Source of the DNA: Pyrococcus sp. ST04
GTDB lineage: Archaea > Methanobacteriota_B > Thermococci > Thermococcales > Thermococcaceae
Reading direction: 5' to 3'
Assembly (NCBI RefSeq): GCF_000263735.1
Contig: NC_017946.1
Span: 1,591,348 to 1,655,347 of the forward strand
DNA: 64,000 bases
Below are positions 1 to 64,000 of this stretch, one piece after another (position 1 is the stretch's first letter; every line of letters starts with the position of its first letter). The notes under the pieces were generated by a model. That model ran no database searches, had not been told where the DNA came from, and saw only the letters and a program-made list of their open reading frames with translations. Made by a program: the position numbers and the translations under genes.

Positions 1-5
1 CTTAT

Positions 6-65
6 CTATGTATATTGGCGTGGCATCACCAATCCCCGCAGATAAGTTGAACAAGAATATAAAAC
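6..65 (-). promoter_or_regulatory. Promoter and leader element for the gene after aroC
   Basis: Downstream of aroC, reading on the minus strand, there is a TATA-like stretch (plus-strand AATATAAAAC, 56-65). About 30 bases further on is a 25-bp element (6-30) that matches 23 of 25 positions of the element at 15462-15486 in the leader of the aromatic operon. Its core is TTGGCGTGGCATCACC (15-30). CTTATCT at 1-7 and AGATAAG at 40-46 form a perfect inverted repeat around it. The spacing from TATA box to element is similar at both places, so I infer a shared regulatory site. The gene it would control lies outside the window. Confidence 0.5.
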
Positions 66-78
66 AATTTGGCCAGGA

Positions 79-1152
79 TCACATGTCCATAAAACTTTCC
101 CAAGATTTCCTAATGAGAAGATGATCTGCCAAGACAAATGACATCATAGCTTCAACTACTGGCAGGGCTTTTGGAACTATGCATGAGTCAAACCTACCTC
201 TAAGCTTTATTTCAACCTCCTTCATTTTCTCAAGGTCTACAGTCCTCTGGGGAAGATAAATTGAGGGGGTAGGTTTGAAGGCGATTCTAGCAACTATCGG
301 CATTCCAGTCGTTATTCCTCCCAATATTCCCCCATGATTATTAGTTTCAGTGACGACCTTACCGTCTTTTATAACAAATGGATCGTTAACTTCACTTCCT
401 CTTTTTTCAGCAAATTTAAAGCCCAAGCCAAACTCAACGCCCTTAACGGCAGGTATCCTGAAGAATGCCGATGCCAAATCGGCTTCTATGTCTTCATCGT
501 GAGGACCCCCTAAACCCGGAGGAACGTTGATTGCAACAACTTCAACGACCCCACCGATACTGTCTCCAGCCTTTCTGACACTTTCCATTTCTTCAAGCAT
601 CTTTTGAAAGGCTTCCTCATCCGGACAGTAAGGGTTAGGAGATGAGAATATTTCAGAAATCTCTACCTCCCTAGCTTCCACTCTCCCTATCCTTTTTATG
701 TAAGCCTTTACCTTTATCCCATACTTCTCGAGGATCTTCTTAGCAAAGTATCCAGCTATAACGATGCCCACCGTGAGTCTTCCCGAAAAGTACCCCCCAC
801 CCCTATAGTCGTTGAAGCCAAAGTACTTGAGTTTAGCAGGATAATCGGCATGACCTGGCCTCGGAGTGTTCTTTATCTCCTCATAATATGAGGAATCAAC
901 ATCCTTATTCCATACAACGACTGCAATTGGCGTCCCAGTTGTGTAACCCCTAAAAATCCCAGAAATTATCATCGGCTCATCTGGTTCCTTTCTCTTCGTT
1001 GAGAATCTCTGAATGCCTTTTCTCCTCTCCAGCTCTTTCTTGATCTCTTGAACATTGACCCTAATTCCGGGGGGGATGCCCTCAATTAAAACCCCAACAC
1101 CCTTACCATGGCTTTCCCCAAAGAGCGTGAAGCTTAGTATCCTTCCCTTCAT
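79..1152 (-). CDS. aroC: Chorismate synthase
   Basis: Last step of the shikimate pathway: converts EPSP to chorismate using reduced FMN without net redox change. The 357-residue length is normal. The family signatures FGESHG (residues 11-16), RPGHAD (about 98) and the YRGGG..SGR segment (about 116) are present. The start ATG has a ribosome site GAGGGTG and overlaps the aroA stop by four bases, so the two genes are translationally coupled and expressed as one unit aroA-aroC. Cytoplasmic. The identification is secure. Confidence 0.97.
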   Translation of the reverse strand: MKGRILSFTLFGESHGKGVGVLIEGIPPGIRVNVQEIKKELERRKGIQRFSTKRKEPDEPMIISGIFRGYTTGTPIAVVVWNKDVDSSYYEEIKNTPRPGHADYPAKLKYFGFNDYRGGGYFSGRLTVGIVIAGYFAKKILEKYGIKVKAYIKRIGRVEAREVEISEIFSSPNPYCPDEEAFQKMLEEMESVRKAGDSIGGVVEVVAINVPPGLGGPHDEDIEADLASAFFRIPAVKGVEFGLGFKFAEKRGSEVNDPFVIKDGKVVTETNNHGGILGGITTGMPIVARIAFKPTPSIYLPQRTVDLEKMKEVEIKLRGRFDSCIVPKALPVVEAMMSFVLADHLLIRKSWESFMDM

Positions 1153-2357
1153 TGAGACACCCTCCTCAAATCCTCAAAAAAGCCAGGATAGGATTTATTT
1201 ACAACATTGGGATCAGGTATTACAACTCCCTTTTCAGATCCTAATGCTAGAATTGCCATTGCCATTGCTATCCTGTGATCCCCAAATGTTTCTACTCTAC
1301 CTCCTTTTGGTCTCCCACCATTAATTTCAAGGCCATTGGGAAGCTCTCTGACATTAACTCCAACTTTTGAGAGATTGAATGCCATTGCCCTAACTCTATC
1401 ACTCTCCTTCAGCCTAAGCTGTTTACCAGTTATAATGCTCCTTCCGGGAATATAAGAAGCTAGGACAGAGAGTATTGGAAATAAGTCTGGAAAATTAGAG
1501 CAATCGACTGAAAAAGGTCTGAGTTCGCCTTTTTCTACCTCAACATAATCTTTCCCTACTCGAACTTTCGCTCCAACTTTCCTGAGAATTTCAATGATCT
1601 TCATGTCAGCTTGCACATCATCGGAATGAAGGTTCTCAACCCTAACTCTCCCAAATAAAGCCCCTGCAATAAGAAAGAATGCCGCCGATGAGTAATCCCC
1701 TGGAACCCTAAACTTTGAACCCCTAACTCCTGGCTCTATTTCGAATGTATTCTCAAATACCCTAAACTTCACACCAAACGCCTTCATTGTTCTGAGTGTC
1801 ATATCTATGTACGGCCTAGAGACAGGATTTAGGGCTGTGATTTTCAATCCAGCCCTTGAACCCAGTAGGAGGAGAGCCGTTACAAACTGTGATGACTTTG
1901 AGGCATTAACAACAACTTCATGTTTGCTTAGTCCTCTCCCCCCATAAACTTTAACAGGCAATGTTTTTCCATAAACTTTAACCCCCATTGAAGATAATGC
2001 CTTAACTAAGTCCTCCATCGGCCTCTCCTTAAGTCGGCCTCTCCCCTCCACAATACTTATGCCATCTGCAAGTGACGATATTGCCACTGTTATTCTAGCC
2101 GTCGTACCTGATTCTCTGACAAAGAAGTAATTTGGTCTGAGCTTCTCGGGAGGAATAACAATAGAATCTATAAAATCTGCTCCAAACCCCCTAATTACAT
2201 TGATTGTAGCAAGTGTGTCATCACTGATCAGAGGATTTATTATCTTACTTTCTCTTTCAGCTAGTAATGCCAAAAAGAAAGCCCTATGCGTGTAACTCTT
2301 CGAGGGAGGTGCACTTATTTTACCCTCCACATTATTCGCTGGTTCAATTTTCAACAT
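1149..2357 (-). CDS. aroA: 3-phosphoshikimate 1-carboxyvinyltransferase (EPSP synthase)
   Basis: Condenses shikimate 3-phosphate with phosphoenolpyruvate. At 402 residues it is slightly shorter than bacterial homologues, as usual in archaea. Visible motifs are PPSKSYTHR near residue 17 (substrate-binding Lys-Ser), RESGTTAR (phosphate/PEP loop), LKESDRVRAM and the C-terminal DHRIAMAMAI signature. A TATA-like sequence (plus 2378-2388, TTTTATTTTAT) lies only about 25 bases before the ATG, which suggests a leaderless or nearly leaderless transcript. First gene of the aroA-aroC unit, divergent from the DUF257 pair. Confidence 0.97.
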   Translation of the reverse strand: MLKIEPANNVEGKISAPPSKSYTHRAFFLALLAERESKIINPLISDDTLATINVIRGFGADFIDSIVIPPEKLRPNYFFVRESGTTARITVAISSLADGISIVEGRGRLKERPMEDLVKALSSMGVKVYGKTLPVKVYGGRGLSKHEVVVNASKSSQFVTALLLLGSRAGLKITALNPVSRPYIDMTLRTMKAFGVKFRVFENTFEIEPGVRGSKFRVPGDYSSAAFFLIAGALFGRVRVENLHSDDVQADMKIIEILRKVGAKVRVGKDYVEVEKGELRPFSVDCSNFPDLFPILSVLASYIPGRSIITGKQLRLKESDRVRAMAFNLSKVGVNVRELPNGLEINGGRPKGGRVETFGDHRIAMAMAILALGSEKGVVIPDPNVVNKSYPGFFEDLRRVSQ

Positions 2358-2438
2358 GGATGCATAATGAAAGTTTTATTTTATCACGTTTTAGCTAGGT
2401 GAACATAGCCTAAAGTTCGTCCATATAATTGGAAAGCA

Positions 2439-2448
2439 TTTAAATATA
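2439..2448 (+). promoter_or_regulatory. TATA box of the DUF257/alcohol dehydrogenase unit
   Basis: TTTAAATATA lies 29 bases before a GAGGAGAG ribosome site and 38 bases before the ATG at 2477, the normal archaeal layout. It would drive the three plus-strand genes up to 4685, which are spaced by 0-11 bases. Confidence 0.6.
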
Positions 2449-2476
2449 TTCAACAAAGAAATAATGAGGAGAGACC

Positions 2477-3073
2477 ATGAAGATAAGGAGTTTTTTAGAA
2501 GATATAAAGCAGGGAATAGTACTTATAGAATATTTTCCCCCAGATCATCCAGAGAAAGTGCTGTATGAGCTTCTAACATACTTCAAAGATAAAAACATTC
2601 GCCCATTGCTGATAGACATTAGGGATACTTTGCACGTATTCCTACAACAACTGAAGCTCCAAGGGATAGACATCGATGCAGAGGGTTACCCAACAATAAA
2701 AGAGGGAGGAAAAGTAAAGATAGGAAAGATCATTGGAAGTATTAACGTGTTTGAGGATTTTGAACATCATCTAGGAAAATATTTACAATTATGCAGGGAT
2801 GTACCGGATGAGATAAAGAAAGTTACAATAGTTCTTGGCATAAACAAGTTCCTTGACCAAATAAACCAAAATTATAGCATTGTAGAGAGATACTTTGAAG
2901 TTATAGGAAGAAGACACCTCGAAGATTACGATAGACTAGTCTTTATCTTCATAAATGTGGCTGCATCTTCCCAGTATTTCTTGAAGTCATTTGAAGAATA
3001 TTCAGACTACGTCGTTAGAGTAACTAAGGGAGGAGAATTTATACTTCAAAAGATTCCGGGGGGAGAAACATGA
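2477..3073 (+). CDS. DUF257 family protein, first of a tandem pair
   Basis: 198 residues, soluble, no signal or membrane segment. It resembles the DUF257 family, known essentially from Pyrococcus and Thermococcus, of unknown function; its alpha/beta pattern (hydrophobic strands at about residues 13-19, 42-48 and 115-121) suggests a RecA/KaiC-like fold. I see no clear Walker A motif, so ATP binding is doubtful. Its stop overlaps the start of the next DUF257 gene by four bases (ATGA), so the pair is probably made together and may form a heterodimer. The partner is clearly a diverged paralogue. Function not recognised. Confidence 0.75.
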   Translation: MKIRSFLEDIKQGIVLIEYFPPDHPEKVLYELLTYFKDKNIRPLLIDIRDTLHVFLQQLKLQGIDIDAEGYPTIKEGGKVKIGKIIGSINVFEDFEHHLGKYLQLCRDVPDEIKKVTIVLGINKFLDQINQNYSIVERYFEVIGRRHLEDYDRLVFIFINVAASSQYFLKSFEEYSDYVVRVTKGGEFILQKIPGGET

Positions 3074-3684
3074 ATATTTCAGAAATATTAAATTCAATAA
3101 ATCCTGGGGAAATTGTTCTAATAGAGCACACTTCCCTCTCACCCTATCCTATAGTATTCTCAGAGGTTCTCAAGAATAGCAAAAATACATTGATAATTGA
3201 TTTTCTTGACTCAAGCCTCTACGTTATAAGATGGCTCAAATTTGCTGGTTATGAGATCCCAGAGAAATTAAAAAGAATCAAGATAGGTGGAACGTCAAAA
3301 TGGGGAAATGTAATAGCAGAGATAGACCCGTACAAAGATCCACTTGTTCTAGTGACGAAGTTCATAACCGAAATTATGAAGGTATACAAGGAGAACCCGA
3401 ATACCACAACGATAGTCCTAAATCATGAGAAGTTACTTGGTTTGTACAACTATGACCAGTACCTTGTCCTGGAAGTTCTCTCTATCCCCACAAGCCTAAT
3501 TGGGAATCCTCTTAGAAGAGCATTCGTGTTTATGAATTATGAACTTACAGAACCAAAATATCTGGCCCTCTTTGAAGAAGTGGCAACGAGAGTTATAAGA
3601 ATCGGAAATAAAGGAGAAGTAAAGATTATAAAATCGATAAGACCTGAAGAAGAGGACATAGTCTTCAAGCTCCAATTGTTGTAG
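3070..3684 (+). CDS. DUF257 family protein, second of a tandem pair
   Basis: 204 residues, paralogous to the preceding gene: same opening pattern (GEIVLIEH matching GIVLIEYF), same central block with conserved Ile-Gly, and the same closing VxRxxKxGExxI segment. No catalytic motif is obvious. It is followed after 11 bases by a zinc alcohol dehydrogenase, so the three may be one transcript, although a functional link is only inferred from spacing. Confidence 0.75.
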   Translation: MNISEILNSINPGEIVLIEHTSLSPYPIVFSEVLKNSKNTLIIDFLDSSLYVIRWLKFAGYEIPEKLKRIKIGGTSKWGNVIAEIDPYKDPLVLVTKFITEIMKVYKENPNTTTIVLNHEKLLGLYNYDQYLVLEVLSIPTSLIGNPLRRAFVFMNYELTEPKYLALFEEVATRVIRIGNKGEVKIIKSIRPEEEDIVFKLQLL

Positions 3685-3695
3685 GTGAGAAAGTT

Positions 3696-4685
3696 ATGAA
3701 AGCATTAGTTCTCCATGGTCCTGGAGATATAAGGCTTGAGGAAGTTGAAGATCCCAGCATCACTAAAAATTGGGTGAAAATCAAGGTGAAAAGAGTTGGT
3801 ATTTGCGGAACCGATAAGGCTTTCTACAAAGGAACGTACAAGCCACTTAGGCTCCCCATAATTCCAGGCCATGAGATTTCTGGAGTTATTAAAGAGGCAC
3901 CCCCAGAGTTTGAACATCTACTTGGAATGAGAGTCACAACTGAAATCAATGTTAATTGTGGAAAATGCTGGTACTGCAAGCATGGAATGCCCACTCACTG
4001 TCCATATAGAGAGACAATAGGAATTAGCATCAACGGGGGAATGGCGGAATACATGATAACTAGTGTTGACTTGCTACATTCCATAGAGGGACTGTCATGG
4101 GAAGAAGGTGCGATGGTCGAGCCATTAGCAGCCGTTGTTGAGATGATTGAAATGGAAAACGTAAAGCCTTCCGCAAACGTCGCTGTTATTGGTATAGGAA
4201 CTATAGGAATACTCTCCATGCAATTACTTAGTCTTATAACACCAAATGTTATCGCCATAGCCAGAGAGGACTCACCAAAGAGGAGAATAGCAGAGAAGTT
4301 CGGTGAAGTTTTAACGTTTGAGGAGGCCAAGAAGTGGATTAAGGAAAAGACTCCAGAAGGTCAAGGGTTTGACTATGTCGTAGAAGCAACTGGAAGCTCC
4401 CAGGGGCTTGAAATGGCGCTAGAACTTGTTAGACCTAGAGGAGTAATAGCAGCAAAATCAACCCATGGAAGCCCAGTAACATTCAACTATACCATGATGG
4501 TCGTTAAAGAGGCCAGGATAGTAGGTAGCAGATGTGGACCATTTGACAAAGCAATAACATTAATAAAGAGCGGAAAAATTGACGTTAGTTCACTGATAAC
4601 ATCAAAGTATAAACTTAATGAGGGAGTTAAAGCATTTGAAAAAAGCTTTGATAGGAAAGAAATAAAAATCCAGCTTATTCCTTGA
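3696..4685 (+). CDS. Zinc-dependent medium-chain alcohol/polyol dehydrogenase
   Basis: 329-residue MDR enzyme: GroES-like catalytic domain followed by a Rossmann NAD(P) domain. Catalytic zinc ligands appear in GICGTDK (about residue 37) and GHE (about 60). The structural zinc cluster CGKCWYCKHGMPTHC (about 89-103) has four cysteines. The nucleotide motif is VIGIGTIG near residue 170. The family includes threonine, sorbitol and glucose dehydrogenases; the exact substrate cannot be read from sequence. Start chosen at ATG with GGTGAGAAAGTT before it. Its end overlaps the convergent permease gene by 11 bases. Confidence 0.88.
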   Translation: MKALVLHGPGDIRLEEVEDPSITKNWVKIKVKRVGICGTDKAFYKGTYKPLRLPIIPGHEISGVIKEAPPEFEHLLGMRVTTEINVNCGKCWYCKHGMPTHCPYRETIGISINGGMAEYMITSVDLLHSIEGLSWEEGAMVEPLAAVVEMIEMENVKPSANVAVIGIGTIGILSMQLLSLITPNVIAIAREDSPKRRIAEKFGEVLTFEEAKKWIKEKTPEGQGFDYVVEATGSSQGLEMALELVRPRGVIAAKSTHGSPVTFNYTMMVVKEARIVGSRCGPFDKAITLIKSGKIDVSSLITSKYKLNEGVKAFEKSFDRKEIKIQLIP

Positions 4686-5583
4686 TGTAAGGCTTTCCTA
4701 GAGCCCTTGGCATTTTCACTTTCTTCATTATTATTGACACGATTATCAACGTTGCAAGATAAGGAATTGTCCTGAACAAGTTTGATTCGGCCGTTATTAT
4801 TCTTCCAGTCATCTCTTGTAATTTTATTGGAATATATATCGAGAGACCATCAAAGAATCCAAAAAGAGCACCACCAATAATTGCCATTAGTGGATTCCAA
4901 TTGCTGAACGCCACATTCGCTAATGCTATAAATCCTCTTCCGGCGGATATGAACTTCGTAAACTGACCGAGCCATCCAACGACCAAATATGAACCAGCCA
5001 AACCAGTCAAGGCACCACCAAAGACTGTTGCATAGAACCTTGTTCTATGAACATTTACTCCCATTGCCTCTGCAGCTCTTGGGTCTTCACCGCAAGCCCT
5101 AAGCTTAAGCCCTCCTGGAGTTTTATAAAGCCACCACCAAGAGACTATTCCAATTGCGATTGCAACTATCGTTAACGGAGAAAATGTCAGGGGGCCGATA
5201 ATTATCATGGATATCTTGTTTACAGGCGGCGAGGAGCCATGGCTCTTCCATAGGGCCACAAGGGAAAGGAGACTTATTCCATATGCGAAGGAATTAAATC
5301 CAACTCCCGCAATTATCTGATCCCCATTAAGGTAAACACTTAAGAATCCATGAAGAGCTCCAGAGAGTATTCCAACAATTATCCCCACCAACAGCCCCAG
5401 ATAGGGATTTCCAGTATAAAAGGTGACCACAGATGATGTGAATGCGGAAAGGATTAAAATACCTTCTAATCCTATATTTACCACACCAGATTTTTCTGTT
5501 ATTATCTCCCCAACAGCTGCAAGGGTTAGAGGAACCATAGAGATCAGTGTGTTTGAAATTATTGTAAAAATATCCTCGATCAT
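4675..5583 (-). CDS. Nucleoside-type ABC transporter permease, second subunit
   Basis: 302 residues with about eight hydrophobic segments, of the branched-chain/ribose permease superfamily, subgroup partnered with BmpA-type binding proteins (YufQ-like). The segment EKSGVVNIGLEGIL near residue 30 is typical of this subgroup. Its start overlaps the stop of the first permease by four bases (ATGA). Together with the neighbouring permease, ATPase and lipoprotein it forms a complete importer, most likely for purine nucleosides by analogy with characterised BmpA/PnrA systems. Confidence 0.85.
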   Translation of the reverse strand: MIEDIFTIISNTLISMVPLTLAAVGEIITEKSGVVNIGLEGILILSAFTSSVVTFYTGNPYLGLLVGIIVGILSGALHGFLSVYLNGDQIIAGVGFNSFAYGISLLSLVALWKSHGSSPPVNKISMIIIGPLTFSPLTIVAIAIGIVSWWWLYKTPGGLKLRACGEDPRAAEAMGVNVHRTRFYATVFGGALTGLAGSYLVVGWLGQFTKFISAGRGFIALANVAFSNWNPLMAIIGGALFGFFDGLSIYIPIKLQEMTGRIITAESNLFRTIPYLATLIIVSIIMKKVKMPRALGKPYIKE

Positions 5584-6572
5584 TTCCTACCCTCCTTAAT
5601 TCTTCTTATGATTTCCCTATAAGCATAAGGAACGGCAAGAGCCAGAACTATAACTCCGATGAGGGTATCTGCAAGCTCCGGAGGAGCACCGGTTTTTAGC
5701 TCGACCCACTGCCCACCTATCAGAAGACCGGACATGAAAATTGATGAGAATATTATACCAATGGGATGATTTCTCCCAAGGAGTCCTATTCCTATTCCCA
5801 TGAACCCTACCCCATAAACGGTCGATAGCGTGTTATCTATACTATAGGTAATCCCCAAAACTAGCAGAGACCCACCTAAACCAGCTGATGCACCTCCAAG
5901 GAGCATTGAAAATATTGCAGATTTTCTCGGATCAAAGCCAGCATACTTTGCAGAGGCAGGGGATAATCCAGAAACTCGAAGCTTGTATCCAACATCAGTA
6001 AAGTACACTAGGAAGTAATAGAGCACTGCTACTAAAGTTGCTATTATAAAAATGCCCCCTATCCTTGCACTTTCGGGAACCGGGACAGATTCATAGGGAA
6101 TTTTTGGATTTGAGTATTTGGCCGTGATCAAGTATGCTAAAAGAAAGTAGAAAATCCAATTGATCATTATAGCCGTTATCACCTCGTTTATTCCCCTATA
6201 AACTCTAAGAGCTGCTATGAAGAACCCAAGAGCTGCTCCTGCTAAGATTCCCACAATTATCGCCAATAATGCATTCCCAGTATAGTAGGCAACGAGCAGG
6301 GAAGTAAAAGCCCCCACGTAAAGTTGACTCTCTCCCCCTATATTAAAGAACCCAGCTATTGCAGGGATTGAAAAGGCTAAACCCGTTAGCAGAAGAGGAG
6401 TTGCCTTGTTTAAGAGATAATCAGTATTTCCATATCCATATTTGAAGAGTATCCCATAGACCTCAAAGGGATTATAGCCGAGAACAACTAGTGCGATAAA
6501 CCCAATTGCAAATGCTATCACTAGGGACATTGCTATCTCAAATACCCCTTCTAACCTAACACCTCTAGGCAT
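5580..6572 (-). CDS. Nucleoside-type ABC transporter permease, first subunit
   Basis: About 330 residues with some ten hydrophobic stretches, YufP-like, the usual partner of a BmpA-type system. FNIGGESQLYVGA near residue 80 is the conserved loop of this group. An upstream GTG at 6581 is possible, but ATG at 6572 is preferred because GGGTGGTG precedes it. The start overlaps the ATPase stop by eight bases. Confidence 0.85.
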   Translation of the reverse strand: MPRGVRLEGVFEIAMSLVIAFAIGFIALVVLGYNPFEVYGILFKYGYGNTDYLLNKATPLLLTGLAFSIPAIAGFFNIGGESQLYVGAFTSLLVAYYTGNALLAIIVGILAGAALGFFIAALRVYRGINEVITAIMINWIFYFLLAYLITAKYSNPKIPYESVPVPESARIGGIFIIATLVAVLYYFLVYFTDVGYKLRVSGLSPASAKYAGFDPRKSAIFSMLLGGASAGLGGSLLVLGITYSIDNTLSTVYGVGFMGIGIGLLGRNHPIGIIFSSIFMSGLLIGGQWVELKTGAPPELADTLIGVIVLALAVPYAYREIIRRIKEGRK

Positions 6573-8061
6573 TGACACCACCCATTAAGAGGCCTAACCT
6601 TTCTACGGTAAATTCCTCAGGTTTTCCTATGGCCATAATCTTCCCCTCATATATAACGGCAATCCTATCACTTAGCTGGAGTATCTCATCCAAGTCTGTA
6701 GAAATCAATAGAACAGCCTTTCCTTTATCCCTCAACGAAACCAAGGTTCTTCTTATGAATTCAGTCGCTCCGATGTCTAAACCTTGGGTAGGTTCGGAAA
6801 CTATGAAGACCTTTGGCTCTCTAACTATCTCCCTCCCCACCATAACCTTCTGCTGATTTCCTCCACTCAAATGCTTTATCGGTGTTTTTAGTGATGAAAC
6901 AACAACTTCAAACTCTTTGACTACCTTTCTCGCAACCTCCTCTGCTTTATTCCAACTTATTCTTCCAGCAGATGTTATGCTATCTAAATTTGTTAAAATT
7001 GAGTTTTCCACAACGTTCATCTCTGCTATAAGCCCAACTTTTCTTGAATCTGGAACGTAAGCAATTCCCAGCTTGTATCTCTCACTCGCTGACAAATTTG
7101 TAATGTCCTTTCCAAGAAGATATATTTTACCCTTCTCAACTTTTCTAATACCAGCCAAAACCTCTGCAAGCTCTTTCTGTCCATTTCCTTGAACTCCAGC
7201 TATTCCTAGAATCTCACCCTCTCTTAGCTCAAAGGATGCTCCCCTTACGGCCTCAACTCCCCGATCATCCCTGGCCCAGACATTTTCAACCTTCAGAACA
7301 ATTTCACCAGGATGTGCGGGCTTTTTCTCTATTTTCATCACGACTTCCCTTTGAACCATCATTCTTGCAAGATCTTTCTCGCTAACCTCGGCCGTTTTTA
7401 CAGTTCCAACGACTTTTCCTCTTCTAAGAACCGTGACTTTGTCAGTTATCTCTTTGACTTCCTTGAGCTTGTGGGTTATAAAGATAGTCGTTATTCCTTT
7501 TTCCTTTAAAGATCTCAAGGTCTTGAAAAGTTCCTCAACTTCTATTGGAGTTAAGACAGAAGTAGGCTCGTCAAGAATCAATATCTTAGCGTTCTGCATG
7601 AGTGCTTTAATTATCTCTACCCTTTGCTGAACTCCCACAGGGAGATCTTCAACTACTTCATCCAAAGGGATAGAGAGACCCGTTTCTTTCATTTTCTCTT
7701 CTGCTAATTTTCTAACTTCATTAAGGGTTATTTTTGGGTTTAATGGGAGCATGGCAAGGTAAAGATTTTCAAGAACAGTAAAAGTTGGGACAAGAGTAAA
7801 ATGCTGATACACCATTCCTATCCCATGTCTTATTGCATCCCACGGCCCAGAAAATTCGACTATCTTACCAAAAACCTTTATTGTTCCTTGAGTTGGTTTT
7901 ATTTCCCCATATAAGATTCTCATAAGAGTCGATTTTCCGGCTCCGTTCTCCCCAAGGAGTCCATGAATTTCACCCTCCTCAACAATGAAATCAACTCCTC
8001 TAAGTGCAACAACGCCATCGGGATAAACTTTGACTATCCCTTTCATTTCTACAGCGTTCAT
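6565..8061 (-). CDS. Nucleoside-type ABC transporter, double ATPase subunit
   Basis: Two fused ABC ATPase domains in one chain of 498 residues, as in RbsA/YufO-type importers. Walker A GENGAGKST is in the first half. The second half has the degenerate A loop GVQGNGQKE, signature LSGGNQQK and Walker B ending VSEPTQGLD. The reading frame opens further upstream, but ATG at 8061 has a good AAGGTG ribosome site and begins with the standard NAVEMKGIVKVYP; the longer start would overlap the lipoprotein stop. A TATA-like sequence just upstream could give it some independent transcription. Confidence 0.9.
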   Translation of the reverse strand: MNAVEMKGIVKVYPDGVVALRGVDFIVEEGEIHGLLGENGAGKSTLMRILYGEIKPTQGTIKVFGKIVEFSGPWDAIRHGIGMVYQHFTLVPTFTVLENLYLAMLPLNPKITLNEVRKLAEEKMKETGLSIPLDEVVEDLPVGVQQRVEIIKALMQNAKILILDEPTSVLTPIEVEELFKTLRSLKEKGITTIFITHKLKEVKEITDKVTVLRRGKVVGTVKTAEVSEKDLARMMVQREVVMKIEKKPAHPGEIVLKVENVWARDDRGVEAVRGASFELREGEILGIAGVQGNGQKELAEVLAGIRKVEKGKIYLLGKDITNLSASERYKLGIAYVPDSRKVGLIAEMNVVENSILTNLDSITSAGRISWNKAEEVARKVVKEFEVVVSSLKTPIKHLSGGNQQKVMVGREIVREPKVFIVSEPTQGLDIGATEFIRRTLVSLRDKGKAVLLISTDLDEILQLSDRIAVIYEGKIMAIGKPEEFTVERLGLLMGGVNA

Positions 8062-8153
8062 AATTAACACCTTGATAGTAGGGGAACAAAACCTAAATAA
8101 AAAGCTTTCACTAGAACACAACAAAATAAATAGGGTAGAAAAAAGAGGAGACA

Positions 8154-9365
8154 TCAGTCAACAGAGCCCTTTTCAAGGGCAGCATTGAGGTTGCCCTTTT
8201 GGAGTTCATTTATTATCTGTTCATACTCCTCATGAGTCTTAGGAGTCTTAAACACTATCTCCCCGTTCTTGATTTTTTCTGAGAGTTCGTTGACTATATC
8301 CCAGACATACGGCTTTATGTACTTCTCCCTCTGCTCCTTAACTATCTCCACAACCTGATCTGGGGTTAAATCCTTGAGCTTTCCTGCCTCTTTGGCAAAT
8401 TCTGCAAATTGTCTGACTCCATCAAGATCCCAATAGCCAACGCCGTTCTCCTTGAGGCCAAGTGTTATTATTCCCCCCTTCCACGTGTTGTCGACGACCA
8501 TCTTTATTGCATCGTAAACGGCCACATCGACTCTCTTCGCACCACTTATTGGAATATACTTAGGAGCATACCACTCTTGGCTAGCATCCTGACCCATTGC
8601 AAGGGCCTTTCCTTTACCCTGCTCATTCCAGTCCTTTACTGCATCGAACATTCCAACGTGAGTAAGGCCTGCAAGACCATAAATCACCTTAACTCCTTGC
8701 TGAAGAAGTTGCATTCCGGTGTTATAACCTACCTGTGTATCAGTAAATGTTCCCGTATACTGCCAGATGAGGGTTACTGGCTTTCCAGTCTTCTTCTCGA
8801 AATACTTTGCTCCGAAAAGATAACCTATGTGGAACTTCCAGAGTGGTGGAATGTCCATACCTGCAACGGCACCGATTTTATTTCCTCCAAGCTCATAAGC
8901 CATCCCAGAGGCTATGACCCCCATAAGAGCGGCAACTTCCTGCTCCCTGAAAAGAATGTCAACTTCATTATTCCTAACCTTTCCAGTAGTCGAGTCTATA
9001 AGAGCAAATTTCTGGTTAGGGTATTTATCGGCAACTTCGTCAAGAGGCTTGGTCCATAAGAAGCCTATGAGGACAAGTAAATCGTACTCTCCACTACTAG
9101 CTAGTTGCTCAAGGAGAGGCACCATGTCCTCGGGCTTCTTTGGTGTCATGTATTCAATCTCTACTCCAAGCTCCTTCTTAGCCCTTTCAGCTCCAAGATA
9201 TGCCATGTCATTAAAGCTTAGGTCACCTCTTCCTCCAACATCAAAGAGAATTGCAACCTTGACCTTCTTTTCCTGTGTCGCCGTTTGCGTTCCTCCTATA
9301 CACCCACTTACAATTGCCATGAAAACTAAAGCAACAACAGCAATTCCTACCTGAAGCCTTCTCAT
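8154..9365 (-). CDS. BmpA/PnrA-type substrate-binding lipoprotein
   Basis: 403 residues. An N-terminal signal with hydrophobic core ends in the lipobox VSGC (Cys 22), followed by a Gly/Thr/Gln-rich linker, so the protein is probably lipid-anchored on the outer face of the membrane. The rest matches the BmpA family of nucleoside-binding proteins (AILFDVGGRGDLSFNDMA near the start of the mature part). It is the first gene of the importer and about 90 bases before the ATPase. Family members bind purine nucleosides; that substrate is inferred. Confidence 0.88.
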   Translation of the reverse strand: MRRLQVGIAVVALVFMAIVSGCIGGTQTATQEKKVKVAILFDVGGRGDLSFNDMAYLGAERAKKELGVEIEYMTPKKPEDMVPLLEQLASSGEYDLLVLIGFLWTKPLDEVADKYPNQKFALIDSTTGKVRNNEVDILFREQEVAALMGVIASGMAYELGGNKIGAVAGMDIPPLWKFHIGYLFGAKYFEKKTGKPVTLIWQYTGTFTDTQVGYNTGMQLLQQGVKVIYGLAGLTHVGMFDAVKDWNEQGKGKALAMGQDASQEWYAPKYIPISGAKRVDVAVYDAIKMVVDNTWKGGIITLGLKENGVGYWDLDGVRQFAEFAKEAGKLKDLTPDQVVEIVKEQREKYIKPYVWDIVNELSEKIKNGEIVFKTPKTHEEYEQIINELQKGNLNAALEKGSVD

Positions 9366-9430
9366 CCAGATCCACCCCTAGCCTTCGTTCTATTGGGATT
9401 GATGTCATTACAAGATTGCTGGATTAGGAT

Positions 9431-9500
9431 ATATAATTTCTGATCCCAGGAACCTCAGATAGTATGAATACTACCCATATTTCCATAAGTTAAGGTTCCT
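9431..9500 (-). promoter_or_regulatory. bmpA promoter with two inverted repeats
   Basis: Between aroK and bmpA a TATA box (plus ATATAATTTC, 9431-9440) serves bmpA. Upstream of it are TAGTAT-GA-ATACTA (9460-9473), a perfect 6-bp inverted repeat with a two-base centre, and the arms AGGAACCT (9448-9455) and AGGTTCCT (9493-9500), perfectly complementary. They could be operator or activator sites, or in part the aroK transcript terminator. Confidence 0.45.
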
Positions 9501-9512
9501 ATTTTCAAGGTG

Positions 9513-10337
9513 TTATGATCTAATTTTAGTTACTAAAGTGTTACCAAGACCTTCCCAGGCTTCAATTATTTTTTCCGGCTCTTCAGTTACAGCAAATACT
9601 GTTGGACCTTTACCACTTAGGCCTACAACAGCCCCCAGCTTTAAAGCTCGGGATATTGGTTCCGGGTTATAGGAGAAGAATGTTGAGTACACTAGCCCAT
9701 TTAGCACCGTTGCCTTTTCCCATTCTCCCCTTATGGCAAGTTTAAATGCCTCCTCTATATAAGGAGATATCACAGAAAAGTCTATCCCCTTAAGAGTCTC
9801 CGTTAACTTAATTTCACTTGGAACAAGCAACACTACAGGGTAAGCCTCCAGTTCCCTTCTTATCAACAGCTCCATTCTTATGTTGTCAGTTATGCAGAGA
9901 CCCCCAAAATACGAAGCAGATGCATCGTCAAAAGCCCCCGTCAAGGTAACACCAGCCCTTTTTGCCGCCTCAACTCCCAACTTAACAATTTTGATATCGG
10001 GAATTTCAAGGCCTAGGGCATTTGCTATTGCTACAGAAAGAGCATTAGCAGCAGCAGAACTGCTCTTGAGCCCCCTACCCACAGGAATATCGGAGGTTAT
10101 CCTGAACTTTATGCCGAAATTTTCGTTCACATACTCTCTAAAAACATCAACAACACTCTTAACTACCCTGAGATCGTGATATTCCTTTCCATTGACCTCT
10201 ATCTTCCCTTCTATCCCCTCTTCAGTTATCTTAACCTCCGCATGTGTCCAAAGGTCTATCCCGATTGCAGCACCCTTCCCCGTGGCAAATGCGTTTACAA
10301 CAGTAACAGCACTACTTGCCTTTCCTGAGCCCTTCAA
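9513..10337 (-). CDS. aroK: Shikimate kinase, archaeal GHMP type
   Basis: Phosphorylates shikimate with ATP. This is the archaeal form, unrelated to bacterial AroK/AroL, belonging to the GHMP kinase superfamily; the ATP loop [14 protein letters not shown] is near residue 85 and GLSGKGPT near the C-terminus. 274 residues. The likely start is TTG at 10337, with GAGGAGGG seven bases before it, overlapping aroE by 26 bases; no ATG is nearby. Last gene of the aromatic operon. Confidence 0.92.
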
Positions 10338-11133
10338 GGGCGACCCTCCTCATAAGCTCAACATCCGGGTGAATGCCCGTCCATAATTTGAAGCTTTCAG
10401 CTCCTTGATACACAAGCATCCAGAGACCGTCTACAGTTAAGCAACCGGCCTTCTCAGCATCTTTAAGTAGCTTTGTTTTAATCGGCTTATATACAATATC
10501 CATGACAACGAGCCCTTCTCGAAGAAGTTCTTTAGGGACTAAGCTTTCATACTTTCCCATTCCAACTGAAGTTGCATTGATTAGTATGTCAGCCCATTCA
10601 ATGTAGTAACTCAGGTTCTCCATTGTCAAAGCATCACCTTTTATACCAAATTTTTCTAAGGCTCTCGCCTTTTCAGGCGTCCTATTTAGAACGACAACAT
10701 CAGAGTACTTTGCTAGTTCATAAGCTATTGCCTTTCCGGCACCACCCGCACCTAGAATTAAAACCCTGCTTCCTTCCACGTTTGTAAATCGCTCAAGAGC
10801 TTTTCTAGCCCCTGTTCCGTCTGTTGTATAACCTATGAGTTCTCCATTACTGTTAATCACTGTGTTGACGCTACTAATAGCCTTCGAGTCAGGAGAAACC
10901 TTGTCTAGATACTCAATGATTTTCTCTTTATGAGGCATCGTAACATTCAATCCCGCTATTCCCAATGCTCTAACGCCTAAAATCGCATCTCTTAACTGCT
11001 CTGGAAACACTTCAAATGCCACATAAACAGCGTTTATTCCATATTTCTTGAAAAGGGCATTGTGCATCACAGGACTTAATGAGTGTCTGACTGGCTTTCC
11101 AATCACCGCATACACCTTCGTTTCCCCATTCAT
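10312..11133 (-). CDS. aroE: Shikimate dehydrogenase
   Basis: NADPH-dependent reduction of 3-dehydroshikimate. Substrate-binding domain has HSLSPVMHN (residues 15-23) and NVTMPHKE with the catalytic Lys; the cofactor domain has GAGGAGKA (about 130). 273 residues from ATG at 11133, which overlaps the aroD stop as ATGA and has GGGTGAG upstream; a GTG two codons earlier is less likely. Confidence 0.95.
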
Positions 11134-11777
11134 TCCCACTCACCCAAAAGCTTCATAAGCTCGCGCATCTCCTCAACACTCAACTGTCCAGGGGCAGCTT
11201 CTTCAAATATTGAAGCATAAGTAAAGGGAGCGTAAAAGAGGCTTACAACCCTTGATATCTTACCCACAGGTCCCATGCAGAAGGCAATCAGATTATTTGC
11301 ATGTTCATAAAGCTTAATTATCCTCAGATTATCCTCCTTGTCCCTAGCATATGTAACTATCTTCACAACATCTGGATCTTCATCTTCAATTGAATGCAAA
11401 AGGGACAGCAAAGATTCAAAATCTGGAGTCCCCAATAAGTCATGGTAAGATAAAATAATCTTGGAGCCAGCTTCTTCTGCCAACCTTATAGCTTCATACC
11501 TTATCCTTGACCTAAATTCAATGTCAATGTAAGCAGGGCTAATTTTTAAAAAGCTCTCAAATAGGGATATTCTCTCATCATCACTAAGTTCTTTAAAACC
11601 ACCTTCTTCCTTAGATCTAACGGTTATTATTAGTTTGTTAGAAAAAGGCTCCAGCAAATCAATGTCAGATGTGTTTTCTAGATAATCAACCCTAAGCTCG
11701 TAAAGGTCTGCATCTGTAGAGTTCATGATTCTTACTGCTTCCTTTATTGTTCTAGCTAACACAACACCAGCTATCAT
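11130..11777 (-). CDS. aroD: 3-dehydroquinate dehydratase, type I
   Basis: Schiff-base class I dehydroquinase, (beta/alpha)8 barrel. The catalytic His is in LSYHDLLGTP (about residue 114) and the Schiff-base Lys in DVVKIVTYA (about 139). 215 residues, normal for archaea. ATG overlaps the aroB stop by four bases. Confidence 0.95.
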   Translation of the reverse strand: MIAGVVLARTIKEAVRIMNSTDADLYELRVDYLENTSDIDLLEPFSNKLIITVRSKEEGGFKELSDDERISLFESFLKISPAYIDIEFRSRIRYEAIRLAEEAGSKIILSYHDLLGTPDFESLLSLLHSIEDEDPDVVKIVTYARDKEDNLRIIKLYEHANNLIAFCMGPVGKISRVVSLFYAPFTYASIFEEAAPGQLSVEEMRELMKLLGEWE

Positions 11778-12778
11778 GATCTCATCTCTCCAAGGACTTT
11801 GAGTATTAAATCTTCTGGAACTTCCTCTATAGAAACATTGCCGATATCAATTGGGATTATAAAGATTATTTTCCCATACCACGCTTTTTTATCCATTTTC
11901 ATGGCCTCAACAACCTTTTCAGGCGGAAAAGGATTATGCAGAGGAAGACCAAACTTCTTTATTAACTCTATAACTTTCTCCGAATCAAACCCATAAAGCT
12001 CCTCTCCAATTTTTGCTGCAGCAACTAGCCCTACAGAAACTGCAAATCCATGCTTTATCTTATAGTTGGATAGTTTCTCTATTGCATGCCCCACAGTATG
12101 TCCAAGATTTAGAATCCTCCTCTTTCCACTTTCCTTCAGGTCTTCTTCGACGACTCTAACCTTGACGGCCACTGATTTTCTTATAAGCTCTTCACTCTCT
12201 ATGGCCTCCTTGGGTGTGGAGATTCCTTTTAGAATATTATAGACCTCTTTATCCAAAACGGCATACTTAATTACCTCGGCCATCCCATTCAGAACCTCAA
12301 CAAGAGGCAAGGTTGTTAGGGTCCTTATGTCGATCAGCACAAAGTTTGGAAGATAAAAGGTTCCGATCATATTTTTCCCATGAAAGTTTATCCCAGTCTT
12401 ACCCCCAATAGCGGCATCAACTTGGGCCAAAAGAGTCGTTGGTATTAACCCGAGGTACGTTCCCCTCATATATGTAGAGGCCACAAAGCCAGCTATATCA
12501 GTAACTACTCCTCCGCCAAGCCCTATAAGCAGAGATTTCCTTGTAAACCCAATTTCATATAACCTATCCCAAATGTACCTAGCAGTCTCAAGATCCTTGT
12601 ACTTCTCCCCATCAGGAATAATTATTGGGATAGGAGAATGGTCAGACAAGGCATCAAGAACTTCTTTTAACCAGAGGTTTGCAACGGTAGAGTTCGTCAA
12701 AATAGCAATTTTGAATGGAGAGAGGGACTCAATAAGCCCCTCAATATCTTCAATCTTTCCAAACACTATCCCTTCCAT
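11774..12778 (-). CDS. aroB: 3-dehydroquinate synthase
   Basis: Converts DAHP to dehydroquinate with NAD and a metal. The NAD loop GGGVVTDIAGF is near residue 95 and the metal-ligand region GHTVGHAIE near 228. 334 residues. Its start overlaps the DAHP synthase gene by 13 bases with GGAGGG in front. Its presence with DAHP synthase shows the classical DAHP route rather than the aldolase/transaldolase-like AroA'/AroB' route of methanogens. Confidence 0.96.
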   Translation of the reverse strand: MEGIVFGKIEDIEGLIESLSPFKIAILTNSTVANLWLKEVLDALSDHSPIPIIIPDGEKYKDLETARYIWDRLYEIGFTRKSLLIGLGGGVVTDIAGFVASTYMRGTYLGLIPTTLLAQVDAAIGGKTGINFHGKNMIGTFYLPNFVLIDIRTLTTLPLVEVLNGMAEVIKYAVLDKEVYNILKGISTPKEAIESEELIRKSVAVKVRVVEEDLKESGKRRILNLGHTVGHAIEKLSNYKIKHGFAVSVGLVAAAKIGEELYGFDSEKVIELIKKFGLPLHNPFPPEKVVEAMKMDKKAWYGKIIFIIPIDIGNVSIEEVPEDLILKVLGEMRS

Positions 12779-13563
12779 CCAAGGCCCTCCAGCTCCTGAA
12801 GGAGTATTTTAAACTCTTCGAATGTCAGTTGCTGCTTTGAATCTGAGAGAGCTTTCTCTGGATTTGGGTGAACTTCTACCATTATTCCATCAGCACCAAC
12901 TGCATATGCGGCCTTGGCCAGGGGAATCACAAGACTTCTTCTACCGGCTGGATGTGAAGGATCCACTATTATCGGAAGATGAGATATCTCTTTCACTACT
13001 GGAACCGCGGAAATATCCAGTGTAAATCTTGTTGATGTTTCAAAAGTTCTTATTCCTCTTTCACAGAGAATAACGTTCTCATTTCCCTGAGCCATTATGT
13101 ATTCAGCAGAGTAGAGAAGTTCCTGGACTGTATTACCCATGCCCCTCTTAAGGAGAACAGGATTTTCAGTTTTACCAACTTCTTTGAGAAGCTCAAAATT
13201 TTGTGAATTTCTTGCCCCTATTTGTATGATATCCGAGTATTTAGCCACCAGGGGAACCTGCCTAGTGTCCATAACCTCCGTCACAGTAACCAAACCGTAC
13301 TCCTCCGCGGCCTTCTTCATCCACTGTAGGGCCTTTTCCCCATATCCCTGGAATGAATAAGGGGATGTTCTCGGCTTAAAAGCCCCTCCCCTAAGAACTC
13401 TCACTCCAAGCTCAGCTAAAAATTCCGCAACTTTCATAATCTGTTCTTCACTTTCAATTGCACACGGCCCAGCTATTATCGTAAACCCTTCTCCGATTTT
13501 AACATCCCCAATCTTAACGACGGTTTTATCCTTGTACTCCTTAGAGTACTTCATGACGTTCAT
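12766..13563 (-). CDS. aroF: 3-deoxy-7-phosphoheptulonate (DAHP) synthase
   Basis: First committed step: condenses PEP with erythrose 4-phosphate. It is the small type Ibeta (KDO8P synthase-like) form without a regulatory domain; IIAGPCAIES (about 29-38) and LRGGAFKPRTSPYSFQG (about 58) are the PEP and phosphate motifs. 265 residues. From memory it is close to, but not identical with, the structurally known P. furiosus enzyme. The absence of an ACT or chorismate mutase domain suggests no built-in feedback site, so control may be mostly transcriptional. Confidence 0.95.
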   Translation of the reverse strand: MNVMKYSKEYKDKTVVKIGDVKIGEGFTIIAGPCAIESEEQIMKVAEFLAELGVRVLRGGAFKPRTSPYSFQGYGEKALQWMKKAAEEYGLVTVTEVMDTRQVPLVAKYSDIIQIGARNSQNFELLKEVGKTENPVLLKRGMGNTVQELLYSAEYIMAQGNENVILCERGIRTFETSTRFTLDISAVPVVKEISHLPIIVDPSHPAGRRSLVIPLAKAAYAVGADGIMVEVHPNPEKALSDSKQQLTFEEFKILLQELEGLGWKG

Positions 13564-14484
13564 CTAAACTACCCCCGCGATTTTATCATACACCTTATCG
13601 GCAGTTAGCCCATACCTATCCAGCAGGGAGATATAATCTCTACTCGACCTTCCAAACTCCGTAGTTCCAATCCTGATAACTCTTTTTGGCATTTTTTCAC
13701 TAAGAATTTCTGCAACAGCTCCACCAAGGCCCCCATAGATTGTATGTTCCTCTAGAGTGACGACTGTATTTACCCTCTTAGCCAGCTTCAGCAGAGTATC
13801 TTCATCGAAGGGCTTTATTGTATGAACATCAATAACTCCAGCACTTATTCCCGCCTCCCTGAGCTTGTCAGCAACTTGCAGAGCCACAGAAACCATGATC
13901 CCCGTTGCCACCAACAGAATATCTTCTCCTTCCCGAAGAACATTTGCCCTTCCGAGCACTATCTCTTCCCCATCATTATACACTCTCGGAGCGTAGTCCC
14001 TGCCAAGTCTCATGTATACAGGGCCTTCAATCTCTATTATCTGCTTTAAAAGAACCCTTGTAGCATAGGCATCTGCTGGCACAACAACCCTCATATTGGG
14101 AAGAACCCTCATTAGAGCAATGTCTTCAAGGCATTGATGAGACGACCCATCCATATGGTCAGAAAATCCTGAATGAGTGGACACTATTTTAACATTAAGG
14201 TTGTCCCTTGCTACTGTGTTTCTTATCTGCTCCCATGCACGCATAAGAAAGGAGGCAAAAGCGGAAGCTACTGGGATTTTCCCAGCTATTGCTAACCCCG
14301 CCGCTGTTCCTATCATGTCCTGTTCACTTATTCCCACCTGGATAAACCTTTTAGGGAAGGCCTTTTCAAAGTATACCGTTCTAGTGGACCCTTTGACGTC
14401 AGCGTCTATAACAACGACTCTCTCATTTTCCCTTCCTATCTCCACAAGTGCCCTTCCAAATGCCTCTCTGAAGCTCTCTATCAC
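13564..14484 (-). CDS. Transketolase, C-terminal subunit
   Basis: 306 residues covering the pyrimidine-binding and C-terminal domains of transketolase; VGISEQDMIGTAAG near residue 55 carries the Glu that activates thiamine diphosphate. The GTG start overlaps the N-terminal subunit stop (GTGA). Split transketolases are usual in archaea. Placed directly before DAHP synthase it probably supplies erythrose 4-phosphate, since Thermococcales lack an oxidative pentose phosphate pathway. Confidence 0.93.
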   Translation of the reverse strand: MIESFREAFGRALVEIGRENERVVVIDADVKGSTRTVYFEKAFPKRFIQVGISEQDMIGTAAGLAIAGKIPVASAFASFLMRAWEQIRNTVARDNLNVKIVSTHSGFSDHMDGSSHQCLEDIALMRVLPNMRVVVPADAYATRVLLKQIIEIEGPVYMRLGRDYAPRVYNDGEEIVLGRANVLREGEDILLVATGIMVSVALQVADKLREAGISAGVIDVHTIKPFDEDTLLKLAKRVNTVVTLEEHTIYGGLGGAVAEILSEKMPKRVIRIGTTEFGRSSRDYISLLDRYGLTADKVYDKIAGVV

Positions 14485-15134
14485 TCAACCCACCTCGCTA
14501 TTATAACCTTAGGCTTTCCTTTAACCTTCTCAAGTTCCATTATCACCTTCTTCAGCTTTTCAACGTCATTTTCTACCTCCCTAACTTCCCATCCAAAGGC
14601 CTTCCACTTTTCAGCAAGAGGTTCTTTGGCAAGTATCTCCTCAGTACCCCCAGTAAGCTGGTGGAAGTTTCTGTCTACTATGGCGATAACGTTGTCAAGC
14701 TTGTGATGGGCTGAAGTCATAGCAGCTTCCCAAATCTGACCCTCGTCAAGCTCTCCATCACCCAATATTACGAATATTCTTCCTTCCTTGCCGTCAATTC
14801 TGTTTGCTAAGGCTATTCCGTTAGCAACTGACAATCCTTGGCCCAGTGAACCAGAAGATACTTCAATGAAGGGAAGCCCCCTAGCTACGTGACTGGGCAG
14901 ACCATCTATGTGGGCAAATGTCATCAGTTCATCGTCTGTTAAAAGACCAAGCTTCCAGAGCATTACGTAGAATGCTGGAGCTGAGTGACCTTTGCTAACA
15001 ATTACTATATCATTATCTTTCTTAATTTCGAGCACAGCCTGCATGATTCTGAGACATGTTATGGAGGAATTCATATGAAATCCATTAACGGGTTTCAGCA
15101 TCTCCTTTAGCTTAGCTGTTAAAACTTCACTCAA
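14481..15134 (-). CDS. Transketolase, N-terminal subunit
   Basis: Thiamine diphosphate-binding half: GDGELDEGQIWEA with the GDG...N cofactor motif (about residues 107-137) and SKGHSAPAFY near 50. The start is uncertain: TTG at 15134 has GGAGGTG six bases upstream, while ATG at 15140 directly abuts that site. Pairs with the following C-terminal subunit. The start overlaps the stop of the preceding regulator. Confidence 0.92.
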   Translation of the reverse strand: MSEVLTAKLKEMLKPVNGFHMNSSITCLRIMQAVLEIKKDNDIVIVSKGHSAPAFYVMLWKLGLLTDDELMTFAHIDGLPSHVARGLPFIEVSSGSLGQGLSVANGIALANRIDGKEGRIFVILGDGELDEGQIWEAAMTSAHHKLDNVIAIVDRNFHQLTGGTEEILAKEPLAEKWKAFGWEVREVENDVEKLKKVIMELEKVKGKPKVIIARWVE

Positions 15135-15441
15135 CTCCATCACCTCCAAGAATGCTGAGAACAAGCTTACCCTCTTCGGTTAGTCTTACGGGCCTTGGGT
15201 TCTCCTTCGTTCCATAGTCAATTAGGCCGAGTTCTTTGAGGATCCTTGCATTAAGCTTTAGTGTTGAGAGTGGCTTCTTCTCTTTCCTACTTAACTCTTC
15301 TAAAAGCGCATTTAGTGACCTGTGCTGGCCGTTTATGCTCTTCAATATAAGCCTCTGATTCTCATTTAAGGCTCTCAGAAGGAGTCTCCTGAGAACCTCT
15401 ACCCCGCCTTCAGCTATAGATATTGGCAGGGCATCACCCAT
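15127..15441 (-). CDS. Winged-helix regulator at the head of the aromatic operon
   Basis: About 104 residues. The C-terminal two thirds (from LLRALNENQRLILKSI) is a winged-helix domain with a probable recognition helix STLKLNARILKELGLI and wing around RPVRLTEEG. The open frame extends upstream to GTG 15507, but that extension (repeating GDAxPI) is made of the three leader repeats and lies at or before the expected transcription start. ATG 15441 has GGTGATG from a repeat copy about eight bases before it. First gene of the operon, so a candidate autoregulator of aromatic biosynthesis; ligand unknown. Confidence 0.6.
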   Translation of the reverse strand: MGDALPISIAEGGVEVLRRLLLRALNENQRLILKSINGQHRSLNALLEELSRKEKKPLSTLKLNARILKELGLIDYGTKENPRPVRLTEEGKLVLSILGGDGVE

Positions 15442-15526
15442 TGGCGGGGCATCACCTTTGACTGTGTAAATTGGCGTGGCATCACCTGACCACCAACAAA
15501 TGTGCACAGTTAATCCCTATTTAAAC
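15423..15526 (-). promoter_or_regulatory. Aromatic operon promoter with triple leader repeat
   Basis: TATA box TATTTAAAC (plus strand, 15518-15526). Downstream on the minus strand are three copies of a 16-bp element: TTGGCGTGGCATCACC (15471-15486), TTGGCGGGGCATCACC (15441-15456) and TTGGCAGGGCATCACC (15423-15438). The copies differ at two positions. Each shows GGTGATG on the minus strand, which doubles as a ribosome-site-like sequence. An inverted repeat GGATAG/CTATCC (15531-15536, 15543-15548) flanks the TATA box. Inferred to be the control region of the operon. Confidence 0.6.
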
Positions 15527-15700
15527 TCTTGGATAGCTGACCCTATCCATCCGACGAATTTTGTCGTAAAAGCAGGTAAAGATTGTATTTATTTGTCAAA
15601 GATATGAGAAAAGTCGTGATATTTGGAACAGACTTAAACGCTTAGATCTTCCTCTCAAAAAGATGGACTAGAATGAATGAAACAAAACTCAAAAGAACAT

Positions 15701-16675
15701 CTATGTCGATAGCTCCTTAAGTACGATCTTCAGTACCTCTATAGCCCTAAGATACTCCTCAAGGTGAATGTGCTCGTTTGGAGTGTGGTCCAGACTAGAA
15801 TCACCCGGACCATAAGCTACAGCATCGACGCCATATTTTGGAGCAAGGATATTCATATCAGCCGTTCCCATTTTCTTCTTCAACCTTGGTCGGAATCCTG
15901 CCTTTCTTATCCCTCTAACAAATGCTCTCACTAAAGGGGATCTCCTGTCAACCTCATAAGCTGGAACGAAGTCTATTATGTCCCAGTCACTGGGCGGAGT
16001 GTATCCAGGAGGAGTCCTAAGGTTTATCACCATCTCCCCATAAAAATCGAAATCCCTTTCATAGGCTATAAATCTCACTATTCTGCCACTCAAAGCGTTA
16101 AACCCCTCGTTGAATTCTCTAGATATCACCAACCACCTTTCAATAAGCTTCTCTGCCGCCCCAACACCCATACTACCATGGACTTTCTCAACTTTCTCCA
16201 CGAACCTTGCGGTTAAGCTTCCCTTGTATCCTATTGTAACACTATCAACACCACTTGGCTCTCCGATTATTATGTAGTCGGGCCTAGGGACCTCGAGATT
16301 TTTTGCCCCCTTCGAAAAGCCTTCCTCATCAACGAGACCCGCAAAGATTATGTTAGCCTCGCTCTCTATTGTTGCAAAGAAGAATGTTGCCAATGGACCC
16401 TTGGCATCAACGCTTCCTCTTCCCCATAGAATCCCGTTCTCAATCCTAACAGGAATGTATCCCGGCACCGTATCTATATGGCCAGCCAACAGGATTAAAG
16501 GCCCCTTCCCTTTTTTAACAGCTATTACATTGCCGACCTCATCAATGTAGCTCTCAATACCATAGCTTTCAAAAGAATCCTTAACGAACCTTGCTGCCTC
16601 TTCTTCCCTACCCGTTGGGCTATATATCTCAACCAGCTTCCTGAGAAACTCTACTTTCTCCTCCGGAGATATCAT
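15701..16675 (-). CDS. lysK: LysW-lysine (LysW-ornithine) hydrolase
   Basis: Releases lysine from the carrier protein LysW; M20/ArgE-DapE family metallopeptidase fold. Motifs: [11 protein letters not shown] (about residue 60), [10 protein letters not shown] (about 88) and [11 protein letters not shown] (about 120) with the usual metal ligands and catalytic Glu. 324 residues. It starts inside the end of lysJ (47-base overlap), the longest overlap in this cluster. Followed by T-rich sequence on the minus strand that could end the transcript. In Thermococcus the homologous set also makes ornithine. Confidence 0.92.
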
Positions 16676-17759
16676 TTATTACACCCTCTATTGCTGATTT
16701 AACTTCCATAATTTGATCCTTAGTAATTATCAACGGAGGCAACAATCTAATTACCCTCTGACCTGCCGTGTGGACGAGATAACCCCTATTCTGTAACTCT
16801 TCCACGAATCTTCCAACGGGCTTTCTCATAACTATTCCGATCATGAGACCCATTCCCCTTGTCATTATCACATTTGGGGCCTCAACTTCAATGAACTTCT
16901 CCTCAGCTTTTTCAACCAGCTTTTCTTTTCTCAATATTCTTAATGTTGTCGCAACCGCCTTACAAGCCAGCGGATTTCCACCAAAGGTTGATCCATGCTT
17001 GCCCCTTTCTACATCAAAGTTAGTTAGCGTTAAACTTACGGGAACTCCGTTTCCAATCCCCTTCCCCATTGTAACTATATCGGGCATTACTTTATAGTGT
17101 TCTATAGCTAGAAACCTTCCAGTTCTGAGTCCCGTCTGGACTTCATCCGCTATAAGTAAGGCCCCAACATCTTCTGTCAAGTCTCTCAGAGTTTTTACGA
17201 ATTCCTTCTTTGCAGGAACAATTCCTCCTTCTCCTTGGATTGGCTCAAAGATTACAGCTGCAGTTTCCCGAGTTATTGCCTCTTTTGCAGCCTCTACGTT
17301 GTTAAAGGGTATGTGCTTAAACCCAGGGACGAGAGGCTCAAAGTCTTTTCTATATTTAGGTTTCCATGTTGCGCTTAGTGCCCCCATTGTCCTACCATGA
17401 AAAGCGTTTGTCATTGCAACGATCTCCTTTCTTCCAGTATAAAGTCTGGCAAACTTTATGGCCGCCTCAACGGCTTCAGTCCCGGAATTTCCCATGTAGA
17501 CATACTCATAGTCCGCCCACTTTGCTAACTCCTCCAGCATTTCATCCCTTTCCTCGTGTTCGAACATTGGGCCCGCCACAACGAGTTTTTCAAGTTGCTC
17601 TTTTATCGCAGAAACCCATTCAGGATGGTTATGGCCCAAAACATTAACCCCTATTCCAGCTACTAAATCCATATACCTCCTGCCTTGTGAATCCCAAACA
17701 TAGACGCCTTCTCCTTTGACGAGCTTAAGCCTCTTTCTATAGAGGCTCATTTCCCTCAA
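16629..17759 (-). CDS. lysJ: LysW-aminoadipate semialdehyde aminotransferase
   Basis: Class III PLP aminotransferase of the acetylornithine aminotransferase family. [13 protein letters not shown] (about 195) and the PLP Lys in TMGKGIGNG (about 222) are present. 376 residues from TTG 17759 (overlapping the lysZ stop as TTGA) or 373 from ATG 17750; the choice is open. Acts on LysW-bound aminoadipate semialdehyde, and by homology on the glutamate analogue. Confidence 0.93.
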
Positions 17760-18505
17760 TATATCACCGTCCTACCGTTTAGACCTTCAATTACAACGCT
17801 CTCCACTCCACTTTCAATGGCCTTCTTTGCCATCATCAACTTCTTCTTCATTCCTCCCGTCGCATAGCTTAGAAAGTCCTCAACCCTCTCAACTGGTATT
17901 TCCTCAACTACCCTACCATTTGCAATAAAGGCCGTGTCAGAGAGGAAATAGAGTTCACTAGCCTTCATTGCCAATGCCATATGATATGCAACCTTGTCAC
18001 CGTCCACATTGAGGGGCACATTTTCAACTGGGTCATAGGCAATTGAAGCAACAACGGGAACACCAACTTTCATGTACTCCCTAAGGGCTGGGACGTTAAT
18101 CTTCCTGATTATCCCAGAATAATCATCCCTAATAGCTACTACCTTACCATTAATAACCGCCTTTATCAGCTTCTTCCTCTGTCCAATTATAAGGCCCCTA
18201 TCTAAGCCACTAAGTCCAATTGCATTAATTCCCTGGCTCCTTAGGAAGTTAACTATTTCTCTGTTAGCTTTCATAAGAGCTGCCACGTAAACATCAAGAA
18301 CTTCTCGCGTGGTCCTTCTAAAGGAAACTCCAGAGGGACTAGTGAGTTTTTCAATCTTAATCCCTAACCTCCTTGAAAGCTCATCTACATGCCTTGATCC
18401 CCCATGGACGATAACTGTATCCTCTATAAGGCCCGATATTCCATCACTCCTCCAGAGTTCTTCCAGCATAGATATAACAGAGCCTCCAATCTTCACAACT
18501 CTCAT
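17756..18505 (-). CDS. lysZ: LysW-aminoadipate kinase
   Basis: Amino-acid kinase family member related to N-acetylglutamate kinase (ArgB). KIGGSVI at residues 6-12, VHGG near 34 and [12 protein letters not shown] near 165 mark the ATP and phosphate sites. 249 residues, with AGGTGATG before the ATG. Phosphorylates the side-chain carboxylate of the LysW-attached substrate. Confidence 0.93.
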
Positions 18506-18516
18506 CTCACATCACC

Positions 18517-19509
18517 TCACACGGGATAAACCGGATAGTACTCTAAGCCCATCCTCTCGTCTAAACCAAACATTATGTTCATGTTCTGAATGGCCTGGCC
18601 AGAGCCACCTTTAATTAAGTTGTCTATAGCGGAGAGGACAATTGCCCTCGAATTTTCGGCATCGTACGAGAATCCTATGTCCACAAAATTGCTCCCTATC
18701 ACGTACTTTGGATCCGGATACCTTTGAAGGCCTCCTTTATCGGTTACCAACCTTATAAAGGGTTCATCTTTGTACATCAACAGCCTCCTCAATAGATCCC
18801 TTTCACTGCCCTCAAAATGGAAGTATATAGTGGCCAAAAGGCCCCTAACGAGGTCCACCGAATGAACTGTGAACATTGCCTTTACTCCGGTTTCCTGAAT
18901 AACTTCAGCCTCATGTCTATGATGATAAGGTTTGTACACCCTAACGACATGACTCCTTTCAGGATGAATGCTTGCAATATTCTCTCTCCTCCCCCCAGCT
19001 GACGAACTTACCTTTAGGTCAACTATAGCCTCCTCGGCTACATCTCTAAACGGATACAGAGCAAGGATAGTTGCAGTTGCATTACATCCCGGATTTGCCA
19101 CTAGTTCAGCTTTCTTTATCTCCTTCCTGTGAAGCTCTGGTAATCCGTAAACAAACTTCTCAATAAGTTCAGGTTTTTCATGGGGACCATAGTACTTTTC
19201 ATACAGCTCCTTACTTACCCTGAAGTCAGCGCTCATGTCGATTATCTTAGCACTTCCAAGAAACTCATCTATGATTTTCATGGACGTTCCATGCGGAACT
19301 GCAAGGAATATAACATCAGCATCGAAGTCATACCTGTCTGTAAATCTCAGGTTTAACCCTCTTAGATTTGGGTGAACCTTGTGAATCTTTTTTCCAGCAT
19401 ATTTTCTTGAAGTTACTGCAGTTATCTCAACTTCCGGATGCATTGCCAACAATCTAACAAGTTCACCCCCTATGTAACCGCTGGCACCAACCACAGCCGC
19501 TTTAATCAT
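18517..19509 (-). CDS. lysY: LysW-aminoadipyl phosphate reductase
   Basis: ArgC-like NADPH-dependent semialdehyde dehydrogenase. GASGYIGGELVRL (8-20) is the nucleotide motif and NPGCNATATI (about 138) holds the catalytic Cys. 330 residues. ATG overlaps the lysX stop by four bases. Confidence 0.94.
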   Translation of the reverse strand: MIKAAVVGASGYIGGELVRLLAMHPEVEITAVTSRKYAGKKIHKVHPNLRGLNLRFTDRYDFDADVIFLAVPHGTSMKIIDEFLGSAKIIDMSADFRVSKELYEKYYGPHEKPELIEKFVYGLPELHRKEIKKAELVANPGCNATATILALYPFRDVAEEAIVDLKVSSSAGGRRENIASIHPERSHVVRVYKPYHHRHEAEVIQETGVKAMFTVHSVDLVRGLLATIYFHFEGSERDLLRRLLMYKDEPFIRLVTDKGGLQRYPDPKYVIGSNFVDIGFSYDAENSRAIVLSAIDNLIKGGSGQAIQNMNIMFGLDERMGLEYYPVYPV

Positions 19510-20327
19510 CTTCTTGCCACCTCCACAGCGTATTCAACAAGCTTCCTCGCTATATCAACTCCAGTAACCCTAGCAGCGTTTTTGAATTCCATATTTGGAT
19601 TAACTTCATTGACAAGAAGCCCATTAGGGCCCTCAAATATGTCAATAGCCAATGCTCCTTCCCCAAAAGCCTCCCATGCCTTTATTGATAACTCAGCAAC
19701 TTCTTCGTCTTGGCAGGGTTCGGCTCTTCCTCCCCTAGCTGTATTCGTGATCCAATGATTTGAATACCTATATATCGCGGTTACAAATTCTCCACCAATC
19801 ACGTAACTTCTGATGTCTCTTCCAGGCTTCTCAACAAACTCCTGAATATAGTGGATATTATAGAGGGGATTCTTCATCCACTTTCTATGCTCAAGCACGC
19901 TTTCGAGAGAGTCCTCGTCGTTAATCTTTGCCAGCAATCTGCCCCAGCTTCCAAAAATGGGCTTTGAAACTAGCGGAAATCCAATGCTCTCAGCAACTTT
20001 TTTGGCCGCGTTTTCGCTAACAGCGGCCCCCCACCTAGGGACAGGAACTTTCTTAGAGAGTTTTAAGGTTGCCAACAACTTGTCTCCTGCCTCAAACATT
20101 AAATTGAAGGAGTTTACGGTCGGTATTCCCTCTTCTTCAAACAACTTTGCTAAGTACATCCCCTTGAAGTGGCTAACATTCCTTATTATAACCACATCAA
20201 CGTCATATTTGCGTGGAAACGTTAAATCATCCTCGTGCAACATTACAACTTCTCCAAACTCACCTGCCCGTTCTTTAATCATCAATTCCTCCTTTCTCAC
20301 AATGCTATATGTTATGCCTATTTTCAT
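19506..20327 (-). CDS. lysX: LysW-aminoadipate (glutamate) ligase, ATP-grasp
   Basis: RimK-like ATP-grasp enzyme that couples the alpha-amino group of aminoadipate to the C-terminal Glu of LysW. 273 residues; VNEVNPNMEFKNAARVTG near residue 238 is the metal-binding and substrate-specificity region. ATG preceded by GGAGGTTAACC. In Thermococcus kodakarensis the orthologous pathway was reported to serve both lysine and ornithine, so dual specificity is plausible here; no separate argX is in this window. Confidence 0.93.
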   Translation of the reverse strand: MKIGITYSIVRKEELMIKERAGEFGEVVMLHEDDLTFPRKYDVDVVIIRNVSHFKGMYLAKLFEEEGIPTVNSFNLMFEAGDKLLATLKLSKKVPVPRWGAAVSENAAKKVAESIGFPLVSKPIFGSWGRLLAKINDEDSLESVLEHRKWMKNPLYNIHYIQEFVEKPGRDIRSYVIGGEFVTAIYRYSNHWITNTARGGRAEPCQDEEVAELSIKAWEAFGEGALAIDIFEGPNGLLVNEVNPNMEFKNAARVTGVDIARKLVEYAVEVARR

Positions 20328-20362
20328 TGGTTAACCTCCAAAAAATTGAAAGATTTAGGGGC

Positions 20363-20530
20363 TTACTCGCCCCAATCCTCCTCTACCTCTGGAATCTCTT
20401 CAAGTGTCAGGGGGTTCAAGCTGACAACCTCAAGCTCTGCCCCGCAAACTGGACACTCAACTATCTGGTGCAGTTCGACATTTTCAAGCTCAATTTCAGC
20501 CCCACATACAGGGCACTCAGCTTTTGGCAT
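20363..20530 (-). CDS. lysW: Amino-group carrier protein LysW
   Basis: A 55-residue acidic protein whose two CPVCGAE motifs (Cys 6, 9, 26, 29) bind zinc and whose C-terminus is EDWGE, the invariant tail on which the lysine intermediates are carried through an isopeptide link. A strong GGAGGTGAT site precedes the ATG. It lies 33 bases before lysX and 121 bases after the homoisocitrate dehydrogenase gene; that longer gap carries its own repeats and TATA-like sequence. Identification is secure despite the small size. Confidence 0.97.
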
Positions 20531-20598
20531 TCAAATCACCTCCAAACCTTTACTAACGACAAGCTGTTTCAAACATTATGAGTTTGTAATGTTTTCGT

Positions 20599-20640
20599 AA
20601 TATTTGGTTGTATATTACAATATTTTGTTGCATATATAAC
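20599..20640 (-). promoter_or_regulatory. Tandem repeat in the gap before lysW
   Basis: Two adjoining imperfect copies: AATATTTGGTTGTATATTAC (20599-20618) and a 22-base version with the same opening and core, TTTTGTTGCATATATAAC at its end (20619-20640). With the neighbouring GTAATGTTTT (20587-20596) they make a very AT-rich block inside an otherwise closely spaced operon, next to a TATA-like ATATATAA. I infer an internal promoter or regulator site that would raise LysW-X-Y-Z-J-K relative to upstream genes. Confidence 0.4.
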
Positions 20641-20651
20641 ATAAGGTGTTT

Positions 20652-21692
20652 TTACTCATCCATCCTTAGAGGTATTCTCCCGAGCCTAACCTCCTCCATC
20701 CACATTTCATCCAAGTCAAGGGGATCTAAAGAGTGTATTTCAGCAATTATTCCCCGCGTAACTTCCATAGTAGTTGCAGTTCCTCCCATATCGGGAGTCA
20801 AGTTACCTTTTGCCACATAGCTCCTGACAGCATCCCAGATTCTCCTTCCATCCAGGCCAAGATAATCAAGCATCATTGCCGCACTTAGAATAGCTCCAAT
20901 TGGATTTGCGATACCCTTTCCTGCAATATCAGGTGCTGACCCATGTATAGGTTCAAACAATGCTATGTTCTCTCCATAGTTACCAGTGGGCACTATTCCT
21001 ATGCTCCCAGCATGAATCGTCGCCAAATCAGAAAGTATATCCCCAAACAAGTTTTCACTAAGTATCACACCATGATTCCAAGGATTCCTCACAAGTTTTA
21101 TTGTAAATGAATCGACTATTGCTTCCCTTACTTCGACTCCTTCTTCTCTAGCAACCTCGAAAACTATTTTCCTAAAGTACTTATCACTTGTAAGAACATT
21201 CGCCTTATGAACAAATGTTATAAATGAATTCCTGTCCTTTGCAATTCTTGCAGCAAATCTAGCTATCCTTTCGGCTCCTCTCCTTGTGATTAACCTGACA
21301 TCCACAGCCTTATCCTCATAGGCCCTACCCTGGCCAGAATACAGCCCTTCGCTGTTTTCCCTTACTATAACTATTTCCCGCCCATTTCTCAAATCTGGTA
21401 TTATCCTCAAGTTGGCATAAAGATCAAGCTCCTGTCTAAGAGTTATTATTAGGCTCTTATATCCAGGCAGGTCAAATGGGGTCGTTGTCGCCCCAAATAA
21501 CACGGCATCCATTTTTCTTATCTGTTCCAAATCCTCTTCGGTTATTGGCACACCATATCTTTTAAAGACCTCTACTCCTCCCTCAAACTCATAAAATCTT
21601 ATTTTGCTGGTAATAGAGTTAACAACTTCGATTGCAGCATTGATGACCTCAGGTCCAATTCCATCTCCCTTTATGACTGCTACTCTATACAT
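20652..21692 (-). CDS. lysB: Homoisocitrate dehydrogenase (isopropylmalate dehydrogenase family)
   Basis: Beta-decarboxylating dehydrogenase of 346 residues. [11 protein letters not shown] at 8-18; the substrate-binding Arg-rich region and [17 protein letters not shown] near 215 with metal-binding Asp residues; [20 protein letters not shown] near 265 for NAD. In this cluster it most likely oxidises homoisocitrate, but Thermococcales enzymes of the family are often broad and may also accept isocitrate or isopropylmalate. Overlaps lysU by 13 bases. Confidence 0.92.
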
Positions 21693-22171
21693 AGATCACC
21701 CCTCCTTTTCACATACTCAATTATCCCGCCTTCTTCAACGATTTTCCAGAGAAAGCCCTCTAGAGGTTTAAAGTACCTAATCTCATCTCCCTTCTTCACT
21801 TCTCCCGTTTTCCAGTTCACCTCCACTATATCCCCGTCCTTAAGCCAATCTGTATCTCCAATAAGCAGAGGAAGGCCCAAATTTATTGCATTCCTATAGA
21901 ATATCCTTCCAAATGACTTTGCAATAACTCCAGCAACACCAGCCGCTTTTAATGAGAGAGCAGCTGACTCCCTTGATGATCCAATTCCAAAATTACGACC
22001 TCCAACAACCACATCACCTGGTTTGACTTCCTTTGCGAATTCTGGCCTGGCCTCAATAAACGCTATCCTAGCGAGCTCCTGAGGATCTTTTGTAAGATTA
22101 TAGCGTCCCGGAGTTATTGCATCTGTAGAAACATTGTCTCCAAACTTCCAAACTCTCCCCCTAGTTATCAT
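21680..22171 (-). CDS. lysU: Homoaconitase small subunit
   Basis: 163-residue swivelling domain of the aconitase family (LeuD-like). [15 protein letters not shown] near residue 11 and the [11 protein letters not shown] loop (about 58) are characteristic. ATG overlaps the large-subunit stop (ATGA). Pairs with lysT to isomerise homocitrate; a LeuCD function cannot be excluded from sequence alone. Confidence 0.93.
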
Positions 22172-23310
22172 AACGATCCCTCCGGGTTTGTTATCTCCCC
22201 ATATATCGCGCTGATAGCTGCAGTAACAGGACTTGCGAGGTAAATTTCAGCGTTTGGAGAGCCCATTCTTCCTCTGAAGTTTCTGTTAGTGGTGCTGAGA
22301 ATTATCTCACCATCAGCCGCAACACCCATATGTCTGCCAAGACAGGGCCCGCATCCTGGCGGGATTATAACTGCCCCCGCTTCTAAGAACACATTAACGA
22401 GGCCTTCCTCAACCATTCTTCTGTAAACGTTAACAGATGCTGGGCCAATTATTGTTCTGACACTTACCCTCTCCCCTTTAAGAATCTCAGCAGCCCTCTT
22501 TATGTGTTCAAATCTCCCATTAGTACAGGAGCCTATGAAAACCTGGTCAATCTTTGTTCCTTCAACTTGTTCAACGGGAACACCGTTTGATGGGTGGTGA
22601 GGTTTAGCAACCATTGGAGGAAGGGATGATAAATCAACTTCCAGCTCCTTTACATACCCCTCTCCATCGTATGTTTCACCAATAAGTGCCGTCTTTGCAT
22701 TTGCCTCTACACTAAAGTTCGTAAGGGTTAACCTGTCGTCAAACGAGAAGGGAACGTTGAAAAACTCAATGGCCTTATAATTCATTTCATAATCCCTAAG
22801 GGACGTTATAATATGTATCATAGCATCTGCAGCCATTACGTTGCTTGATGGCCTTCCATCAAAGATTACTGCAACACTTTCGGGAACCCTCAGCCATGTC
22901 TTTCCAAGCCCAAGGGCTACTGCAGTGTCAGTTGCGCCCATTCCAACTGCAAAAACCCCCAAAGCCCCTACTGTTGGGGTGTGTGAATCTGCACCAATAA
23001 CCACCTTTGCTCCATCTAAAAGCCCCATCTCAACAACGAGTTGATGACTTATTCCCTGTCCTTCTATCACGGGAATCCCATGAATTCTAGCAAATTCCCT
23101 TATTTCCCGTTGTAGATTTGCTACCTTAACGGTAGGAGCTGGAAATACGTGGTCAAAGAACACATAAGCCCTTGCCCTAACTTTAGTAAATGCCCTCTTA
23201 AATGCCTCAATTATCAGCGGCATTGTTCCATCATGAGCGTAAACAAGATCGACCTCCCTTATTACAGCCTCCCCAGACTTCACATTCAACAGCTCCTCAA
23301 CAAGGGTCAT
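22168..23310 (-). CDS. lysT: Homoaconitase large subunit
   Basis: 380-residue aconitase-family large subunit. The [4Fe-4S] Cys residues are in FIGSCTNGR (about 263) and [11 protein letters not shown] (about 322); [13 protein letters not shown] near 102. The start follows GGAGGTTGATGAC. The short archaeal LeuC-type length is normal. Confidence 0.94.
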
Positions 23311-24392
23311 GTCATCAACCTCCTAGCTTCTTCAATGAGCCTTTCCCATGTAAAAGGCTCTCTCGAGCTCTTCACTTTTCTAAGAAGTTCGTCAACAATT
23401 CTATCATCTCTTATCCCAGCTTTCTCGAGGTAGTATCGTATTGTTGCTCTTCCTGCGAATCTGTCAACGTATATCGTTCTTTCTCTGCCAAAGGTTTCCG
23501 CAGGAAGGAATTCGTAAAACGTCGGGTCCTTTATTACCGCAGAAACGTGGAGACCTGCCTTGTGAGTGAACGCATTTGCCCCAACTATCGGGTAATTTGG
23601 CTGAACACTTATCCCAGTAATCCTGGTTACAAGATTGCTTAAATAGTACAGCATATCAATCCTGTACTTTCTGATTCCATAGTGATAGTAGAGAACAGTC
23701 GCAATTTGGGCCAAATCGACTATACCTGCCCTTTCTCCGAGTCCATTGACCGTTGCGTCAACTAAACTTGCCCCTGCCTCAATTCCCATCACGGCATTTG
23801 CTAGGGCCAATCCAAGGTCATTGTGACAGTGAACATTAACGGGAATCCCGAAGCTCACAACTTTCTGAACGAGTATGTAGAACTTGAGGGGGTGTGTACT
23901 TCCAGTTGTATCGGCAATGCTTACTCTATCAACTTTCAGCTCCCTAGCCAATCTAAGAGCAGCTTCTAAATTTTTCCATTCTGTGCGGGTGGTGTCCTCC
24001 GGAGTGAATCTAACTTTAAGTCCGTGGTCTTTTGCATATTCAATTGCCCGAGAAATCCTATCCAACGCCTGCTCTAGGGTAATGCCAAACCTCTTCTTTA
24101 AACAGGCCTCGGAGAGGCAGAAGAATATCCCTATCCAATCGACCTCGGACTTTAACACATGGTCTACATCACTTATTAAAGCCCTTGAATGAGCCAGCAG
24201 ATTTGCTTTCAATCCCTGATTTGAGACGAGCTTTATTCCAGCAAAGACATCTTCACTTACGGCAGGATGTCCAACTTCGATGAAATCTACTCCAAACTCA
24301 TCTAACGCTAATGCTATTTCAAGCCTCTGCTCTGGTGTGTAGTTCACTCCAGGTGTCTGCTCTCCTTCCCTTAACGTTGAGTCCAAGATCAA
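23307..24392 (-). CDS. lysS: Homocitrate synthase
   Basis: HMGL-like Claisen condensing enzyme, 361 residues, opening with [14 protein letters not shown] (catalytic Arg, metal Asp) and with [15 protein letters not shown] (about 192) supplying metal His residues. It lacks the long C-terminal LeuA regulatory domain. Context (first gene of the LysW pathway) favours homocitrate synthase over isopropylmalate synthase. TTG 24392 is the only start near the conserved N-terminus; AAGGG precedes it by a few bases, so the start is somewhat uncertain. Confidence 0.92.
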
Positions 24393-24446
24393 TATTTCCC
24401 TTCTCTTGCTTAATACTCACCACCCCTCAGCCCTCTGGAATTACCC

Positions 24447-24564
24447 TATATAAAATTTTCGAGAAAATCTTTGTCACATCGAACAAGTTTTTATATTTTT
24501 AAAAATAATTAAAAAAATTTCGAAAAAATAAATTCAATATCTAAGAAAATTCTGTACATTCGAA
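24447..24564 (-). promoter_or_regulatory. Lysine operon promoter with repeated TTCGAA-type sites
   Basis: TATA box (plus TATATAAAA, 24447-24455) about 55-63 bases before the lysS start. Immediately upstream is the inverted repeat ATTTTC-GA-GAAAAT (24455-24468). Two further sites sit at 24518-24525 (TTTCGAAA, perfect palindrome) and 24559-24564 (TTCGAA). The region is extremely AT-rich. Spaced palindromes of this kind are typical of Lrp/AsnC-family binding regions, and LysM of this family controls lysine genes in Sulfolobus; assignment to such a regulator here is inference. Confidence 0.5.
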
Positions 24565-24602
24565 AATAATATTCCAAATAGAAAAATTAAAGTTAACAAA
24601 TG

Positions 24603-25757
24603 TCAAGATGAAATTTCTTCAGCTAATCTCTTAATACCCTCCTGAATTCTTTCCGTAGTTTCGAATGTGAAGTTCAATCTCATTTGATCACTGCGTGGAT
24701 TAACAGCATAAAATACACTACCAGGAACGTAAGCCACTCCCTTTCCAACGGCCCTTTCCAAAAGTTCATCCGTGTTAACCCCTTCCACCGTAGCCCAAAC
24801 AAACATTCCACCATCTGGTTTTGTCCATGAGACATTATCTGGCATATAATCTTCAAGCGCCTCTAGCATAGCATCCCTCTTGGGCTTGTAGTAAGACACT
24901 ATTTTTTCAATTTGCTCATCTAAGAGACCCTTTCTTAGGAAAAGGGCAGCAGCATACTGTCCAAAGGAGTTTGTACAGACATCAATTGTCTGCTTAGCAA
25001 CAAGAAACCTCTCATACAACTCTTCCGGAACAACCATCCATGCTATTCTGAATCCGGGAGTGAATATTTTGGAGAATGATCCAAGGTATATGACCCTGTC
25101 ATTAGAGTACGCCTTTATTGCTTTAACTTTCTTTCCAGAATATCTTATATCCCCATATGGATTGTCCTCGACTATATAGAAATTGTACTCCTCAGCAAGC
25201 TCAACAAGGTACTTTCTCCTCTCTTCACTCAACGTTGTACCAGTTGGATTTTGAAATGTTGGAACGGTATACAGAATCTTTGGCCTCAGAGTTTTAAGGA
25301 GAACCTCTAAATCCTCAACGAGAAGGCCATTCTCATCAACATGTATTTGAGCAAATTTCGGCTCATAAACCTGGAAGGTGTTGAGGGCAACAAAGTACGT
25401 TGGAGCTTCTACTAGGATTAAATCTCCTGGATTTATCATTGCCCTACCGACTATATCTATTCCCTGCTGAGAACCGTGAGTTATGATAACATTCTCAGCA
25501 GAAGTTTTAGCTCCCCATCTTTCCTTCATATAATCAGCTATCTCCTCTCTTAATTCTGGGATGCCTTCAGATGGCCCATATTGAAATGCTGAAGGGATTG
25601 AAGAAACTTCTTCCACTATCTCTCTAAGCTTATCCAGTGGAAATGTTTCAACACTTGGAACTCCTCCCGCAAAGGATATAACATCCCCCGAGCTTATCAA
25701 ATCGAGAACCCTTTTTAGGGCAGTTGTGTCTATGGCTTTTATCCTCTCCGAAAGCAT
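24603..25757 (-). CDS. lysN: 2-aminoadipate aminotransferase (multi-substrate, class I PLP)
   Basis: 384-residue fold-type I aminotransferase. The PLP Lys is in LGSFSKIFTPGFRIAW (about 227-242), and the opening LDLISSGDVISFAGGVPSVE is the LysN/kynurenine aminotransferase type. It would make 2-aminoadipate from 2-oxoadipate between homoisocitrate dehydrogenase and LysX. It has its own AT-rich upstream region (25758-25872) with AGGTG before ATG, so it is likely a separate transcript from the lys operon. Confidence 0.88.
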   Translation of the reverse strand: MLSERIKAIDTTALKRVLDLISSGDVISFAGGVPSVETFPLDKLREIVEEVSSIPSAFQYGPSEGIPELREEIADYMKERWGAKTSAENVIITHGSQQGIDIVGRAMINPGDLILVEAPTYFVALNTFQVYEPKFAQIHVDENGLLVEDLEVLLKTLRPKILYTVPTFQNPTGTTLSEERRKYLVELAEEYNFYIVEDNPYGDIRYSGKKVKAIKAYSNDRVIYLGSFSKIFTPGFRIAWMVVPEELYERFLVAKQTIDVCTNSFGQYAAALFLRKGLLDEQIEKIVSYYKPKRDAMLEALEDYMPDNVSWTKPDGGMFVWATVEGVNTDELLERAVGKGVAYVPGSVFYAVNPRSDQMRLNFTFETTERIQEGIKRLAEEISS

Positions 25758-25872
25758 TTTAGCACACCTAACCTCTAACCAGAAACTAAAATATTTTTAC
25801 GATTTTTCCAAACTTTTCTGAAAAAATGACCAATAAAAGCTAAAAAAGCAAAAATTTTTTAACAAAATGAAA

Positions 25873-26556
25873 TCACTCTTGAGTAGCGAGTTCTATAAGC
25901 TTCCTCATATGAATCTCAGCGGAATCAAAGACTTCAACGCTAACATCTCCTTGCTTGATTGCAAGCGGTAGTTCGGTGCATCCTAGGATAACCCCTTCAA
26001 TTCCCTTTTCCTTTGCATATTTCTCTATCAGGCTCACTATCCAGTCCTTACTCCTTAAGTCTTCAAAAGCCAATTCCTCAAATATTATCCTGTTAAGCTT
26101 TTCCTTCTCCTCATCACTGGGTACTACAACTTCAAGACCCTTATCTTTTAGGGCATTTATATAGAAATCGGCACTCATTGTAGTCTTCGTTCCAAGCAAA
26201 AGAACCTTCTTAACACCCCTACGAAGAACCTCTTCTGCAACAGCATCTATTATGCTTACCATCGGAACATTGACTTCCTTCTGAACATCATCAAAAACTA
26301 TGTGGGGGGTGTTTGCCGAAAAGGCTATTAACTCTGCCCCTGCCCTCTCCAAAGCTTTGGCAGCGTTTATCAGAATTTTCTTCCTCCCCTCCCATCCCTC
26401 AGGATTCTCAAAAAATTCCTTGAAATTTATCGAATAAATTATCAGCTCAGGATAAACATACTTCTCAAACTTTTCCCTGCTTATCTCTATGTACTTCCTG
26501 TAATAATAACAGGTCGACTCTGGTGTTGTCCCTCCAATGATTCCAATTTTCTTCAT
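25873..26556 (-). CDS. Aspartate/glutamate racemase family protein
   Basis: 227 residues from ATG 26556 (GATGG upstream; the open frame extends further but into the divergent promoter). The fold is the PLP-independent Asp/Glu racemase family: KIGIIGGTTPEST at the N-terminus and LGCTELPLAI with Cys 193. The first catalytic Cys, normally in a CNTxH motif, is replaced: the sequence reads SANTPH with Ala at position 81. One-sided activity or a different substrate is therefore likely. Divergent from the phosphatase gene. Confidence 0.8.
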   Translation of the reverse strand: MKKIGIIGGTTPESTCYYYRKYIEISREKFEKYVYPELIIYSINFKEFFENPEGWEGRKKILINAAKALERAGAELIAFSANTPHIVFDDVQKEVNVPMVSIIDAVAEEVLRRGVKKVLLLGTKTTMSADFYINALKDKGLEVVVPSDEEKEKLNRIIFEELAFEDLRSKDWIVSLIEKYAKEKGIEGVILGCTELPLAIKQGDVSVEVFDSAEIHMRKLIELATQE

Positions 26557-26629
26557 AACCATCACCATAAGAGCGTGAAAATAAAAATTTATGAGCATTT
26601 TTATGAAAGGAAATTCAGGGAGTCCCAAG

Positions 26630-27088
26630 ATGGATGTCAGGTTCATTGATGAAAGCGTTGCATTTTCAAGAATGCCATATGAAGATGAACTAGAAGAATT
26701 AGTCAAAGAATTTCAGGCATTTGTTGTTTTAGTAGAAGAGTTTGAGCTCGTTTATAATTTGGATGATCTGAGAGCAAGAGCAGACGTGCTACATGTTCCA
26801 ATCCCAGACTTCACGGCCCCAAGCTTGAAAGAGCTAACAACAATCGTCGAATGGATAGAAAGAAAAGTGAATGAAGGGAAGAAAGTTCTGATTCACTGCT
26901 ATGGCGGAAGCGGAAGAAGTGGAACAATAGCAGTCGCTTGGCTCATGTATAAGCATAGACTACCGCTAAAGGAAGCTTTAAGAAAAGTAAGAATCCTGAA
27001 GCCTAGTGCGGTTGAAACCGAAGAGCAAATGAACATTCTTATGGAATTTGAAAAGATAATAAGGGATGATGACTCTGGAGCCCCCTGA
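26630..27088 (+). CDS. Dual-specificity/tyrosine protein phosphatase
   Basis: 151 residues with the cysteine-phosphatase loop HCYGGSGRSG (Cys 90, Arg 96) and an upstream candidate general acid Asp 60 in PIPDF. Closest by memory to the small Thermococcus kodakarensis tyrosine phosphatase. An ATG at 26591 is in frame, but homology starts at MDVRFIDESVAFSR, so 26630 is preferred. The last six codons and the stop overlap a C/D guide RNA; the stop TGA is part of its D' box. Confidence 0.85.
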   Translation: MDVRFIDESVAFSRMPYEDELEELVKEFQAFVVLVEEFELVYNLDDLRARADVLHVPIPDFTAPSLKELTTIVEWIERKVNEGKKVLIHCYGGSGRSGTIAVAWLMYKHRLPLKEALRKVRILKPSAVETEEQMNILMEFEKIIRDDDSGAP

Positions 27089-27117
27089 GCTGTGATGACC
27101 AGTTCGCGGATCTGACC
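27064..27117 (+). ncRNA. Box C/D guide sRNA overlapping the phosphatase stop
   Basis: Box C ATGATGA (27066-27072), 12-base guide, D' CTGA (27085-27088), GCT, C' GTGATGA (27092-27098), 13-base guide, box D CTGA (27112-27115), with GG before C and CC after D able to pair. All four boxes are perfect and the spacing is that of archaeal sRNAs. It would direct 2'-O-methylation at the bases paired five positions upstream of D and D'. It overlaps the 3' end of the phosphatase gene on the same strand. Targets not determined. Confidence 0.85.
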
Positions 27118-27140
27118 GGTGAATCCTCATCTTCCGAAAA

Positions 27141-27150
27141 GTTTTTAAGT
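27141..27150 (+). promoter_or_regulatory. TATA box of the 5S rRNA gene
   Basis: GTTTTTAAGT is centred about 26 bases before the 5' end of the 5S rRNA, the expected archaeal distance. It likely drives 5S and tRNA-Asp together. Confidence 0.6.
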
Positions 27151-27171
27151 TGGGGTTGGGGAGGTTATTTC

Positions 27172-27297
27172 GGCACGGCGGCCATAGCGGGGGGGCTACA
27201 CCCGGTCTCATTTCGAACCCGGAAGTTAAGCCCCCCAGCGATCCCGGTTGTACTGCCCTCCGAGAGGGGGCGGGAAGCCGGGGACGCCGCCGGCCAC
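27172..27297 (+). rRNA. 5S ribosomal RNA
   Basis: About 125 bases with the archaeal 5S core GAACCCGGAAGTTAAGC (27215-27231) and terminal helix formed by CGGCGG near the 5' end and CCGCCG near the 3' end. No 16S or 23S gene is nearby; an isolated 5S followed by tRNA-Asp is the known Thermococcales arrangement. Ends are estimated from the terminal helix. Confidence 0.95.
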
Positions 27298-27303
27298 TAA
27301 AGC

Positions 27304-27381
27304 GCCCGGGTGGTGTAGCCCGGCCTATCATGCGGGACTGTCACTCCCGCGACCCGGGTTCAAATCCCGGCCCGGGCGCCA
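27304..27381 (+). tRNA. tRNA-Asp (GTC)
   Basis: Acceptor GCCCGGG (27304-27310) pairs with CCCGGGC (27371-27377); anticodon stem CGGGA/TCCCG encloses CTGTCAC with anticodon GTC; T-loop GGTTCAAATCC. The CCA end is encoded (27379-27381). No intron. Six bases after the 5S gene, so co-transcribed. Confidence 0.97.
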
Positions 27382-27403
27382 GAATTCTCCCATTAATTAT
27401 CTC

Positions 27404-28006
27404 ATGGCGGTCCACTATATGGATCTTAGGATAGAGACTTCTCCAGAGGTTTACGAACCTGCCGAGGATACGTTTCTTATTGCAAGAGCTCTAGCAAAGG
27501 AGGTCAGAAAACATGACATAGTCTTAGACATGGGTACAGGAACTGGAATTCTAGCACTAATAGCGGCAAGAAAAGCTAGGTTTTGCATAGGAGTTGATAT
27601 AAACAGAAAAGCACTCGAGCTTGCGTGGAAAAATGCAAAGCTAAACAACGTTAGGAATGTCATGTTTGTATTTAGTGACCTGTTCTCAAATATAAAAGGA
27701 AGCTTTGACCTTATAGTATTTAATCCCCCATATCTTCCAGGAGATGAAGAAGAGATAAAAGAGGACATAGATAGGGCTTTGATAGGCGGAAAGGGTGGTG
27801 GGGAGATAATTCAAAAGTTTCTACAAGAGGTCAAAGGTTATCTTGAGCCTGGAGGGAGGGTGCTACTTGTCTATAGCTCCCTAACAAAGCCAGATCCAGA
27901 AAAGCTATTCAGAACTAAAGGATTTAAAACTGAGATCATTGATTCTGAAAAGCTATTTTTTGAAGAGCTTTATGTCATGAGAGCTGAACTCTCTTCACAT
28001 TGGTAA
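27404..28006 (+). CDS. HemK/Mtq2-type N5-glutamine or N6-adenine methyltransferase
   Basis: 200 residues from ATG 27404; ATG 27419 is an alternative with GGCGGT before it. A longer open frame runs back through the tRNA and 5S gene and is not real. SAM motif DMGTGTGILALIAA and the NPPY catalytic motif (IVFNPPYLPG) are clear. Archaeal Mtq2, with Trm112, methylates the GGQ glutamine of release factor aRF1; that role is a reasonable inference here. Confidence 0.85.
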   Translation: MAVHYMDLRIETSPEVYEPAEDTFLIARALAKEVRKHDIVLDMGTGTGILALIAARKARFCIGVDINRKALELAWKNAKLNNVRNVMFVFSDLFSNIKGSFDLIVFNPPYLPGDEEEIKEDIDRALIGGKGGGEIIQKFLQEVKGYLEPGGRVLLVYSSLTKPDPEKLFRTKGFKTEIIDSEKLFFEELYVMRAELSSHW

Positions 28007-28106
28007 TGAGTTTAACTTTTGGCCTTTCTTTTTCTTCCTCATTCCATTGTTCAAACGAAATCTCAATTCTTCTGAATTTCTCTATCATAGGCTCTGGTCT
28101 AAGCAT
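27975..28106 (-). CDS. Small charged protein, 43 residues
   Basis: An open frame ATG to TGA encoding a Glu/Lys/Arg-rich protein starting MLRPEPMIEKFRRIEI. It fills the 120-base gap between the methyltransferase and the DUF434 gene and overlaps the end of the methyltransferase convergently. Codon use (AGA, GAG, ATA) and composition look like a real hyperthermophile protein. The ribosome site is weak (GAAGGC), but it could be translated as the second gene after DUF434, 18 bases downstream. No family recognised. Confidence 0.45.
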   Translation of the reverse strand: MLRPEPMIEKFRRIEISFEQWNEEEKERPKVKLITNVKRVQLS

Positions 28107-28126
28107 GCCTTCGACTATTCCCTTAC

Positions 28127-28789
28127 CTATTTAAGCCTTTCGTCGAAAATCTTCAAAGCCTCTGAAAATCCCAGCGGTTTAATCCCTAGCATTCTTGCAG
28201 AATTTGCAACAATATCGTACACTCCCTTGACCTTTTCTATAATTCCTGTATCAGCCGTTGCAACATATTCAAAATTCTTAAGTTCATAGTCTGGACTTTT
28301 AACTAGCTCAACCTCACCCCTAAGTCCGTAGTTTTTCATGATCCTCAATGTAATCTTCCTGATCTCCCCGCTCTTAGATATACTTCTGCCATAAAAGACA
28401 AACACTTCACCGGGAGATGCAGAAGCTAGTGTTTTTATCATGATATCTATGACTTTTTCCGTAAGATCTGAGAACCTATACTTCCCTTGATACTTTAAAT
28501 CCCTCACAAGACCATCCTCACATATTACGGCAATCCCCTGGAGGAGGGATTCTAGTGTTATCAGAACATTAAAGCCATCAACACCAACTCTCAGTCCACT
28601 CAAATCCCTAAGAATCTTTTTCCTTACTTCTCTTACCCATGAATCAGGAAAAACACATCTGGCTAAAAAGTGCCTTTCCCTTAAAGTTAGCCTGTAGTGA
28701 TTTGCAATGAATTCTAGAGCACTACTTTTCCTATACCCCCTGTTCAGCAAGAATTTCAGATCGAAGTACGCTTCATACATCCTTCCCAT
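28127..28789 (-). CDS. DUF434 / DUF5616 family protein
   Basis: 220 residues, conserved in archaea, with an N-terminal helical DUF434 part (YRKSSALEFIANHYRLT, Arg/His-rich) and a C-terminal alpha/beta part beginning VGVDGFNVLITLE, which looks like a PIN/NYN-type nuclease-like start with conserved Asp and Asn. Function is unknown; an RNA-related role is only a guess from the fold. Start ATG has GGAGGAT seven bases before it. Confidence 0.75.
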   Translation of the reverse strand: MGRMYEAYFDLKFLLNRGYRKSSALEFIANHYRLTLRERHFLARCVFPDSWVREVRKKILRDLSGLRVGVDGFNVLITLESLLQGIAVICEDGLVRDLKYQGKYRFSDLTEKVIDIMIKTLASASPGEVFVFYGRSISKSGEIRKITLRIMKNYGLRGEVELVKSPDYELKNFEYVATADTGIIEKVKGVYDIVANSARMLGIKPLGFSEALKIFDERLK

Positions 28790-28849
28790 TTGGCAATCCT
28801 CCAGTTATGTTGAAGGAAACTTTTAAAATACTCGTTATAACGTTGTGAC

Positions 28850-29713
28850 ATGAGCTTAATTCTTGGGGTAAGCTTAGCTGTTGGTGCTGCGTTTGTATGG
28901 GCACTAACATCGGTGCTCTCAAAGATCCTCATGGAAAGGGTAAGTCCATTAGCTCTTAACGCTCTCAGACTGCTCATAAGCTCAGTATTCTATCTTCCCC
29001 TTATAGCCTTACTAGGTGCCATTCCAGATAGGGAAATTACATGGTGGGCTATATTAATAGCCTCTGGTATAATAGGATTCGCCATTGCAGATTGGCTATT
29101 CCTTGAGGGAATGAACATTATTGGAGTCTCGAGAGCCGGCATACTCGTAACTCCTCATCCAATATTAACTATGATACTCGCCCATTACCTCTTGAATAGG
29201 CCACTAAACGCCTCAATAGCCCTTGGCGCAGTTCTAATTGTTATTGCGGTAATAGTACTAGTGAGTGAAGCGATGGACAGTAAAGGAGGAATGAGCTGGA
29301 GGGGAATTGGATTTGTGATAGTTGCAGAGCTACTCTGGACGATTGCAGTCCTTGTTACAGATTGGCTTGTTAGTAATGAATCCGCCGTTGCAATAACCGG
29401 ATTAAGAATAAGCTCCGGGGCATTAGGATCCTTAGTGTTCTTTAGAACAATTAGAGAGACAGTGAGAAAAATGAGTGTTGAGGATTGGGAGCTTGTAGTG
29501 GTTATAACGATCCTTGGAACAATGCTTGGCCAATATTTCTTCATAAAGTCAATAAGCCTAGTAGGTTCCAGCATAGCGACTCCTGTAACAGAGTCCAGTC
29601 CAGTAATGGCAGCCTTAATGGCCGTAGCATTTTTAAAAGAGAGGTTTACCAAAAGGCTGGGGATTTCCCTGGTTCTAACTACCCTCGGGATAATTCTAAT
29701 AGGACTCGCCTAA
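28850..29713 (+). CDS. EamA/DMT family transporter
   Basis: 287 residues in two homologous halves of about five membrane helices each, the drug/metabolite transporter pattern; the second half carries the EamA signature ending in ESSPVMAALMAVAFLKERF. An integral membrane exporter or exchanger of unknown substrate. TATA-like TTTTAAAATAC lies about 30 bases upstream. It overlaps the end of the HAD phosphatase gene convergently. Confidence 0.85.
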   Translation: MSLILGVSLAVGAAFVWALTSVLSKILMERVSPLALNALRLLISSVFYLPLIALLGAIPDREITWWAILIASGIIGFAIADWLFLEGMNIIGVSRAGILVTPHPILTMILAHYLLNRPLNASIALGAVLIVIAVIVLVSEAMDSKGGMSWRGIGFVIVAELLWTIAVLVTDWLVSNESAVAITGLRISSGALGSLVFFRTIRETVRKMSVEDWELVVVITILGTMLGQYFFIKSISLVGSSIATPVTESSPVMAALMAVAFLKERFTKRLGISLVLTTLGIILIGLA

Positions 29714-30410
29714 TCGCCTCGTTGACGTCTTTCACATCCCTCCCCACCCTTATAAATCCAAAATCTCCAAATTTTTTTCTATACTCTCGTATCATTGCTT
29801 CATCGCTTCCACTATCCCCAATATATATCCCATATTCTCCCCTCGTTAGGATATAAAGGGCCCTTGGGTCAGGCTTTTCTATTATATCTCTTGTAACAAC
29901 GTTCCTGAATTTATAGCCTATTACTCTCTCCGCAAGTTCCATTTCAAGAGAATCCCTTCCAGTAACAACACCGACTTTAGCAACATTCTCAAGCTTTTTC
30001 AAAAGCTCAACATCCACAAGTGATTTCTCAACTCTCCACAGCCCAGGGAAGTCAAAAAGCCTCTGAGAATATAGAGTTCCTAAATAGTAAGTATTGAAGA
30101 CCCTCTCAATTTCACACTCATCAAGGGCAATCCCAAACCTCTTCCTCACCCACTCAACTCCCTCCCCTTCAGGAAATTCACTACAAAAAGTCCTGAGATC
30201 ACCAGAGAGTGCTCCAATTATTAAAGCTTCACTGAGCTTGAAGTCGTCAGGAAATACTCCCTTAGCCCTCAGGTTCCTTATCGCGTCAAGGGGAACATCA
30301 ACTCTCTTTCCGAACTTTTCAAGGAAATATTCAGCGGTAAGCTTAGTGGCATAGTCGTAACTTTCGCTCGTATCTATGAGAACGCCATCAACGTCAAAAA
30401 CCACCCACAC
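29679..30410 (-). CDS. HAD phosphatase, candidate histidinol-phosphate phosphatase
   Basis: About 243 residues, HAD subfamily IA: nucleophile motif FDVDGVLID near the N-terminus, Thr in VVTGRDS, and IGDSGSDEAM with acidic metal ligands. It is the last gene of the his cluster, overlapping hisC. No other histidinol-phosphate phosphatase is in the cluster, and to my recollection a HAD-type enzyme for this step is described in Thermococcus. Start is GTG 30410 or 30419; GGGTGAT favours the former. Confidence 0.8.
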   Translation of the reverse strand: MWVVFDVDGVLIDTSESYDYATKLTAEYFLEKFGKRVDVPLDAIRNLRAKGVFPDDFKLSEALIIGALSGDLRTFCSEFPEGEGVEWVRKRFGIALDECEIERVFNTYYLGTLYSQRLFDFPGLWRVEKSLVDVELLKKLENVAKVGVVTGRDSLEMELAERVIGYKFRNVVTRDIIEKPDPRALYILTRGEYGIYIGDSGSDEAMIREYRKKFGDFGFIRVGRDVKDVNEAIRRVLLELSRG

Positions 30411-31419
30411 CGTTATCACCCGCGAACTCCTTTAAGGCAGAGATTACTTCGTCATTTTCATCCCTTCTTCCGATTGTAACTCTTATATGACCGCTAAGCC
30501 TTCCAGAGAGCTTTCTCACAACTATCCCCTTTGACAGGAGATATTCATAAGCATCAAGCTTAATCAAAAGAAAGTTCGCGTCACTTGGATATGCATAGTC
30601 TCTTAACTCTCTGAACATTCTCTCCCTCTCGGCAACTATGAACTTAACGCGCTCTTCAACGACTTCATAATGGTCGAGAAGAGTTTCAGCTATAATCATT
30701 GTTACAGAGCTAACACTAAATGGGGATTTTATTCTATATATGGCATTAATTACTTCGTCACTAGCAACCATATAGCCAGCTCTTATCGCCGCGAGGCCAA
30801 ATGCCTTAGAAAAAGTTCTCAACAGGATCAAGTTTGGATACTCCAACACTTTGTCAAGCAGAGACTTACCAGCAAATTCAACATAAGCCTCATCAACAAC
30901 AACAGGAACTCCAGTCTCCACGACCTTTAAAATTTCTTCTTCAGGCTGTAAGTTTCCAGTAGGGTTGTTTGGCGATGCTATAAAAACTGCTAGTGCATCC
31001 CTGCTTTTCTCCGCTATCTCATCTCCATTAATGTGAAAGTCTTCATCTAAGGGAATCTCCACTATAGGGATTCCATAAAGCTTTGAGTAAAAGGAGTACA
31101 TTCCGAACGTAGGTGGAGTCGTTATGATGTACTTTCCCTCAAACATCCTCACCAGATAATTTATCAGCTCATCGCTTCCGTTCCCAACGGCTATGTTATT
31201 CACATCAAATCCCAAGAATTCAGCTAGTTTCTCCCTCAGGGGAAGGGAGGTAATATGAGGATACCTGTTAAACTCGAGAGCCCTTAGCTTCCAAAATATC
31301 TCTTCCTTTATCTCAAGAGGAACATCAAAAGGATTTTCGTTCTTGTCTAGCCAAATCCTATAATTACCCTCAAGAACCCGGTAGGGTTCAAACTCCAGAA
31401 CTTCCCTCCTGATCTTCAT
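30394..31419 (-). CDS. hisC: Histidinol-phosphate aminotransferase
   Basis: Class I/II PLP aminotransferase, 341 residues. LDKNENPFD near residue 24, SPNNPTGN and the PLP Lys in RTFSKAFGLAAIRAGY are typical. GGAGGAG precedes ATG, which overlaps the hisIE stop by four bases. May also act on aromatic amino acids. Confidence 0.93.
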   Translation of the reverse strand: MKIRREVLEFEPYRVLEGNYRIWLDKNENPFDVPLEIKEEIFWKLRALEFNRYPHITSLPLREKLAEFLGFDVNNIAVGNGSDELINYLVRMFEGKYIITTPPTFGMYSFYSKLYGIPIVEIPLDEDFHINGDEIAEKSRDALAVFIASPNNPTGNLQPEEEILKVVETGVPVVVDEAYVEFAGKSLLDKVLEYPNLILLRTFSKAFGLAAIRAGYMVASDEVINAIYRIKSPFSVSSVTMIIAETLLDHYEVVEERVKFIVAERERMFRELRDYAYPSDANFLLIKLDAYEYLLSKGIVVRKLSGRLSGHIRVTIGRRDENDEVISALKEFAGDNGVGGF

Positions 31420-32045
31420 TTTCTTCTCCTCCTTAGCTCAGCCATCACTTCTCCTAGTGATATATCATTATATGCTAATAAAACTAACAAGTGATACAGC
31501 ATGTCTGCAACCTCATAGATTATCCTCTCCCTACTCTCTGCAACCAAAACCTCTATTGCCTCCTCCCCAAATTTTTTGTATATCTTCTCCCTACCCTCTC
31601 TAAATAGCTTGGACGTATATGAGCCCTCAACTGGATTTTCTTTTCTTTTCCGTATAAGCTCCTCAAGCTCTCTCAGAATTGTTAAAGAGTAGTCCATTGG
31701 GAGGACTCTTTCAGGCTCTCCAAGCTTTCTGTAGAAGCAGGAATAGTTGCCAGTATGGCATGCAGGGCCCTTGGGTTCAACTATCAAGAGGAGGGCATCA
31801 TTGTCACAATCTATTCTGACTTCCTTCACAATTTGGACGTTACCACTAACCTCTCCCTTCATCCTTATCCTCTCTTGAGATCTTGAATAGTAGTGAGCAT
31901 AGCCCGTCTCCAAGGTCCTCCTAAGGGCTTCTCTATCCATATAGGCAAGGGTTAGAACTTCCCCTTTAGTGTCTTGAACTATCACTGGGACTATCCCATT
32001 ATTCTTTTCCCAGTTTACTTGCTCTATTAACTCTTCAATATTCAA
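31416..32045 (-). CDS. hisIE: Phosphoribosyl-AMP cyclohydrolase / phosphoribosyl-ATP pyrophosphatase
   Basis: Fused HisI-HisE, about 209 residues. The HisI part has DCDNDALLLIVEPKGPACHT with metal-binding Asp and Cys residues; the HisE part has the all-alpha EEAIEVLVAE and YEVADMLYHLLVLL segments. TTG 32045 has GGAGGGTTAGCT before it and is preferred to the in-frame TTG at 32069. Confidence 0.94.
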   Translation of the reverse strand: MNIEELIEQVNWEKNNGIVPVIVQDTKGEVLTLAYMDREALRRTLETGYAHYYSRSQERIRMKGEVSGNVQIVKEVRIDCDNDALLLIVEPKGPACHTGNYSCFYRKLGEPERVLPMDYSLTILRELEELIRKRKENPVEGSYTSKLFREGREKIYKKFGEEAIEVLVAESRERIIYEVADMLYHLLVLLAYNDISLGEVMAELRRRRK

Positions 32046-32058
32046 AGCTAACCCTCCT

Positions 32059-32817
32059 TCAATAATCAAGCCTAATGGGCACTCCTCTCATGGCCAAAAA
32101 CTCTTTAAGTTCCCTAACCGTATACTCACCGTAATGGAATATTGAAGCCGCTAATGCGGCTTCAACACCAATTTGAAATACCTCAAGAAAATGCTCCGGC
32201 TTTCCAGCGCCTCCAGACGCAATTACCGGAATTTCAACTGTATCAACAACGGCCCTTGTCAAAGGGATATCAAAACCATTTTTTGTTCCATCCGTGTCCA
32301 TACTTGTTAAGAGTATCTCACCAGCTCCCAGAGTCTCAACTTCTTTTGCCCATTCAACAGCATTTATTCCCCTCGGCTTTCTTCCACCGTGGGTATAAAC
32401 TTCCCAGAACTTGCCGTTCCATTTAGCATCTATTGCAACAACCAAATTCGCCGTTCCTATAACCTGAGCAATTTCCTCCACAAGTCTTGGATTATCAACA
32501 GCCGCAGTGTTTATGAACACCTTATCAGCTCCTCTCTTTATTATTTCTCTTGCCTCTTCGACTGTTCTTATTCCTCCTCCCACGGTAAAAGGTACATATA
32601 TTTCCTCAGCTATTTTTTCAACTAAATCAAGTAGAATTCTTCTTTTCTCGTAAGACGCCGTGATGTCTAAGAATACGATCTCATCTATTCCTTCTTTCTC
32701 ATATCTCCTCGCAAGCTCTATTGGATCCCCAGCATCTCGAATGTTCCTGAACTTTATGCCCTTAACCACTCTCCCTTCCTTTATATCGAGGGCCGCTATT
32801 ATTCTCTTAGCTAACAT
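32059..32817 (-). CDS. hisF: Imidazole glycerol phosphate synthase, cyclase subunit
   Basis: 252-residue (beta/alpha)8 barrel. Catalytic Asp in [12 protein letters not shown] (about 11) and in [15 protein letters not shown] (about 130); phosphate loops GGGIR and ASGGAG. Works with HisH. Overlaps hisA by seven bases. Confidence 0.96.
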
Positions 32818-33500
32818 TTTTTCGCAACCTCCACCAGCTCTTCTAGAGAGAAAAACCCCTCGTAAAGGGCCTTACCCACTATAACTCCAGAAAATCCTAT
32901 CTTAGACAACTTAACCACGTCGCTTAACTTGGAAACCCCACCAGCATATATGAACTCTTCATCACCCCAGAATTTCTCTATTTCCTCTATCCCCGTCAGG
33001 GTACCGTCCCTTTCAACAGAAGTATAAACAAACCTGCTAACATATGGTTTCACAAGTGAGTAAGCCTCTTTAACAGGTATTCCACCCTCAACCCATCCTT
33101 TAATGGCTATTTTACCGTCTTTGGAGTCCAAACTGACAGTTATTCCATCAAACTCTTTGGTTATCCTCTCGAGAAAGTCCAAGTCAAAGGCCCTAGTTCC
33201 GATTATCACGTTTTCAACACCAATGCTATAGGCCTTAGCAATCCATTCATACTCCCTGAAACCACCGCCTATCTGAACCTTAACTCCGATCTCTTCTATT
33301 ATCCTCCTCACAACATCCAGATTCCTCGGCTTCCCCGTAAAGGCTCCATCTAAATCAACAATGTGAATCTTGTCAACTACTTCAGAGAACTTTTCGGCAA
33401 ATCTCAGGGGATCTCCATAAACTTTCACGCTATCCCTCTTTCCCTTATACAGCCTAACCGCCTGACCATTCATTAGATCTATAGCTGGATATACTTCCAT
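32811..33500 (-). CDS. hisA: ProFAR isomerase
   Basis: 229-residue half-barrel duplicate related to His[14 protein letters not shown] with catalytic Asp 8, GGGFR and [12 protein letters not shown] motifs. GGGGGATG precedes ATG. Between hisH and hisF in the usual order. Confidence 0.95.
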
Positions 33501-33501
33501 T

Positions 33502-34077
33502 TTACATCCCCCTGAAGTTTTTCATGACAATCAAGCCGTTTCTGCTACTCTTCTCGGGATGAAACTGAACTGCATAGATATTGTCCCTACATACGGCCGA
33601 GACGAATTCGATATTCCCGTAATCCGTAACACCCACAACTATGTCCTCTTCCGGAATTGCATGATATGAGTGAACAAAGTAAAAGTACGCCCCGTTCTTA
33701 ACGCCCTCAAACAAGGGGCAACTCCTTTTAATCCACACCTGGTTCCATCCAATGTGGGGGGTCCTAACTCCCCTAAGCCTGACGACTTTGCCCCTAAATA
33801 CCCCAAGGCCTTTTCTCCCGGGGCTTTCCTCACTTTCCTCAAAGAGGAGCTGTAACCCTAGACATATCCCAAGAAACGGCTTTCCCTCCCTTATTCCTTC
33901 AAGAATGATATCTTTCAGAGGCTCCAGCTTATCCATCACGGCACCAAAATTGCCCACTCCAGGTAGGACTATTTTCTCGGCCTTCTCTATTCTGTAGGGA
34001 TCATCCGTTATCTCACCCTTAAGGGCCTTCCTCACATTGGCTAAATTGCCTATACCAAGATCCACTATTGCTATCAT
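33502..34077 (-). CDS. hisH: Imidazole glycerol phosphate synthase, glutaminase subunit
   Basis: Class I glutamine amidotransferase of 191 residues: nucleophile Cys in LGICLGLQLLFEES, His-Glu in QFHPEKSS. First gene of the second his unit. An AATTTAATAT TATA-like sequence about 23 bases upstream (plus 34095-34104) implies a separate promoter and a short or absent leader. Confidence 0.95.
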   Translation of the reverse strand: MIAIVDLGIGNLANVRKALKGEITDDPYRIEKAEKIVLPGVGNFGAVMDKLEPLKDIILEGIREGKPFLGICLGLQLLFEESEESPGRKGLGVFRGKVVRLRGVRTPHIGWNQVWIKRSCPLFEGVKNGAYFYFVHSYHAIPEEDIVVGVTDYGNIEFVSAVCRDNIYAVQFHPEKSSRNGLIVMKNFRGM

Positions 34078-34149
34078 TGTCCATCCTTAATGAGAATTTA
34101 ATATCAGAATTTAACTTCTACATTAAAAAAATTGTACAAACGACAAAAG

Positions 34150-35031
34150 CTACTCGAGGTGAAGTACAGCAACATCCCCTGTCCAAAATTTAACCTCTAT
34201 AGACTTCGCCGTCTTGGGCATTGAGAGATGAACTACCTGCCTTCCATTAACGAATTCACGTGGATTCCCCGAATATACAACCCTTCCATCAACCCGAACT
34301 TCCGTTATGCATAGCTTCTCCACACATGGAAACTCATAAACCAACACTCCCCTTATTTCATCCCCTTCAATATTGCCAAAGAACTTGAGATCCCCATCCT
34401 CAACGACGATGTCATACGAGGGAAGCAGTGCTGAGACAAGCAGATATGATAGAATTAGAGATGCCAAGGGAAACACCAAGAACTTCTGCTTGTCGATTGT
34501 TATGCTCTTTCCTTTTATCGTTTGAACCTTTGATGGCATTTTGTTATAGGCCATTACCTCAACTATCCTACCCCCTATAGCAACAAAACCCCCAACAACA
34601 GTTGGCAGTAATAGAGCACCATAAAGAACGAGCTTTCCGGCAAGTAAGAAGTCATTAACTCCAGTAGCTTCATAAAAGTATTTCAGCACTTCTTTTTGAA
34701 GGAGTGCCTCAACAACAAGGAAGGGATACAAGAAGAGTAAGAACACGTATAGAATCTTAAAAAACGAAAAGTTGTATATCAGAGCAATGCTAACCCTCGA
34801 AAGCCCGTATGCAGCTATAGCAATCCCAAAAATCCCAATTATCACGGCAATTATTTCAAGCTTTAATGGCCTTTCATCTACTAGCTGACTCCACTTATAT
34901 AATCCATAAAGATAAATTATAGCCCCTATTAACCCAATTAATGACCCAACACCCGGAATTAACGACACTAAAGTTAAAACAGCCCCAATCGTTAGGAATA
35001 ATTTTATATTTTCAATACTTACCAAATTCAC
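34150..35031 (-). CDS. DUF996 family membrane protein
   Basis: 293 residues. The N-terminal half has four to six membrane helices beginning LTLVSLIPGVGSLIGLIGAIIYLYGLY, the DUF996 pattern; the C-terminal 100 residues after a final membrane segment look extracytoplasmic and beta-rich. Function unknown. It sits between hisB and hisH, interrupting the his genes, yet has its own promoter region with a perfect hairpin. Start is GTG 35031 with GGGTGGGAT upstream. Confidence 0.7.
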   Translation of the reverse strand: MNLVSIENIKLFLTIGAVLTLVSLIPGVGSLIGLIGAIIYLYGLYKWSQLVDERPLKLEIIAVIIGIFGIAIAAYGLSRVSIALIYNFSFFKILYVFLLFLYPFLVVEALLQKEVLKYFYEATGVNDFLLAGKLVLYGALLLPTVVGGFVAIGGRIVEVMAYNKMPSKVQTIKGKSITIDKQKFLVFPLASLILSYLLVSALLPSYDIVVEDGDLKFFGNIEGDEIRGVLVYEFPCVEKLCITEVRVDGRVVYSGNPREFVNGRQVVHLSMPKTAKSIEVKFWTGDVAVLHLE

Positions 35032-35041
35032 AACATCCCAC

Positions 35042-35057
35042 CCGGTAGTAATACCGG
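35042..35057 (-). promoter_or_regulatory. Perfect inverted repeat in the DUF996 leader
   Basis: CCGGTA-GTAA-TACCGG, six-base arms with a four-base centre. It lies between a TATA-like sequence (plus GATAAAAAC, 35065-35073) and the GTG start, at about the expected transcription start. An operator or mRNA hairpin. Confidence 0.4.
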
Positions 35058-35104
35058 ATAGCAGGATAAAAACTTTGTCCTAATGCACTAAATAAAGGAT
35101 ATGA

Positions 35105-35157
35105 GAATGATGAACCCGCGCAGCTCTGATTGGTGATGAGGATCTTAAGTGCTGATT
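35105..35157 (+). ncRNA. Box C/D guide sRNA abutting hisB
   Basis: Box C ATGATGA (35107-35113), 12-base guide, D' CTGA (35126-35129), TTG, C' GTGATGA (35133-35139), 12-base guide, box D CTGA (35152-35155). All boxes match consensus and both guides have the standard 12-base length. The 3' end touches the stop codon of hisB on the opposite strand. The outer stem is weak. Presumed to bind L7Ae, Nop5 and fibrillarin and guide 2'-O-methylation; targets unknown. Confidence 0.75.
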
Positions 35158-35686
35158 ATAACACTCCCTTCGTGCTCTCTACCCTACTTTTTTCCCTAAT
35201 CGCCTGAGATAGGGCCCTTCCCAGTCCCTTAAAAGTTGCTTCAATGATATGGTGAGCATTTATTCCTGCAAGCTTCTTTACGTGGATAGTTGCCCTCAGA
35301 GATCTAGCCAATCCCCAAAGGAACTCCCTTAAGAGCGATACTTCAAATCCCTCCTCCCCCTCAACAATGTCCAGATCGAGATTTAGATAGGGCCTCCCCG
35401 ATATATCCACAGCAACAAGCACCAATGCATCGTCCATGGGCATTATGACAGTACCGAACCTTGAAAACATCTCTGGGAGATTTTTTCTGATCTCTTTCCC
35501 AAGGGTTATCCCCAGATCCTCCCAGAGGTGATGTCTGAGGTCGTAGCTAGCCCTAACCTCTGCATTTACTTCCATATAAAAGAACATTGCTTCAAGCATG
35601 TGGTCAAGAATCTTATCTCCCGTATTTATTTCCCCTTTCTTCCCTATTTCCACAACTATATCCGTCTCCTTGGTTTTCCTCCTCAA
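35156..35686 (-). CDS. hisB: Imidazoleglycerol-phosphate dehydratase
   Basis: Dehydratase only, without the phosphatase domain of enteric HisB. Metal-binding repeats are RHHLWEDLGITLG and GINAHHIIEATFKGLGRA. The ORF can be extended upstream, but homology starts at RRKTKETDI and TTG 35686 follows GGGGTGGTC; this gives 176 residues. A matching TTG-AGG start is seen in hisZ. Confidence 0.93.
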   Translation of the reverse strand: MRRKTKETDIVVEIGKKGEINTGDKILDHMLEAMFFYMEVNAEVRASYDLRHHLWEDLGITLGKEIRKNLPEMFSRFGTVIMPMDDALVLVAVDISGRPYLNLDLDIVEGEEGFEVSLLREFLWGLARSLRATIHVKKLAGINAHHIIEATFKGLGRALSQAIREKSRVESTKGVL

Positions 35687-35761
35687 TATGACCACCCCAC
35701 AATAACAGTTCGGGGCTTTCCCTAGGGATGCAGTAAAGAACACAGTGATTAGCCTTAATCC

Positions 35762-36889
35762 TCATTTCCTAACCTCCATGCTTTTCTTATGCATATCCAT
35801 CCCCTCTATTTCGGCGAGTCTGATTCCAAGATATCTCTCCCTCAGGAATTCCTCCCTATCCACCATGGCCAGGCTTATCGGCTTCATAAAATCGAGAACC
35901 GTTAGGACACCCATGAACTTTGCAGCACCTCCGGTAGGAAGAACATGATTAACCCCAAGAAAGTAATCAGCTGCAGGAACTGGAGTATAGGGGCCCAGAT
36001 AAACTGCACCAGCATTTTCTATTAAATCCAAAAGAAGTAGTGGATCCTTAGTTATTATTTCCAGGTGCTCTGGGGCTATTTCATTCGCCCTTTCAGCACA
36101 TTCTTCAAGCGTCTTACATAGTATAACCTCAATCCCATTCCGAGAGCAAAACTCCGCAAGCTCCTTTGAAGTCGTGAGAAGCCATGCCTTGCTGTCCTTC
36201 CCATGTTCAAGCTGACTTAGTAAATCTGCCAAAACATACTCCTTATTGGCAGTTTCATCAGCTATAACGGCTATCTCGGAAGGACCTGCAAGACTATCTA
36301 TACCCACAATTCCAAAAACCTGCCTCTTTGCCTCATTTACGAATTTATTCCCTGGTCCAAAAATTTTTTCAACTTTTCTCATTCCAACGCCATAGGCCAT
36401 AGCCGCTATAGCCTGAATGCCTCCCAGCTTATACACCTCACTAATCCCAAGTAGCTTTGCCACATAAAGGATGTAGGGGTTAACCTTACCCTCTTTCGGG
36501 GGCGTTGTCACAACGATCTCCTTAACCCCAGCAATCCTTGCGGGAACCCCCACCATCATTAGAGTCGAAGGCAGGGGCTTCCCTCCAGGAACGTAAATTC
36601 CGATTCTCCTTATTGGCCTGTAAATTATTCCATAAAGAGATCCGTTCCTGATTAACAGCTTATCTCGGGGAAGCTGAGTCAAATGATACTTCTTTATCCT
36701 CTCAATTGTCCTTTTAATTATTTCCTTATCCCTATCCGATATCTGAGATTCAGCTTCTTCAAACTCCTCATCACTAACCCTGAAAGGGCCCTCATAATTG
36801 TCAAACTTCCGAGAGTACTCCTTGAGTGCTTCAATCCCTCTCCTCTTGATATCCTCCAGTATTTCCCTAACATATGCCTCAAGTTCCAT
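35762..36889 (-). CDS. hisD: Histidinol dehydrogenase
   Basis: Zinc NAD enzyme making histidine in two oxidations. 375 residues, somewhat shorter than bacterial forms. [30 protein letters not shown] and [11 protein letters not shown] are family motifs; [14 protein letters not shown] carries zinc and catalytic residues. GGAGGGTGG before ATG; overlaps hisG by 11 bases. Confidence 0.95.
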
Positions 36890-37493
36890 AAACCACCCTC
36901 CTAATCCTCATTATCAAGGAGTTTATCTCCTCGAACAAAACTTTCTGAGATATCCTATTTACCAAAAGCAGAGCAGAAACATCCATTATTTTAGCAACTT
37001 CCACTAAACCATTAGCCTTGAGAGTGTTCCCTGTCTCCACTATGTCAACTATAGCATCAGCTATTCCAACCCTAGGTGCCAACTCAACGCTTCCATGTAG
37101 CTTTATTATTTCAACTTCAACCCCTATTCTCGAGAAAAACTTCCTAGTAACGTTCACGTATTTTGTAGCTATCCTAAATCCATCCATATCCTCTGGAGAA
37201 ACAACTTTACTTCTTGGCATGGCCAAGCTAAGTCTACACTTTCCAAAGGGAAGCTCTAGAGGAATGAAGACATCACTCTCCCTTTCCTCTACAACATCGC
37301 TCCCGGCAATTCCAACGTCTATACCGTGCTCAACATATACTGGAACGTCATATGCCCGGGATAATAGGAATTCATCCCTACCATTGCTCCAAATCAAGGC
37401 CCTTTCGGGTTTTTCAGGGATCTCAACGCCTGATCTTCGAAGGATATCTACTGAATCTTTGTAAAGCCTTCCTTTAGGAAGAACGAATTTCAT
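36879..37493 (-). CDS. hisG: ATP phosphoribosyltransferase, short form
   Basis: 204 residues, the short catalytic form lacking the regulatory C-terminal domain, which needs HisZ as partner. [10 protein letters not shown] at the start and [21 protein letters not shown] (PRPP loop region) near 140. Translationally coupled to hisZ by a four-base overlap. Confidence 0.95.
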
Positions 37494-38386
37494 CGTTTCT
37501 CACCTTTCTCGGATTTAAGGGCCACCTCAACCGGAATTCCTAACCGCACCATTTCTCTCGCTAAAGCATATGCTTTTCCGATATCTTCATTCGAGATTAT
37601 CTGCCTACTCCTCTCCTTTGGAGAATAGAGCCTCGAAAGCCTATCAAGATAAAACACAAATCCAATTCCAACTTTTCCGTTTAGTTTGTACTCTCCCCCA
37701 CCACCAATAGGCTTTCCAAGCCTCGGGGAATATACCTCAAAGATTATATCTGTGTAATACGGAAGGGGTCTCACTGTTCCTAGATCTATGAAGATTCTTT
37801 CATCATTAACAGCTTCAACTATGGAATCCAGCTTTTCATATCCACTTCTCTTTCCTCTAAAGTTGAAAAGTCTCCATAATCTTTCTTTTTTCTCTGCCGG
37901 AAGAGGAAGTCTTTCAATTATTTCAAAGTTTCTCTTTATTAGCGCCTCCCTAACCTTGGGCCAAAATTCCCCTGCTTCCTTCTTCCAAATCCCAATACTC
38001 CCCAAATCTATGTAGAAGTCCTCGATCCCTATAGATTCAAGTGCTGTTATCATTATAGAAAGCACTTCAACATGTCTCTCAATTCCTCCCTCACCTATAA
38101 GCTCAACTCCAGCCTGCCATTCTCCTCTAATATCCCCATTTAACACTTCAGCTACGTAAAATACCTTCGTCTGCCCTTCGATTTTCTTGACTATCCTGGA
38201 TGTTACGTCGGGATTGAGGAGATAAAACTCGTTGTTGTAAGAGAATTTCGTTCCTTTTCTTATCTCCGGAGAGTACTCCTCAATTGTGGGGAATATTATC
38301 TCCCTATACCCCCATAACTCGAACGTGCGTCTTAAGCGGTTTCCTATCTCTGCCAACTGTAGGTAGTCAAGGATCGTGCGCCTCAA
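37490..38386 (-). CDS. hisZ: ATP phosphoribosyltransferase regulatory subunit
   Basis: Class II aminoacyl-tRNA synthetase-like (HisRS paralogue), about 298 residues, without the HisRS anticodon domain; motif 2-like region [13 protein letters not shown]. It activates short HisG and mediates histidine feedback. TTG 38386 is chosen because GGAGGTG lies six bases upstream; a GTG at 38395 would abut that site. First gene of the hisZ-G-D-B unit. Confidence 0.9.
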
Positions 38387-38425
38387 AAAAGACACCTCCC
38401 GAGCAAAGTAAGTCCAGTAGAATAA

Positions 38426-38491
38426 TCAAATATGGTGGAATATCATTACGAGCAACACTTTTATGCCCATTGGTCTCTCACTTAGGCTCAT
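38426..38491 (-). other. Possible 21-residue leader ORF upstream of hisZ
   Basis: ATG with GGTGAGAG three bases before it, then 21 codons ending in Phe-His-His-Ile and TGA, 39 bases before the hisZ start. Nearby is an imperfect direct repeat GTGAGAGAGTAATGAGC / GTGAGAGACCAATGGGC that produces the start context. The two consecutive His codons recall bacterial his leaders, but attenuation of that kind is not established in archaea, and the ORF may be chance. Confidence 0.25.
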
Positions 38492-38654
38492 TACTCTCTC
38501 ACCCTTCTTCACCCACGCTCGTTGTTTCGGGTAGTTAAGGATGTCGGTAGAATTTCTGTCACATATGCACTAATATTCAGAAAAATGCATAAACATTTGT
38601 CGAATATACAAAGAAAGCACGTGAATGTGAATGGCATGAGCAAAGGACTAACCA

Positions 38655-39521
38655 TTAACTTTTCAATTTCCCATACTTTTTCTTGCTTTCCTTAAGGAAC
38701 TTTCTATACTCTCCTAAGATGTCTCTACAGTCATTCCCTATCTTCCTCCTGCTAATCCTCACGAGAATCCCCAGGGATAACAAGTACACCCCAAGAACCA
38801 GGGTGATAATTATCAAGGCCGAAACGTCGCCTGCACTAAGCAAGAAACCCACGAACAGGGGAAGTAAGTACAGAAGGTTCAACAAAACATTAACTCCCTT
38901 TCCGGGAGTAGGAATATCAGAAATACACCTCACAATATCCCTCCATCTTGAACATGCCTTAAGCAATCTCCCTCCAACCAAAATGTAATCCTTAAACTTG
39001 TACACGCCAATGCTCTCTGAGTCCATGAGACATCTATAGCCAAACTTCTCAACGAAGGACTTGACATCGTCACTACAGGGTTTAGCATTTAGAATCATGA
39101 AGAGATCCCTTTCCCAAAGCCAAGTAACACCTAAATAGATGACAATTGATGGGATTGCAAGTATCTTCCAACCAGTAATAGCAAGACCAAGCTGGCCCGC
39201 TATTAATGGGTAGCGGAAATTTGAGAAGCTTGGGAACTCATCGACTGAAAACGTGTTCTTAGACCTAATATGAAGATACAAAACAACTAAGATGACTGCT
39301 AGAAAGGTGTTTACTCCAACTAATTCATCCCCCTTAAAATCCCCAAAGGGCGTTGAAAGGAAAACATTACTATTCCAGCCCCCATAGAAGCCCAGCGATA
39401 TTATATATACAACAAGGGGAGTTAACATAATCATGCTGATTTCCTTTTTCTTATTAGACAACTTTCCAAGAAGTATTCCCATCCCAAATCCCACGATTAA
39501 ACCTAATACAAGAGGTATCAT
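38655..39521 (-). CDS. Multi-pass membrane protein of unknown function
   Basis: 288 residues with an N-terminal pair of hydrophobic segments, two or three more up to residue 135, a soluble stretch of about 70 residues containing five Cys (around CSDD, RCLM, KACSRW, VRCIS), and a final pair of helices near residues 215-260, ending in a basic tail. No family recognised. Stands alone, divergent from the PAP2 gene. The 259-base gap to hisZ carries only the possible leader ORF. Confidence 0.6.
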   Translation of the reverse strand: MIPLVLGLIVGFGMGILLGKLSNKKKEISMIMLTPLVVYIISLGFYGGWNSNVFLSTPFGDFKGDELVGVNTFLAVILVVLYLHIRSKNTFSVDEFPSFSNFRYPLIAGQLGLAITGWKILAIPSIVIYLGVTWLWERDLFMILNAKPCSDDVKSFVEKFGYRCLMDSESIGVYKFKDYILVGGRLLKACSRWRDIVRCISDIPTPGKGVNVLLNLLYLLPLFVGFLLSAGDVSALIIITLVLGVYLLSLGILVRISRRKIGNDCRDILGEYRKFLKESKKKYGKLKS

Positions 39522-39622
39522 TCAACCACCTTACAAGAATTACTATTTGAACTTTTAAATTTGCCCACCTCAATGCTTTTTAATTGAGTGCATAAATCGA
39601 GGAAGTGAAAGGTGTGAAAGAG

Positions 39623-40399
39623 ATGATAAATGAAATAAAAGGTAGGATATCAAATAAGGAAATCTTGATAAGGCTAAACGGATTCATTATAAGCTACTTT
39701 GGATGGATTATTTTCACTCTCCTATATGAATACTTCGGAAGATGGAGTATTGACGTAACCGAAGAATTTTTGAAACTCCCCCTAACATCGAAATCTCTCG
39801 TCTTGGAACTTTTGGATATTACTAAGTCAATTTTTCCCCTATACGTTTTGCTTAGAGGAGTTTACTACATAGGATTTGCCGGTTCTATAGGGTTTATGGT
39901 TATTTACATCCTTCTTTATTTAAGAGACATTAGAACTTCTGACGAACTTCTTGGAGGCTATCTCTCAGCTTACATAATTGCTGGTGTAACATACACTCTT
40001 TTCCATGTTTATGCTCCCCATTATGTCTATCATATCCCTGGATACCCACTTACTAACACTCTTCTAACTAGACAAGAGTTTGTCTTTCCTTCCCTTCACA
40101 ACGCCTTTGCCGCGATCAACATAATTGTTATATGGAAGTACAAAAGAAAAATTGGTGCCAAGGTCTTACTCTTATTGAACACCTTAATTCCCTTCGCAAC
40201 GGTATTTTTAGCTCACCACTGGATATATGATGTTGTCTCTGGATTTGCCCTAGGTATTGCTGCATTAAAGATTTCAAAGAAAGTCATGAAAGGGGTTCCC
40301 AAAACTATCTATAATATTGAGTTAAAGGTTCTGAGGGCACTCACAGTGTTTAATGTTGCTCTTGTAGTCCTATTGCTCTTTTTATCCTTAGAATACTAA
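39623..40399 (+). CDS. PAP2-type membrane phosphatase
   Basis: About 258 residues with six membrane helices. The phosphatase motifs are RQEFVFPSLHNAF (PSxH type) and LAHHWIYDVVSG (HxxxD type). PAP2 enzymes remove phosphate from lipid phosphates or polyprenyl diphosphates; the substrate here is unknown. ATG 39623 has AGGTG eight bases upstream; GTG 39605 is in frame. Ends overlapping the convergent ABC gene. Confidence 0.8.
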   Translation: MINEIKGRISNKEILIRLNGFIISYFGWIIFTLLYEYFGRWSIDVTEEFLKLPLTSKSLVLELLDITKSIFPLYVLLRGVYYIGFAGSIGFMVIYILLYLRDIRTSDELLGGYLSAYIIAGVTYTLFHVYAPHYVYHIPGYPLTNTLLTRQEFVFPSLHNAFAAINIIVIWKYKRKIGAKVLLLLNTLIPFATVFLAHHWIYDVVSGFALGIAALKISKKVMKGVPKTIYNIELKVLRALTVFNVALVVLLLFLSLEY

Positions 40400-42132
40400 G
40401 CCTCTTGCAATTGGGAAGTATAAAAGGTGTAAAAGTACCCCTTCTTCCCCAAGAGCTCTTCAAAACTTCCCTCTTCGACTATCTTACCATCATCTACAAC
40501 AACTATCTTATCAACGAATCTAGTTATAGACAGCCTGTGGGCAATTATTATGCTAGTTCTTCCCTCCATCAGCTTAAGCATTGCATCTTGAACCAGCCTT
40601 TCAGTTTTGGGATCAACGCTTGAAAGTGCTTCATCCAGTATCACTATATCAGGATCTTTAAGCATGGCCCTTGCAAGGGAGATAAGCTGTCTCTCACCAA
40701 CTGAAAGCAGTTTACCAGCCTCGCCAGCACTTGTATTATAGCCCTTTGGAAGCCTCATTATAAAATCATGTATGCCAAGCTTCCTACATACCCTAATAAC
40801 GTCTTCTTCCTTTGCATCGGGATTCGCTATCAGTATATTTTCCATAATAGTTCCCGGGAATAAATAGGTCTCCTGGGGAACGTAGCCTATTCTTCTTCTC
40901 AGGCTTTTTCTGCTTATTTCCCTGCCATCTATACCATCATAGAGCACTTTCCCTCTTGTTGGATCGTAGAACCGCATTATTAGGTTAACTATTGTAGTTT
41001 TCCCCGCTCCAGTCTTCCCAACTATCGCAATCTTTGAGGCAGGAGATATCTGGAGATTTATCCCTTTAAGAACTGGCCTCCCCTTTTCGTATTCAAACCA
41101 AACATCCTTGAACTCTAATTCTCCTTTGAGCTTTTCAACTTCAATCCCATCATAGCTCTCAACGTTTTCATCGTCAAGAACCTCATATATTCTCTCCAAT
41201 GCCGCCAATGCTGATTGAAGGCTATCATACATACTCACAACATTGTTTATTGGTCCTCTGAATCTCTGGGCATACTGGACAAAAGCCACGACAACACCAA
41301 TGCTCACGGCTCCTTTGTAGGCTAGGTACCCCCCATAGGCTATAACCAGAATAACTGAGAGAAGACTTGTAATGTTCATTAGTGGCCAGAAAATTCCCAT
41401 ATAAACCGCCACTCTGAGATAAGCTTTAACTGTCTCTCTTGAAACTTTCGAAAATTCCCTCTCAACTTCCCCTTCCCTTCCAAAGGCCCTTATCGTCTCT
41501 ACTCCTGCGACACTTTCCTCAACTACACTGGATATCTTGGCTATTTTCTGTCTAGTTTCTCTATAGGCCCTCCTCATCCTGGTTCCAAAGTAGAAGGCCA
41601 CAAAGACCATGAGGGGAACACTAGCGAGGGTTACCAACGTGAGCCTAAGGTCAAGAAGCAACATTGCAACCATTATTCCCGCTATGCTGAGAAGGCTACT
41701 TATGCCCCCAAGGAGGCCAGAAACCAAAATGTCATTCACCATATTCGTATCGTTTATTATTCTCGAAACCAAATCCCCCGTTGACTTCTCCTTAAAGAAG
41801 TCAAGATTAGAATAGAGAACCTTTTCATGGAGTTTTGCTCTAAGCTTCTGAAGAACCTGTTGGCCAAAGACGTTTGTATAGTAAGTTTGAAGCATCGTGA
41901 AGAACCACTGAGCCACGAGGGCCACTAAGTACAGAAGAGCTATCTTCCAGAATTCTTCATACTTTTTCGGAATTATGTACTCATCAATGGCTATCCTAAG
42001 GATGTAAGGCGAGGCTAGGGTTGATAAGGTTGAGCCTATTATAGCGATAATAACTATTCCAAGAACCCTTTTATAAGAGAATGCCTCACCAAGGAACCTC
42101 ATAAATAGTGATAGGCTAGATCTCTCACCCAT
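40396..42132 (-). CDS. ABC exporter half-transporter, second subunit
   Basis: 578 residues: six membrane helices then an ATPase domain with Walker A VGKTGAGKTT, signature LSVGERQLISL (variant of LSGGQ) and Walker B PDIVILDEALSSVD. With the preceding gene it forms a heterodimeric MdlAB/multidrug-type exporter. The altered signature here against LSGGQRQRI in the partner is typical of asymmetric heterodimers. ATG 42132 follows GGTGAGG and overlaps the partner stop by eight bases. Confidence 0.9.
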   Translation of the reverse strand: MGERSSLSLFMRFLGEAFSYKRVLGIVIIAIIGSTLSTLASPYILRIAIDEYIIPKKYEEFWKIALLYLVALVAQWFFTMLQTYYTNVFGQQVLQKLRAKLHEKVLYSNLDFFKEKSTGDLVSRIINDTNMVNDILVSGLLGGISSLLSIAGIMVAMLLLDLRLTLVTLASVPLMVFVAFYFGTRMRRAYRETRQKIAKISSVVEESVAGVETIRAFGREGEVEREFSKVSRETVKAYLRVAVYMGIFWPLMNITSLLSVILVIAYGGYLAYKGAVSIGVVVAFVQYAQRFRGPINNVVSMYDSLQSALAALERIYEVLDDENVESYDGIEVEKLKGELEFKDVWFEYEKGRPVLKGINLQISPASKIAIVGKTGAGKTTIVNLIMRFYDPTRGKVLYDGIDGREISRKSLRRRIGYVPQETYLFPGTIMENILIANPDAKEEDVIRVCRKLGIHDFIMRLPKGYNTSAGEAGKLLSVGERQLISLARAMLKDPDIVILDEALSSVDPKTERLVQDAMLKLMEGRTSIIIAHRLSITRFVDKIVVVDDGKIVEEGSFEELLGKKGYFYTFYTSQLQEA

Positions 42133-43870
42133 TGTCCTCACCCACCCCAGAAGCCCTCAACATCTCACTAAATACTCCTCCTTTTTTGGCGAGTTCCTCT
42201 GGTGAGCCCTCCTCTATTATTTTCCCATCTTCCATCACTATGACCCTATCAACGATTCTAGCTAGGGAAAGTCTTTGGGAAACTATTATGGCAGTTTTAT
42301 CCCTGAGGATATCTTTCAAATCTTCAACAAGCCTTCTTTCCGTTTCAGCGTCAAGGTTCGAAACAGGATCATCAAGAAGAACTATCTTCGGATTAAGCAA
42401 CATGGCCCTTGCCAGCGCTATCCTCTGTCTCTGCCCTCCTGAAAGAGTTATCCCTTTTTCTCCAACAACGGTTTCATAACCCTGGGGAAGACTCTCTATA
42501 AAGTCCCGGATCTTTGCTATCTCAGCCGCTTTCTTAATTTCCTCTAACGTTGCATCAGGCTTGGCAAGGGCTATATTTTCCCTAAGGCTTCTGTTGAATA
42601 TGAAAGGCTCTTGAGGAACGTATGCAACTATTCTTCTCAGGCTGTCAGTTTTTATTTTACTCACACTTATCCCGTCTATGAGCACATCTCCCTTATCAGG
42701 CTCGTAGAGCTTCGCTATAAGCTTAAGAATAGTACTCTTTCCGGAGCCAGGAGGACCAGTAATCAAAACTTTCTCACCCGGCTTTACCTTAAAGCTTATA
42801 CCCTTGAGAACCGTTTTACCGGTGTGATAAGTAAACCACACATCTCTAAATTCAACCTCTCCCCGAGGATTGGGAAGATCAACGGCGTCTGGAGGATCAA
42901 CGCTCTTTGGTGCACTGTCGATTACGTCAAAAAGCCTTGAGGCCGCAGCTAGGCTCCTCTGGATGTCCCCTATTATAAACCCAAATGCTCTTAAGGGCCA
43001 CATTAGAGTGAGCATGTAAGTTAAAAAGGCTGTAAGTTCTCCAACTGTCAACGTTCCATTCATTATTCCCCTTCCACCGTAATACAGCATTGAACTCATG
43101 GCAAGGCCCATAATAAGGAAGGGAGCATTACCGTACATTGAAGTAACTTTCGTTGCCTGAACGTTTAGTGCAAAGAGCTGTTCATTTTCCTTTGAGAATT
43201 TCTCCTGAGCATAACCCTCTGCAGCTAAAGATTTTATTGTTTTTATTCCAGCTATCGTCCCCGTTGCTATTGAGGCTATAACTCCAGTCTGGTGTCTTAT
43301 CTTGTCATAAATGGGTCTAACTTTTTTAGCATAAGTAAAGTTAATTATAACAACTATTGCTATCGTAATTAGAGCAACAACCGTCAACTTTCCGCTCATT
43401 TTAGCCATATAGTAAAGGGAAACTCCTATTAGGAAGGTAGAATATACGAGCATTCTAAGTCTAAATGATAAGAAAGCAGTCACTCTTTCCGCGTCATTAG
43501 TAATCCTACTTATCAACTGCCCTGTGAAAGTTTTATCAAAGAACTCCATTCTCTGCCTCTGAAGCGCCCTGAACGCGTCCATTCTAAGCTCATATATTGC
43601 ATGTTGAGAAGCTTTGACGAGAAGATATCTGCCAGCAAAGCTAAAGACACCGTTAAGAACTCCAGCCAGAAGTATTAGAAAGCCATAGTGAACGGCAGAC
43701 GTGTAGTTCCCAACAGAAATACCCTTGTCAATGGCATTTCTTATCAAAACTGGAATAATACCATTTGTGTAAGACATCAGAACAACTAACACTATTCCAA
43801 TGATAAATTCGAGCTTATAATTTTTCAAATACCCCATTAGTCTTATGAATTGTGAAAATGACCGTTTCAT
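42125..43870 (-). CDS. ABC exporter half-transporter, first subunit
   Basis: 581 residues, ABC transmembrane type 1 domain plus ATPase: Walker A TGPPGSGKST, LSGGQRQRIALARA, Walker B PKIVLLDDPVSNLD. In this subunit the residue after Walker B is Asp rather than the catalytic Glu, so this may be the degenerate ATP site of the heterodimer, with DEA in the partner. GAGGGGAT before ATG, and a separate TATA box upstream. Confidence 0.9.
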   Translation of the reverse strand: MKRSFSQFIRLMGYLKNYKLEFIIGIVLVVLMSYTNGIIPVLIRNAIDKGISVGNYTSAVHYGFLILLAGVLNGVFSFAGRYLLVKASQHAIYELRMDAFRALQRQRMEFFDKTFTGQLISRITNDAERVTAFLSFRLRMLVYSTFLIGVSLYYMAKMSGKLTVVALITIAIVVIINFTYAKKVRPIYDKIRHQTGVIASIATGTIAGIKTIKSLAAEGYAQEKFSKENEQLFALNVQATKVTSMYGNAPFLIMGLAMSSMLYYGGRGIMNGTLTVGELTAFLTYMLTLMWPLRAFGFIIGDIQRSLAAASRLFDVIDSAPKSVDPPDAVDLPNPRGEVEFRDVWFTYHTGKTVLKGISFKVKPGEKVLITGPPGSGKSTILKLIAKLYEPDKGDVLIDGISVSKIKTDSLRRIVAYVPQEPFIFNRSLRENIALAKPDATLEEIKKAAEIAKIRDFIESLPQGYETVVGEKGITLSGGQRQRIALARAMLLNPKIVLLDDPVSNLDAETERRLVEDLKDILRDKTAIIVSQRLSLARIVDRVIVMEDGKIIEEGSPEELAKKGGVFSEMLRASGVGEDNG

Positions 43871-43898
43871 ATCCCCTCGTCCTAACTATGTCGCACGG

Positions 43899-43908
43899 TT
43901 ATATAAAT
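43899..43908 (-). promoter_or_regulatory. TATA box of the ABC exporter pair
   Basis: Plus-strand TTATATAAAT, about 33 bases before the exporter ATG and within the 40-base gap after the 119-residue gene. It allows the exporter genes to be expressed apart from the upstream regulator. Confidence 0.55.
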
Positions 43909-43910
43909 GT

Positions 43911-44270
43911 TTACTGGTTAAGATATCCATCTAATTGAACCTTATGCATTTTCCTTGTTCTAATTTTTCTAAACCTCAAGATATTTAATGAAGACGGCAA
44001 GTCAAATTTAGGAAACAGCTCTTCAACGAGCTCATCTGCGAGATCTTTAGGGAAGCCATTCTCGATTAGAGCCCTTTTAAAGCTTCTCCTGCCTTTATTA
44101 GCCATCCTAACAAGACCTGCAATTCTAAAAGATATTCGGATAATGTATAAAATCAAGAAAAATGTGGAGAGAATAAGCCTCTTCACTCCTCTTTCTTCTC
44201 CAATGGCTTCAAATATCTTCTTCCCAATGTTCATTGAATCCATATATTCTTTTGTTAATTCCAACGCCAT
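43911..44270 (-). CDS. Small protein with one membrane segment, exporter-linked
   Basis: 119 residues. One strongly hydrophobic helix (LILSTFFLILYIIRISFRIAGLV, about 32-54, shown only as a region) separates an acidic N-terminus from a basic C-terminal part. No family recognised. It overlaps the preceding regulator by 16 bases and precedes the exporter, so it may be a membrane partner of the regulator, akin to an anti-regulator, but this is inference. TTG 44264 is an alternative start with better-spaced GGAG. Confidence 0.6.
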   Translation of the reverse strand: MALELTKEYMDSMNIGKKIFEAIGEERGVKRLILSTFFLILYIIRISFRIAGLVRMANKGRRSFKRALIENGFPKDLADELVEELFPKFDLPSSLNILRFRKIRTRKMHKVQLDGYLNQ

Positions 44271-44629
44271 CTCCTTATTCCCCGTTCTCCATTAGCCTCA
44301 ACTACTATTCCTAGTTGTTCCAGTTTCTTAATTTTCGATCTCACGGTGTTCCTTGAGGCTTTTCCCCTTCTACCTCTCAGTTCCCTTGTTATTTCACTTA
44401 TATTAGCTTTTTTAAGATCAAAGAGTATCCTTACAATCTCCCTAGCTATTGGATCGTTTTTTATTTCCGGTATAACGACATCTATACCTACTCCCCCATA
44501 CTCCGCATAAACGTTAAGCAACCTAAGGTACGCCTGAGCCATTTGAGAGATTATGGCGAATGTTTTCATGATCTCATTGAGTGTCTCTCTAAGCCGCTGA
44601 ACTTCCCTGACGAGCTCATCATTTTCCAT
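44255..44629 (-). CDS. Helix-turn-helix regulator with N-terminal coiled coil
   Basis: 124 residues: helical N-terminus (about 1-45, heptad-like, probable dimerisation), then a winged helix from PIAREIVRILFDLKKANISE with recognition helix around SRNTVRSKIKKLEQLGIV and a basic C-terminus RRWRWN. No ribosome site before ATG; the TATA-like CTATAGTTTT about 30 bases upstream suggests a leaderless mRNA. An inverted repeat overlaps that TATA, so autoregulation is likely. Probably controls the exporter downstream. Confidence 0.65.
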   Translation of the reverse strand: MENDELVREVQRLRETLNEIMKTFAIISQMAQAYLRLLNVYAEYGGVGIDVVIPEIKNDPIAREIVRILFDLKKANISEITRELRGRRGKASRNTVRSKIKKLEQLGIVVEANGERGIRRWRWN

Positions 44630-44643
44630 GATTGAACGTTAAG

Positions 44644-44670
44644 TGGTCAAAACTATAGGTTTTCTGGTCA
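44644..44670. promoter_or_regulatory. Candidate operator between the HTH regulator and the MFS gene
   Basis: AAAAC (44649-44653) and GTTTT (44659-44663) form an inverted repeat around TATAG, flanked by direct repeats TGGTCA (44644-44649, 44665-44670). It overlaps the regulator TATA region and lies upstream of the divergent MFS gene, so one protein could act on both. Confidence 0.45.
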
Positions 44671-44726
44671 CTCTTGACTATGATAGGCAAGACTTAAAAA
44701 TACAAATAATATGAAGCTGAGGTCAA

Positions 44727-45890
44727 ATGAAGTGGAGTGAAATCCCAAGGGATGCAAGAGCCTATATGCTCTATCACACAATAATAGAGCCCCAACTGAT
44801 CGTCTGGTTGCTTCTACCCTTATATATGATGTACTCAGGTTACTCAGTCCTAGATGTCGGAATAATATTTACAGTCGTTAACATAGCCTCAATTCCAATA
44901 ACCTATGTTATTGGAAAGATATTCAACAAGTTTGATATCAAGAAGGGTCTCATGATAATAGACATTCTTGATGGAATTGCATACATTCTATACGGGCTTG
45001 CACATGGCACATATTCTTCCCTAATGTTCTTTCTTGGTAGGCTCATAGAGAAGATATCTACCTTATTTTATCCACTATATAGAGCATACGAGCAGATAAT
45101 ATATCCCAAGGATAAGTATGAAGAAATCTTCGCCTGGCACTTAAGGTTGCCAGAGATCAGCAAAATGGTAGCCTTTCCGATTTTAGGGTATCTCTTTGGC
45201 TATGTCTTTACAGGATTAGAAAACTACAGAAAGGCATTCATACTCTTTGGACTTCTGTCAATCCCAACAACCCTGTATATTTACTATTTTCTTCCACCAG
45301 TACGAGCTCAAGAGAAAATAACCCAAGAAACGTTTAAATTTAAAGTTGGAGAATTCAAAGTTCTGCTTATATTTGAAGCTCTTTTTATCCTCGGCTGGAG
45401 CCTAGCTCCAGATTTTATCATGATAAACTACATAGTGTTTGAGCTTAAGAAGACGATATTCGAGGTAACAATAGTTAGTTGTATCAGTAGTGCATTTTCA
45501 ATAATCGGAACGTACATTAGTGAGAAAATTCCCAAGAAAAAAGGTTTCCAAGCAATAGCGGCTGGAATGGCATTAAACGCTATATATGCTCTTATAATGT
45601 CTTTATCTCCCCCATTCTCCATTGTAATGATCGCTTATGCAATAGGCTCAATGGGAGATTCTATATGGTTTCCATTCTACAGAGCGTGGCAGTTTTCCCT
45701 GATTCCAGAATTTAGAGCTCCTGAGTTCCATGCTGCAATATCAAGCTACAGAAAAATAATAACACTAATCACCCCATTTATCGCCGGAATTTTGGCAAGT
45801 ATTCATCCAACTATGCCCTACGCAACTAGTTTGGCGACTTTCTTAGCCGCGGCCGGCCTCTTCATATATTTGTCAAGAGAGGAAAAATAA
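44727..45890 (+). CDS. Major facilitator superfamily transporter
   Basis: 387 residues, about twelve hydrophobic helices. The first loop between helices 2 and 3 (VIGKIFNKFDIKKGLM) is the MFS position-A loop. Substrate unknown; drug or sugar efflux type. ATG preceded by GAGGT. Divergent from the regulator/exporter unit, which suggests a joint efflux locus. Confidence 0.82.
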   Translation: MKWSEIPRDARAYMLYHTIIEPQLIVWLLLPLYMMYSGYSVLDVGIIFTVVNIASIPITYVIGKIFNKFDIKKGLMIIDILDGIAYILYGLAHGTYSSLMFFLGRLIEKISTLFYPLYRAYEQIIYPKDKYEEIFAWHLRLPEISKMVAFPILGYLFGYVFTGLENYRKAFILFGLLSIPTTLYIYYFLPPVRAQEKITQETFKFKVGEFKVLLIFEALFILGWSLAPDFIMINYIVFELKKTIFEVTIVSCISSAFSIIGTYISEKIPKKKGFQAIAAGMALNAIYALIMSLSPPFSIVMIAYAIGSMGDSIWFPFYRAWQFSLIPEFRAPEFHAAISSYRKIITLITPFIAGILASIHPTMPYATSLATFLAAAGLFIYLSREEK

Positions 45891-45891
45891 A

Positions 45892-46665
45892 TCACAGAGG
45901 CTCGAACTCATTTAACAGCAACGTGTACTGTCTTTGCTCCAATGCTTTTTCATCAACAGCCAGAACTAGGGCAGAGTTCAACATGAGAAGATGATCCTTA
46001 AGGTTCACGAGAAACTTGAACACGCTCGGGAATTCATTGTATATCAGGAGATACTCAAGACAATCTATAATTATAACAGCATAACCATTTTCCTTTGCAA
46101 ACCTTATTGCATATTCTTGAATGACGTGAAGCTTCGTTGGGGGAATTCCTTCTTCTGAGGCTTGAGTTATCCAAACTGTTCTTATATTCTCGCCGAGCCC
46201 TCTATAAAAGTCAGGTGATCTCGTGAAAACAAGGATTGGGGCATTTAATTCCCTTATCATATTTATGAGGTCTACAATTCTAGATCTTGCCCCAGATACT
46301 ATATAAGCCCCAAGAAGCTTTTCTCCGTTACCCCCGGGAGATCCTCTTTCCATAGGTTTAATTATAAAGGGATATTCCTCCTCCAAGAACCTTACATACC
46401 ATGTTATTGCAACTATCATCCCGAATATTATAAAGGAGTATGTCACATATATGACTTCAGGTATCAACTGCCATCCAAAAGCTTTCGCAATAACTTCGAC
46501 ACCCCTCACCACCACCCCCAAAAATGAGGTGGTTACTAAGATTAAGACAGCTCTTCTTATTTTTCCGGAATACCTACTCACCCTTTTAATAAAAAACAGG
46601 AAGAGATAAAGTAAAGACAGTGTTAGCATTAAGGAGTATATTAGGATAATGTCCAAACATTCCAC
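45892..46665 (-). CDS. DUF835 domain membrane protein
   Basis: 257 residues: three membrane helices in the first 95 residues, then a cytoplasmic DUF835 domain (from LLGAYIVSGARS; VIIIDCLEYLLIYNEF near residue 205 is its most conserved block). DUF835 is abundant in Thermococcales and resembles a degenerate P-loop/DUF257-like fold; function unknown, perhaps signalling. GGAGGTGG before ATG. Confidence 0.8.
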   Translation of the reverse strand: MECLDIILIYSLMLTLSLLYLFLFFIKRVSRYSGKIRRAVLILVTTSFLGVVVRGVEVIAKAFGWQLIPEVIYVTYSFIIFGMIVAITWYVRFLEEEYPFIIKPMERGSPGGNGEKLLGAYIVSGARSRIVDLINMIRELNAPILVFTRSPDFYRGLGENIRTVWITQASEEGIPPTKLHVIQEYAIRFAKENGYAVIIIDCLEYLLIYNEFPSVFKFLVNLKDHLLMLNSALVLAVDEKALEQRQYTLLLNEFEPL

Positions 46666-46695
46666 CTCCAGATTGAATGGAACTTAATTTGGTGA

Positions 46696-46797
46696 CTATT
46701 TCCCGAATATTGAAGAAGATTTTAATATTTTTCTGTTGAAATTTTGTAACAAATGGTAAGAAATAACAAGAGGAATTTTCACAACTCTCCAACACAT
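46696..46797 (-). CDS. Possible 33-residue small protein
   Basis: ATG with a very good GGAGGT site seven bases upstream, then 33 codons to TAG, in the 188-base gap between the DUF835 gene and the next minus-strand gene. The peptide begins MCWRVVKIPLVISYH and is basic and moderately hydrophobic. Only the strong ribosome site supports it; codon use is not distinctive. It may instead be a leader ORF for the DUF835 gene. Confidence 0.25.
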   Translation of the reverse strand: MCWRVVKIPLVISYHLLQNFNRKILKSSSIFGK

Positions 46798-46853
46798 AGA
46801 ATTGACCTCCTCCTCACCCTAGAGGGCAAGGCTTTCAAAGGAAAATGTAAGAG

Positions 46854-47186
46854 CTAAGAAATTCGACTTTTCTCCTTTTTTATTGAATAAGTTAACCCAT
46901 ATGCAGGCCATATCCCTGGAGGCTGAGAGTAGTGGTGAAGGTTTCTCAGAATTTTCTCAGCATCTTTTCTTGTTTTTGCCTTCACTATTAACTTTCCAGG
47001 CCTAAGTATGACTTCAGCCTTTGGGAGATATAAGATTATTTTGTCTCCATTAATTTCAGGCTTTGCTCTCATTAAAAGAGACTTCAACTCCCTGTATGCA
47101 TCGTCAGTTATTTCCTGTTCTAAAACTTCCTCACTATTTTTCTTAAATATCCTAGACCAGAAACTATTCGACTCATCCTCCTCCAT
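46854..47186 (-). CDS. Conserved small protein of unknown function
   Basis: 110 residues, soluble, with an acidic N-terminus and a beta-rich centre (GDKIILYLPKAEVILRPGKLIVKAKT) followed by a Lys/Asp helix. No family recognised. GGAGG lies upstream of ATG at a slightly long distance. A single gene between DUF835 and acdB; TTTTAAG sequences upstream (plus 47234-47240 region) could be its TATA box. Confidence 0.6.
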   Translation of the reverse strand: MEEDESNSFWSRIFKKNSEEVLEQEITDDAYRELKSLLMRAKPEINGDKIILYLPKAEVILRPGKLIVKAKTRKDAEKILRNLHHYSQPPGIWPAYGLTYSIKKEKSRIS

Positions 47187-47282
47187 CGGCGTTCATAACC
47201 TCCTTCACTATTTTCCAATAGACCTTTTAAGAAACGCTCTTTTAAGCTTTTCTCAAGAATAAACAGAGAAACGGCAAAAAGA

Positions 47283-47981
47283 TCAGAGGATCATCCTAGC
47301 ATCTACGGCAACTGCCGAATCCTCATATGCGAAGATTGGATTGATGTCAATTTCTCTTATCTCCGGAAGCTCGAGAGCTAGCTCACCGACCTTAACTATA
47401 ATATCAGCCAGGGCGTCAATGTTTACCGGCTTTTCTCCTCTTGCACCTGCTAAAATTGGATATGCTTTTATCTCCTTGATCATCTCAAGAGCATCGTCCT
47501 TAGTAACGGGAGCCACCCTGAAGCTAACGTCCTTAAGAATCTCAACGAATATCCCACCAAGGCCAAACATTATTGCAGGACCAAACTGTGGATCCCTTAT
47601 CATTCCGACAATTACTTCCTTGCCAAGGGGAAGCATCTTGTAGATTATAACCCCCCAAAGATCTGCATCCGGCTTGTAGTTCCTTGCATTCTGCATAATT
47701 GTCCTAAAGGCTTCCCTTGCCTCCTCATCGTTTTTTATGTTTATTTTCACGCCACCAGCATCACTCTTATGGATTATCTGGGGTGAAACTATTTTCATAA
47801 CAACTGGATACCCAATCTCCCTTGAGAACTGAACAGCTTCCTCTTCATTCCTAGCAACCTTAAATTCTGGAACGGGAATTCCATAGAGCTTAAGGATTTC
47901 CTTTGCCTCAGGTTCAACTAGAGGCCTGTTTTCTGCTTTTGCTTTTTCAATAATTTCTCTGGCTTTTGCAACCCTATCCAT
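47283..47981 (-). CDS. acdB: ADP-forming acetyl-CoA synthetase, beta subunit
   Basis: ATP-grasp subunit of acetyl-CoA synthetase (ADP-forming), the energy-conserving enzyme that makes ATP from acetyl-CoA in sugar and peptide fermentation. 232 residues from ATG 47981 (GGGGTGATT upstream), the same length I recall for P. furiosus AcdB. His 71 in QIIHKSDAGGV matches the phosphorylated His reported for that enzyme. The alpha subunit is not in this window, as usual in Pyrococcus. Confidence 0.93.
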   Translation of the reverse strand: MDRVAKAREIIEKAKAENRPLVEPEAKEILKLYGIPVPEFKVARNEEEAVQFSREIGYPVVMKIVSPQIIHKSDAGGVKINIKNDEEAREAFRTIMQNARNYKPDADLWGVIIYKMLPLGKEVIVGMIRDPQFGPAIMFGLGGIFVEILKDVSFRVAPVTKDDALEMIKEIKAYPILAGARGEKPVNIDALADIIVKVGELALELPEIREIDINPIFAYEDSAVAVDARMIL

Positions 47982-48028
47982 TTGAATCACCCCTATTATC
48001 TTGACGTTTTTCAAATATTTTTGAGTGG

Positions 48029-48955
48029 TTAAAAGTATTTCCATTCACTTTTGAACCACTTAAAGGTCTCTGCCAACCCATCTTCCAAAGAATATTCGGG
48101 AGAGAATCCAAGGGATCTAAGCTTACTTATATCAGCAAGGCTCCTCCTTATATCTCCCGGCCTTGGAGGACCGAATACTATGGAAGAAGAGGAAGAAGTT
48201 AGATCTATTATCTTTAAGGCAAGCTCAAGGATTGTAGTTTCTCTTCCAGTCGCGACATTAAATACCTCCCCCTCAGCCCTCTTTTTTTCAGCCACAAGGA
48301 TGTTCGCCTTAACAACATCCTTAACAAATATGAAATCTCTAGTCTGCTTTCCATCCCCAAATATAACTAGGGGCTTACCCTCCAATGCACGCTTAATGAA
48401 AATACTAATTACTCCAGCATAAGCTGAGCTCTGTCTTGGGCCAAAAACGTTGAAGTACCTCAAGATTACGACCGGAACCCCATAGGTTTCATGAAACACC
48501 TTGCAGTAGTACTCACCGGCAACTTTGCTAACTCCATATGGAGATATTGGATTCGGAGGTTCATCCTCTCTAAGGGGTAAATTCTGGTTGTTTCCATAGA
48601 CAGCTGCTGAAGATGCAAAGATCATTTTCCCATTTCCCTCGCTTAGGGCATTGAGAATATTTAAGGTTCCAATGACATTAACTTCCTCAGTAAATATTGG
48701 ATCCCTGATGCTCTCTTCAACGCTTATTTGAGCGGCTTCATGAAAAACATAATCCGCCTCCCTTATAATTTCGGCTATACTCGTGTAGTCTCTTATGTCA
48801 GCCTTGACGAGTTTTGCTCCCTCCGGCACATTTTCCTCCCTTCCAGAATAGAGATTATCTATGACAACAACATCGTTGTCTTCAACGAGGGCTTCCGCTA
48901 GATGGGAACCTATGAAACCGGCCCCTCCGGTTATTACAACGAGCTTATTCTTCAT
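48029..48955 (-). CDS. NAD-dependent sugar epimerase (UDP-glucose 4-epimerase type)
   Basis: 308-residue extended short-chain dehydrogenase. GGAGFIGSHLAEAL (10-23), catalytic SSAAVYG and YGVSKVAGEYY (YxxxK) are clear. Most like GalE/UDP-galactose or UDP-N-acetylglucosamine 4-epimerases. Divergent from the HAD gene; the 47-base spacer holds TATA-like sequences for both. Confidence 0.88.
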   Translation of the reverse strand: MKNKLVVITGGAGFIGSHLAEALVEDNDVVVIDNLYSGREENVPEGAKLVKADIRDYTSIAEIIREADYVFHEAAQISVEESIRDPIFTEEVNVIGTLNILNALSEGNGKMIFASSAAVYGNNQNLPLREDEPPNPISPYGVSKVAGEYYCKVFHETYGVPVVILRYFNVFGPRQSSAYAGVISIFIKRALEGKPLVIFGDGKQTRDFIFVKDVVKANILVAEKKRAEGEVFNVATGRETTILELALKIIDLTSSSSSIVFGPPRPGDIRRSLADISKLRSLGFSPEYSLEDGLAETFKWFKSEWKYF

Positions 48956-49002
48956 GGGGAAGTATTTATAGAGGCGGAAATAAAACTGTTGCGGGGGATG
49001 GA

Positions 49003-49656
49003 ATGATAAAGTGTGTCATTTTCGATGTCGATGAGACGCTCGTGTATTATGAAGGCTACAATCTAAAGGAGTGGTATGAAAAGATAGCCCTTCCAGCAAT
49101 GAAAAGACTCGGAGTAATTGTAGACTGGGAAGTATTCAGGAAGATGGCAAAAGGGGAACTCCCTAGGAGTTACGTTGAAAAGTTTGGCATTGATCATGTA
49201 GAGTTCTGGAAGGCTATGGATAGGGCCAATAGAGTATACAGGGAAGAACTACTCAAAGAGGGAAAAATTCATGTTTATCCAGATGTGGAAGCATTGAAAG
49301 AGCTTAAGAAAATGGGGATAAAGCTTGCAGCAGTTAGTAATGCTTCCCAGGATAATACAGAGCTCGTTCTTAAGGCGTTCAACTTGCTCAAGTACTTTGA
49401 CGTTGTTTACGGGAAAGACTACAGCTACCTAGACGGGGTTAAACCAAATCCATATTTGATAAACAAGGCTCTAAAAAGCTTAGGAGTTAAAAAGGAAGAA
49501 GCCCTGCTCGTTGGTGATAGTGAGCTGGATATAAGAGCTGGAAAGAATGCTGGAATTAAAGTCGTTCAGATATTAAGAGAGAGGAAGTATGAGGGAGCCG
49601 ACTACTATATTAATAACCTATGGGAGCTGGTGGAGATTATAAGGCGTGAGCTCTGA
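49003..49656 (+). CDS. HAD superfamily hydrolase, subfamily IA
   Basis: 217 residues. FDVDETLVYY (nucleophile Asp 8), VSNAS (Ser/Thr motif), Lys in VKPNP and LVGDSELDIRAGKNAG with the metal acids; cap domain inserted after residue 15. Small-molecule phosphatase of unknown substrate. GGGGGATGG before ATG. Its stop overlaps the next, convergent gene by 20 bases. Confidence 0.88.
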   Translation: MIKCVIFDVDETLVYYEGYNLKEWYEKIALPAMKRLGVIVDWEVFRKMAKGELPRSYVEKFGIDHVEFWKAMDRANRVYREELLKEGKIHVYPDVEALKELKKMGIKLAAVSNASQDNTELVLKAFNLLKYFDVVYGKDYSYLDGVKPNPYLINKALKSLGVKKEEALLVGDSELDIRAGKNAGIKVVQILRERKYEGADYYINNLWELVEIIRREL

Positions 49657-49900
49657 ACTCCACAAGTTTCTTTAGCATTTTTGCTATCTCGTCATCAACT
49701 TCTGCCTCTGGATCCATTTTTTCTAATTTCTTCCTCAACTCCTTAAGCTCATCTAGGATATCCATGAGTTCCAAACTCCTCTGAGTAAATTCCCAGGAAG
49801 TGTGAGGACTTTCAAGTATTCTTGTCTGGAAAGTTACAATAGCAACTTTCACGTTCGCCTCTGCTTCATCTAGAAGCTTTAACACTTCTTTTGCTTTCAT
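49637..49900 (-). CDS. Small coiled-coil protein
   Basis: 87 residues, almost entirely helical and charged, with heptad-like Leu spacing (LELMDILDELKELRKKLEKM). No family recognised. Start ATG 49900 rather than the TTG before it. Divergent from phr across an 98-base region that holds a palindromic TATA and an inverted repeat, so it could share regulation with the heat-shock repressor gene. Confidence 0.6.
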   Translation of the reverse strand: MKAKEVLKLLDEAEANVKVAIVTFQTRILESPHTSWEFTQRSLELMDILDELKELRKKLEKMDPEAEVDDEIAKMLKKLVEFRAHAL

Positions 49901-49929
49901 CAAACCGTCCCTCAGCTAGAGTGTTGGGA

Positions 49930-49969
49930 AAATATTTAAAACAGTTTTTCCTAACATTCAGTTAGGAAA
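49930..49969 (+). promoter_or_regulatory. phr promoter with perfect inverted repeat
   Basis: TATA-like AATATTTAAAAC (49930-49941) is usable in both directions. Next to it TTTCCTAAC (49947-49955) and GTTAGGAAA (49961-49969) are perfect 9-base inverted arms around ATTCA, at the expected transcription start. Phr is known to repress its own promoter by binding at the start site; this palindrome differs from the consensus I recall, so it may be the Phr site here or that of another regulator. Confidence 0.55.
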
Positions 49970-49998
49970 GGTTAAAATATATGTGAGAGGTGAGAGAG

Positions 49999-50604
49999 AT
50001 GGGTGAGGAGTTAGGGAAACTCCTTGACGTTCTTGGAAATGAAACTAGACGTAAGATACTGTTCCTACTAACTAAAAGACCCTATTTTGTTAGTGAGCTA
50101 AGCCAAGAATTAGGAGTCGGACAAAAGGCTGTACTTGAACATTTGAGGTTGTTAGAGGAGGCGGGATTAGTTGAGAGTAGGATAGAAAAGATACCAAGAG
50201 GGAGGCCAAGAAAGTACTATATGATAAAGAAAGGGCTCAGGCTTGAAATACTATTAACGCCAACTTTGTTTGGTTCAGAGATGTATGAACCCAAGGACAT
50301 AAGAAAAAGTCCAGAATATGAACAGGCAAGGGAGTTAATCAAGTCTCAGGAACCAATAAATGTGAAAATGAGAGAGCTTGCAGAGTTTTTACATGAGCTC
50401 GACGAAAGAATTAAAGAGATAATTGAAGAAAAAAGAGAGCTAGAAGAAGTTAGAATGCTCATTGAGACGTATATAGAAAATGTTATGAAAAGAATATCCG
50501 AAGAAAATAGAGCAATGATGGAAGAAATATTCAAAGAAATAGAGAGAATACTACCACCAGCATACGCCAAAAGAATTAGAGAAAAGTTCATGGAAAATCT
50601 TTAA
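49999..50604 (+). CDS. phr: Heat-shock transcription repressor Phr
   Basis: 201 residues, ArsR-type winged helix (residues about 5-75, GNETRRKILFLLTKRPYFVS, shown by its region) followed by a long helical dimerisation domain. By memory it aligns along its whole length with P. furiosus Phr, which represses hsp20, the AAA+ ATPase gene and itself. ATG 49999 follows GAGGTGAGAGAG; the upstream in-frame codon at 49990 is less likely. Confidence 0.92.
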   Translation: MGEELGKLLDVLGNETRRKILFLLTKRPYFVSELSQELGVGQKAVLEHLRLLEEAGLVESRIEKIPRGRPRKYYMIKKGLRLEILLTPTLFGSEMYEPKDIRKSPEYEQARELIKSQEPINVKMRELAEFLHELDERIKEIIEEKRELEEVRMLIETYIENVMKRISEENRAMMEEIFKEIERILPPAYAKRIREKFMENL

Positions 50605-50639
50605 ATCATGATGAAAATGAATCCCGGATGGGACAGGAC

Positions 50640-50948
50640 ATGAAGAGGCTTGGAAAGGTTTCTCACTATGCCAAGCAGGGGCTACTTATTGTTAGAACTA
50701 ACTGGGTTCCCTCACTAAATGATCCAGTCGTTGACAAAAAGTTAAATTTCATTGGGATAGTTAAGGACGTATTCGGGCCAGTCAAGATGCCCTACGTTGC
50801 TATAAAACCTAAAGTCAAAGACCCCGAAAAATACGTTGGAGAGGTTCTCTATGTAGATGAAAGGAGAAAAAGAAAGAAGGAAAGAAATGAAAGAGATAAG
50901 AAAAAGAAGGGTGGTAAAAAACAGATGAGGAGAAAGTTTAAAAGCTGA
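50640..50948 (+). CDS. gar1: H/ACA RNP protein Gar1
   Basis: About 102 residues: the six-stranded barrel core (KRLGKVSHYAKQG, LNFIGIVKDVFGPVKMPYVAIKP) and a Lys/Arg-rich tail. Gar1 binds Cbf5 and speeds product release in RNA-guided pseudouridylation. Start ATG 50640 is preferred; ATG 50628 is in frame. An H/ACA guide RNA lies about 1.3 kb downstream. Confidence 0.93.
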   Translation: MKRLGKVSHYAKQGLLIVRTNWVPSLNDPVVDKKLNFIGIVKDVFGPVKMPYVAIKPKVKDPEKYVGEVLYVDERRKRKKERNERDKKKKGGKKQMRRKFKS

Positions 50949-50973
50949 AGGATGATGAAAGGGGACCTCTCCG

Positions 50974-51468
50974 ATGTTAGTTGGGATTCTAAGTGATACC
51001 CATTTTCCAAAAGCCTACTTTCCTACTAAAGTTGCCGAATTCTTAAAGGACAGGAACGTTAGCTACATAATTCATGCAGGTGATGTAACTGAAAAGCCTC
51101 TTCTTGAAATGTTAGAGGACATAGCTCCAGTAATAGCCGTAAAAGGGAATGCGGACAAGATTGACCTTCCAGAAGAGGAGACCCTTAACATACTTGGCCG
51201 AAAAATACTTGTCCTCCATGGGCATCAGTTCATCTCCCTTTCCTCCCAAACCCTTACATATAAGGCGTTAGAGGAAGAGGCAGACATTATTGTGTTTGGC
51301 CATGCGCACAGACCATACTACAATGAAGTAAAAACTATGGGAAGAAGGATAATCCTGATTAACCCTGGCTCACCTACCCTTCCAAGAATGAGCGAGCCAA
51401 CTTTCGCAATTTTACAAGTTACAAAAGATACTATTGATGTAAAATTTTACAACGTTTGGATGCTTTAG
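50974..51468 (+). CDS. Calcineurin-like phosphodiesterase (YfcE/MJ0936 family)
   Basis: 164 residues. Metal-binding motifs in order: ILSDTHFP (Asp 8, His 10), HAGDV, VKGNAD, LHGHQ and FGHAHRP. Acts on phosphodiesters or small phosphoesters with two divalent metals; the natural substrate of this family is not settled. Directly follows gar1 with 25 bases between. Confidence 0.9.
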   Translation: MLVGILSDTHFPKAYFPTKVAEFLKDRNVSYIIHAGDVTEKPLLEMLEDIAPVIAVKGNADKIDLPEEETLNILGRKILVLHGHQFISLSSQTLTYKALEEEADIIVFGHAHRPYYNEVKTMGRRIILINPGSPTLPRMSEPTFAILQVTKDTIDVKFYNVWML

Positions 51469-52082
51469 ATGTAGTTGGTAAGTGAATTTGAGAAGCATAT
51501 ATAATTGTAGGGACAGAATTTACAGTGTGGACCTTTTTTACCTGGAGGAAGCTCGTCTTCTTCAAGGTACAGTTTGATTTCATAGAAGAACTTTATTGTC
51601 TCCTTAAAGAGAGAGGGATCATATGGAATCTCGAACATCCTAAATCCCTTTCCGTTTATTATTGGGAAGTTATCAAAATTAAGGCCATTTATAATTCTCT
51701 CAGGAGAATCATGGAGCTTCACATAATAGAGATAGCCGTATTCAGATTCACTCCACCGAAGGTATATGTTAAGCTGAGCCAGATGGTACTCAATCGGAAA
51801 TCTTGGGAGATATGACTTTCCCTTAATTTCTATAGGAAAGTTCTTATAGGCATCCATTCTTCCATGAATCTCCATTCCAAGTCTAGGGAACCTTAGCTTG
51901 ATCTCTTTTTCAAGCTCAAATCCAAACCTCTCTCGGAGAACTTTACCGAGTACCTCATGAGTTCTAACGCCCTTCTCTAGCCTTGGCTTAGCAATCTCAG
52001 GCCATTTCTCAGGAAAGCCCTTTAGTCTGAACCAAACCCTTCTCGGACACATCAAGGCTTCACTGGCATAAAACTCTATCAA
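51465..52082 (-). CDS. cas4: Orphan Cas4-family Fe-S exonuclease (Cas4-2-like)
   Basis: 205 residues. PD-(D/E)XK nuclease core: His 42, Asp 77, Glu 85-Ile-Lys 87, Gln 103 and Tyr 107; iron-sulfur ligands Cys 12 and the C-terminal Cys 187, 190 and 196. It is complete. No CRISPR array or other cas gene is in the window. Its place and neighbours match, by memory, the P. furiosus Cas4-2 gene, which acts with Cas4-1 in choosing the PAM and orientation of new spacers. A C/D sRNA lies just upstream on the same strand. Confidence 0.9.
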   Translation of the reverse strand: MIEFYASEALMCPRRVWFRLKGFPEKWPEIAKPRLEKGVRTHEVLGKVLRERFGFELEKEIKLRFPRLGMEIHGRMDAYKNFPIEIKGKSYLPRFPIEYHLAQLNIYLRWSESEYGYLYYVKLHDSPERIINGLNFDNFPIINGKGFRMFEIPYDPSLFKETIKFFYEIKLYLEEDELPPGKKGPHCKFCPYNYICFSNSLTNYI

Positions 52083-52111
52083 TACTTCTCCCTCCAGGAA
52101 ATACTTCGTAT

Positions 52112-52171
52112 TGGGCGTCAGCTAATACCGACTTCATCACTGTTCAGGCTGGGCAAGGCTCGTCATCCGCC
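52112..52171 (-). ncRNA. Box C/D guide sRNA in the cas4 leader
   Basis: On the minus strand: box C ATGACGA (52166-52160, one change from consensus), 12-base guide, D' CTGA (52147-52144), ACA, C' GTGATGA (52140-52134), 12-base guide, box D CTGA (52121-52118). GGCG before C and CGCC after D pair to close the RNA. A TATA box (52191-52198) lies 25 bases upstream. Ends 36 bases before the cas4 ATG on the same strand, so it may be cut out of the cas4 transcript. Targets not determined. Confidence 0.8.
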
Positions 52172-52190
52172 AATGCTATTATCGCAAGTG

Positions 52191-52210
52191 TTTTTAAGAA
52201 CTTTATTTAA
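52191..52210. promoter_or_regulatory. Divergent promoters of two guide RNAs
   Basis: TTTTTAAG (52191-52198) fits as TATA box for the minus-strand C/D sRNA, about 25 bases before its 5' end. TTTATTTAA (52202-52210) fits for the plus-strand H/ACA RNA. The two would work back to back. Confidence 0.5.
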
Positions 52211-52226
52211 TATACCTTCGCCGACA

Positions 52227-52376
52227 GCGAGGGTACAATCCCTCGCAAGGGCTCGGTCCACCCGCCCCCGCAAGGTGTCGGGTTCGATGAGCGGGGTGTG
52301 CTCACGCCGAGCCCACAGGGCCGGTGCATCCGCCCGCGGGATCAATGACCGACGGGTCTCTGTTGCCGGCCCACAG
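52227..52376 (+). ncRNA. H/ACA guide sRNA with two ACA hairpins
   Basis: GC-rich island in AT-rich DNA. Hairpin 1: GGGCTCGG (52249-52256) pairs with CCGAGCCC (52307-52314), directly followed by ACA (52315-52317). Hairpin 2: GGGCCGG (52318-52324) pairs with CCGGCCC (52366-52372), followed by ACA (52373-52375). Upper stems such as CCCG/CGGG (52333-52336, 52353-52356) leave a pocket 16 bases before ACA, and loops contain TGA-type K-loop sequence. A small hairpin GCGAGGG/CCCTCGC (52227-52246) precedes. It would guide pseudouridylation with Cbf5, Gar1, Nop10 and L7Ae. Ends approximate. Confidence 0.78.
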
Positions 52377-52423
52377 CAAAAATTTAATTACCAATTTCTT
52401 AATAAATAACTGGAGGCTCTTCA

Positions 52424-52984
52424 ATGGTGATAATACCAAGGCCAATAGATCCCAGGGATATCAAGAAGATTAGAAAAGAGCTAGGAATAACTCAGGAGGA
52501 GCTAGCAAGGAAGGCTGGGGTAACCCAAGCATATATAGCAAAGCTCGAAGCGGGAAAAGTTGATCCAAGGCTTTCAACTTTCAACAGGATCCTAAGAGCC
52601 TTAATAGAGTGTCAAAAAACAAGAGTAACAGCAAAAAGCATAATGTCTTCGCCAATAATCTACGTAACACCAAAGGACAAGGTAGAGAAAGTCGTTAAGC
52701 TCATGAAAAAGCATAATATATCCCAAGTTCCTGTAATGGAAGGTGATAGAGTAATAGGCTCAATAACTGAGAGACTCTTGGTTAGAAAGAGCTTGGAAGA
52801 TGAGGACATATATTCTAAAAAAGTCGAAGAGATAATGGAAGGTCCGTTTCCATTTGTCTCGGAAGATGAGGATCTCGAAGTTATCAAGTACTTACTCGAA
52901 GAGCATCCCGCCGTAATAGTCCAAGGAAAGAACGGAAAGCCTATTGGGATAATAACCCGGTCTGACATATTTAGGTTAGGCTAA
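52424..52984 (+). CDS. HTH_3 regulator with two CBS domains
   Basis: 186 residues: N-terminal Cro/XRE-type helix-turn-helix (GITQEELARKAGVTQAYIAK, about 20-40) and a CBS pair from residue 65 (SIMSSPIIYVTP, VPVMEGDRVIGSITE, EIMEGPFPFV, PIGIITRSDIF). CBS pairs bind adenosyl ligands, so this is probably a nucleotide-sensing regulator. GGAGG before ATG. It lies just before the proline dehydrogenase genes and may control them; that link is inferred from position. Confidence 0.87.
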   Translation: MVIIPRPIDPRDIKKIRKELGITQEELARKAGVTQAYIAKLEAGKVDPRLSTFNRILRALIECQKTRVTAKSIMSSPIIYVTPKDKVEKVVKLMKKHNISQVPVMEGDRVIGSITERLLVRKSLEDEDIYSKKVEEIMEGPFPFVSEDEDLEVIKYLLEEHPAVIVQGKNGKPIGIITRSDIFRLG

Positions 52985-52986
52985 CC

Positions 52987-53003
52987 AAAGGTGCACAACC
53001 TTT
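52987..53003. promoter_or_regulatory. Inverted repeat before the proline dehydrogenase operon
   Basis: AAAGGT-GCACA-ACCTTT, perfect six-base arms, immediately after the CBS regulator stop and followed by A/T-rich sequence with a TATA-like CATAAATTT near 53019. It could be a terminator hairpin or an operator for the operon that follows. Confidence 0.35.
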
Positions 53004-53058
53004 CTATCAAAAAATTTTCATAAATTTTCTGGAAAATATTTTGTTCAGGTGAAACATA

Positions 53059-54486
53059 GTGAGAATACGAGATCATCCTATTCTGGAATTTAAACGCGGA
53101 AGAGAAGTGACAATATATTACAATGGAAAGCCAATAAAGGCATATGAAGGCGAAACAATAGCAGCAGCACTACATGCTGCAGGAATCAAAGTTCTGAATA
53201 CTTCGAGAGTTAAGAAAAGACCAAGAGGATTGTTTTGTGCAATTGGAAAGTGTTCCTCATGCCTAATGACTGTAAATGGAATTCCAAACGTGAGAACCTG
53301 CATAACACTTGTCGAAGATGGAATGAGAATTGAGGAGAACAAACCAGTTCTACCAAAAAATGAAGGCAGTAATAATGGAAAACACGCCAGAAAAGTTGAT
53401 GCAGACATCGTGATTATAGGGGGAGGGCCAGCAGGATTAATGGCCGCGATAAGCGCCCATGATGTGGGGGCTAAAGTTGTTCTAATAGACGAGAACCCAA
53501 TACTGGGAGGACAACTTGTTAAGCAAACACACAAGTTCTTTGGAAAAAGGGAACAATTTGCGGGTGTAAGAGGGATTAAAATCGCAAGAATACTTGAAGA
53601 AGAAGTCAAAAAGAGGGGGATAGAAGTTTTTCTCGAAACGTCCGCGGTAGGAATATTTCAAGAGGGAGATAAAAAGCTTGTTGTAGGGGTTAGGAGAGAG
53701 AAGGAGCTAATAGAATTCTATGGAAAGGCTGTCATTGTAGCAACAGGAGCCATGGAGAAAGCAATTCCTTTTGAAAACAATGACCTACCTGGAATATACG
53801 GAGCAGGTGCTATTCAAACTCTCATGAACACTTACGGTATAAAGCCCGGAGAAAAAGCCCTAATAGTTGGAGCAGGCAATGTTGGATTAATTCTTGCATA
53901 TCAGCTACTACAAGCAGGTGTTGATGTAAAAGCTATAGTGGAAGCAATGCCAAAAATCGGTGGGTATTTTGTCCATGCTGCAAAGGTGAGGAGATTAGGC
54001 GTCCCGATCCTAACCAGACACACTATTCTAAGAGCAGATGGAAAAGACAGAGTAGAGAAAGCTGTAGTTGTACAGATCGACGAAAAATGGCAACCAATTC
54101 CTGGAACAGAAAAAGAATACGATGTTGACCTAATTGCAATTGCCGTTGGCCTAAGGCCAAGTATAGAGCTTCTCCAACAGGCAGGATGTCAGATAAGATA
54201 CATCAGGGAGCTAGGAGGGCACGTTGCTGTTAGAGACGAATGGATGGAAACCACGGTGAGAGGGATCTTTGTAGCAGGGGATACAGCCGGAATAGAAGAG
54301 GCAACCACTGCAATGCTAGAGGGAAAAATAGCGGGAATTGCTGCAGCACTAAGATTGGGAATTGGGGAAGATAGATGGGTGAAAGAGATAGAGAAGGCCC
54401 AAAGAGACTTAGAAGAGTTCCGTTCCGGACCATTTGGAAGGCATGTAAGTGAGGGTATTAAGAAGCTTCTGGAGGGATTATCATGA
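53059..54486 (+). CDS. Dye-linked proline dehydrogenase, alpha subunit
   Basis: 475-residue FAD protein. The N-terminal 90 residues form a ferredoxin-like domain (GEKIAAALHAAG type) with CAIGKCSSCLMTVNGIPNVRTC-type cysteines; then FAD motif VIIGGGPAGLMAA (about 116) and a second dinucleotide site ALIVGAGNVGLILA (about 272). GTG start with AGGTGA six bases before it. In Thermococcales the alpha subunit is the NADH-dehydrogenase-like part of the four-subunit PDH1 complex. Four-base overlap with gamma. Confidence 0.85.
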   Translation: MRIRDHPILEFKRGREVTIYYNGKPIKAYEGETIAAALHAAGIKVLNTSRVKKRPRGLFCAIGKCSSCLMTVNGIPNVRTCITLVEDGMRIEENKPVLPKNEGSNNGKHARKVDADIVIIGGGPAGLMAAISAHDVGAKVVLIDENPILGGQLVKQTHKFFGKREQFAGVRGIKIARILEEEVKKRGIEVFLETSAVGIFQEGDKKLVVGVRREKELIEFYGKAVIVATGAMEKAIPFENNDLPGIYGAGAIQTLMNTYGIKPGEKALIVGAGNVGLILAYQLLQAGVDVKAIVEAMPKIGGYFVHAAKVRRLGVPILTRHTILRADGKDRVEKAVVVQIDEKWQPIPGTEKEYDVDLIAIAVGLRPSIELLQQAGCQIRYIRELGGHVAVRDEWMETTVRGIFVAGDTAGIEEATTAMLEGKIAGIAAALRLGIGEDRWVKEIEKAQRDLEEFRSGPFGRHVSEGIKKLLEGLS

Positions 54487-54989
54487 GCGAAATTCCAAAT
54501 TATTTGAGATTCGGTTATATAACACCCGAAGAACTCTTCACAATAATCCCAAAACCCAGCGAGGAAAGATTAAGAAAAAGACCAGTTGCCGTTCCAGAAT
54601 GCCCCCAACAAATTCCTTGTACTCCATGCAAGGAAATATGCCCAACAAATGCTGTAATTATGGAGCATCCAAATGATATACCCATTGTAGATTATGAAAA
54701 GTGCATTGGCTGTTCACTTTGTGTTCAGATATGTCCTGGGCTAGCATTTTTCATGATTCATTACATAGGAAATAAGGCCAGAATAACGATGCCATATGAA
54801 CTTTTACCATTGCCGAAACCAGGAGAAGAAGTAATTCTCCTTAACAGGATTGGAGAAGAAGTTGGAAGAGGAAAAATTATCTCCGTCGTCCCTCGGGAGA
54901 AAGCGAAAGGAGATACACCAATAATTACAGTTGAGGTTCCCATCGAGCTTGCTTGGGATGTAAGAGCCATTAGGGTGGTGAGAGAATGA
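54483..54989 (+). CDS. Proline dehydrogenase complex, ferredoxin-like gamma subunit
   Basis: 168 residues with cysteine clusters CPQQIPCTPCKEICP and CIGCSLCVQICPG, enough for two [4Fe-4S] clusters, then a beta-rich C-terminal domain. It passes electrons between flavins of alpha and beta. Start overlaps alpha (ATGA) and its stop overlaps delta. Confidence 0.85.
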   Translation: MSEIPNYLRFGYITPEELFTIIPKPSEERLRKRPVAVPECPQQIPCTPCKEICPTNAVIMEHPNDIPIVDYEKCIGCSLCVQICPGLAFFMIHYIGNKARITMPYELLPLPKPGEEVILLNRIGEEVGRGKIISVVPREKAKGDTPIITVEVPIELAWDVRAIRVVRE

Positions 54990-55246
54990 GAATAGTTTGT
55001 AGATGCAATGATGTTACCGTTGAAGATATTGAAAAACTCATTGATGAAGGAGTAACGGATCTAGAAGAGCTCAGAAGACTCCTGAGGATCGGAATGGGGC
55101 CTTGTCAGGGAAGAACATGTATTCCAATAGTTATCTCAATCCTGGCAAGAAAAACAGGCAAGAGGCCGGAGGACATTGCCCTACCAAATGCCAGATTCCC
55201 AGTAAGACCTGTAAAAATTGAAGCTCTGGTGGGGGGAGAGAAATGA
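54986..55246 (+). CDS. Proline dehydrogenase complex, BFD-like delta subunit
   Basis: 86 residues, BFD-type [2Fe-2S] domain: CRCNDVTVEDI at the start and MGPCQGRTC near residue 46 give four Cys. Small electron-transfer subunit joining beta to the rest. Start and stop overlap neighbours by four bases each, so all four subunits are made together. Confidence 0.87.
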   Translation: MRIVCRCNDVTVEDIEKLIDEGVTDLEELRRLLRIGMGPCQGRTCIPIVISILARKTGKRPEDIALPNARFPVRPVKIEALVGGEK

Positions 55247-56376
55247 TAGGAATCATTGGGGGCGGAATCATTGGAGTAGCAACTGCTTATGAGCTCGCAA
55301 AACTTGGAGAGGATGTTATAGTTTTTGAAAAGAGATACCTCGGGTCGGGCTCAACGTTCAGGTGTGCGAGTGGTATCAGGGCCCAGTTCACAGATGAAGC
55401 TAACATAAAGCTAATGAAGTACTCAATTGAAAGATGGGGACAACTAAGCGAGGAGCTAAACCACGATATAATGTTCCAGCAAACAGGATACTTATTTTTA
55501 GCAACAAGTGAAGAGGAAGTTGAAGCCTTTAAAAGAAATATAAAACTTCAAAACAAATTCGGTGTTCCAACAAAACTAATAACTCCCGAGGAAGCAAAAG
55601 AAATAGTACCTCCATTGAACAAAGACGCATTTTTGGCAGCAGCCTGGAACCCAGAGGATGGAAAGGCGAGCCCCTTCCACACCCTTTATGCATATAAAAA
55701 GGCAGCAGAAAAGTTAGGGGCTAGGTTCCATGAATATACCAAGGTTACCATGATAGAGAAAGAGGATAAATGGAAAATTAAAACAACGAGGGGAGAATTC
55801 AAAGTAGACGTGGTTGTCAATGCAACTAACGCTTGGGCCAGGGAGATAAACTCAATGATCGGAAAGGACATAATCCCAATAAAGCCTTACAAGCACCAAC
55901 TAGTAAAAACAGAACCTCTCGAGAGGGGACAAATTGAACCCCTTGTTTGCCCTCCAGCATGGAACGATAGTTACGTGATTCAGGATGGCGAAGACGGAGG
56001 AGTTATTTGCGGAACGGCGTTGGAATATGAAACTTCTCCAGATGATGTAACTCCAACTTATGACTTTGCTAAAGAAGTCCTTAAGTGGGCAGTAAAGATA
56101 ATCCCAGCACTGAAACACGTTCATATTGTAAGACAATGGGCCGGACACTATGCAAGAACTCCGGACAACAACCCCGCTATAGGAGAGATAGAAGATAACT
56201 TTTATGTCGCTATAGGATTCTCGGGCCATGGATTTATGATGGCCCCAGCAGTTGCCCAAGCGCTTGCGGAAAGAATAGTGAAGGGTAGGACTAAAGTTCC
56301 CCTAGACTGGGAATGGTTTGACCCATTTAGATTCGAAAGAGGAGAATTAAGGAGCTCAGCCTTCCAAATAGGCTGA
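55243..56376 (+). CDS. L-proline dehydrogenase, catalytic beta subunit
   Basis: 377-residue DAO-family flavoenzyme: GIIGGGIIGVATAYEL (3-18) binds FAD; GFSGHGFMMAPA near the C-terminus closes the FAD site. Oxidises L-proline to pyrroline-5-carboxylate. Order alpha-gamma-delta-beta matches the known PDH1 operon. Sarcosine or other amino-acid oxidase activity is the main alternative. Ends two bases from the convergent DUF106 gene. Confidence 0.88.
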   Translation: MIGIIGGGIIGVATAYELAKLGEDVIVFEKRYLGSGSTFRCASGIRAQFTDEANIKLMKYSIERWGQLSEELNHDIMFQQTGYLFLATSEEEVEAFKRNIKLQNKFGVPTKLITPEEAKEIVPPLNKDAFLAAAWNPEDGKASPFHTLYAYKKAAEKLGARFHEYTKVTMIEKEDKWKIKTTRGEFKVDVVVNATNAWAREINSMIGKDIIPIKPYKHQLVKTEPLERGQIEPLVCPPAWNDSYVIQDGEDGGVICGTALEYETSPDDVTPTYDFAKEVLKWAVKIIPALKHVHIVRQWAGHYARTPDNNPAIGEIEDNFYVAIGFSGHGFMMAPAVAQALAERIVKGRTKVPLDWEWFDPFRFERGELRSSAFQIG

Positions 56377-56378
56377 GC

Positions 56379-56906
56379 TCATGCCATATCCAATATTTTT
56401 CTCAACACTGAACCGACAACATAGCTCGTTAGGAAGTACCATCCAAAGTACCCAAGTTCGTCAGGTCTCAAAGCTGAGTGATACATCTTATGGAATATAT
56501 CGAATAGGAAGAAATTGAACGGATACTTGACTATAGCAACCTCAAAGTACCATCTCCTCAGCCATCCCCAGAAGATTATGATTATTGGCCAGCTTATCAG
56601 CATTGGCTTAAAGAATGCATCTTTCATAATCTCATTTTGCATTTTTAAAAGCTCCAATTGCTTCTGCTGAACTTTTCTTAACTTCTTCTCGTCACCACTT
56701 TCCCTGGCCTTTTTAAACTCCTCTTGAATTTCCTTTGCCATCTTTTGCAGTCTCTTCATTTTTTCCTGATCAACAAAGATGTAATTAAGGAATACGAAGA
56801 ATGCACCCAATATTATCCCGGCTACCGTAACTACCCACATTGGATGGGTTCCCCTAAGAAGAGGACCAAACATCTCATCCAAAGCTAGGTATATTCCCTC
56901 AAGCAT
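56379..56906 (-). CDS. EMC3/DUF106 membrane insertase-like protein
   Basis: 175 residues, archaeal relative of EMC3/TMCO1 in the Oxa1 superfamily. An N-terminal membrane helix (about 22-43), then a charged coiled coil (about 48-95) and two C-terminal helices. Found next to SecY in many archaea, consistent with a role in membrane protein insertion. Overlaps adkA by eight bases. Confidence 0.85.
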
Positions 56907-57489
56907 ACTCCTTCACCGCCAGATCAAGTATTTTTACGAGCTCGTTTACAGCCTCTTCAAGACCCTTATCCTCATGATTCTCAATTATCTTAATTAGTGC
57001 ATTTGAGTGCATTGCATACGCTATAGCAGCGGCCCTATTTAAATCTTGATGTCTTTGGATTTGCTCCTCAGTCTCAACGTCCCTATCCCTTTTGAGATCT
57101 CTAAGCCTCCTTCCCAAAATCTCAGCTGGAGTAGCCTCGATTATCACTATGAAGTTAGGATTCAGGGTTCTTATAACATCGTAAGGAAGACCGAGAAGGT
57201 AGCCATGGGGAGTTTTTATTGTCGCGTGGGTGTCTATGAGAATTGGCTCACTTTTGGCCATTTCAACTATCTTTTCAGCAACTTTCTTTTGCAACTCCCT
57301 TTGAACTTCAAGTGGAAGCTTCCTCATCTCGTCCCTATGTTTTACAAGACCGATACGGAGGGCCTCTTCAAACATGAGATCTCCAAAATTTACGAGTTTA
57401 AACTTCGCCTTTGTCCTTTGTAAGGCCAATCGAGTGATCGTGCTTTTACCAACTCCAGGAATGCCGGTGATTATGACTACGAATGGCAT
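56899..57489 (-). CDS. adkA: Adenylate kinase, archaeal type
   Basis: 196 residues. P-loop [15 protein letters not shown] (8-22). Archaeal AdkA fold, not homologous in detail to bacterial Adk; normally encoded beside secY as here. GGGGGTG before ATG. Interconverts adenine nucleotides; trimeric in Sulfolobus. Confidence 0.93.
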
Positions 57490-57549
57490 TCCACACCCCC
57501 AACTTAGAAAGAAGAAAAGCGTTTAAAATTATTATGGAAGAGGGAGATG

Positions 57550-58956
57550 TCAAGAGGCAAAGAACTTCCTTAAGGCTGGGAACATTTCGCTTATCTGTTC
57601 TCTGGCTATCTCTTCATAGAATCTGTATATAATACCAACTGTCAACAGTATTCCTGTTCCAGTTCCTAGGGCTCCAAGGAAGTCAGCTAATACTGCAATC
57701 AATGCAACTGTTAATGATCCCCAGAACGTCACGTAGGGGATGTACTTCTGAAGTACTCTCTCAAGTGTCCTAGGATCTCTTCTGAATCCTGGAATTTGAA
57801 GGCCAGCTCTTTGCAGTTGCCTTGCTATTGACTTTGCATCAAGTCCAGTCAGCTCAACCCATAGGAATCCAAAGAGCAGGCTGAAAGCTATAGTCATTAG
57901 GAGGTAAACTATAGCCCTAACTGGATTGTCTATCACTGTAAAGATGTTCCTTGGCGGGATTACATAGAGAACAAAGCCACTTATAGGTGAACCCGTCCTT
58001 GGGTCGAATGTTCCGAGCCACGGATGACCGAACCTATCGAGGAGTCTGGCCCATAGCTGAATGTTAGCATAGAGTGCAAAAGTTAGGATTATTGGAATGT
58101 TGCTAACGTAAAGGAATCTTATTGGATACCTCCCCCTGATCGTGACACCTCTGTATCCAAGGGGTATCTCAACGCGCATGCTTTCGAAGTAAACGACCAC
58201 AAGGAATACTATTATTGTTGCAACTACAGCTAGCATATCAGGGGCATTTCCACCCCTGTAAATGGCCCCCCAAAGATCTCCCTTGAGTATGTGCTGAATG
58301 AAGTATGGAATCGCACCTACTATTGCAGGTTCGCCGGTTAGGGGATCAACTATATTAGGATCGGTTAGCGGATTTAGGCTCCTAGTTAATATCCTCTGAG
58401 AAACTCCAGCAGCTATGAACAGGCTTATACCACTTCCTATGCCCCACTTACTCACAAGCTCATCTAAGATTATCAGGATCACTCCACCCATTGCAAGCTG
58501 GAGTATCATGAGGACCGCAATCGCATGGGTGACATCAACACCAACCCTACCAAAAGCCCCACCTAGTACCCAGATTGCAGCTTCAAAGAAGCACATGAAT
58601 ACTGAGAACACCCTCTGTAGTGCTTGATAAAATCTTCTATCTTCAGGATTTGCCAAGTCGAGCTTAATGATCTCAGAACCCACGAGAAGTTGTAGGATAA
58701 TTCCAGCAGTTACTATAGGCCCTATACCAAGCGTTAAGAGGGAACCGTTTCTACCAGCAAGGACAACTCTCAGAAACTGGAAGTAATCCTGTATCTGCTT
58801 TGGTATTCCATAAACAGGAATTTCAGCAAGGACATAATATAGTATCAGAGCAAGACCTGTCCACATAAACTTTTCCTTTAGAGGAACGTGTTTCTTTGGT
58901 CTTTCAACTTCTGGAAACCACTTTTCTAAAGCATAAACTATGTCCCTAGCCCCCAT
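57550..58956 (-). CDS. secY: Protein translocase subunit SecY
   Basis: 468 residues, ten membrane helices. Plug region and pore helices follow the archaeal pattern; [16 protein letters not shown] (about 165) and [20 protein letters not shown] (about 275) are conserved loops. Forms the protein-conducting channel with SecE and Sec61beta, which are elsewhere. Last but two of the spc cluster. Confidence 0.97.
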
Positions 58957-59004
58957 AGTTCAACACCACTGTCCTTTTATGTAGGGAAGCAAAAAATAAA
59001 GGGT

Positions 59005-59448
59005 TCAAACAAGAACGGCCTCTCCCCCAGCTGCTTTAATCTTCTCCTCAGCCTTGGGGGAGAAGGCCCTAGCTTTAATGATGAGCGGTCTAGTGAGCTT
59101 GCCAGTCCCGAGAACTTTATCAGCAAACTGAGTTGTATCGACGATTATCTTGCCTTCCTCCTCGTATGCAATTCCCATTTGGATAAGCTCATCTAGGTGC
59201 TCGTCAATGAACTTGAGATTAACTATCCTGACCTCTCTCTGAACCTCGGGGGGTCTTGAGAATCCCCTCTTTCCTAGATGATCTGGAGCATACTTGATCG
59301 TCCATGTCCACTTGCTCTTGTTCCTCTTACCTGTTCCTGCCATACCTCTACCGCCTTTACTTCCTCCTCCCCTGTGCTTCTTCTTGCATCCCCAGCCATG
59401 AGTGTGGCTTCCTCTAAGCTTCCTGACCTTCTTCCTTCTCCTAATCAT
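59005..59448 (-). CDS. rpl15p: Ribosomal protein L15 (uL15)
   Basis: 147 residues from ATG 59448 with GAGGTGGGTGAG upstream; the open frame before it is not conserved. Basic Gly-rich N-terminus ([19 protein letters not shown]) and LITARAFS-like C-terminus typical of L15. Large subunit, between L30 and secY as in other archaea. Confidence 0.95.
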
Positions 59449-59458
59449 CTCACCCACC

Positions 59459-59926
59459 TCAGAGCATTCTCTCAATGAGATCGTTTATCTTCTCCCCTCT
59501 GTACCCAAGAGCTCCTCCTTCCTTGAAAGATCTCTTTTTGCTCCCTCTAAAGCCTCCCCTTGGAGGGTGAAGCCTGAATACTGGCTTAAGATTTGGTAGG
59601 TCTTTAAGGCTCATCTCTCCATTTACAACTTTCTCTGCAAATTCTTCAATTGTTATTCCAAGCTTCTCCTTGACGTACTCATCTGTAACTGGCTTGTTAC
59701 CAATGAGCCTTCCTCTCTTCCTTATTAACTTCGCAAGGGTCTCTGCGTTTATTTCTCCCCAAGTTATGTAGTCTTTAGCCTTCTGGAGCATTCCAAGATA
59801 GCTTGGAGTATCATCCACTATAACACAGTGGTTAACCCTGTGGAGTCTGAGCATTGCGAGGGTGTCTCTTACGGGCCTCTTAACGTTAACCCTACCCCTG
59901 ATCCTAATTACTGCGAGCTTTGCCAT
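59459..59926 (-). CDS. rpl30p: Ribosomal protein L30 (uL30)
   Basis: 155 residues, the long archaeal/eukaryotic L7-type form of L30. Opens [21 protein letters not shown]-terminal extension of about 90 residues absent from bacterial L30. GAGGTGAG before ATG. Confidence 0.95.
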
Positions 59927-59937
59927 TTCTGCTCACC

Positions 59938-60648
59938 TCATTCAAGGGTAAAGCTTGCGGGCATTGCCCTTCCAACGACTATTCCGTATCTTTCAATCAT
60001 CTCAGGTGTCACAACAACTCTGTTCGTATTGTAGAGAGCATTGAACACTGCTTTTGCAAAGTTTACTGTTGTTCTTGTTTCACCTAATGTTTGGGACCAT
60101 ACATCTTGAATTCCTGCCAACCTTAGTATCTTCTTACCAACGTCACCTATGACAAGACCAAGACCTCTTGGCCCTGGAATTAGCTTAACCCTAACGCTAC
60201 CTTCTTTACCCTCGACTGTGAATGGAACTGAATGAGGCCTCCTGCACCTGCACTCCCAGGAACCACAACCTCTCTTTATCTCTATTATGTTAAGCTTAGC
60301 GTAGTTTATGGCCTTCCTTATTGCAATTCCAACTTCCCTTCCATGTCCAATTCCAAGTCCCACATAGCCATCCCTGTTACCAACCGCAGCCAGAACCCTG
60401 AACCTAACCCTTCTACCGCTATCCGTCATTCTAACCGTCAGCGTTATGTCCAGTATTTCCTGGTTCTCCCTAGCATTGACCTCTGGTAACAAGACGTCTA
60501 TTATTTCTGGCTCTTTAATCTGGTAACCCTTTCTAAATATCTCATGAATGTCAGTTATCTGCCCCTCTTTAACTAGCATTCCAAGCTTTGTCCTTGGCTC
60601 CCATTCATCTAAAACCCTCTTTGCATACTCTTTCCATTCCTGACTCAT
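59938..60648 (-). CDS. rps5p: Ribosomal protein S5 (uS5)
   Basis: 236 residues. The S5 RNA-binding signature [20 protein letters not shown] and [13 protein letters not shown] are clear; eukaryote-like C-terminal extension. Small-subunit protein involved in decoding fidelity. Overlaps the L18 stop by four bases. Confidence 0.96.
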
Positions 60649-61256
60649 TCTCTCGCCCCCTCACCCTCAAATTTCTCAATAATTCTCGCCTTAACCTCTT
60701 CAAAGTGTTCGGGAAGCTTTTCAGGATCAAGGCCCTTTTCGAGATATCCGCCAAATTGCCTTCTAAACTTCTCCTCATCTTGCTCCTTAAGCATCTTGGC
60801 ATACTCAGCAATGTGTTCTCCTCTTATCCTGTAATCCTCGGGGAATATCTCTGGACTGTGGGGAACATTAAGACCTGCATCAACCGCACCCTTAAGTACG
60901 GCAAATACTGAACTCCCCCTGACAGGTGGATGTAGCCCTATGTCAAGTATTGCCTCCTCAATGCCAGCCTTCTTCGCCTTGTAACCTATTAGCAGACCGA
61001 GGAGATAGGCAGAGGGGGTATTGCCACAATGACCCTTCCATCCAAAGTCCCTTATCAGCTCTCTTGTATGTGCTGAGACCAATGTTCTGTCGCCCTTTGG
61101 ATCGTAAACTATTATCTGAGCAATGTGATGATTGAGGCTCTTTCTAACTACAAGCCTTGGCTTTCCTGACTTGAGAAGCTTAAGTCTCTTCCTGTAGTTT
61201 GTCTTACCTTCTCTCCTCCTTCTGAACGGGACTCTATACCTAGGACCGTGAGCCAT
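60645..61256 (-). CDS. rpl18p: Ribosomal protein L18 (uL18)
   Basis: 203 residues from ATG 61256 (GAGGTGAGAGAA upstream). The archaeal L5e-type 5S rRNA-binding protein: [21 protein letters not shown] at the start and [15 protein letters not shown]. Longer than bacterial L18. Confidence 0.95.
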
Positions 61257-61266
61257 TTCTCTCACC

Positions 61267-61719
61267 TCACTTCCTCAAAAGACCATGTTCTTCGAGGAAC
61301 AAATACAGCTGGTGCTTGCTCTTGAACTGTCCACCCTTGGCTCTAATGTAGAGCATTCTATAGGTCTTCCTATCGATTTTCTTTTGCTCCTTCAACTTCC
61401 TGAGCTCCCTTCTTAAAGCCCTAATTGTTTTAATCCAGAGCTCCTTCTTACCCATCCTTGCAGTCTTCTTACCTTTTCTGCTTCCTGGCCCCCTGTGTCT
61501 GCCCTTCTTTTTCTGTTCATGTCTTAGTTTTGCCCTGTACCTACTCTGTCCCTTGATTGGCTTCTTCTTAATGACGCCCTCCTTGATTAATCTCTTTATA
61601 TCTTCCCTCGTTATTGCATCAGCAACTTCATCAACTCTCTCAGGATCAATCCAAATCCTATTCTCACCACACTTGAGCAGTTCAGCAGCAATTCTCTTCT
61701 GCATCTTTAAGGTCTTCAT
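61267..61719 (-). CDS. rpl19e: Ribosomal protein L19e (eL19)
   Basis: 150 residues, absent from bacteria. [20 protein letters not shown] opens it; the centre RHGQ-like [19 protein letters not shown] is highly basic. GAGGTGAG before ATG. Confidence 0.96.
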
Positions 61720-61728
61720 TCTCTCACC

Positions 61729-62121
61729 TCACAGTCTTGGGTTTAGCACCTTAATTCCTAGCTCTTCAGCCCTCTTGAGTATCTCAATCCTCTTCTTCCT
61801 ACCAACAGTATGAGCTATTCTAGCAGCCTGCCTCTTTGGATCAAGCGCTTCAAGTTCCTTAACGTTATGAACTAGAACCTCCTCGTATCCGCTTGGATGA
61901 AGCCCTCTAACAAGCCTTGGAGAGCTCCAACCAATGCTTGGTGATCTTGGCTTGCCTTTAAGCTTAAGCCTCATCTTGCTGTCTATTCCCTTGGGCCTTC
62001 TCCATTTAGGATCGTTCTTGAACTTTGGATACCTCCACCATTCCTGCCTAAGGAACCTTGGCTTTTTCCTCTTGAGTCTCGCCCTCACGCGAAGGAGCCT
62101 CTTAAACTCTTTCTCGTCCAT
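61729..62121 (-). CDS. rpl32e: Ribosomal protein L32e (eL32)
   Basis: 130 residues from ATG 62121, which follows GAGGTGGGATAT. Signature [12 protein letters not shown] and [12 protein letters not shown]. Archaeal/eukaryotic large-subunit protein located between L6 and L19e as expected. Confidence 0.95.
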
Positions 62122-62131
62122 ATATCCCACC

Positions 62132-62686
62132 TCAGAACGTTATAGGCTTGCCAGCTTTCTCAACAATGTAGATACCATCCTGGAAAACTCTCCTATCCCA
62201 CTTGGTTATTCTAGTTGCCTGCTCAATATTTGCAGCGGTTTGCCCAACTGCCTCCTTGTCTATTCCTTCAACAATTATCTCCTGGCCTCTAACTTTTACA
62301 GTAACACCTGGGAGAATCTTGGCCTTTCTCGGAGCCTTCTCACCAAGGAAGTTTTCAATTATAACCTCATCACCCTGAACCTTAACGGTAATTGGGAAGT
62401 GGCTGTAAACTACCTTAAGCTTGTAAGTGAAACCCTCTGTTACTCCCTTGATCATGTTCTTGATGTGTGCCTTGAATGTTCTTGCTATTGCCACATCCTT
62501 CCTTCTTGGGAAATCCTTGTAAATGACAACTTTCCCATCCTCGACGAAAATCTTCACTCCTGGCCAAAAGAGCTCCCTTTCGACCTCTCCCTTTGGACCC
62601 TTAACCTTGACCTTATAGCCCTCAACTGCAACTTCAACCCCCTCTGGGATCTCAACTTCCTCACGAACCCATGCATCGACTGGCAT
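62132..62686 (-). CDS. rpl6p: Ribosomal protein L6 (uL6)
   Basis: 184 residues from ATG 62686 (GAGGTGAGAGAA upstream). Two L6 repeats; [18 protein letters not shown] and [20 protein letters not shown] are characteristic. Near the GTPase centre of the large subunit. Confidence 0.96.
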
Positions 62687-62696
62687 TTCTCTCACC

Positions 62697-63089
62697 TCAG
62701 TACACGTAGGCTATCAGTCTTCCACCAATTCCTTTCTCTATTGCCTCTTTGTGACTCATAACGCCTTGAGATGTTGAAACTATCAATATTCCAAACTCGA
62801 ATGCTGGAAGGAATCTCTTCTCCCACTTTTCAAATTCTGAAACTTTAACTGGGAATCTAGGCTTTATTGCTCCTGCCCTGTTTATCCTGCCAAGTAGCTG
62901 AACTCTGTAAACTCCTGCCCTCCCGTCGTCTATGAACTCAAACTCACCGATGTAACCATACTTCTGCATAACCCTGAGGACTTCGCCGATCAGCTTTGAT
63001 GCCGGCTTTATGTACACTTCTCTCTTTCCGACCCTCTCACTATTGGTTATATGGGAGAGAGCGTTAGCAAGTGGATCAAGTAGCGTCAT
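62697..63089 (-). CDS. rps8p: Ribosomal protein S8 (uS8)
   Basis: 130 residues. [19 protein letters not shown] at the start and the C-terminal [13 protein letters not shown] signature that binds 16S helix 21. GAGGTGAG before ATG. Confidence 0.96.
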
Positions 63090-63100
63090 CTCTTCTCACC

Positions 63101-63271
63101 TCACTCATATTTCCTAAAGCCAAGCTTTGGAGCTACCTCTCTAAAGCAGTGCCTACATAGCATTAGGCCGTGAATTCTAATTATTGGGCCATATTGCCCA
63201 CATCTAATACATCTTCTCGCTCCTTTTCCAAACTTTCTTGGCTTCCTCTTATTATAATCAGCCTTCGCCAT
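63101..63271 (-). CDS. rps14p: Ribosomal protein S14, zinc type (uS14)
   Basis: 56 residues, too short for most ORF filters. Zinc finger from Cys pairs in [10 protein letters not shown] and MLCRHCFRE; ends LGFRKYE. It sits exactly between L5 and S8 as in all archaeal spc clusters. GAGGG before the ATG. Confidence 0.97.
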
Positions 63272-63274
63272 CCA

Positions 63275-63835
63275 TCATCCCTCCACGATCTCAACTCCAA
63301 ACTCTTCCATCATATATAGCATTCCTTCCTCCTTTGTTAGCTTGTGTCTTGTGGGTATCTTTGCCCTCTTCCTTTTCCTCCTCGCAACCCTAAACCCTGG
63401 CCTCTCTAGGGTGACACACACGTCCATTCCAAATATTCCTATCTCTGGATCATATTCAACTCCTGGTATGTTTATGTGCTCCTCAATACCAAAGCACACA
63501 TTTCCATGTTCGTCAAAGCTTGATGCCTTAAGCTTGTTATCAACGGCTGCAAGTAGCCTTCTAAGCATTTCATAAGCTTTTGGGCCTCTTAAAGTCACTT
63601 TGACTGCTATAGGTTCTCCTCTTCTAATTCCAAAGTCTCTGTTTGTCTTCTTTGCCTTCCTCCTAATGGGTTTTTGACCAACTAGTTGCTCGAGCATCCT
63701 TTCAGCCTTGGTAAGTCTCTCACCGCTCTCTCCGACTCCAATGTTTATGGTAACCTTAGCCACTCTTGGCCTTCTCATCGGGTGAGCTTCCCAATCAGCA
63801 AGTATTTCCTCCCTGTTCGGTATTGCTACTGCCAT
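63275..63835 (-). CDS. rpl5p: Ribosomal protein L5 (uL5)
   Basis: 186 residues. [20 protein letters not shown] and [19 protein letters not shown] are L5 hallmarks. Binds 5S rRNA together with L18. GAGGTGAG before ATG. Confidence 0.96.
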
Positions 63836-63846
63836 TTGAACTCACC

Positions 63847-64000
63847 TCATGGGAGTGAAATCTTGGGCTTGTCTCTGCCCACAACAAATGCATACTCTTT
63901 TAAAGTGTCGAAGAGCTCTCCTTCTTCATCTTCAATGGTGACTACATCTGGCCAACCCATTGGGAACCTCTTTATGTCGACGATTCTACCCTTTCTTGCA
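63847..64000 (-). CDS. rps4e: Ribosomal protein S4e (eS4), C-terminal part
   Basis: The last 50 codons of a gene that continues beyond the window edge. The frame ends in DKPKISLP and contains [20 protein letters not shown], matching the C-terminus of archaeal S4e. Its position just before L5 agrees with the archaeal order. Partial only because of the window boundary. Confidence 0.9.

Follow-up and report, generated by a model that had tools for sequence, protein, structure and literature searches.

The window, the whole stretch of 64,000 nucleotides of Pyrococcus sp. ST04 that was analyzed, contains a C/D box guide RNA of the sR23 family placed between a protein phosphatase gene and the genes for 5S rRNA and tRNA-Asp. 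The features of this locus, together with a second C/D RNA of the window, are the following:

26630-27088, + strand: dual-specificity protein phosphatase gene (PF00782)
27064-27117, + strand: sR23 C/D box guide RNA (RF01138, cmscan, 69.7 bits)
27065-27085, + strand: final seven phosphatase codons (DDDSGAP), made of sR23 letters
27066-27072, + strand: C box ATGATGA (sequence, Rfam alignment)
27073-27084, + strand: D' guide CTCTGGAGCCCC, 12 nt, pairing with the tRNA-Trp anticodon arm
27085-27088, + strand: D' box CTGA (sequence), including the phosphatase TGA at 27086-27088
27092-27098, + strand: C' box GTGATGA (sequence, Rfam alignment)
27099-27111, + strand: D guide CCAGTTCGCGGAT, 13 nt, with no convincing target
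27112-27115, + strand: D box CTGA (sequence, Rfam alignment)
27134-27148, + strand: CCGAAAAGTTTTTAA, promoter-like motif ahead of 5S (BRE/TATA-like, our naming)
27174-27295, + strand: 5S rRNA (RF00001)
27304-27378, + strand: tRNA-Asp(GTC), downstream of 5S
35103-35158, + strand: second C/D RNA of the window (RF00095, 46.2 bits, cut-off 45)

The guide RNA was identified with cmscan as a match to positions 1-54 of the 54 of RF01138, scoring 69.7 bits (gathering score 45; E = 7.8e-15 for the whole window), far beyond chance. Its C, D', C' and D boxes stand in the correct order with spacers of guide size, and it agrees with the known sR23 over the full length, above the curated cut-off and in all boxes. 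No other sR23 match was found in the genome. Single-strand folding of the RNA was uninformative (z = 0.39). The phosphatase ORF belongs to DSPc (PF00782, E = 3.5e-19) and probably starts at the ATG at 26630, which matches the starts in the congeners better than the mechanical ORF start at 26591. Its 3' end reads GAT GAT GAC TCT GGA GCC CCC TGA, so that the protein ends in FEKIIR-DDDSGAP-stop; the stretch 27065-27088, which spans the seven last codons and the stop, is part of sR23, and the D' box contributes its TGA as the stop. The initial annotation had proposed that the phosphatase stop lies in the D' box of a C/D guide RNA and that this RNA begins within the last phosphatase codons, and both points are confirmed by the full-length Rfam match, by the boxes read from the sequence and by the position of these codons within 27064-27117.

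Places of sR23 and of the phosphatase in the Thermococcales

The distribution of sR23 was analyzed in 94 genomes of Thermococcales, in which G000 is the window's own genome and the other G numbers are those of its relatives. A match with E<=0.001 was obtained in 90 of them, 83 above the cut-off, and in none of 14 control genomes. The 88 loci considered below are those of the 90 matching genomes minus G009 and G088 (weak match only); no full sR23 was found in G009, which is 77% complete. Secondary sR23 matches of 39-40 nt in G006, G009 and G087 were rejected, as a different C/D family is present there.

In 76 of the 88 loci a small gene encoding a coiled-coil protein of ~92 aa (L011 1556-1831 and homologues) starts within 40 nt downstream of sR23, at distances of 1-19 nt. 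No Pfam family was found for this gene above the cut-off. The usual order is sR23, the coiled-coil gene and then an alaS-type gene (PF01411 in G005), and the alaS-side flank of G005 is similar in seven other Pyrococcus loci. The 12 exceptions are G000, G007, G010, G029, G041, G058, G063, G067, G069, G076, G078 and G087. Among these, the coiled-coil gene lies 133-853 nt from sR23 in G029, G041, G067 and G069, and was not found at all in G058, G063, G078 and G087. Within Pyrococcus, sR23 occupies the usual place in G004, G005, G006, G008 and G011, and the coiled-coil gene is located away from sR23 in G000, G007 and G010. The coiled-coil and alaS genes are retained without sR23 in G007 and G010; in G000 the coiled-coil gene has different neighbours, at C1:921 kb and without sR23, which is found at 1618 kb. 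Since sR23 mostly stands before the coiled-coil gene, both in the order and in the genus, the usual place was taken as ancestral and that of the window as derived: there, sR23 follows the phosphatase and does not precede the coiled-coil gene. In G048 (L086) and G059 (L082) the D guide of sR23 consists of unrelated letters and the D' guide is unchanged.

The phosphatase is near sR23 at only one of the 88 loci, that of the window (the flanks covered 767 nt or more upstream and 470 nt or more downstream), and the same 25 nt that include its last codons are identical in 20-25 of 25 letters in all 88. The proposal that the RNA dictates the last codons was thus supported. The idea that the arrangement itself is conserved had to be abandoned. 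The neighbours of the phosphatase were examined in 30 loci among the 78 genomes with a match, plus G011, and in G006, G008 and G011 the phosphatase stands directly before 5S with no sR23 between them. This result refutes a conserved overlap, not the RNA itself, and an old RNA gene that relocated in one lineage would be the better reading.

The phosphatase tails of G006, G008 and G011 end in DTR-TGA, PKVF-TAA and VFK-TAG, respectively. In G011 the end is RKVFK-stop, with the codons CCGAAAAGTTTTTAAATAG, and in G008 it is APKVF-stop, with the codons CCGAAAGTTTTTTAA; both stretches can be read as the BRE/TATA of 5S (our naming). In these two genomes (L238 and L093), the letters of the promoter-like 5S motif are thus also those of the last phosphatase codons and the stop. 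In the window, CCGAAAAGTTTTTAA lies 16 nt beyond sR23, and the matching letters in G011 and G008 are the phosphatase end. The position of the motif therefore indicates that an older overlap, between the tail and the 5S promoter, was replaced by a newer one, between the tail and sR23. By hand count, the stretch with phosphatase, sR23 and 5S is ~64-69 nt longer than the phosphatase-5S stretch of G011 and G008. A metallophosphoesterase gene is located between phosphatase and 5S in G005 and G010, 5S is ~2.3 kb from the phosphatase in G007, and none is nearby in G004, so that the arrival of sR23 may have replaced something. In an unrooted rRNA tree of the eight genomes (FastTree), G000 groups with G005, G007 and G010, next to G011.

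Other gene ends and the closure of reading frames

A third place was detected in G007 and G010, where sR23 immediately follows the end of iorB and is encoded on the opposite strand. The iorB gene is without sR23 in G000, G004, G005, G006, G008 and G011. In G000, G004 and G008, a convergent gene of 443-449 aa terminates inside the end of iorB, and in G006 and G011 a different convergent gene stops 1 and 40 nt from iorB, respectively; the closest convergent genes of G007 and G010 lie 623 and 275 nt away. The convergent neighbour has therefore changed as well, and this place does not correspond to a clean insertion, the neighbourhood having been altered too. In G005 (L228 2676-3553), a CRISPR array was observed ~0.56 kb beyond iorB.

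The second C/D RNA of the window (35103-35158) ends on the stop of hisB, which is encoded on the opposite strand. This RNA changes place among the congeners as well: in G004, G006 and G008 an RNA with nearly the same guides follows the aspartate racemase gene, and the racemase stop is the C-box UGA in G006 and G008 and the D'-box UGA in G004. Only that of G008 (L093 2700-2755) reaches the Rfam cut-off, with 45.7 bits, and the other two (racemase ends of L092 and L095) were assigned by box and guide letters. The racemase is without this RNA in G000, G005, G007 and G010.

The reading frames closed by these RNAs were also analyzed. All three sense frames are shut by sR23 in 85 of 88 loci, or 56 of the 59 distinct sequences, compared with 10% of composition shuffles; none of the 88 has its three antisense frames all closed. 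Seven more C/D RNA sequences, of six kinds, also close the three sense frames, the total tested being eight; in sR60 and sR1, one frame is first closed in a guide and not in a box. An ORF that enters sR23 must therefore terminate within the RNA, and a stop carried by a box is less special than it appears, because the spacing of the boxes closes the frames once an ORF has entered.

ORFs of at least 90 aa ending within sR23 were found at 8 of the 88 loci. Two of them, of 194 aa (G058) and 98 aa (G062), were judged by eye not to be genes. The remaining six are the window phosphatase, which stops in the D' box, and one gene of ~500 aa in the genus that we label g4 (L060, L065, L066, L068 and L069), whose stop belongs to the C' box in G074 and to the C box in the other four genomes (G075, G079, G082 and G084). 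This gene is weakly HEAT-like, below the cut-off, and its proteins in G074 and G082 are 52% identical. Three different boxes of one RNA family therefore act as gene stops.

Predicted guide target and expression of sR23

The D' guide of sR23 is nearly invariant across the Thermococcales. Against the anticodon arm of tRNA-Trp, with the exon ends assumed as usual, it forms a run of 9-11 Watson-Crick pairs in the eight Pyrococcus genomes (10 pairs in G000). The nucleotide targeted by a C/D guide is placed by the N+5 distance rule, and C32 of tRNA-Trp is opposite guide position -5, the fifth letter from the box, in all eight. The tRNA-Trp pattern occurs in 88 of the 94 genomes, and for each of these a match that ends in GGGCTCCAG is listed. 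By comparison with rRNA, the best shared score of the D' guide was 8.0 or less. From this complementarity, the D' guide probably directs 2'-O-methylation of C32 in tRNA-Trp, a position that is among the predicted C/D targets in P. furiosus according to part of a published account (PMC7668247). However, the same account reports that no Cm32 was detected in those tRNAs of P. furiosus that were analyzed, and the archaeal TrmJ is described as able to make Cm32 (PMC6313347, in part). The intron of archaeal pre-tRNA-Trp itself acts as a C/D guide, directed at positions 34 and 39, in the same partial source (PMC6313347); sR23 resembles it in being aimed at the tRNA-Trp anticodon arm, but differs in being a separate gene and in its predicted aim, C32.

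No convincing target of the D guide was found in the 16S and 23S rRNA of the eight Pyrococcus genomes. Its best shared place, on GATCGCGGGCTG in 16S, scored 8.5 in six of the eight, is mispaired beside the box and is not claimed here. A pattern search with the D guide in its own genome gave six matches, one being sR23 and the other five being loci without tRNA. For the D' guide, a first candidate, GGGGCTCCAGA, corresponded to the reverse strand of sR23 itself and to one apparent protein-gene site, and was attributed to chance, as was a match of GGGGCTCCAG to the 3' end of tRNA-Thr.

Regarding expression, a promoter motif was learned from 85 other loci. The window locus scored 2.2 (rank 0.07), a value as good as which was reached by 31% of the shuffles. 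The test is weak: 66 of the 85 loci beat their own shuffles at 0.05, but not those of G004 and G005, where sR23 occupies the usual place. An sR23 without its own promoter in the window is only suggested by this score. In the available part of a review (PMC7994747), the box motifs are stated to suffice for the maturation of C/D RNAs, with changeable flanks, and ~20% of archaeal C/D genes to have a TATA-like motif, with an upstream stop codon carried by 25%. Given sufficient boxes and rare TATA-like motifs, co-transcription with the phosphatase followed by trimming would be the simplest route. Release of sR23 from the 3' end of the phosphatase mRNA, or transcription across it, is thus plausible, and the RNA would probably be produced as the 3' end of that transcript and trimmed to its protein-bound core. 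As a C/D box guide RNA, it would be expected to bind L7Ae, Nop5 and fibrillarin.

Origin of the overlap

The RNA of this locus is a genuine member of a known guide family, located at a place specific to this lineage and with a readable history. It is likely that sR23 relocated into the phosphatase-5S junction, where the RNA would supply the stop and the tail of the phosphatase, be trimmed from its mRNA and be aimed at C32. The starting state would have been an sR23 just upstream of the coiled-coil gene and a phosphatase whose tail overlapped the promoter motif of 5S. Upon moving into the junction in this lineage, the arriving RNA would have parted the phosphatase from its old C-terminal tail; the reading frame would then enter the RNA by 22 nt and halt at the UGA of D', which yields DDDSGAP as the new tail. 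The C, D' and C' boxes would close the three sense frames in turn. As to the route of such a movement, no traces of retroposition (target-site duplication, RNA-derived tail) were seen by eye in the flanks inspected.

A larger rearrangement, in which breakpoints beside sR23 joined it to the phosphatase side and the flanks were lost later, is unlikely, yet it retains some weight. The coiled-coil gene of G000 is parted from its usual neighbours too, its upstream flanks differ in G007 and G010, the gene between phosphatase and 5S in G005 and G010 points in the same direction, and the convergent neighbour at iorB in G007 and G010 was lost or displaced. Against it stand the window junction, longer than those of G011 and G008 by just the length counted above, and the flanks of the window sR23, neither of which resembles the usual place. 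It is very improbable that the window copy is a decaying, functionless remnant: its D guide differs from that of the congeners at the letters adjoining the D box, but the four boxes and the D' guide are intact in the sole sR23 of the genome, at 69.7 bits. An origin in place, by evolution of the phosphatase UGA into a D' box, follows the published general proposal for such overlaps (direction of Tripp et al., as given in part of the review PMC7994747) and the fact that UGA belongs to the C and D boxes, but it is the least probable of all and is already refuted at this locus, unless the usual place is younger than that of the window, by the same RNA with a near-invariant D' guide sitting elsewhere across the order and by the three congeners whose phosphatase-5S has no sR23 and whose tails end differently.

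With relocation preferred, the arrangement of the window shares a stop borne by a box, and possibly the lack of a clear promoter of its own, with the archaeal C/D genes overlapping ORF 3' ends described in the same review (PMC7994747, in part). In that source, stop codons are proposed to speed the evolution of boxes (Tripp et al., 2017); unlike the direction proposed there, the RNA of the window would be older than the overlap. The review also states that the mobile features of archaeal C/D genes are yet to be discovered, and cites retroposed mammalian snoRNAs (Weber, 2006). Duplication and mobilization of guides were discussed by Dennis et al. (2015; PMC4644070, in part). Both the archaeal guides and the mammalian snoRNAs share with sR23 a guide gene at new places, but here a single-copy gene would have moved, the congener sites lack the RNA, and no sign of the route was found. 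The sR23 family and the overlap of box and stop as an arrangement are therefore known already. Gene mobility in Pyrobaculum has reportedly been treated by Lui and colleagues in 2018 as well, and guide mobility as such may not be new. What would be added here, as read from the sequences, is the direction (RNA first, overlap second), the relocation with empty sites and the frame argument.

If this relocation is true, the order of events would be readable from an old RNA, a new overlap and a stop given by a box. This locus would then be a clean example that speaks for relocation and against the published direction, of a type that is itself known. The box spacing that closes three sense frames would offer a simple reason for the commonness of such overlaps. 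More tentatively, and with somewhat less than even confidence, C/D genes of Pyrococcus may relocate in small units to gene 3' ends, acting as three-frame stop cassettes whose arrival is tolerated, with the host gene taking its stop and last residues from the RNA. In that case, the widely reported overlaps of box and stop would often record arrivals of RNAs and not the birth of boxes from stops.

Additionally, other C/D RNAs were observed at ORF ends. The end of an ORF adjoins the start of another C/D RNA in G006 (L089) and G009 (L088); judged by eye, the C-box TGA of the RNA in G006 serves as the ORF stop. In G000, sR28 (L172 335-389(-)) overlaps the end of a 114-aa ORF on the opposite strand.
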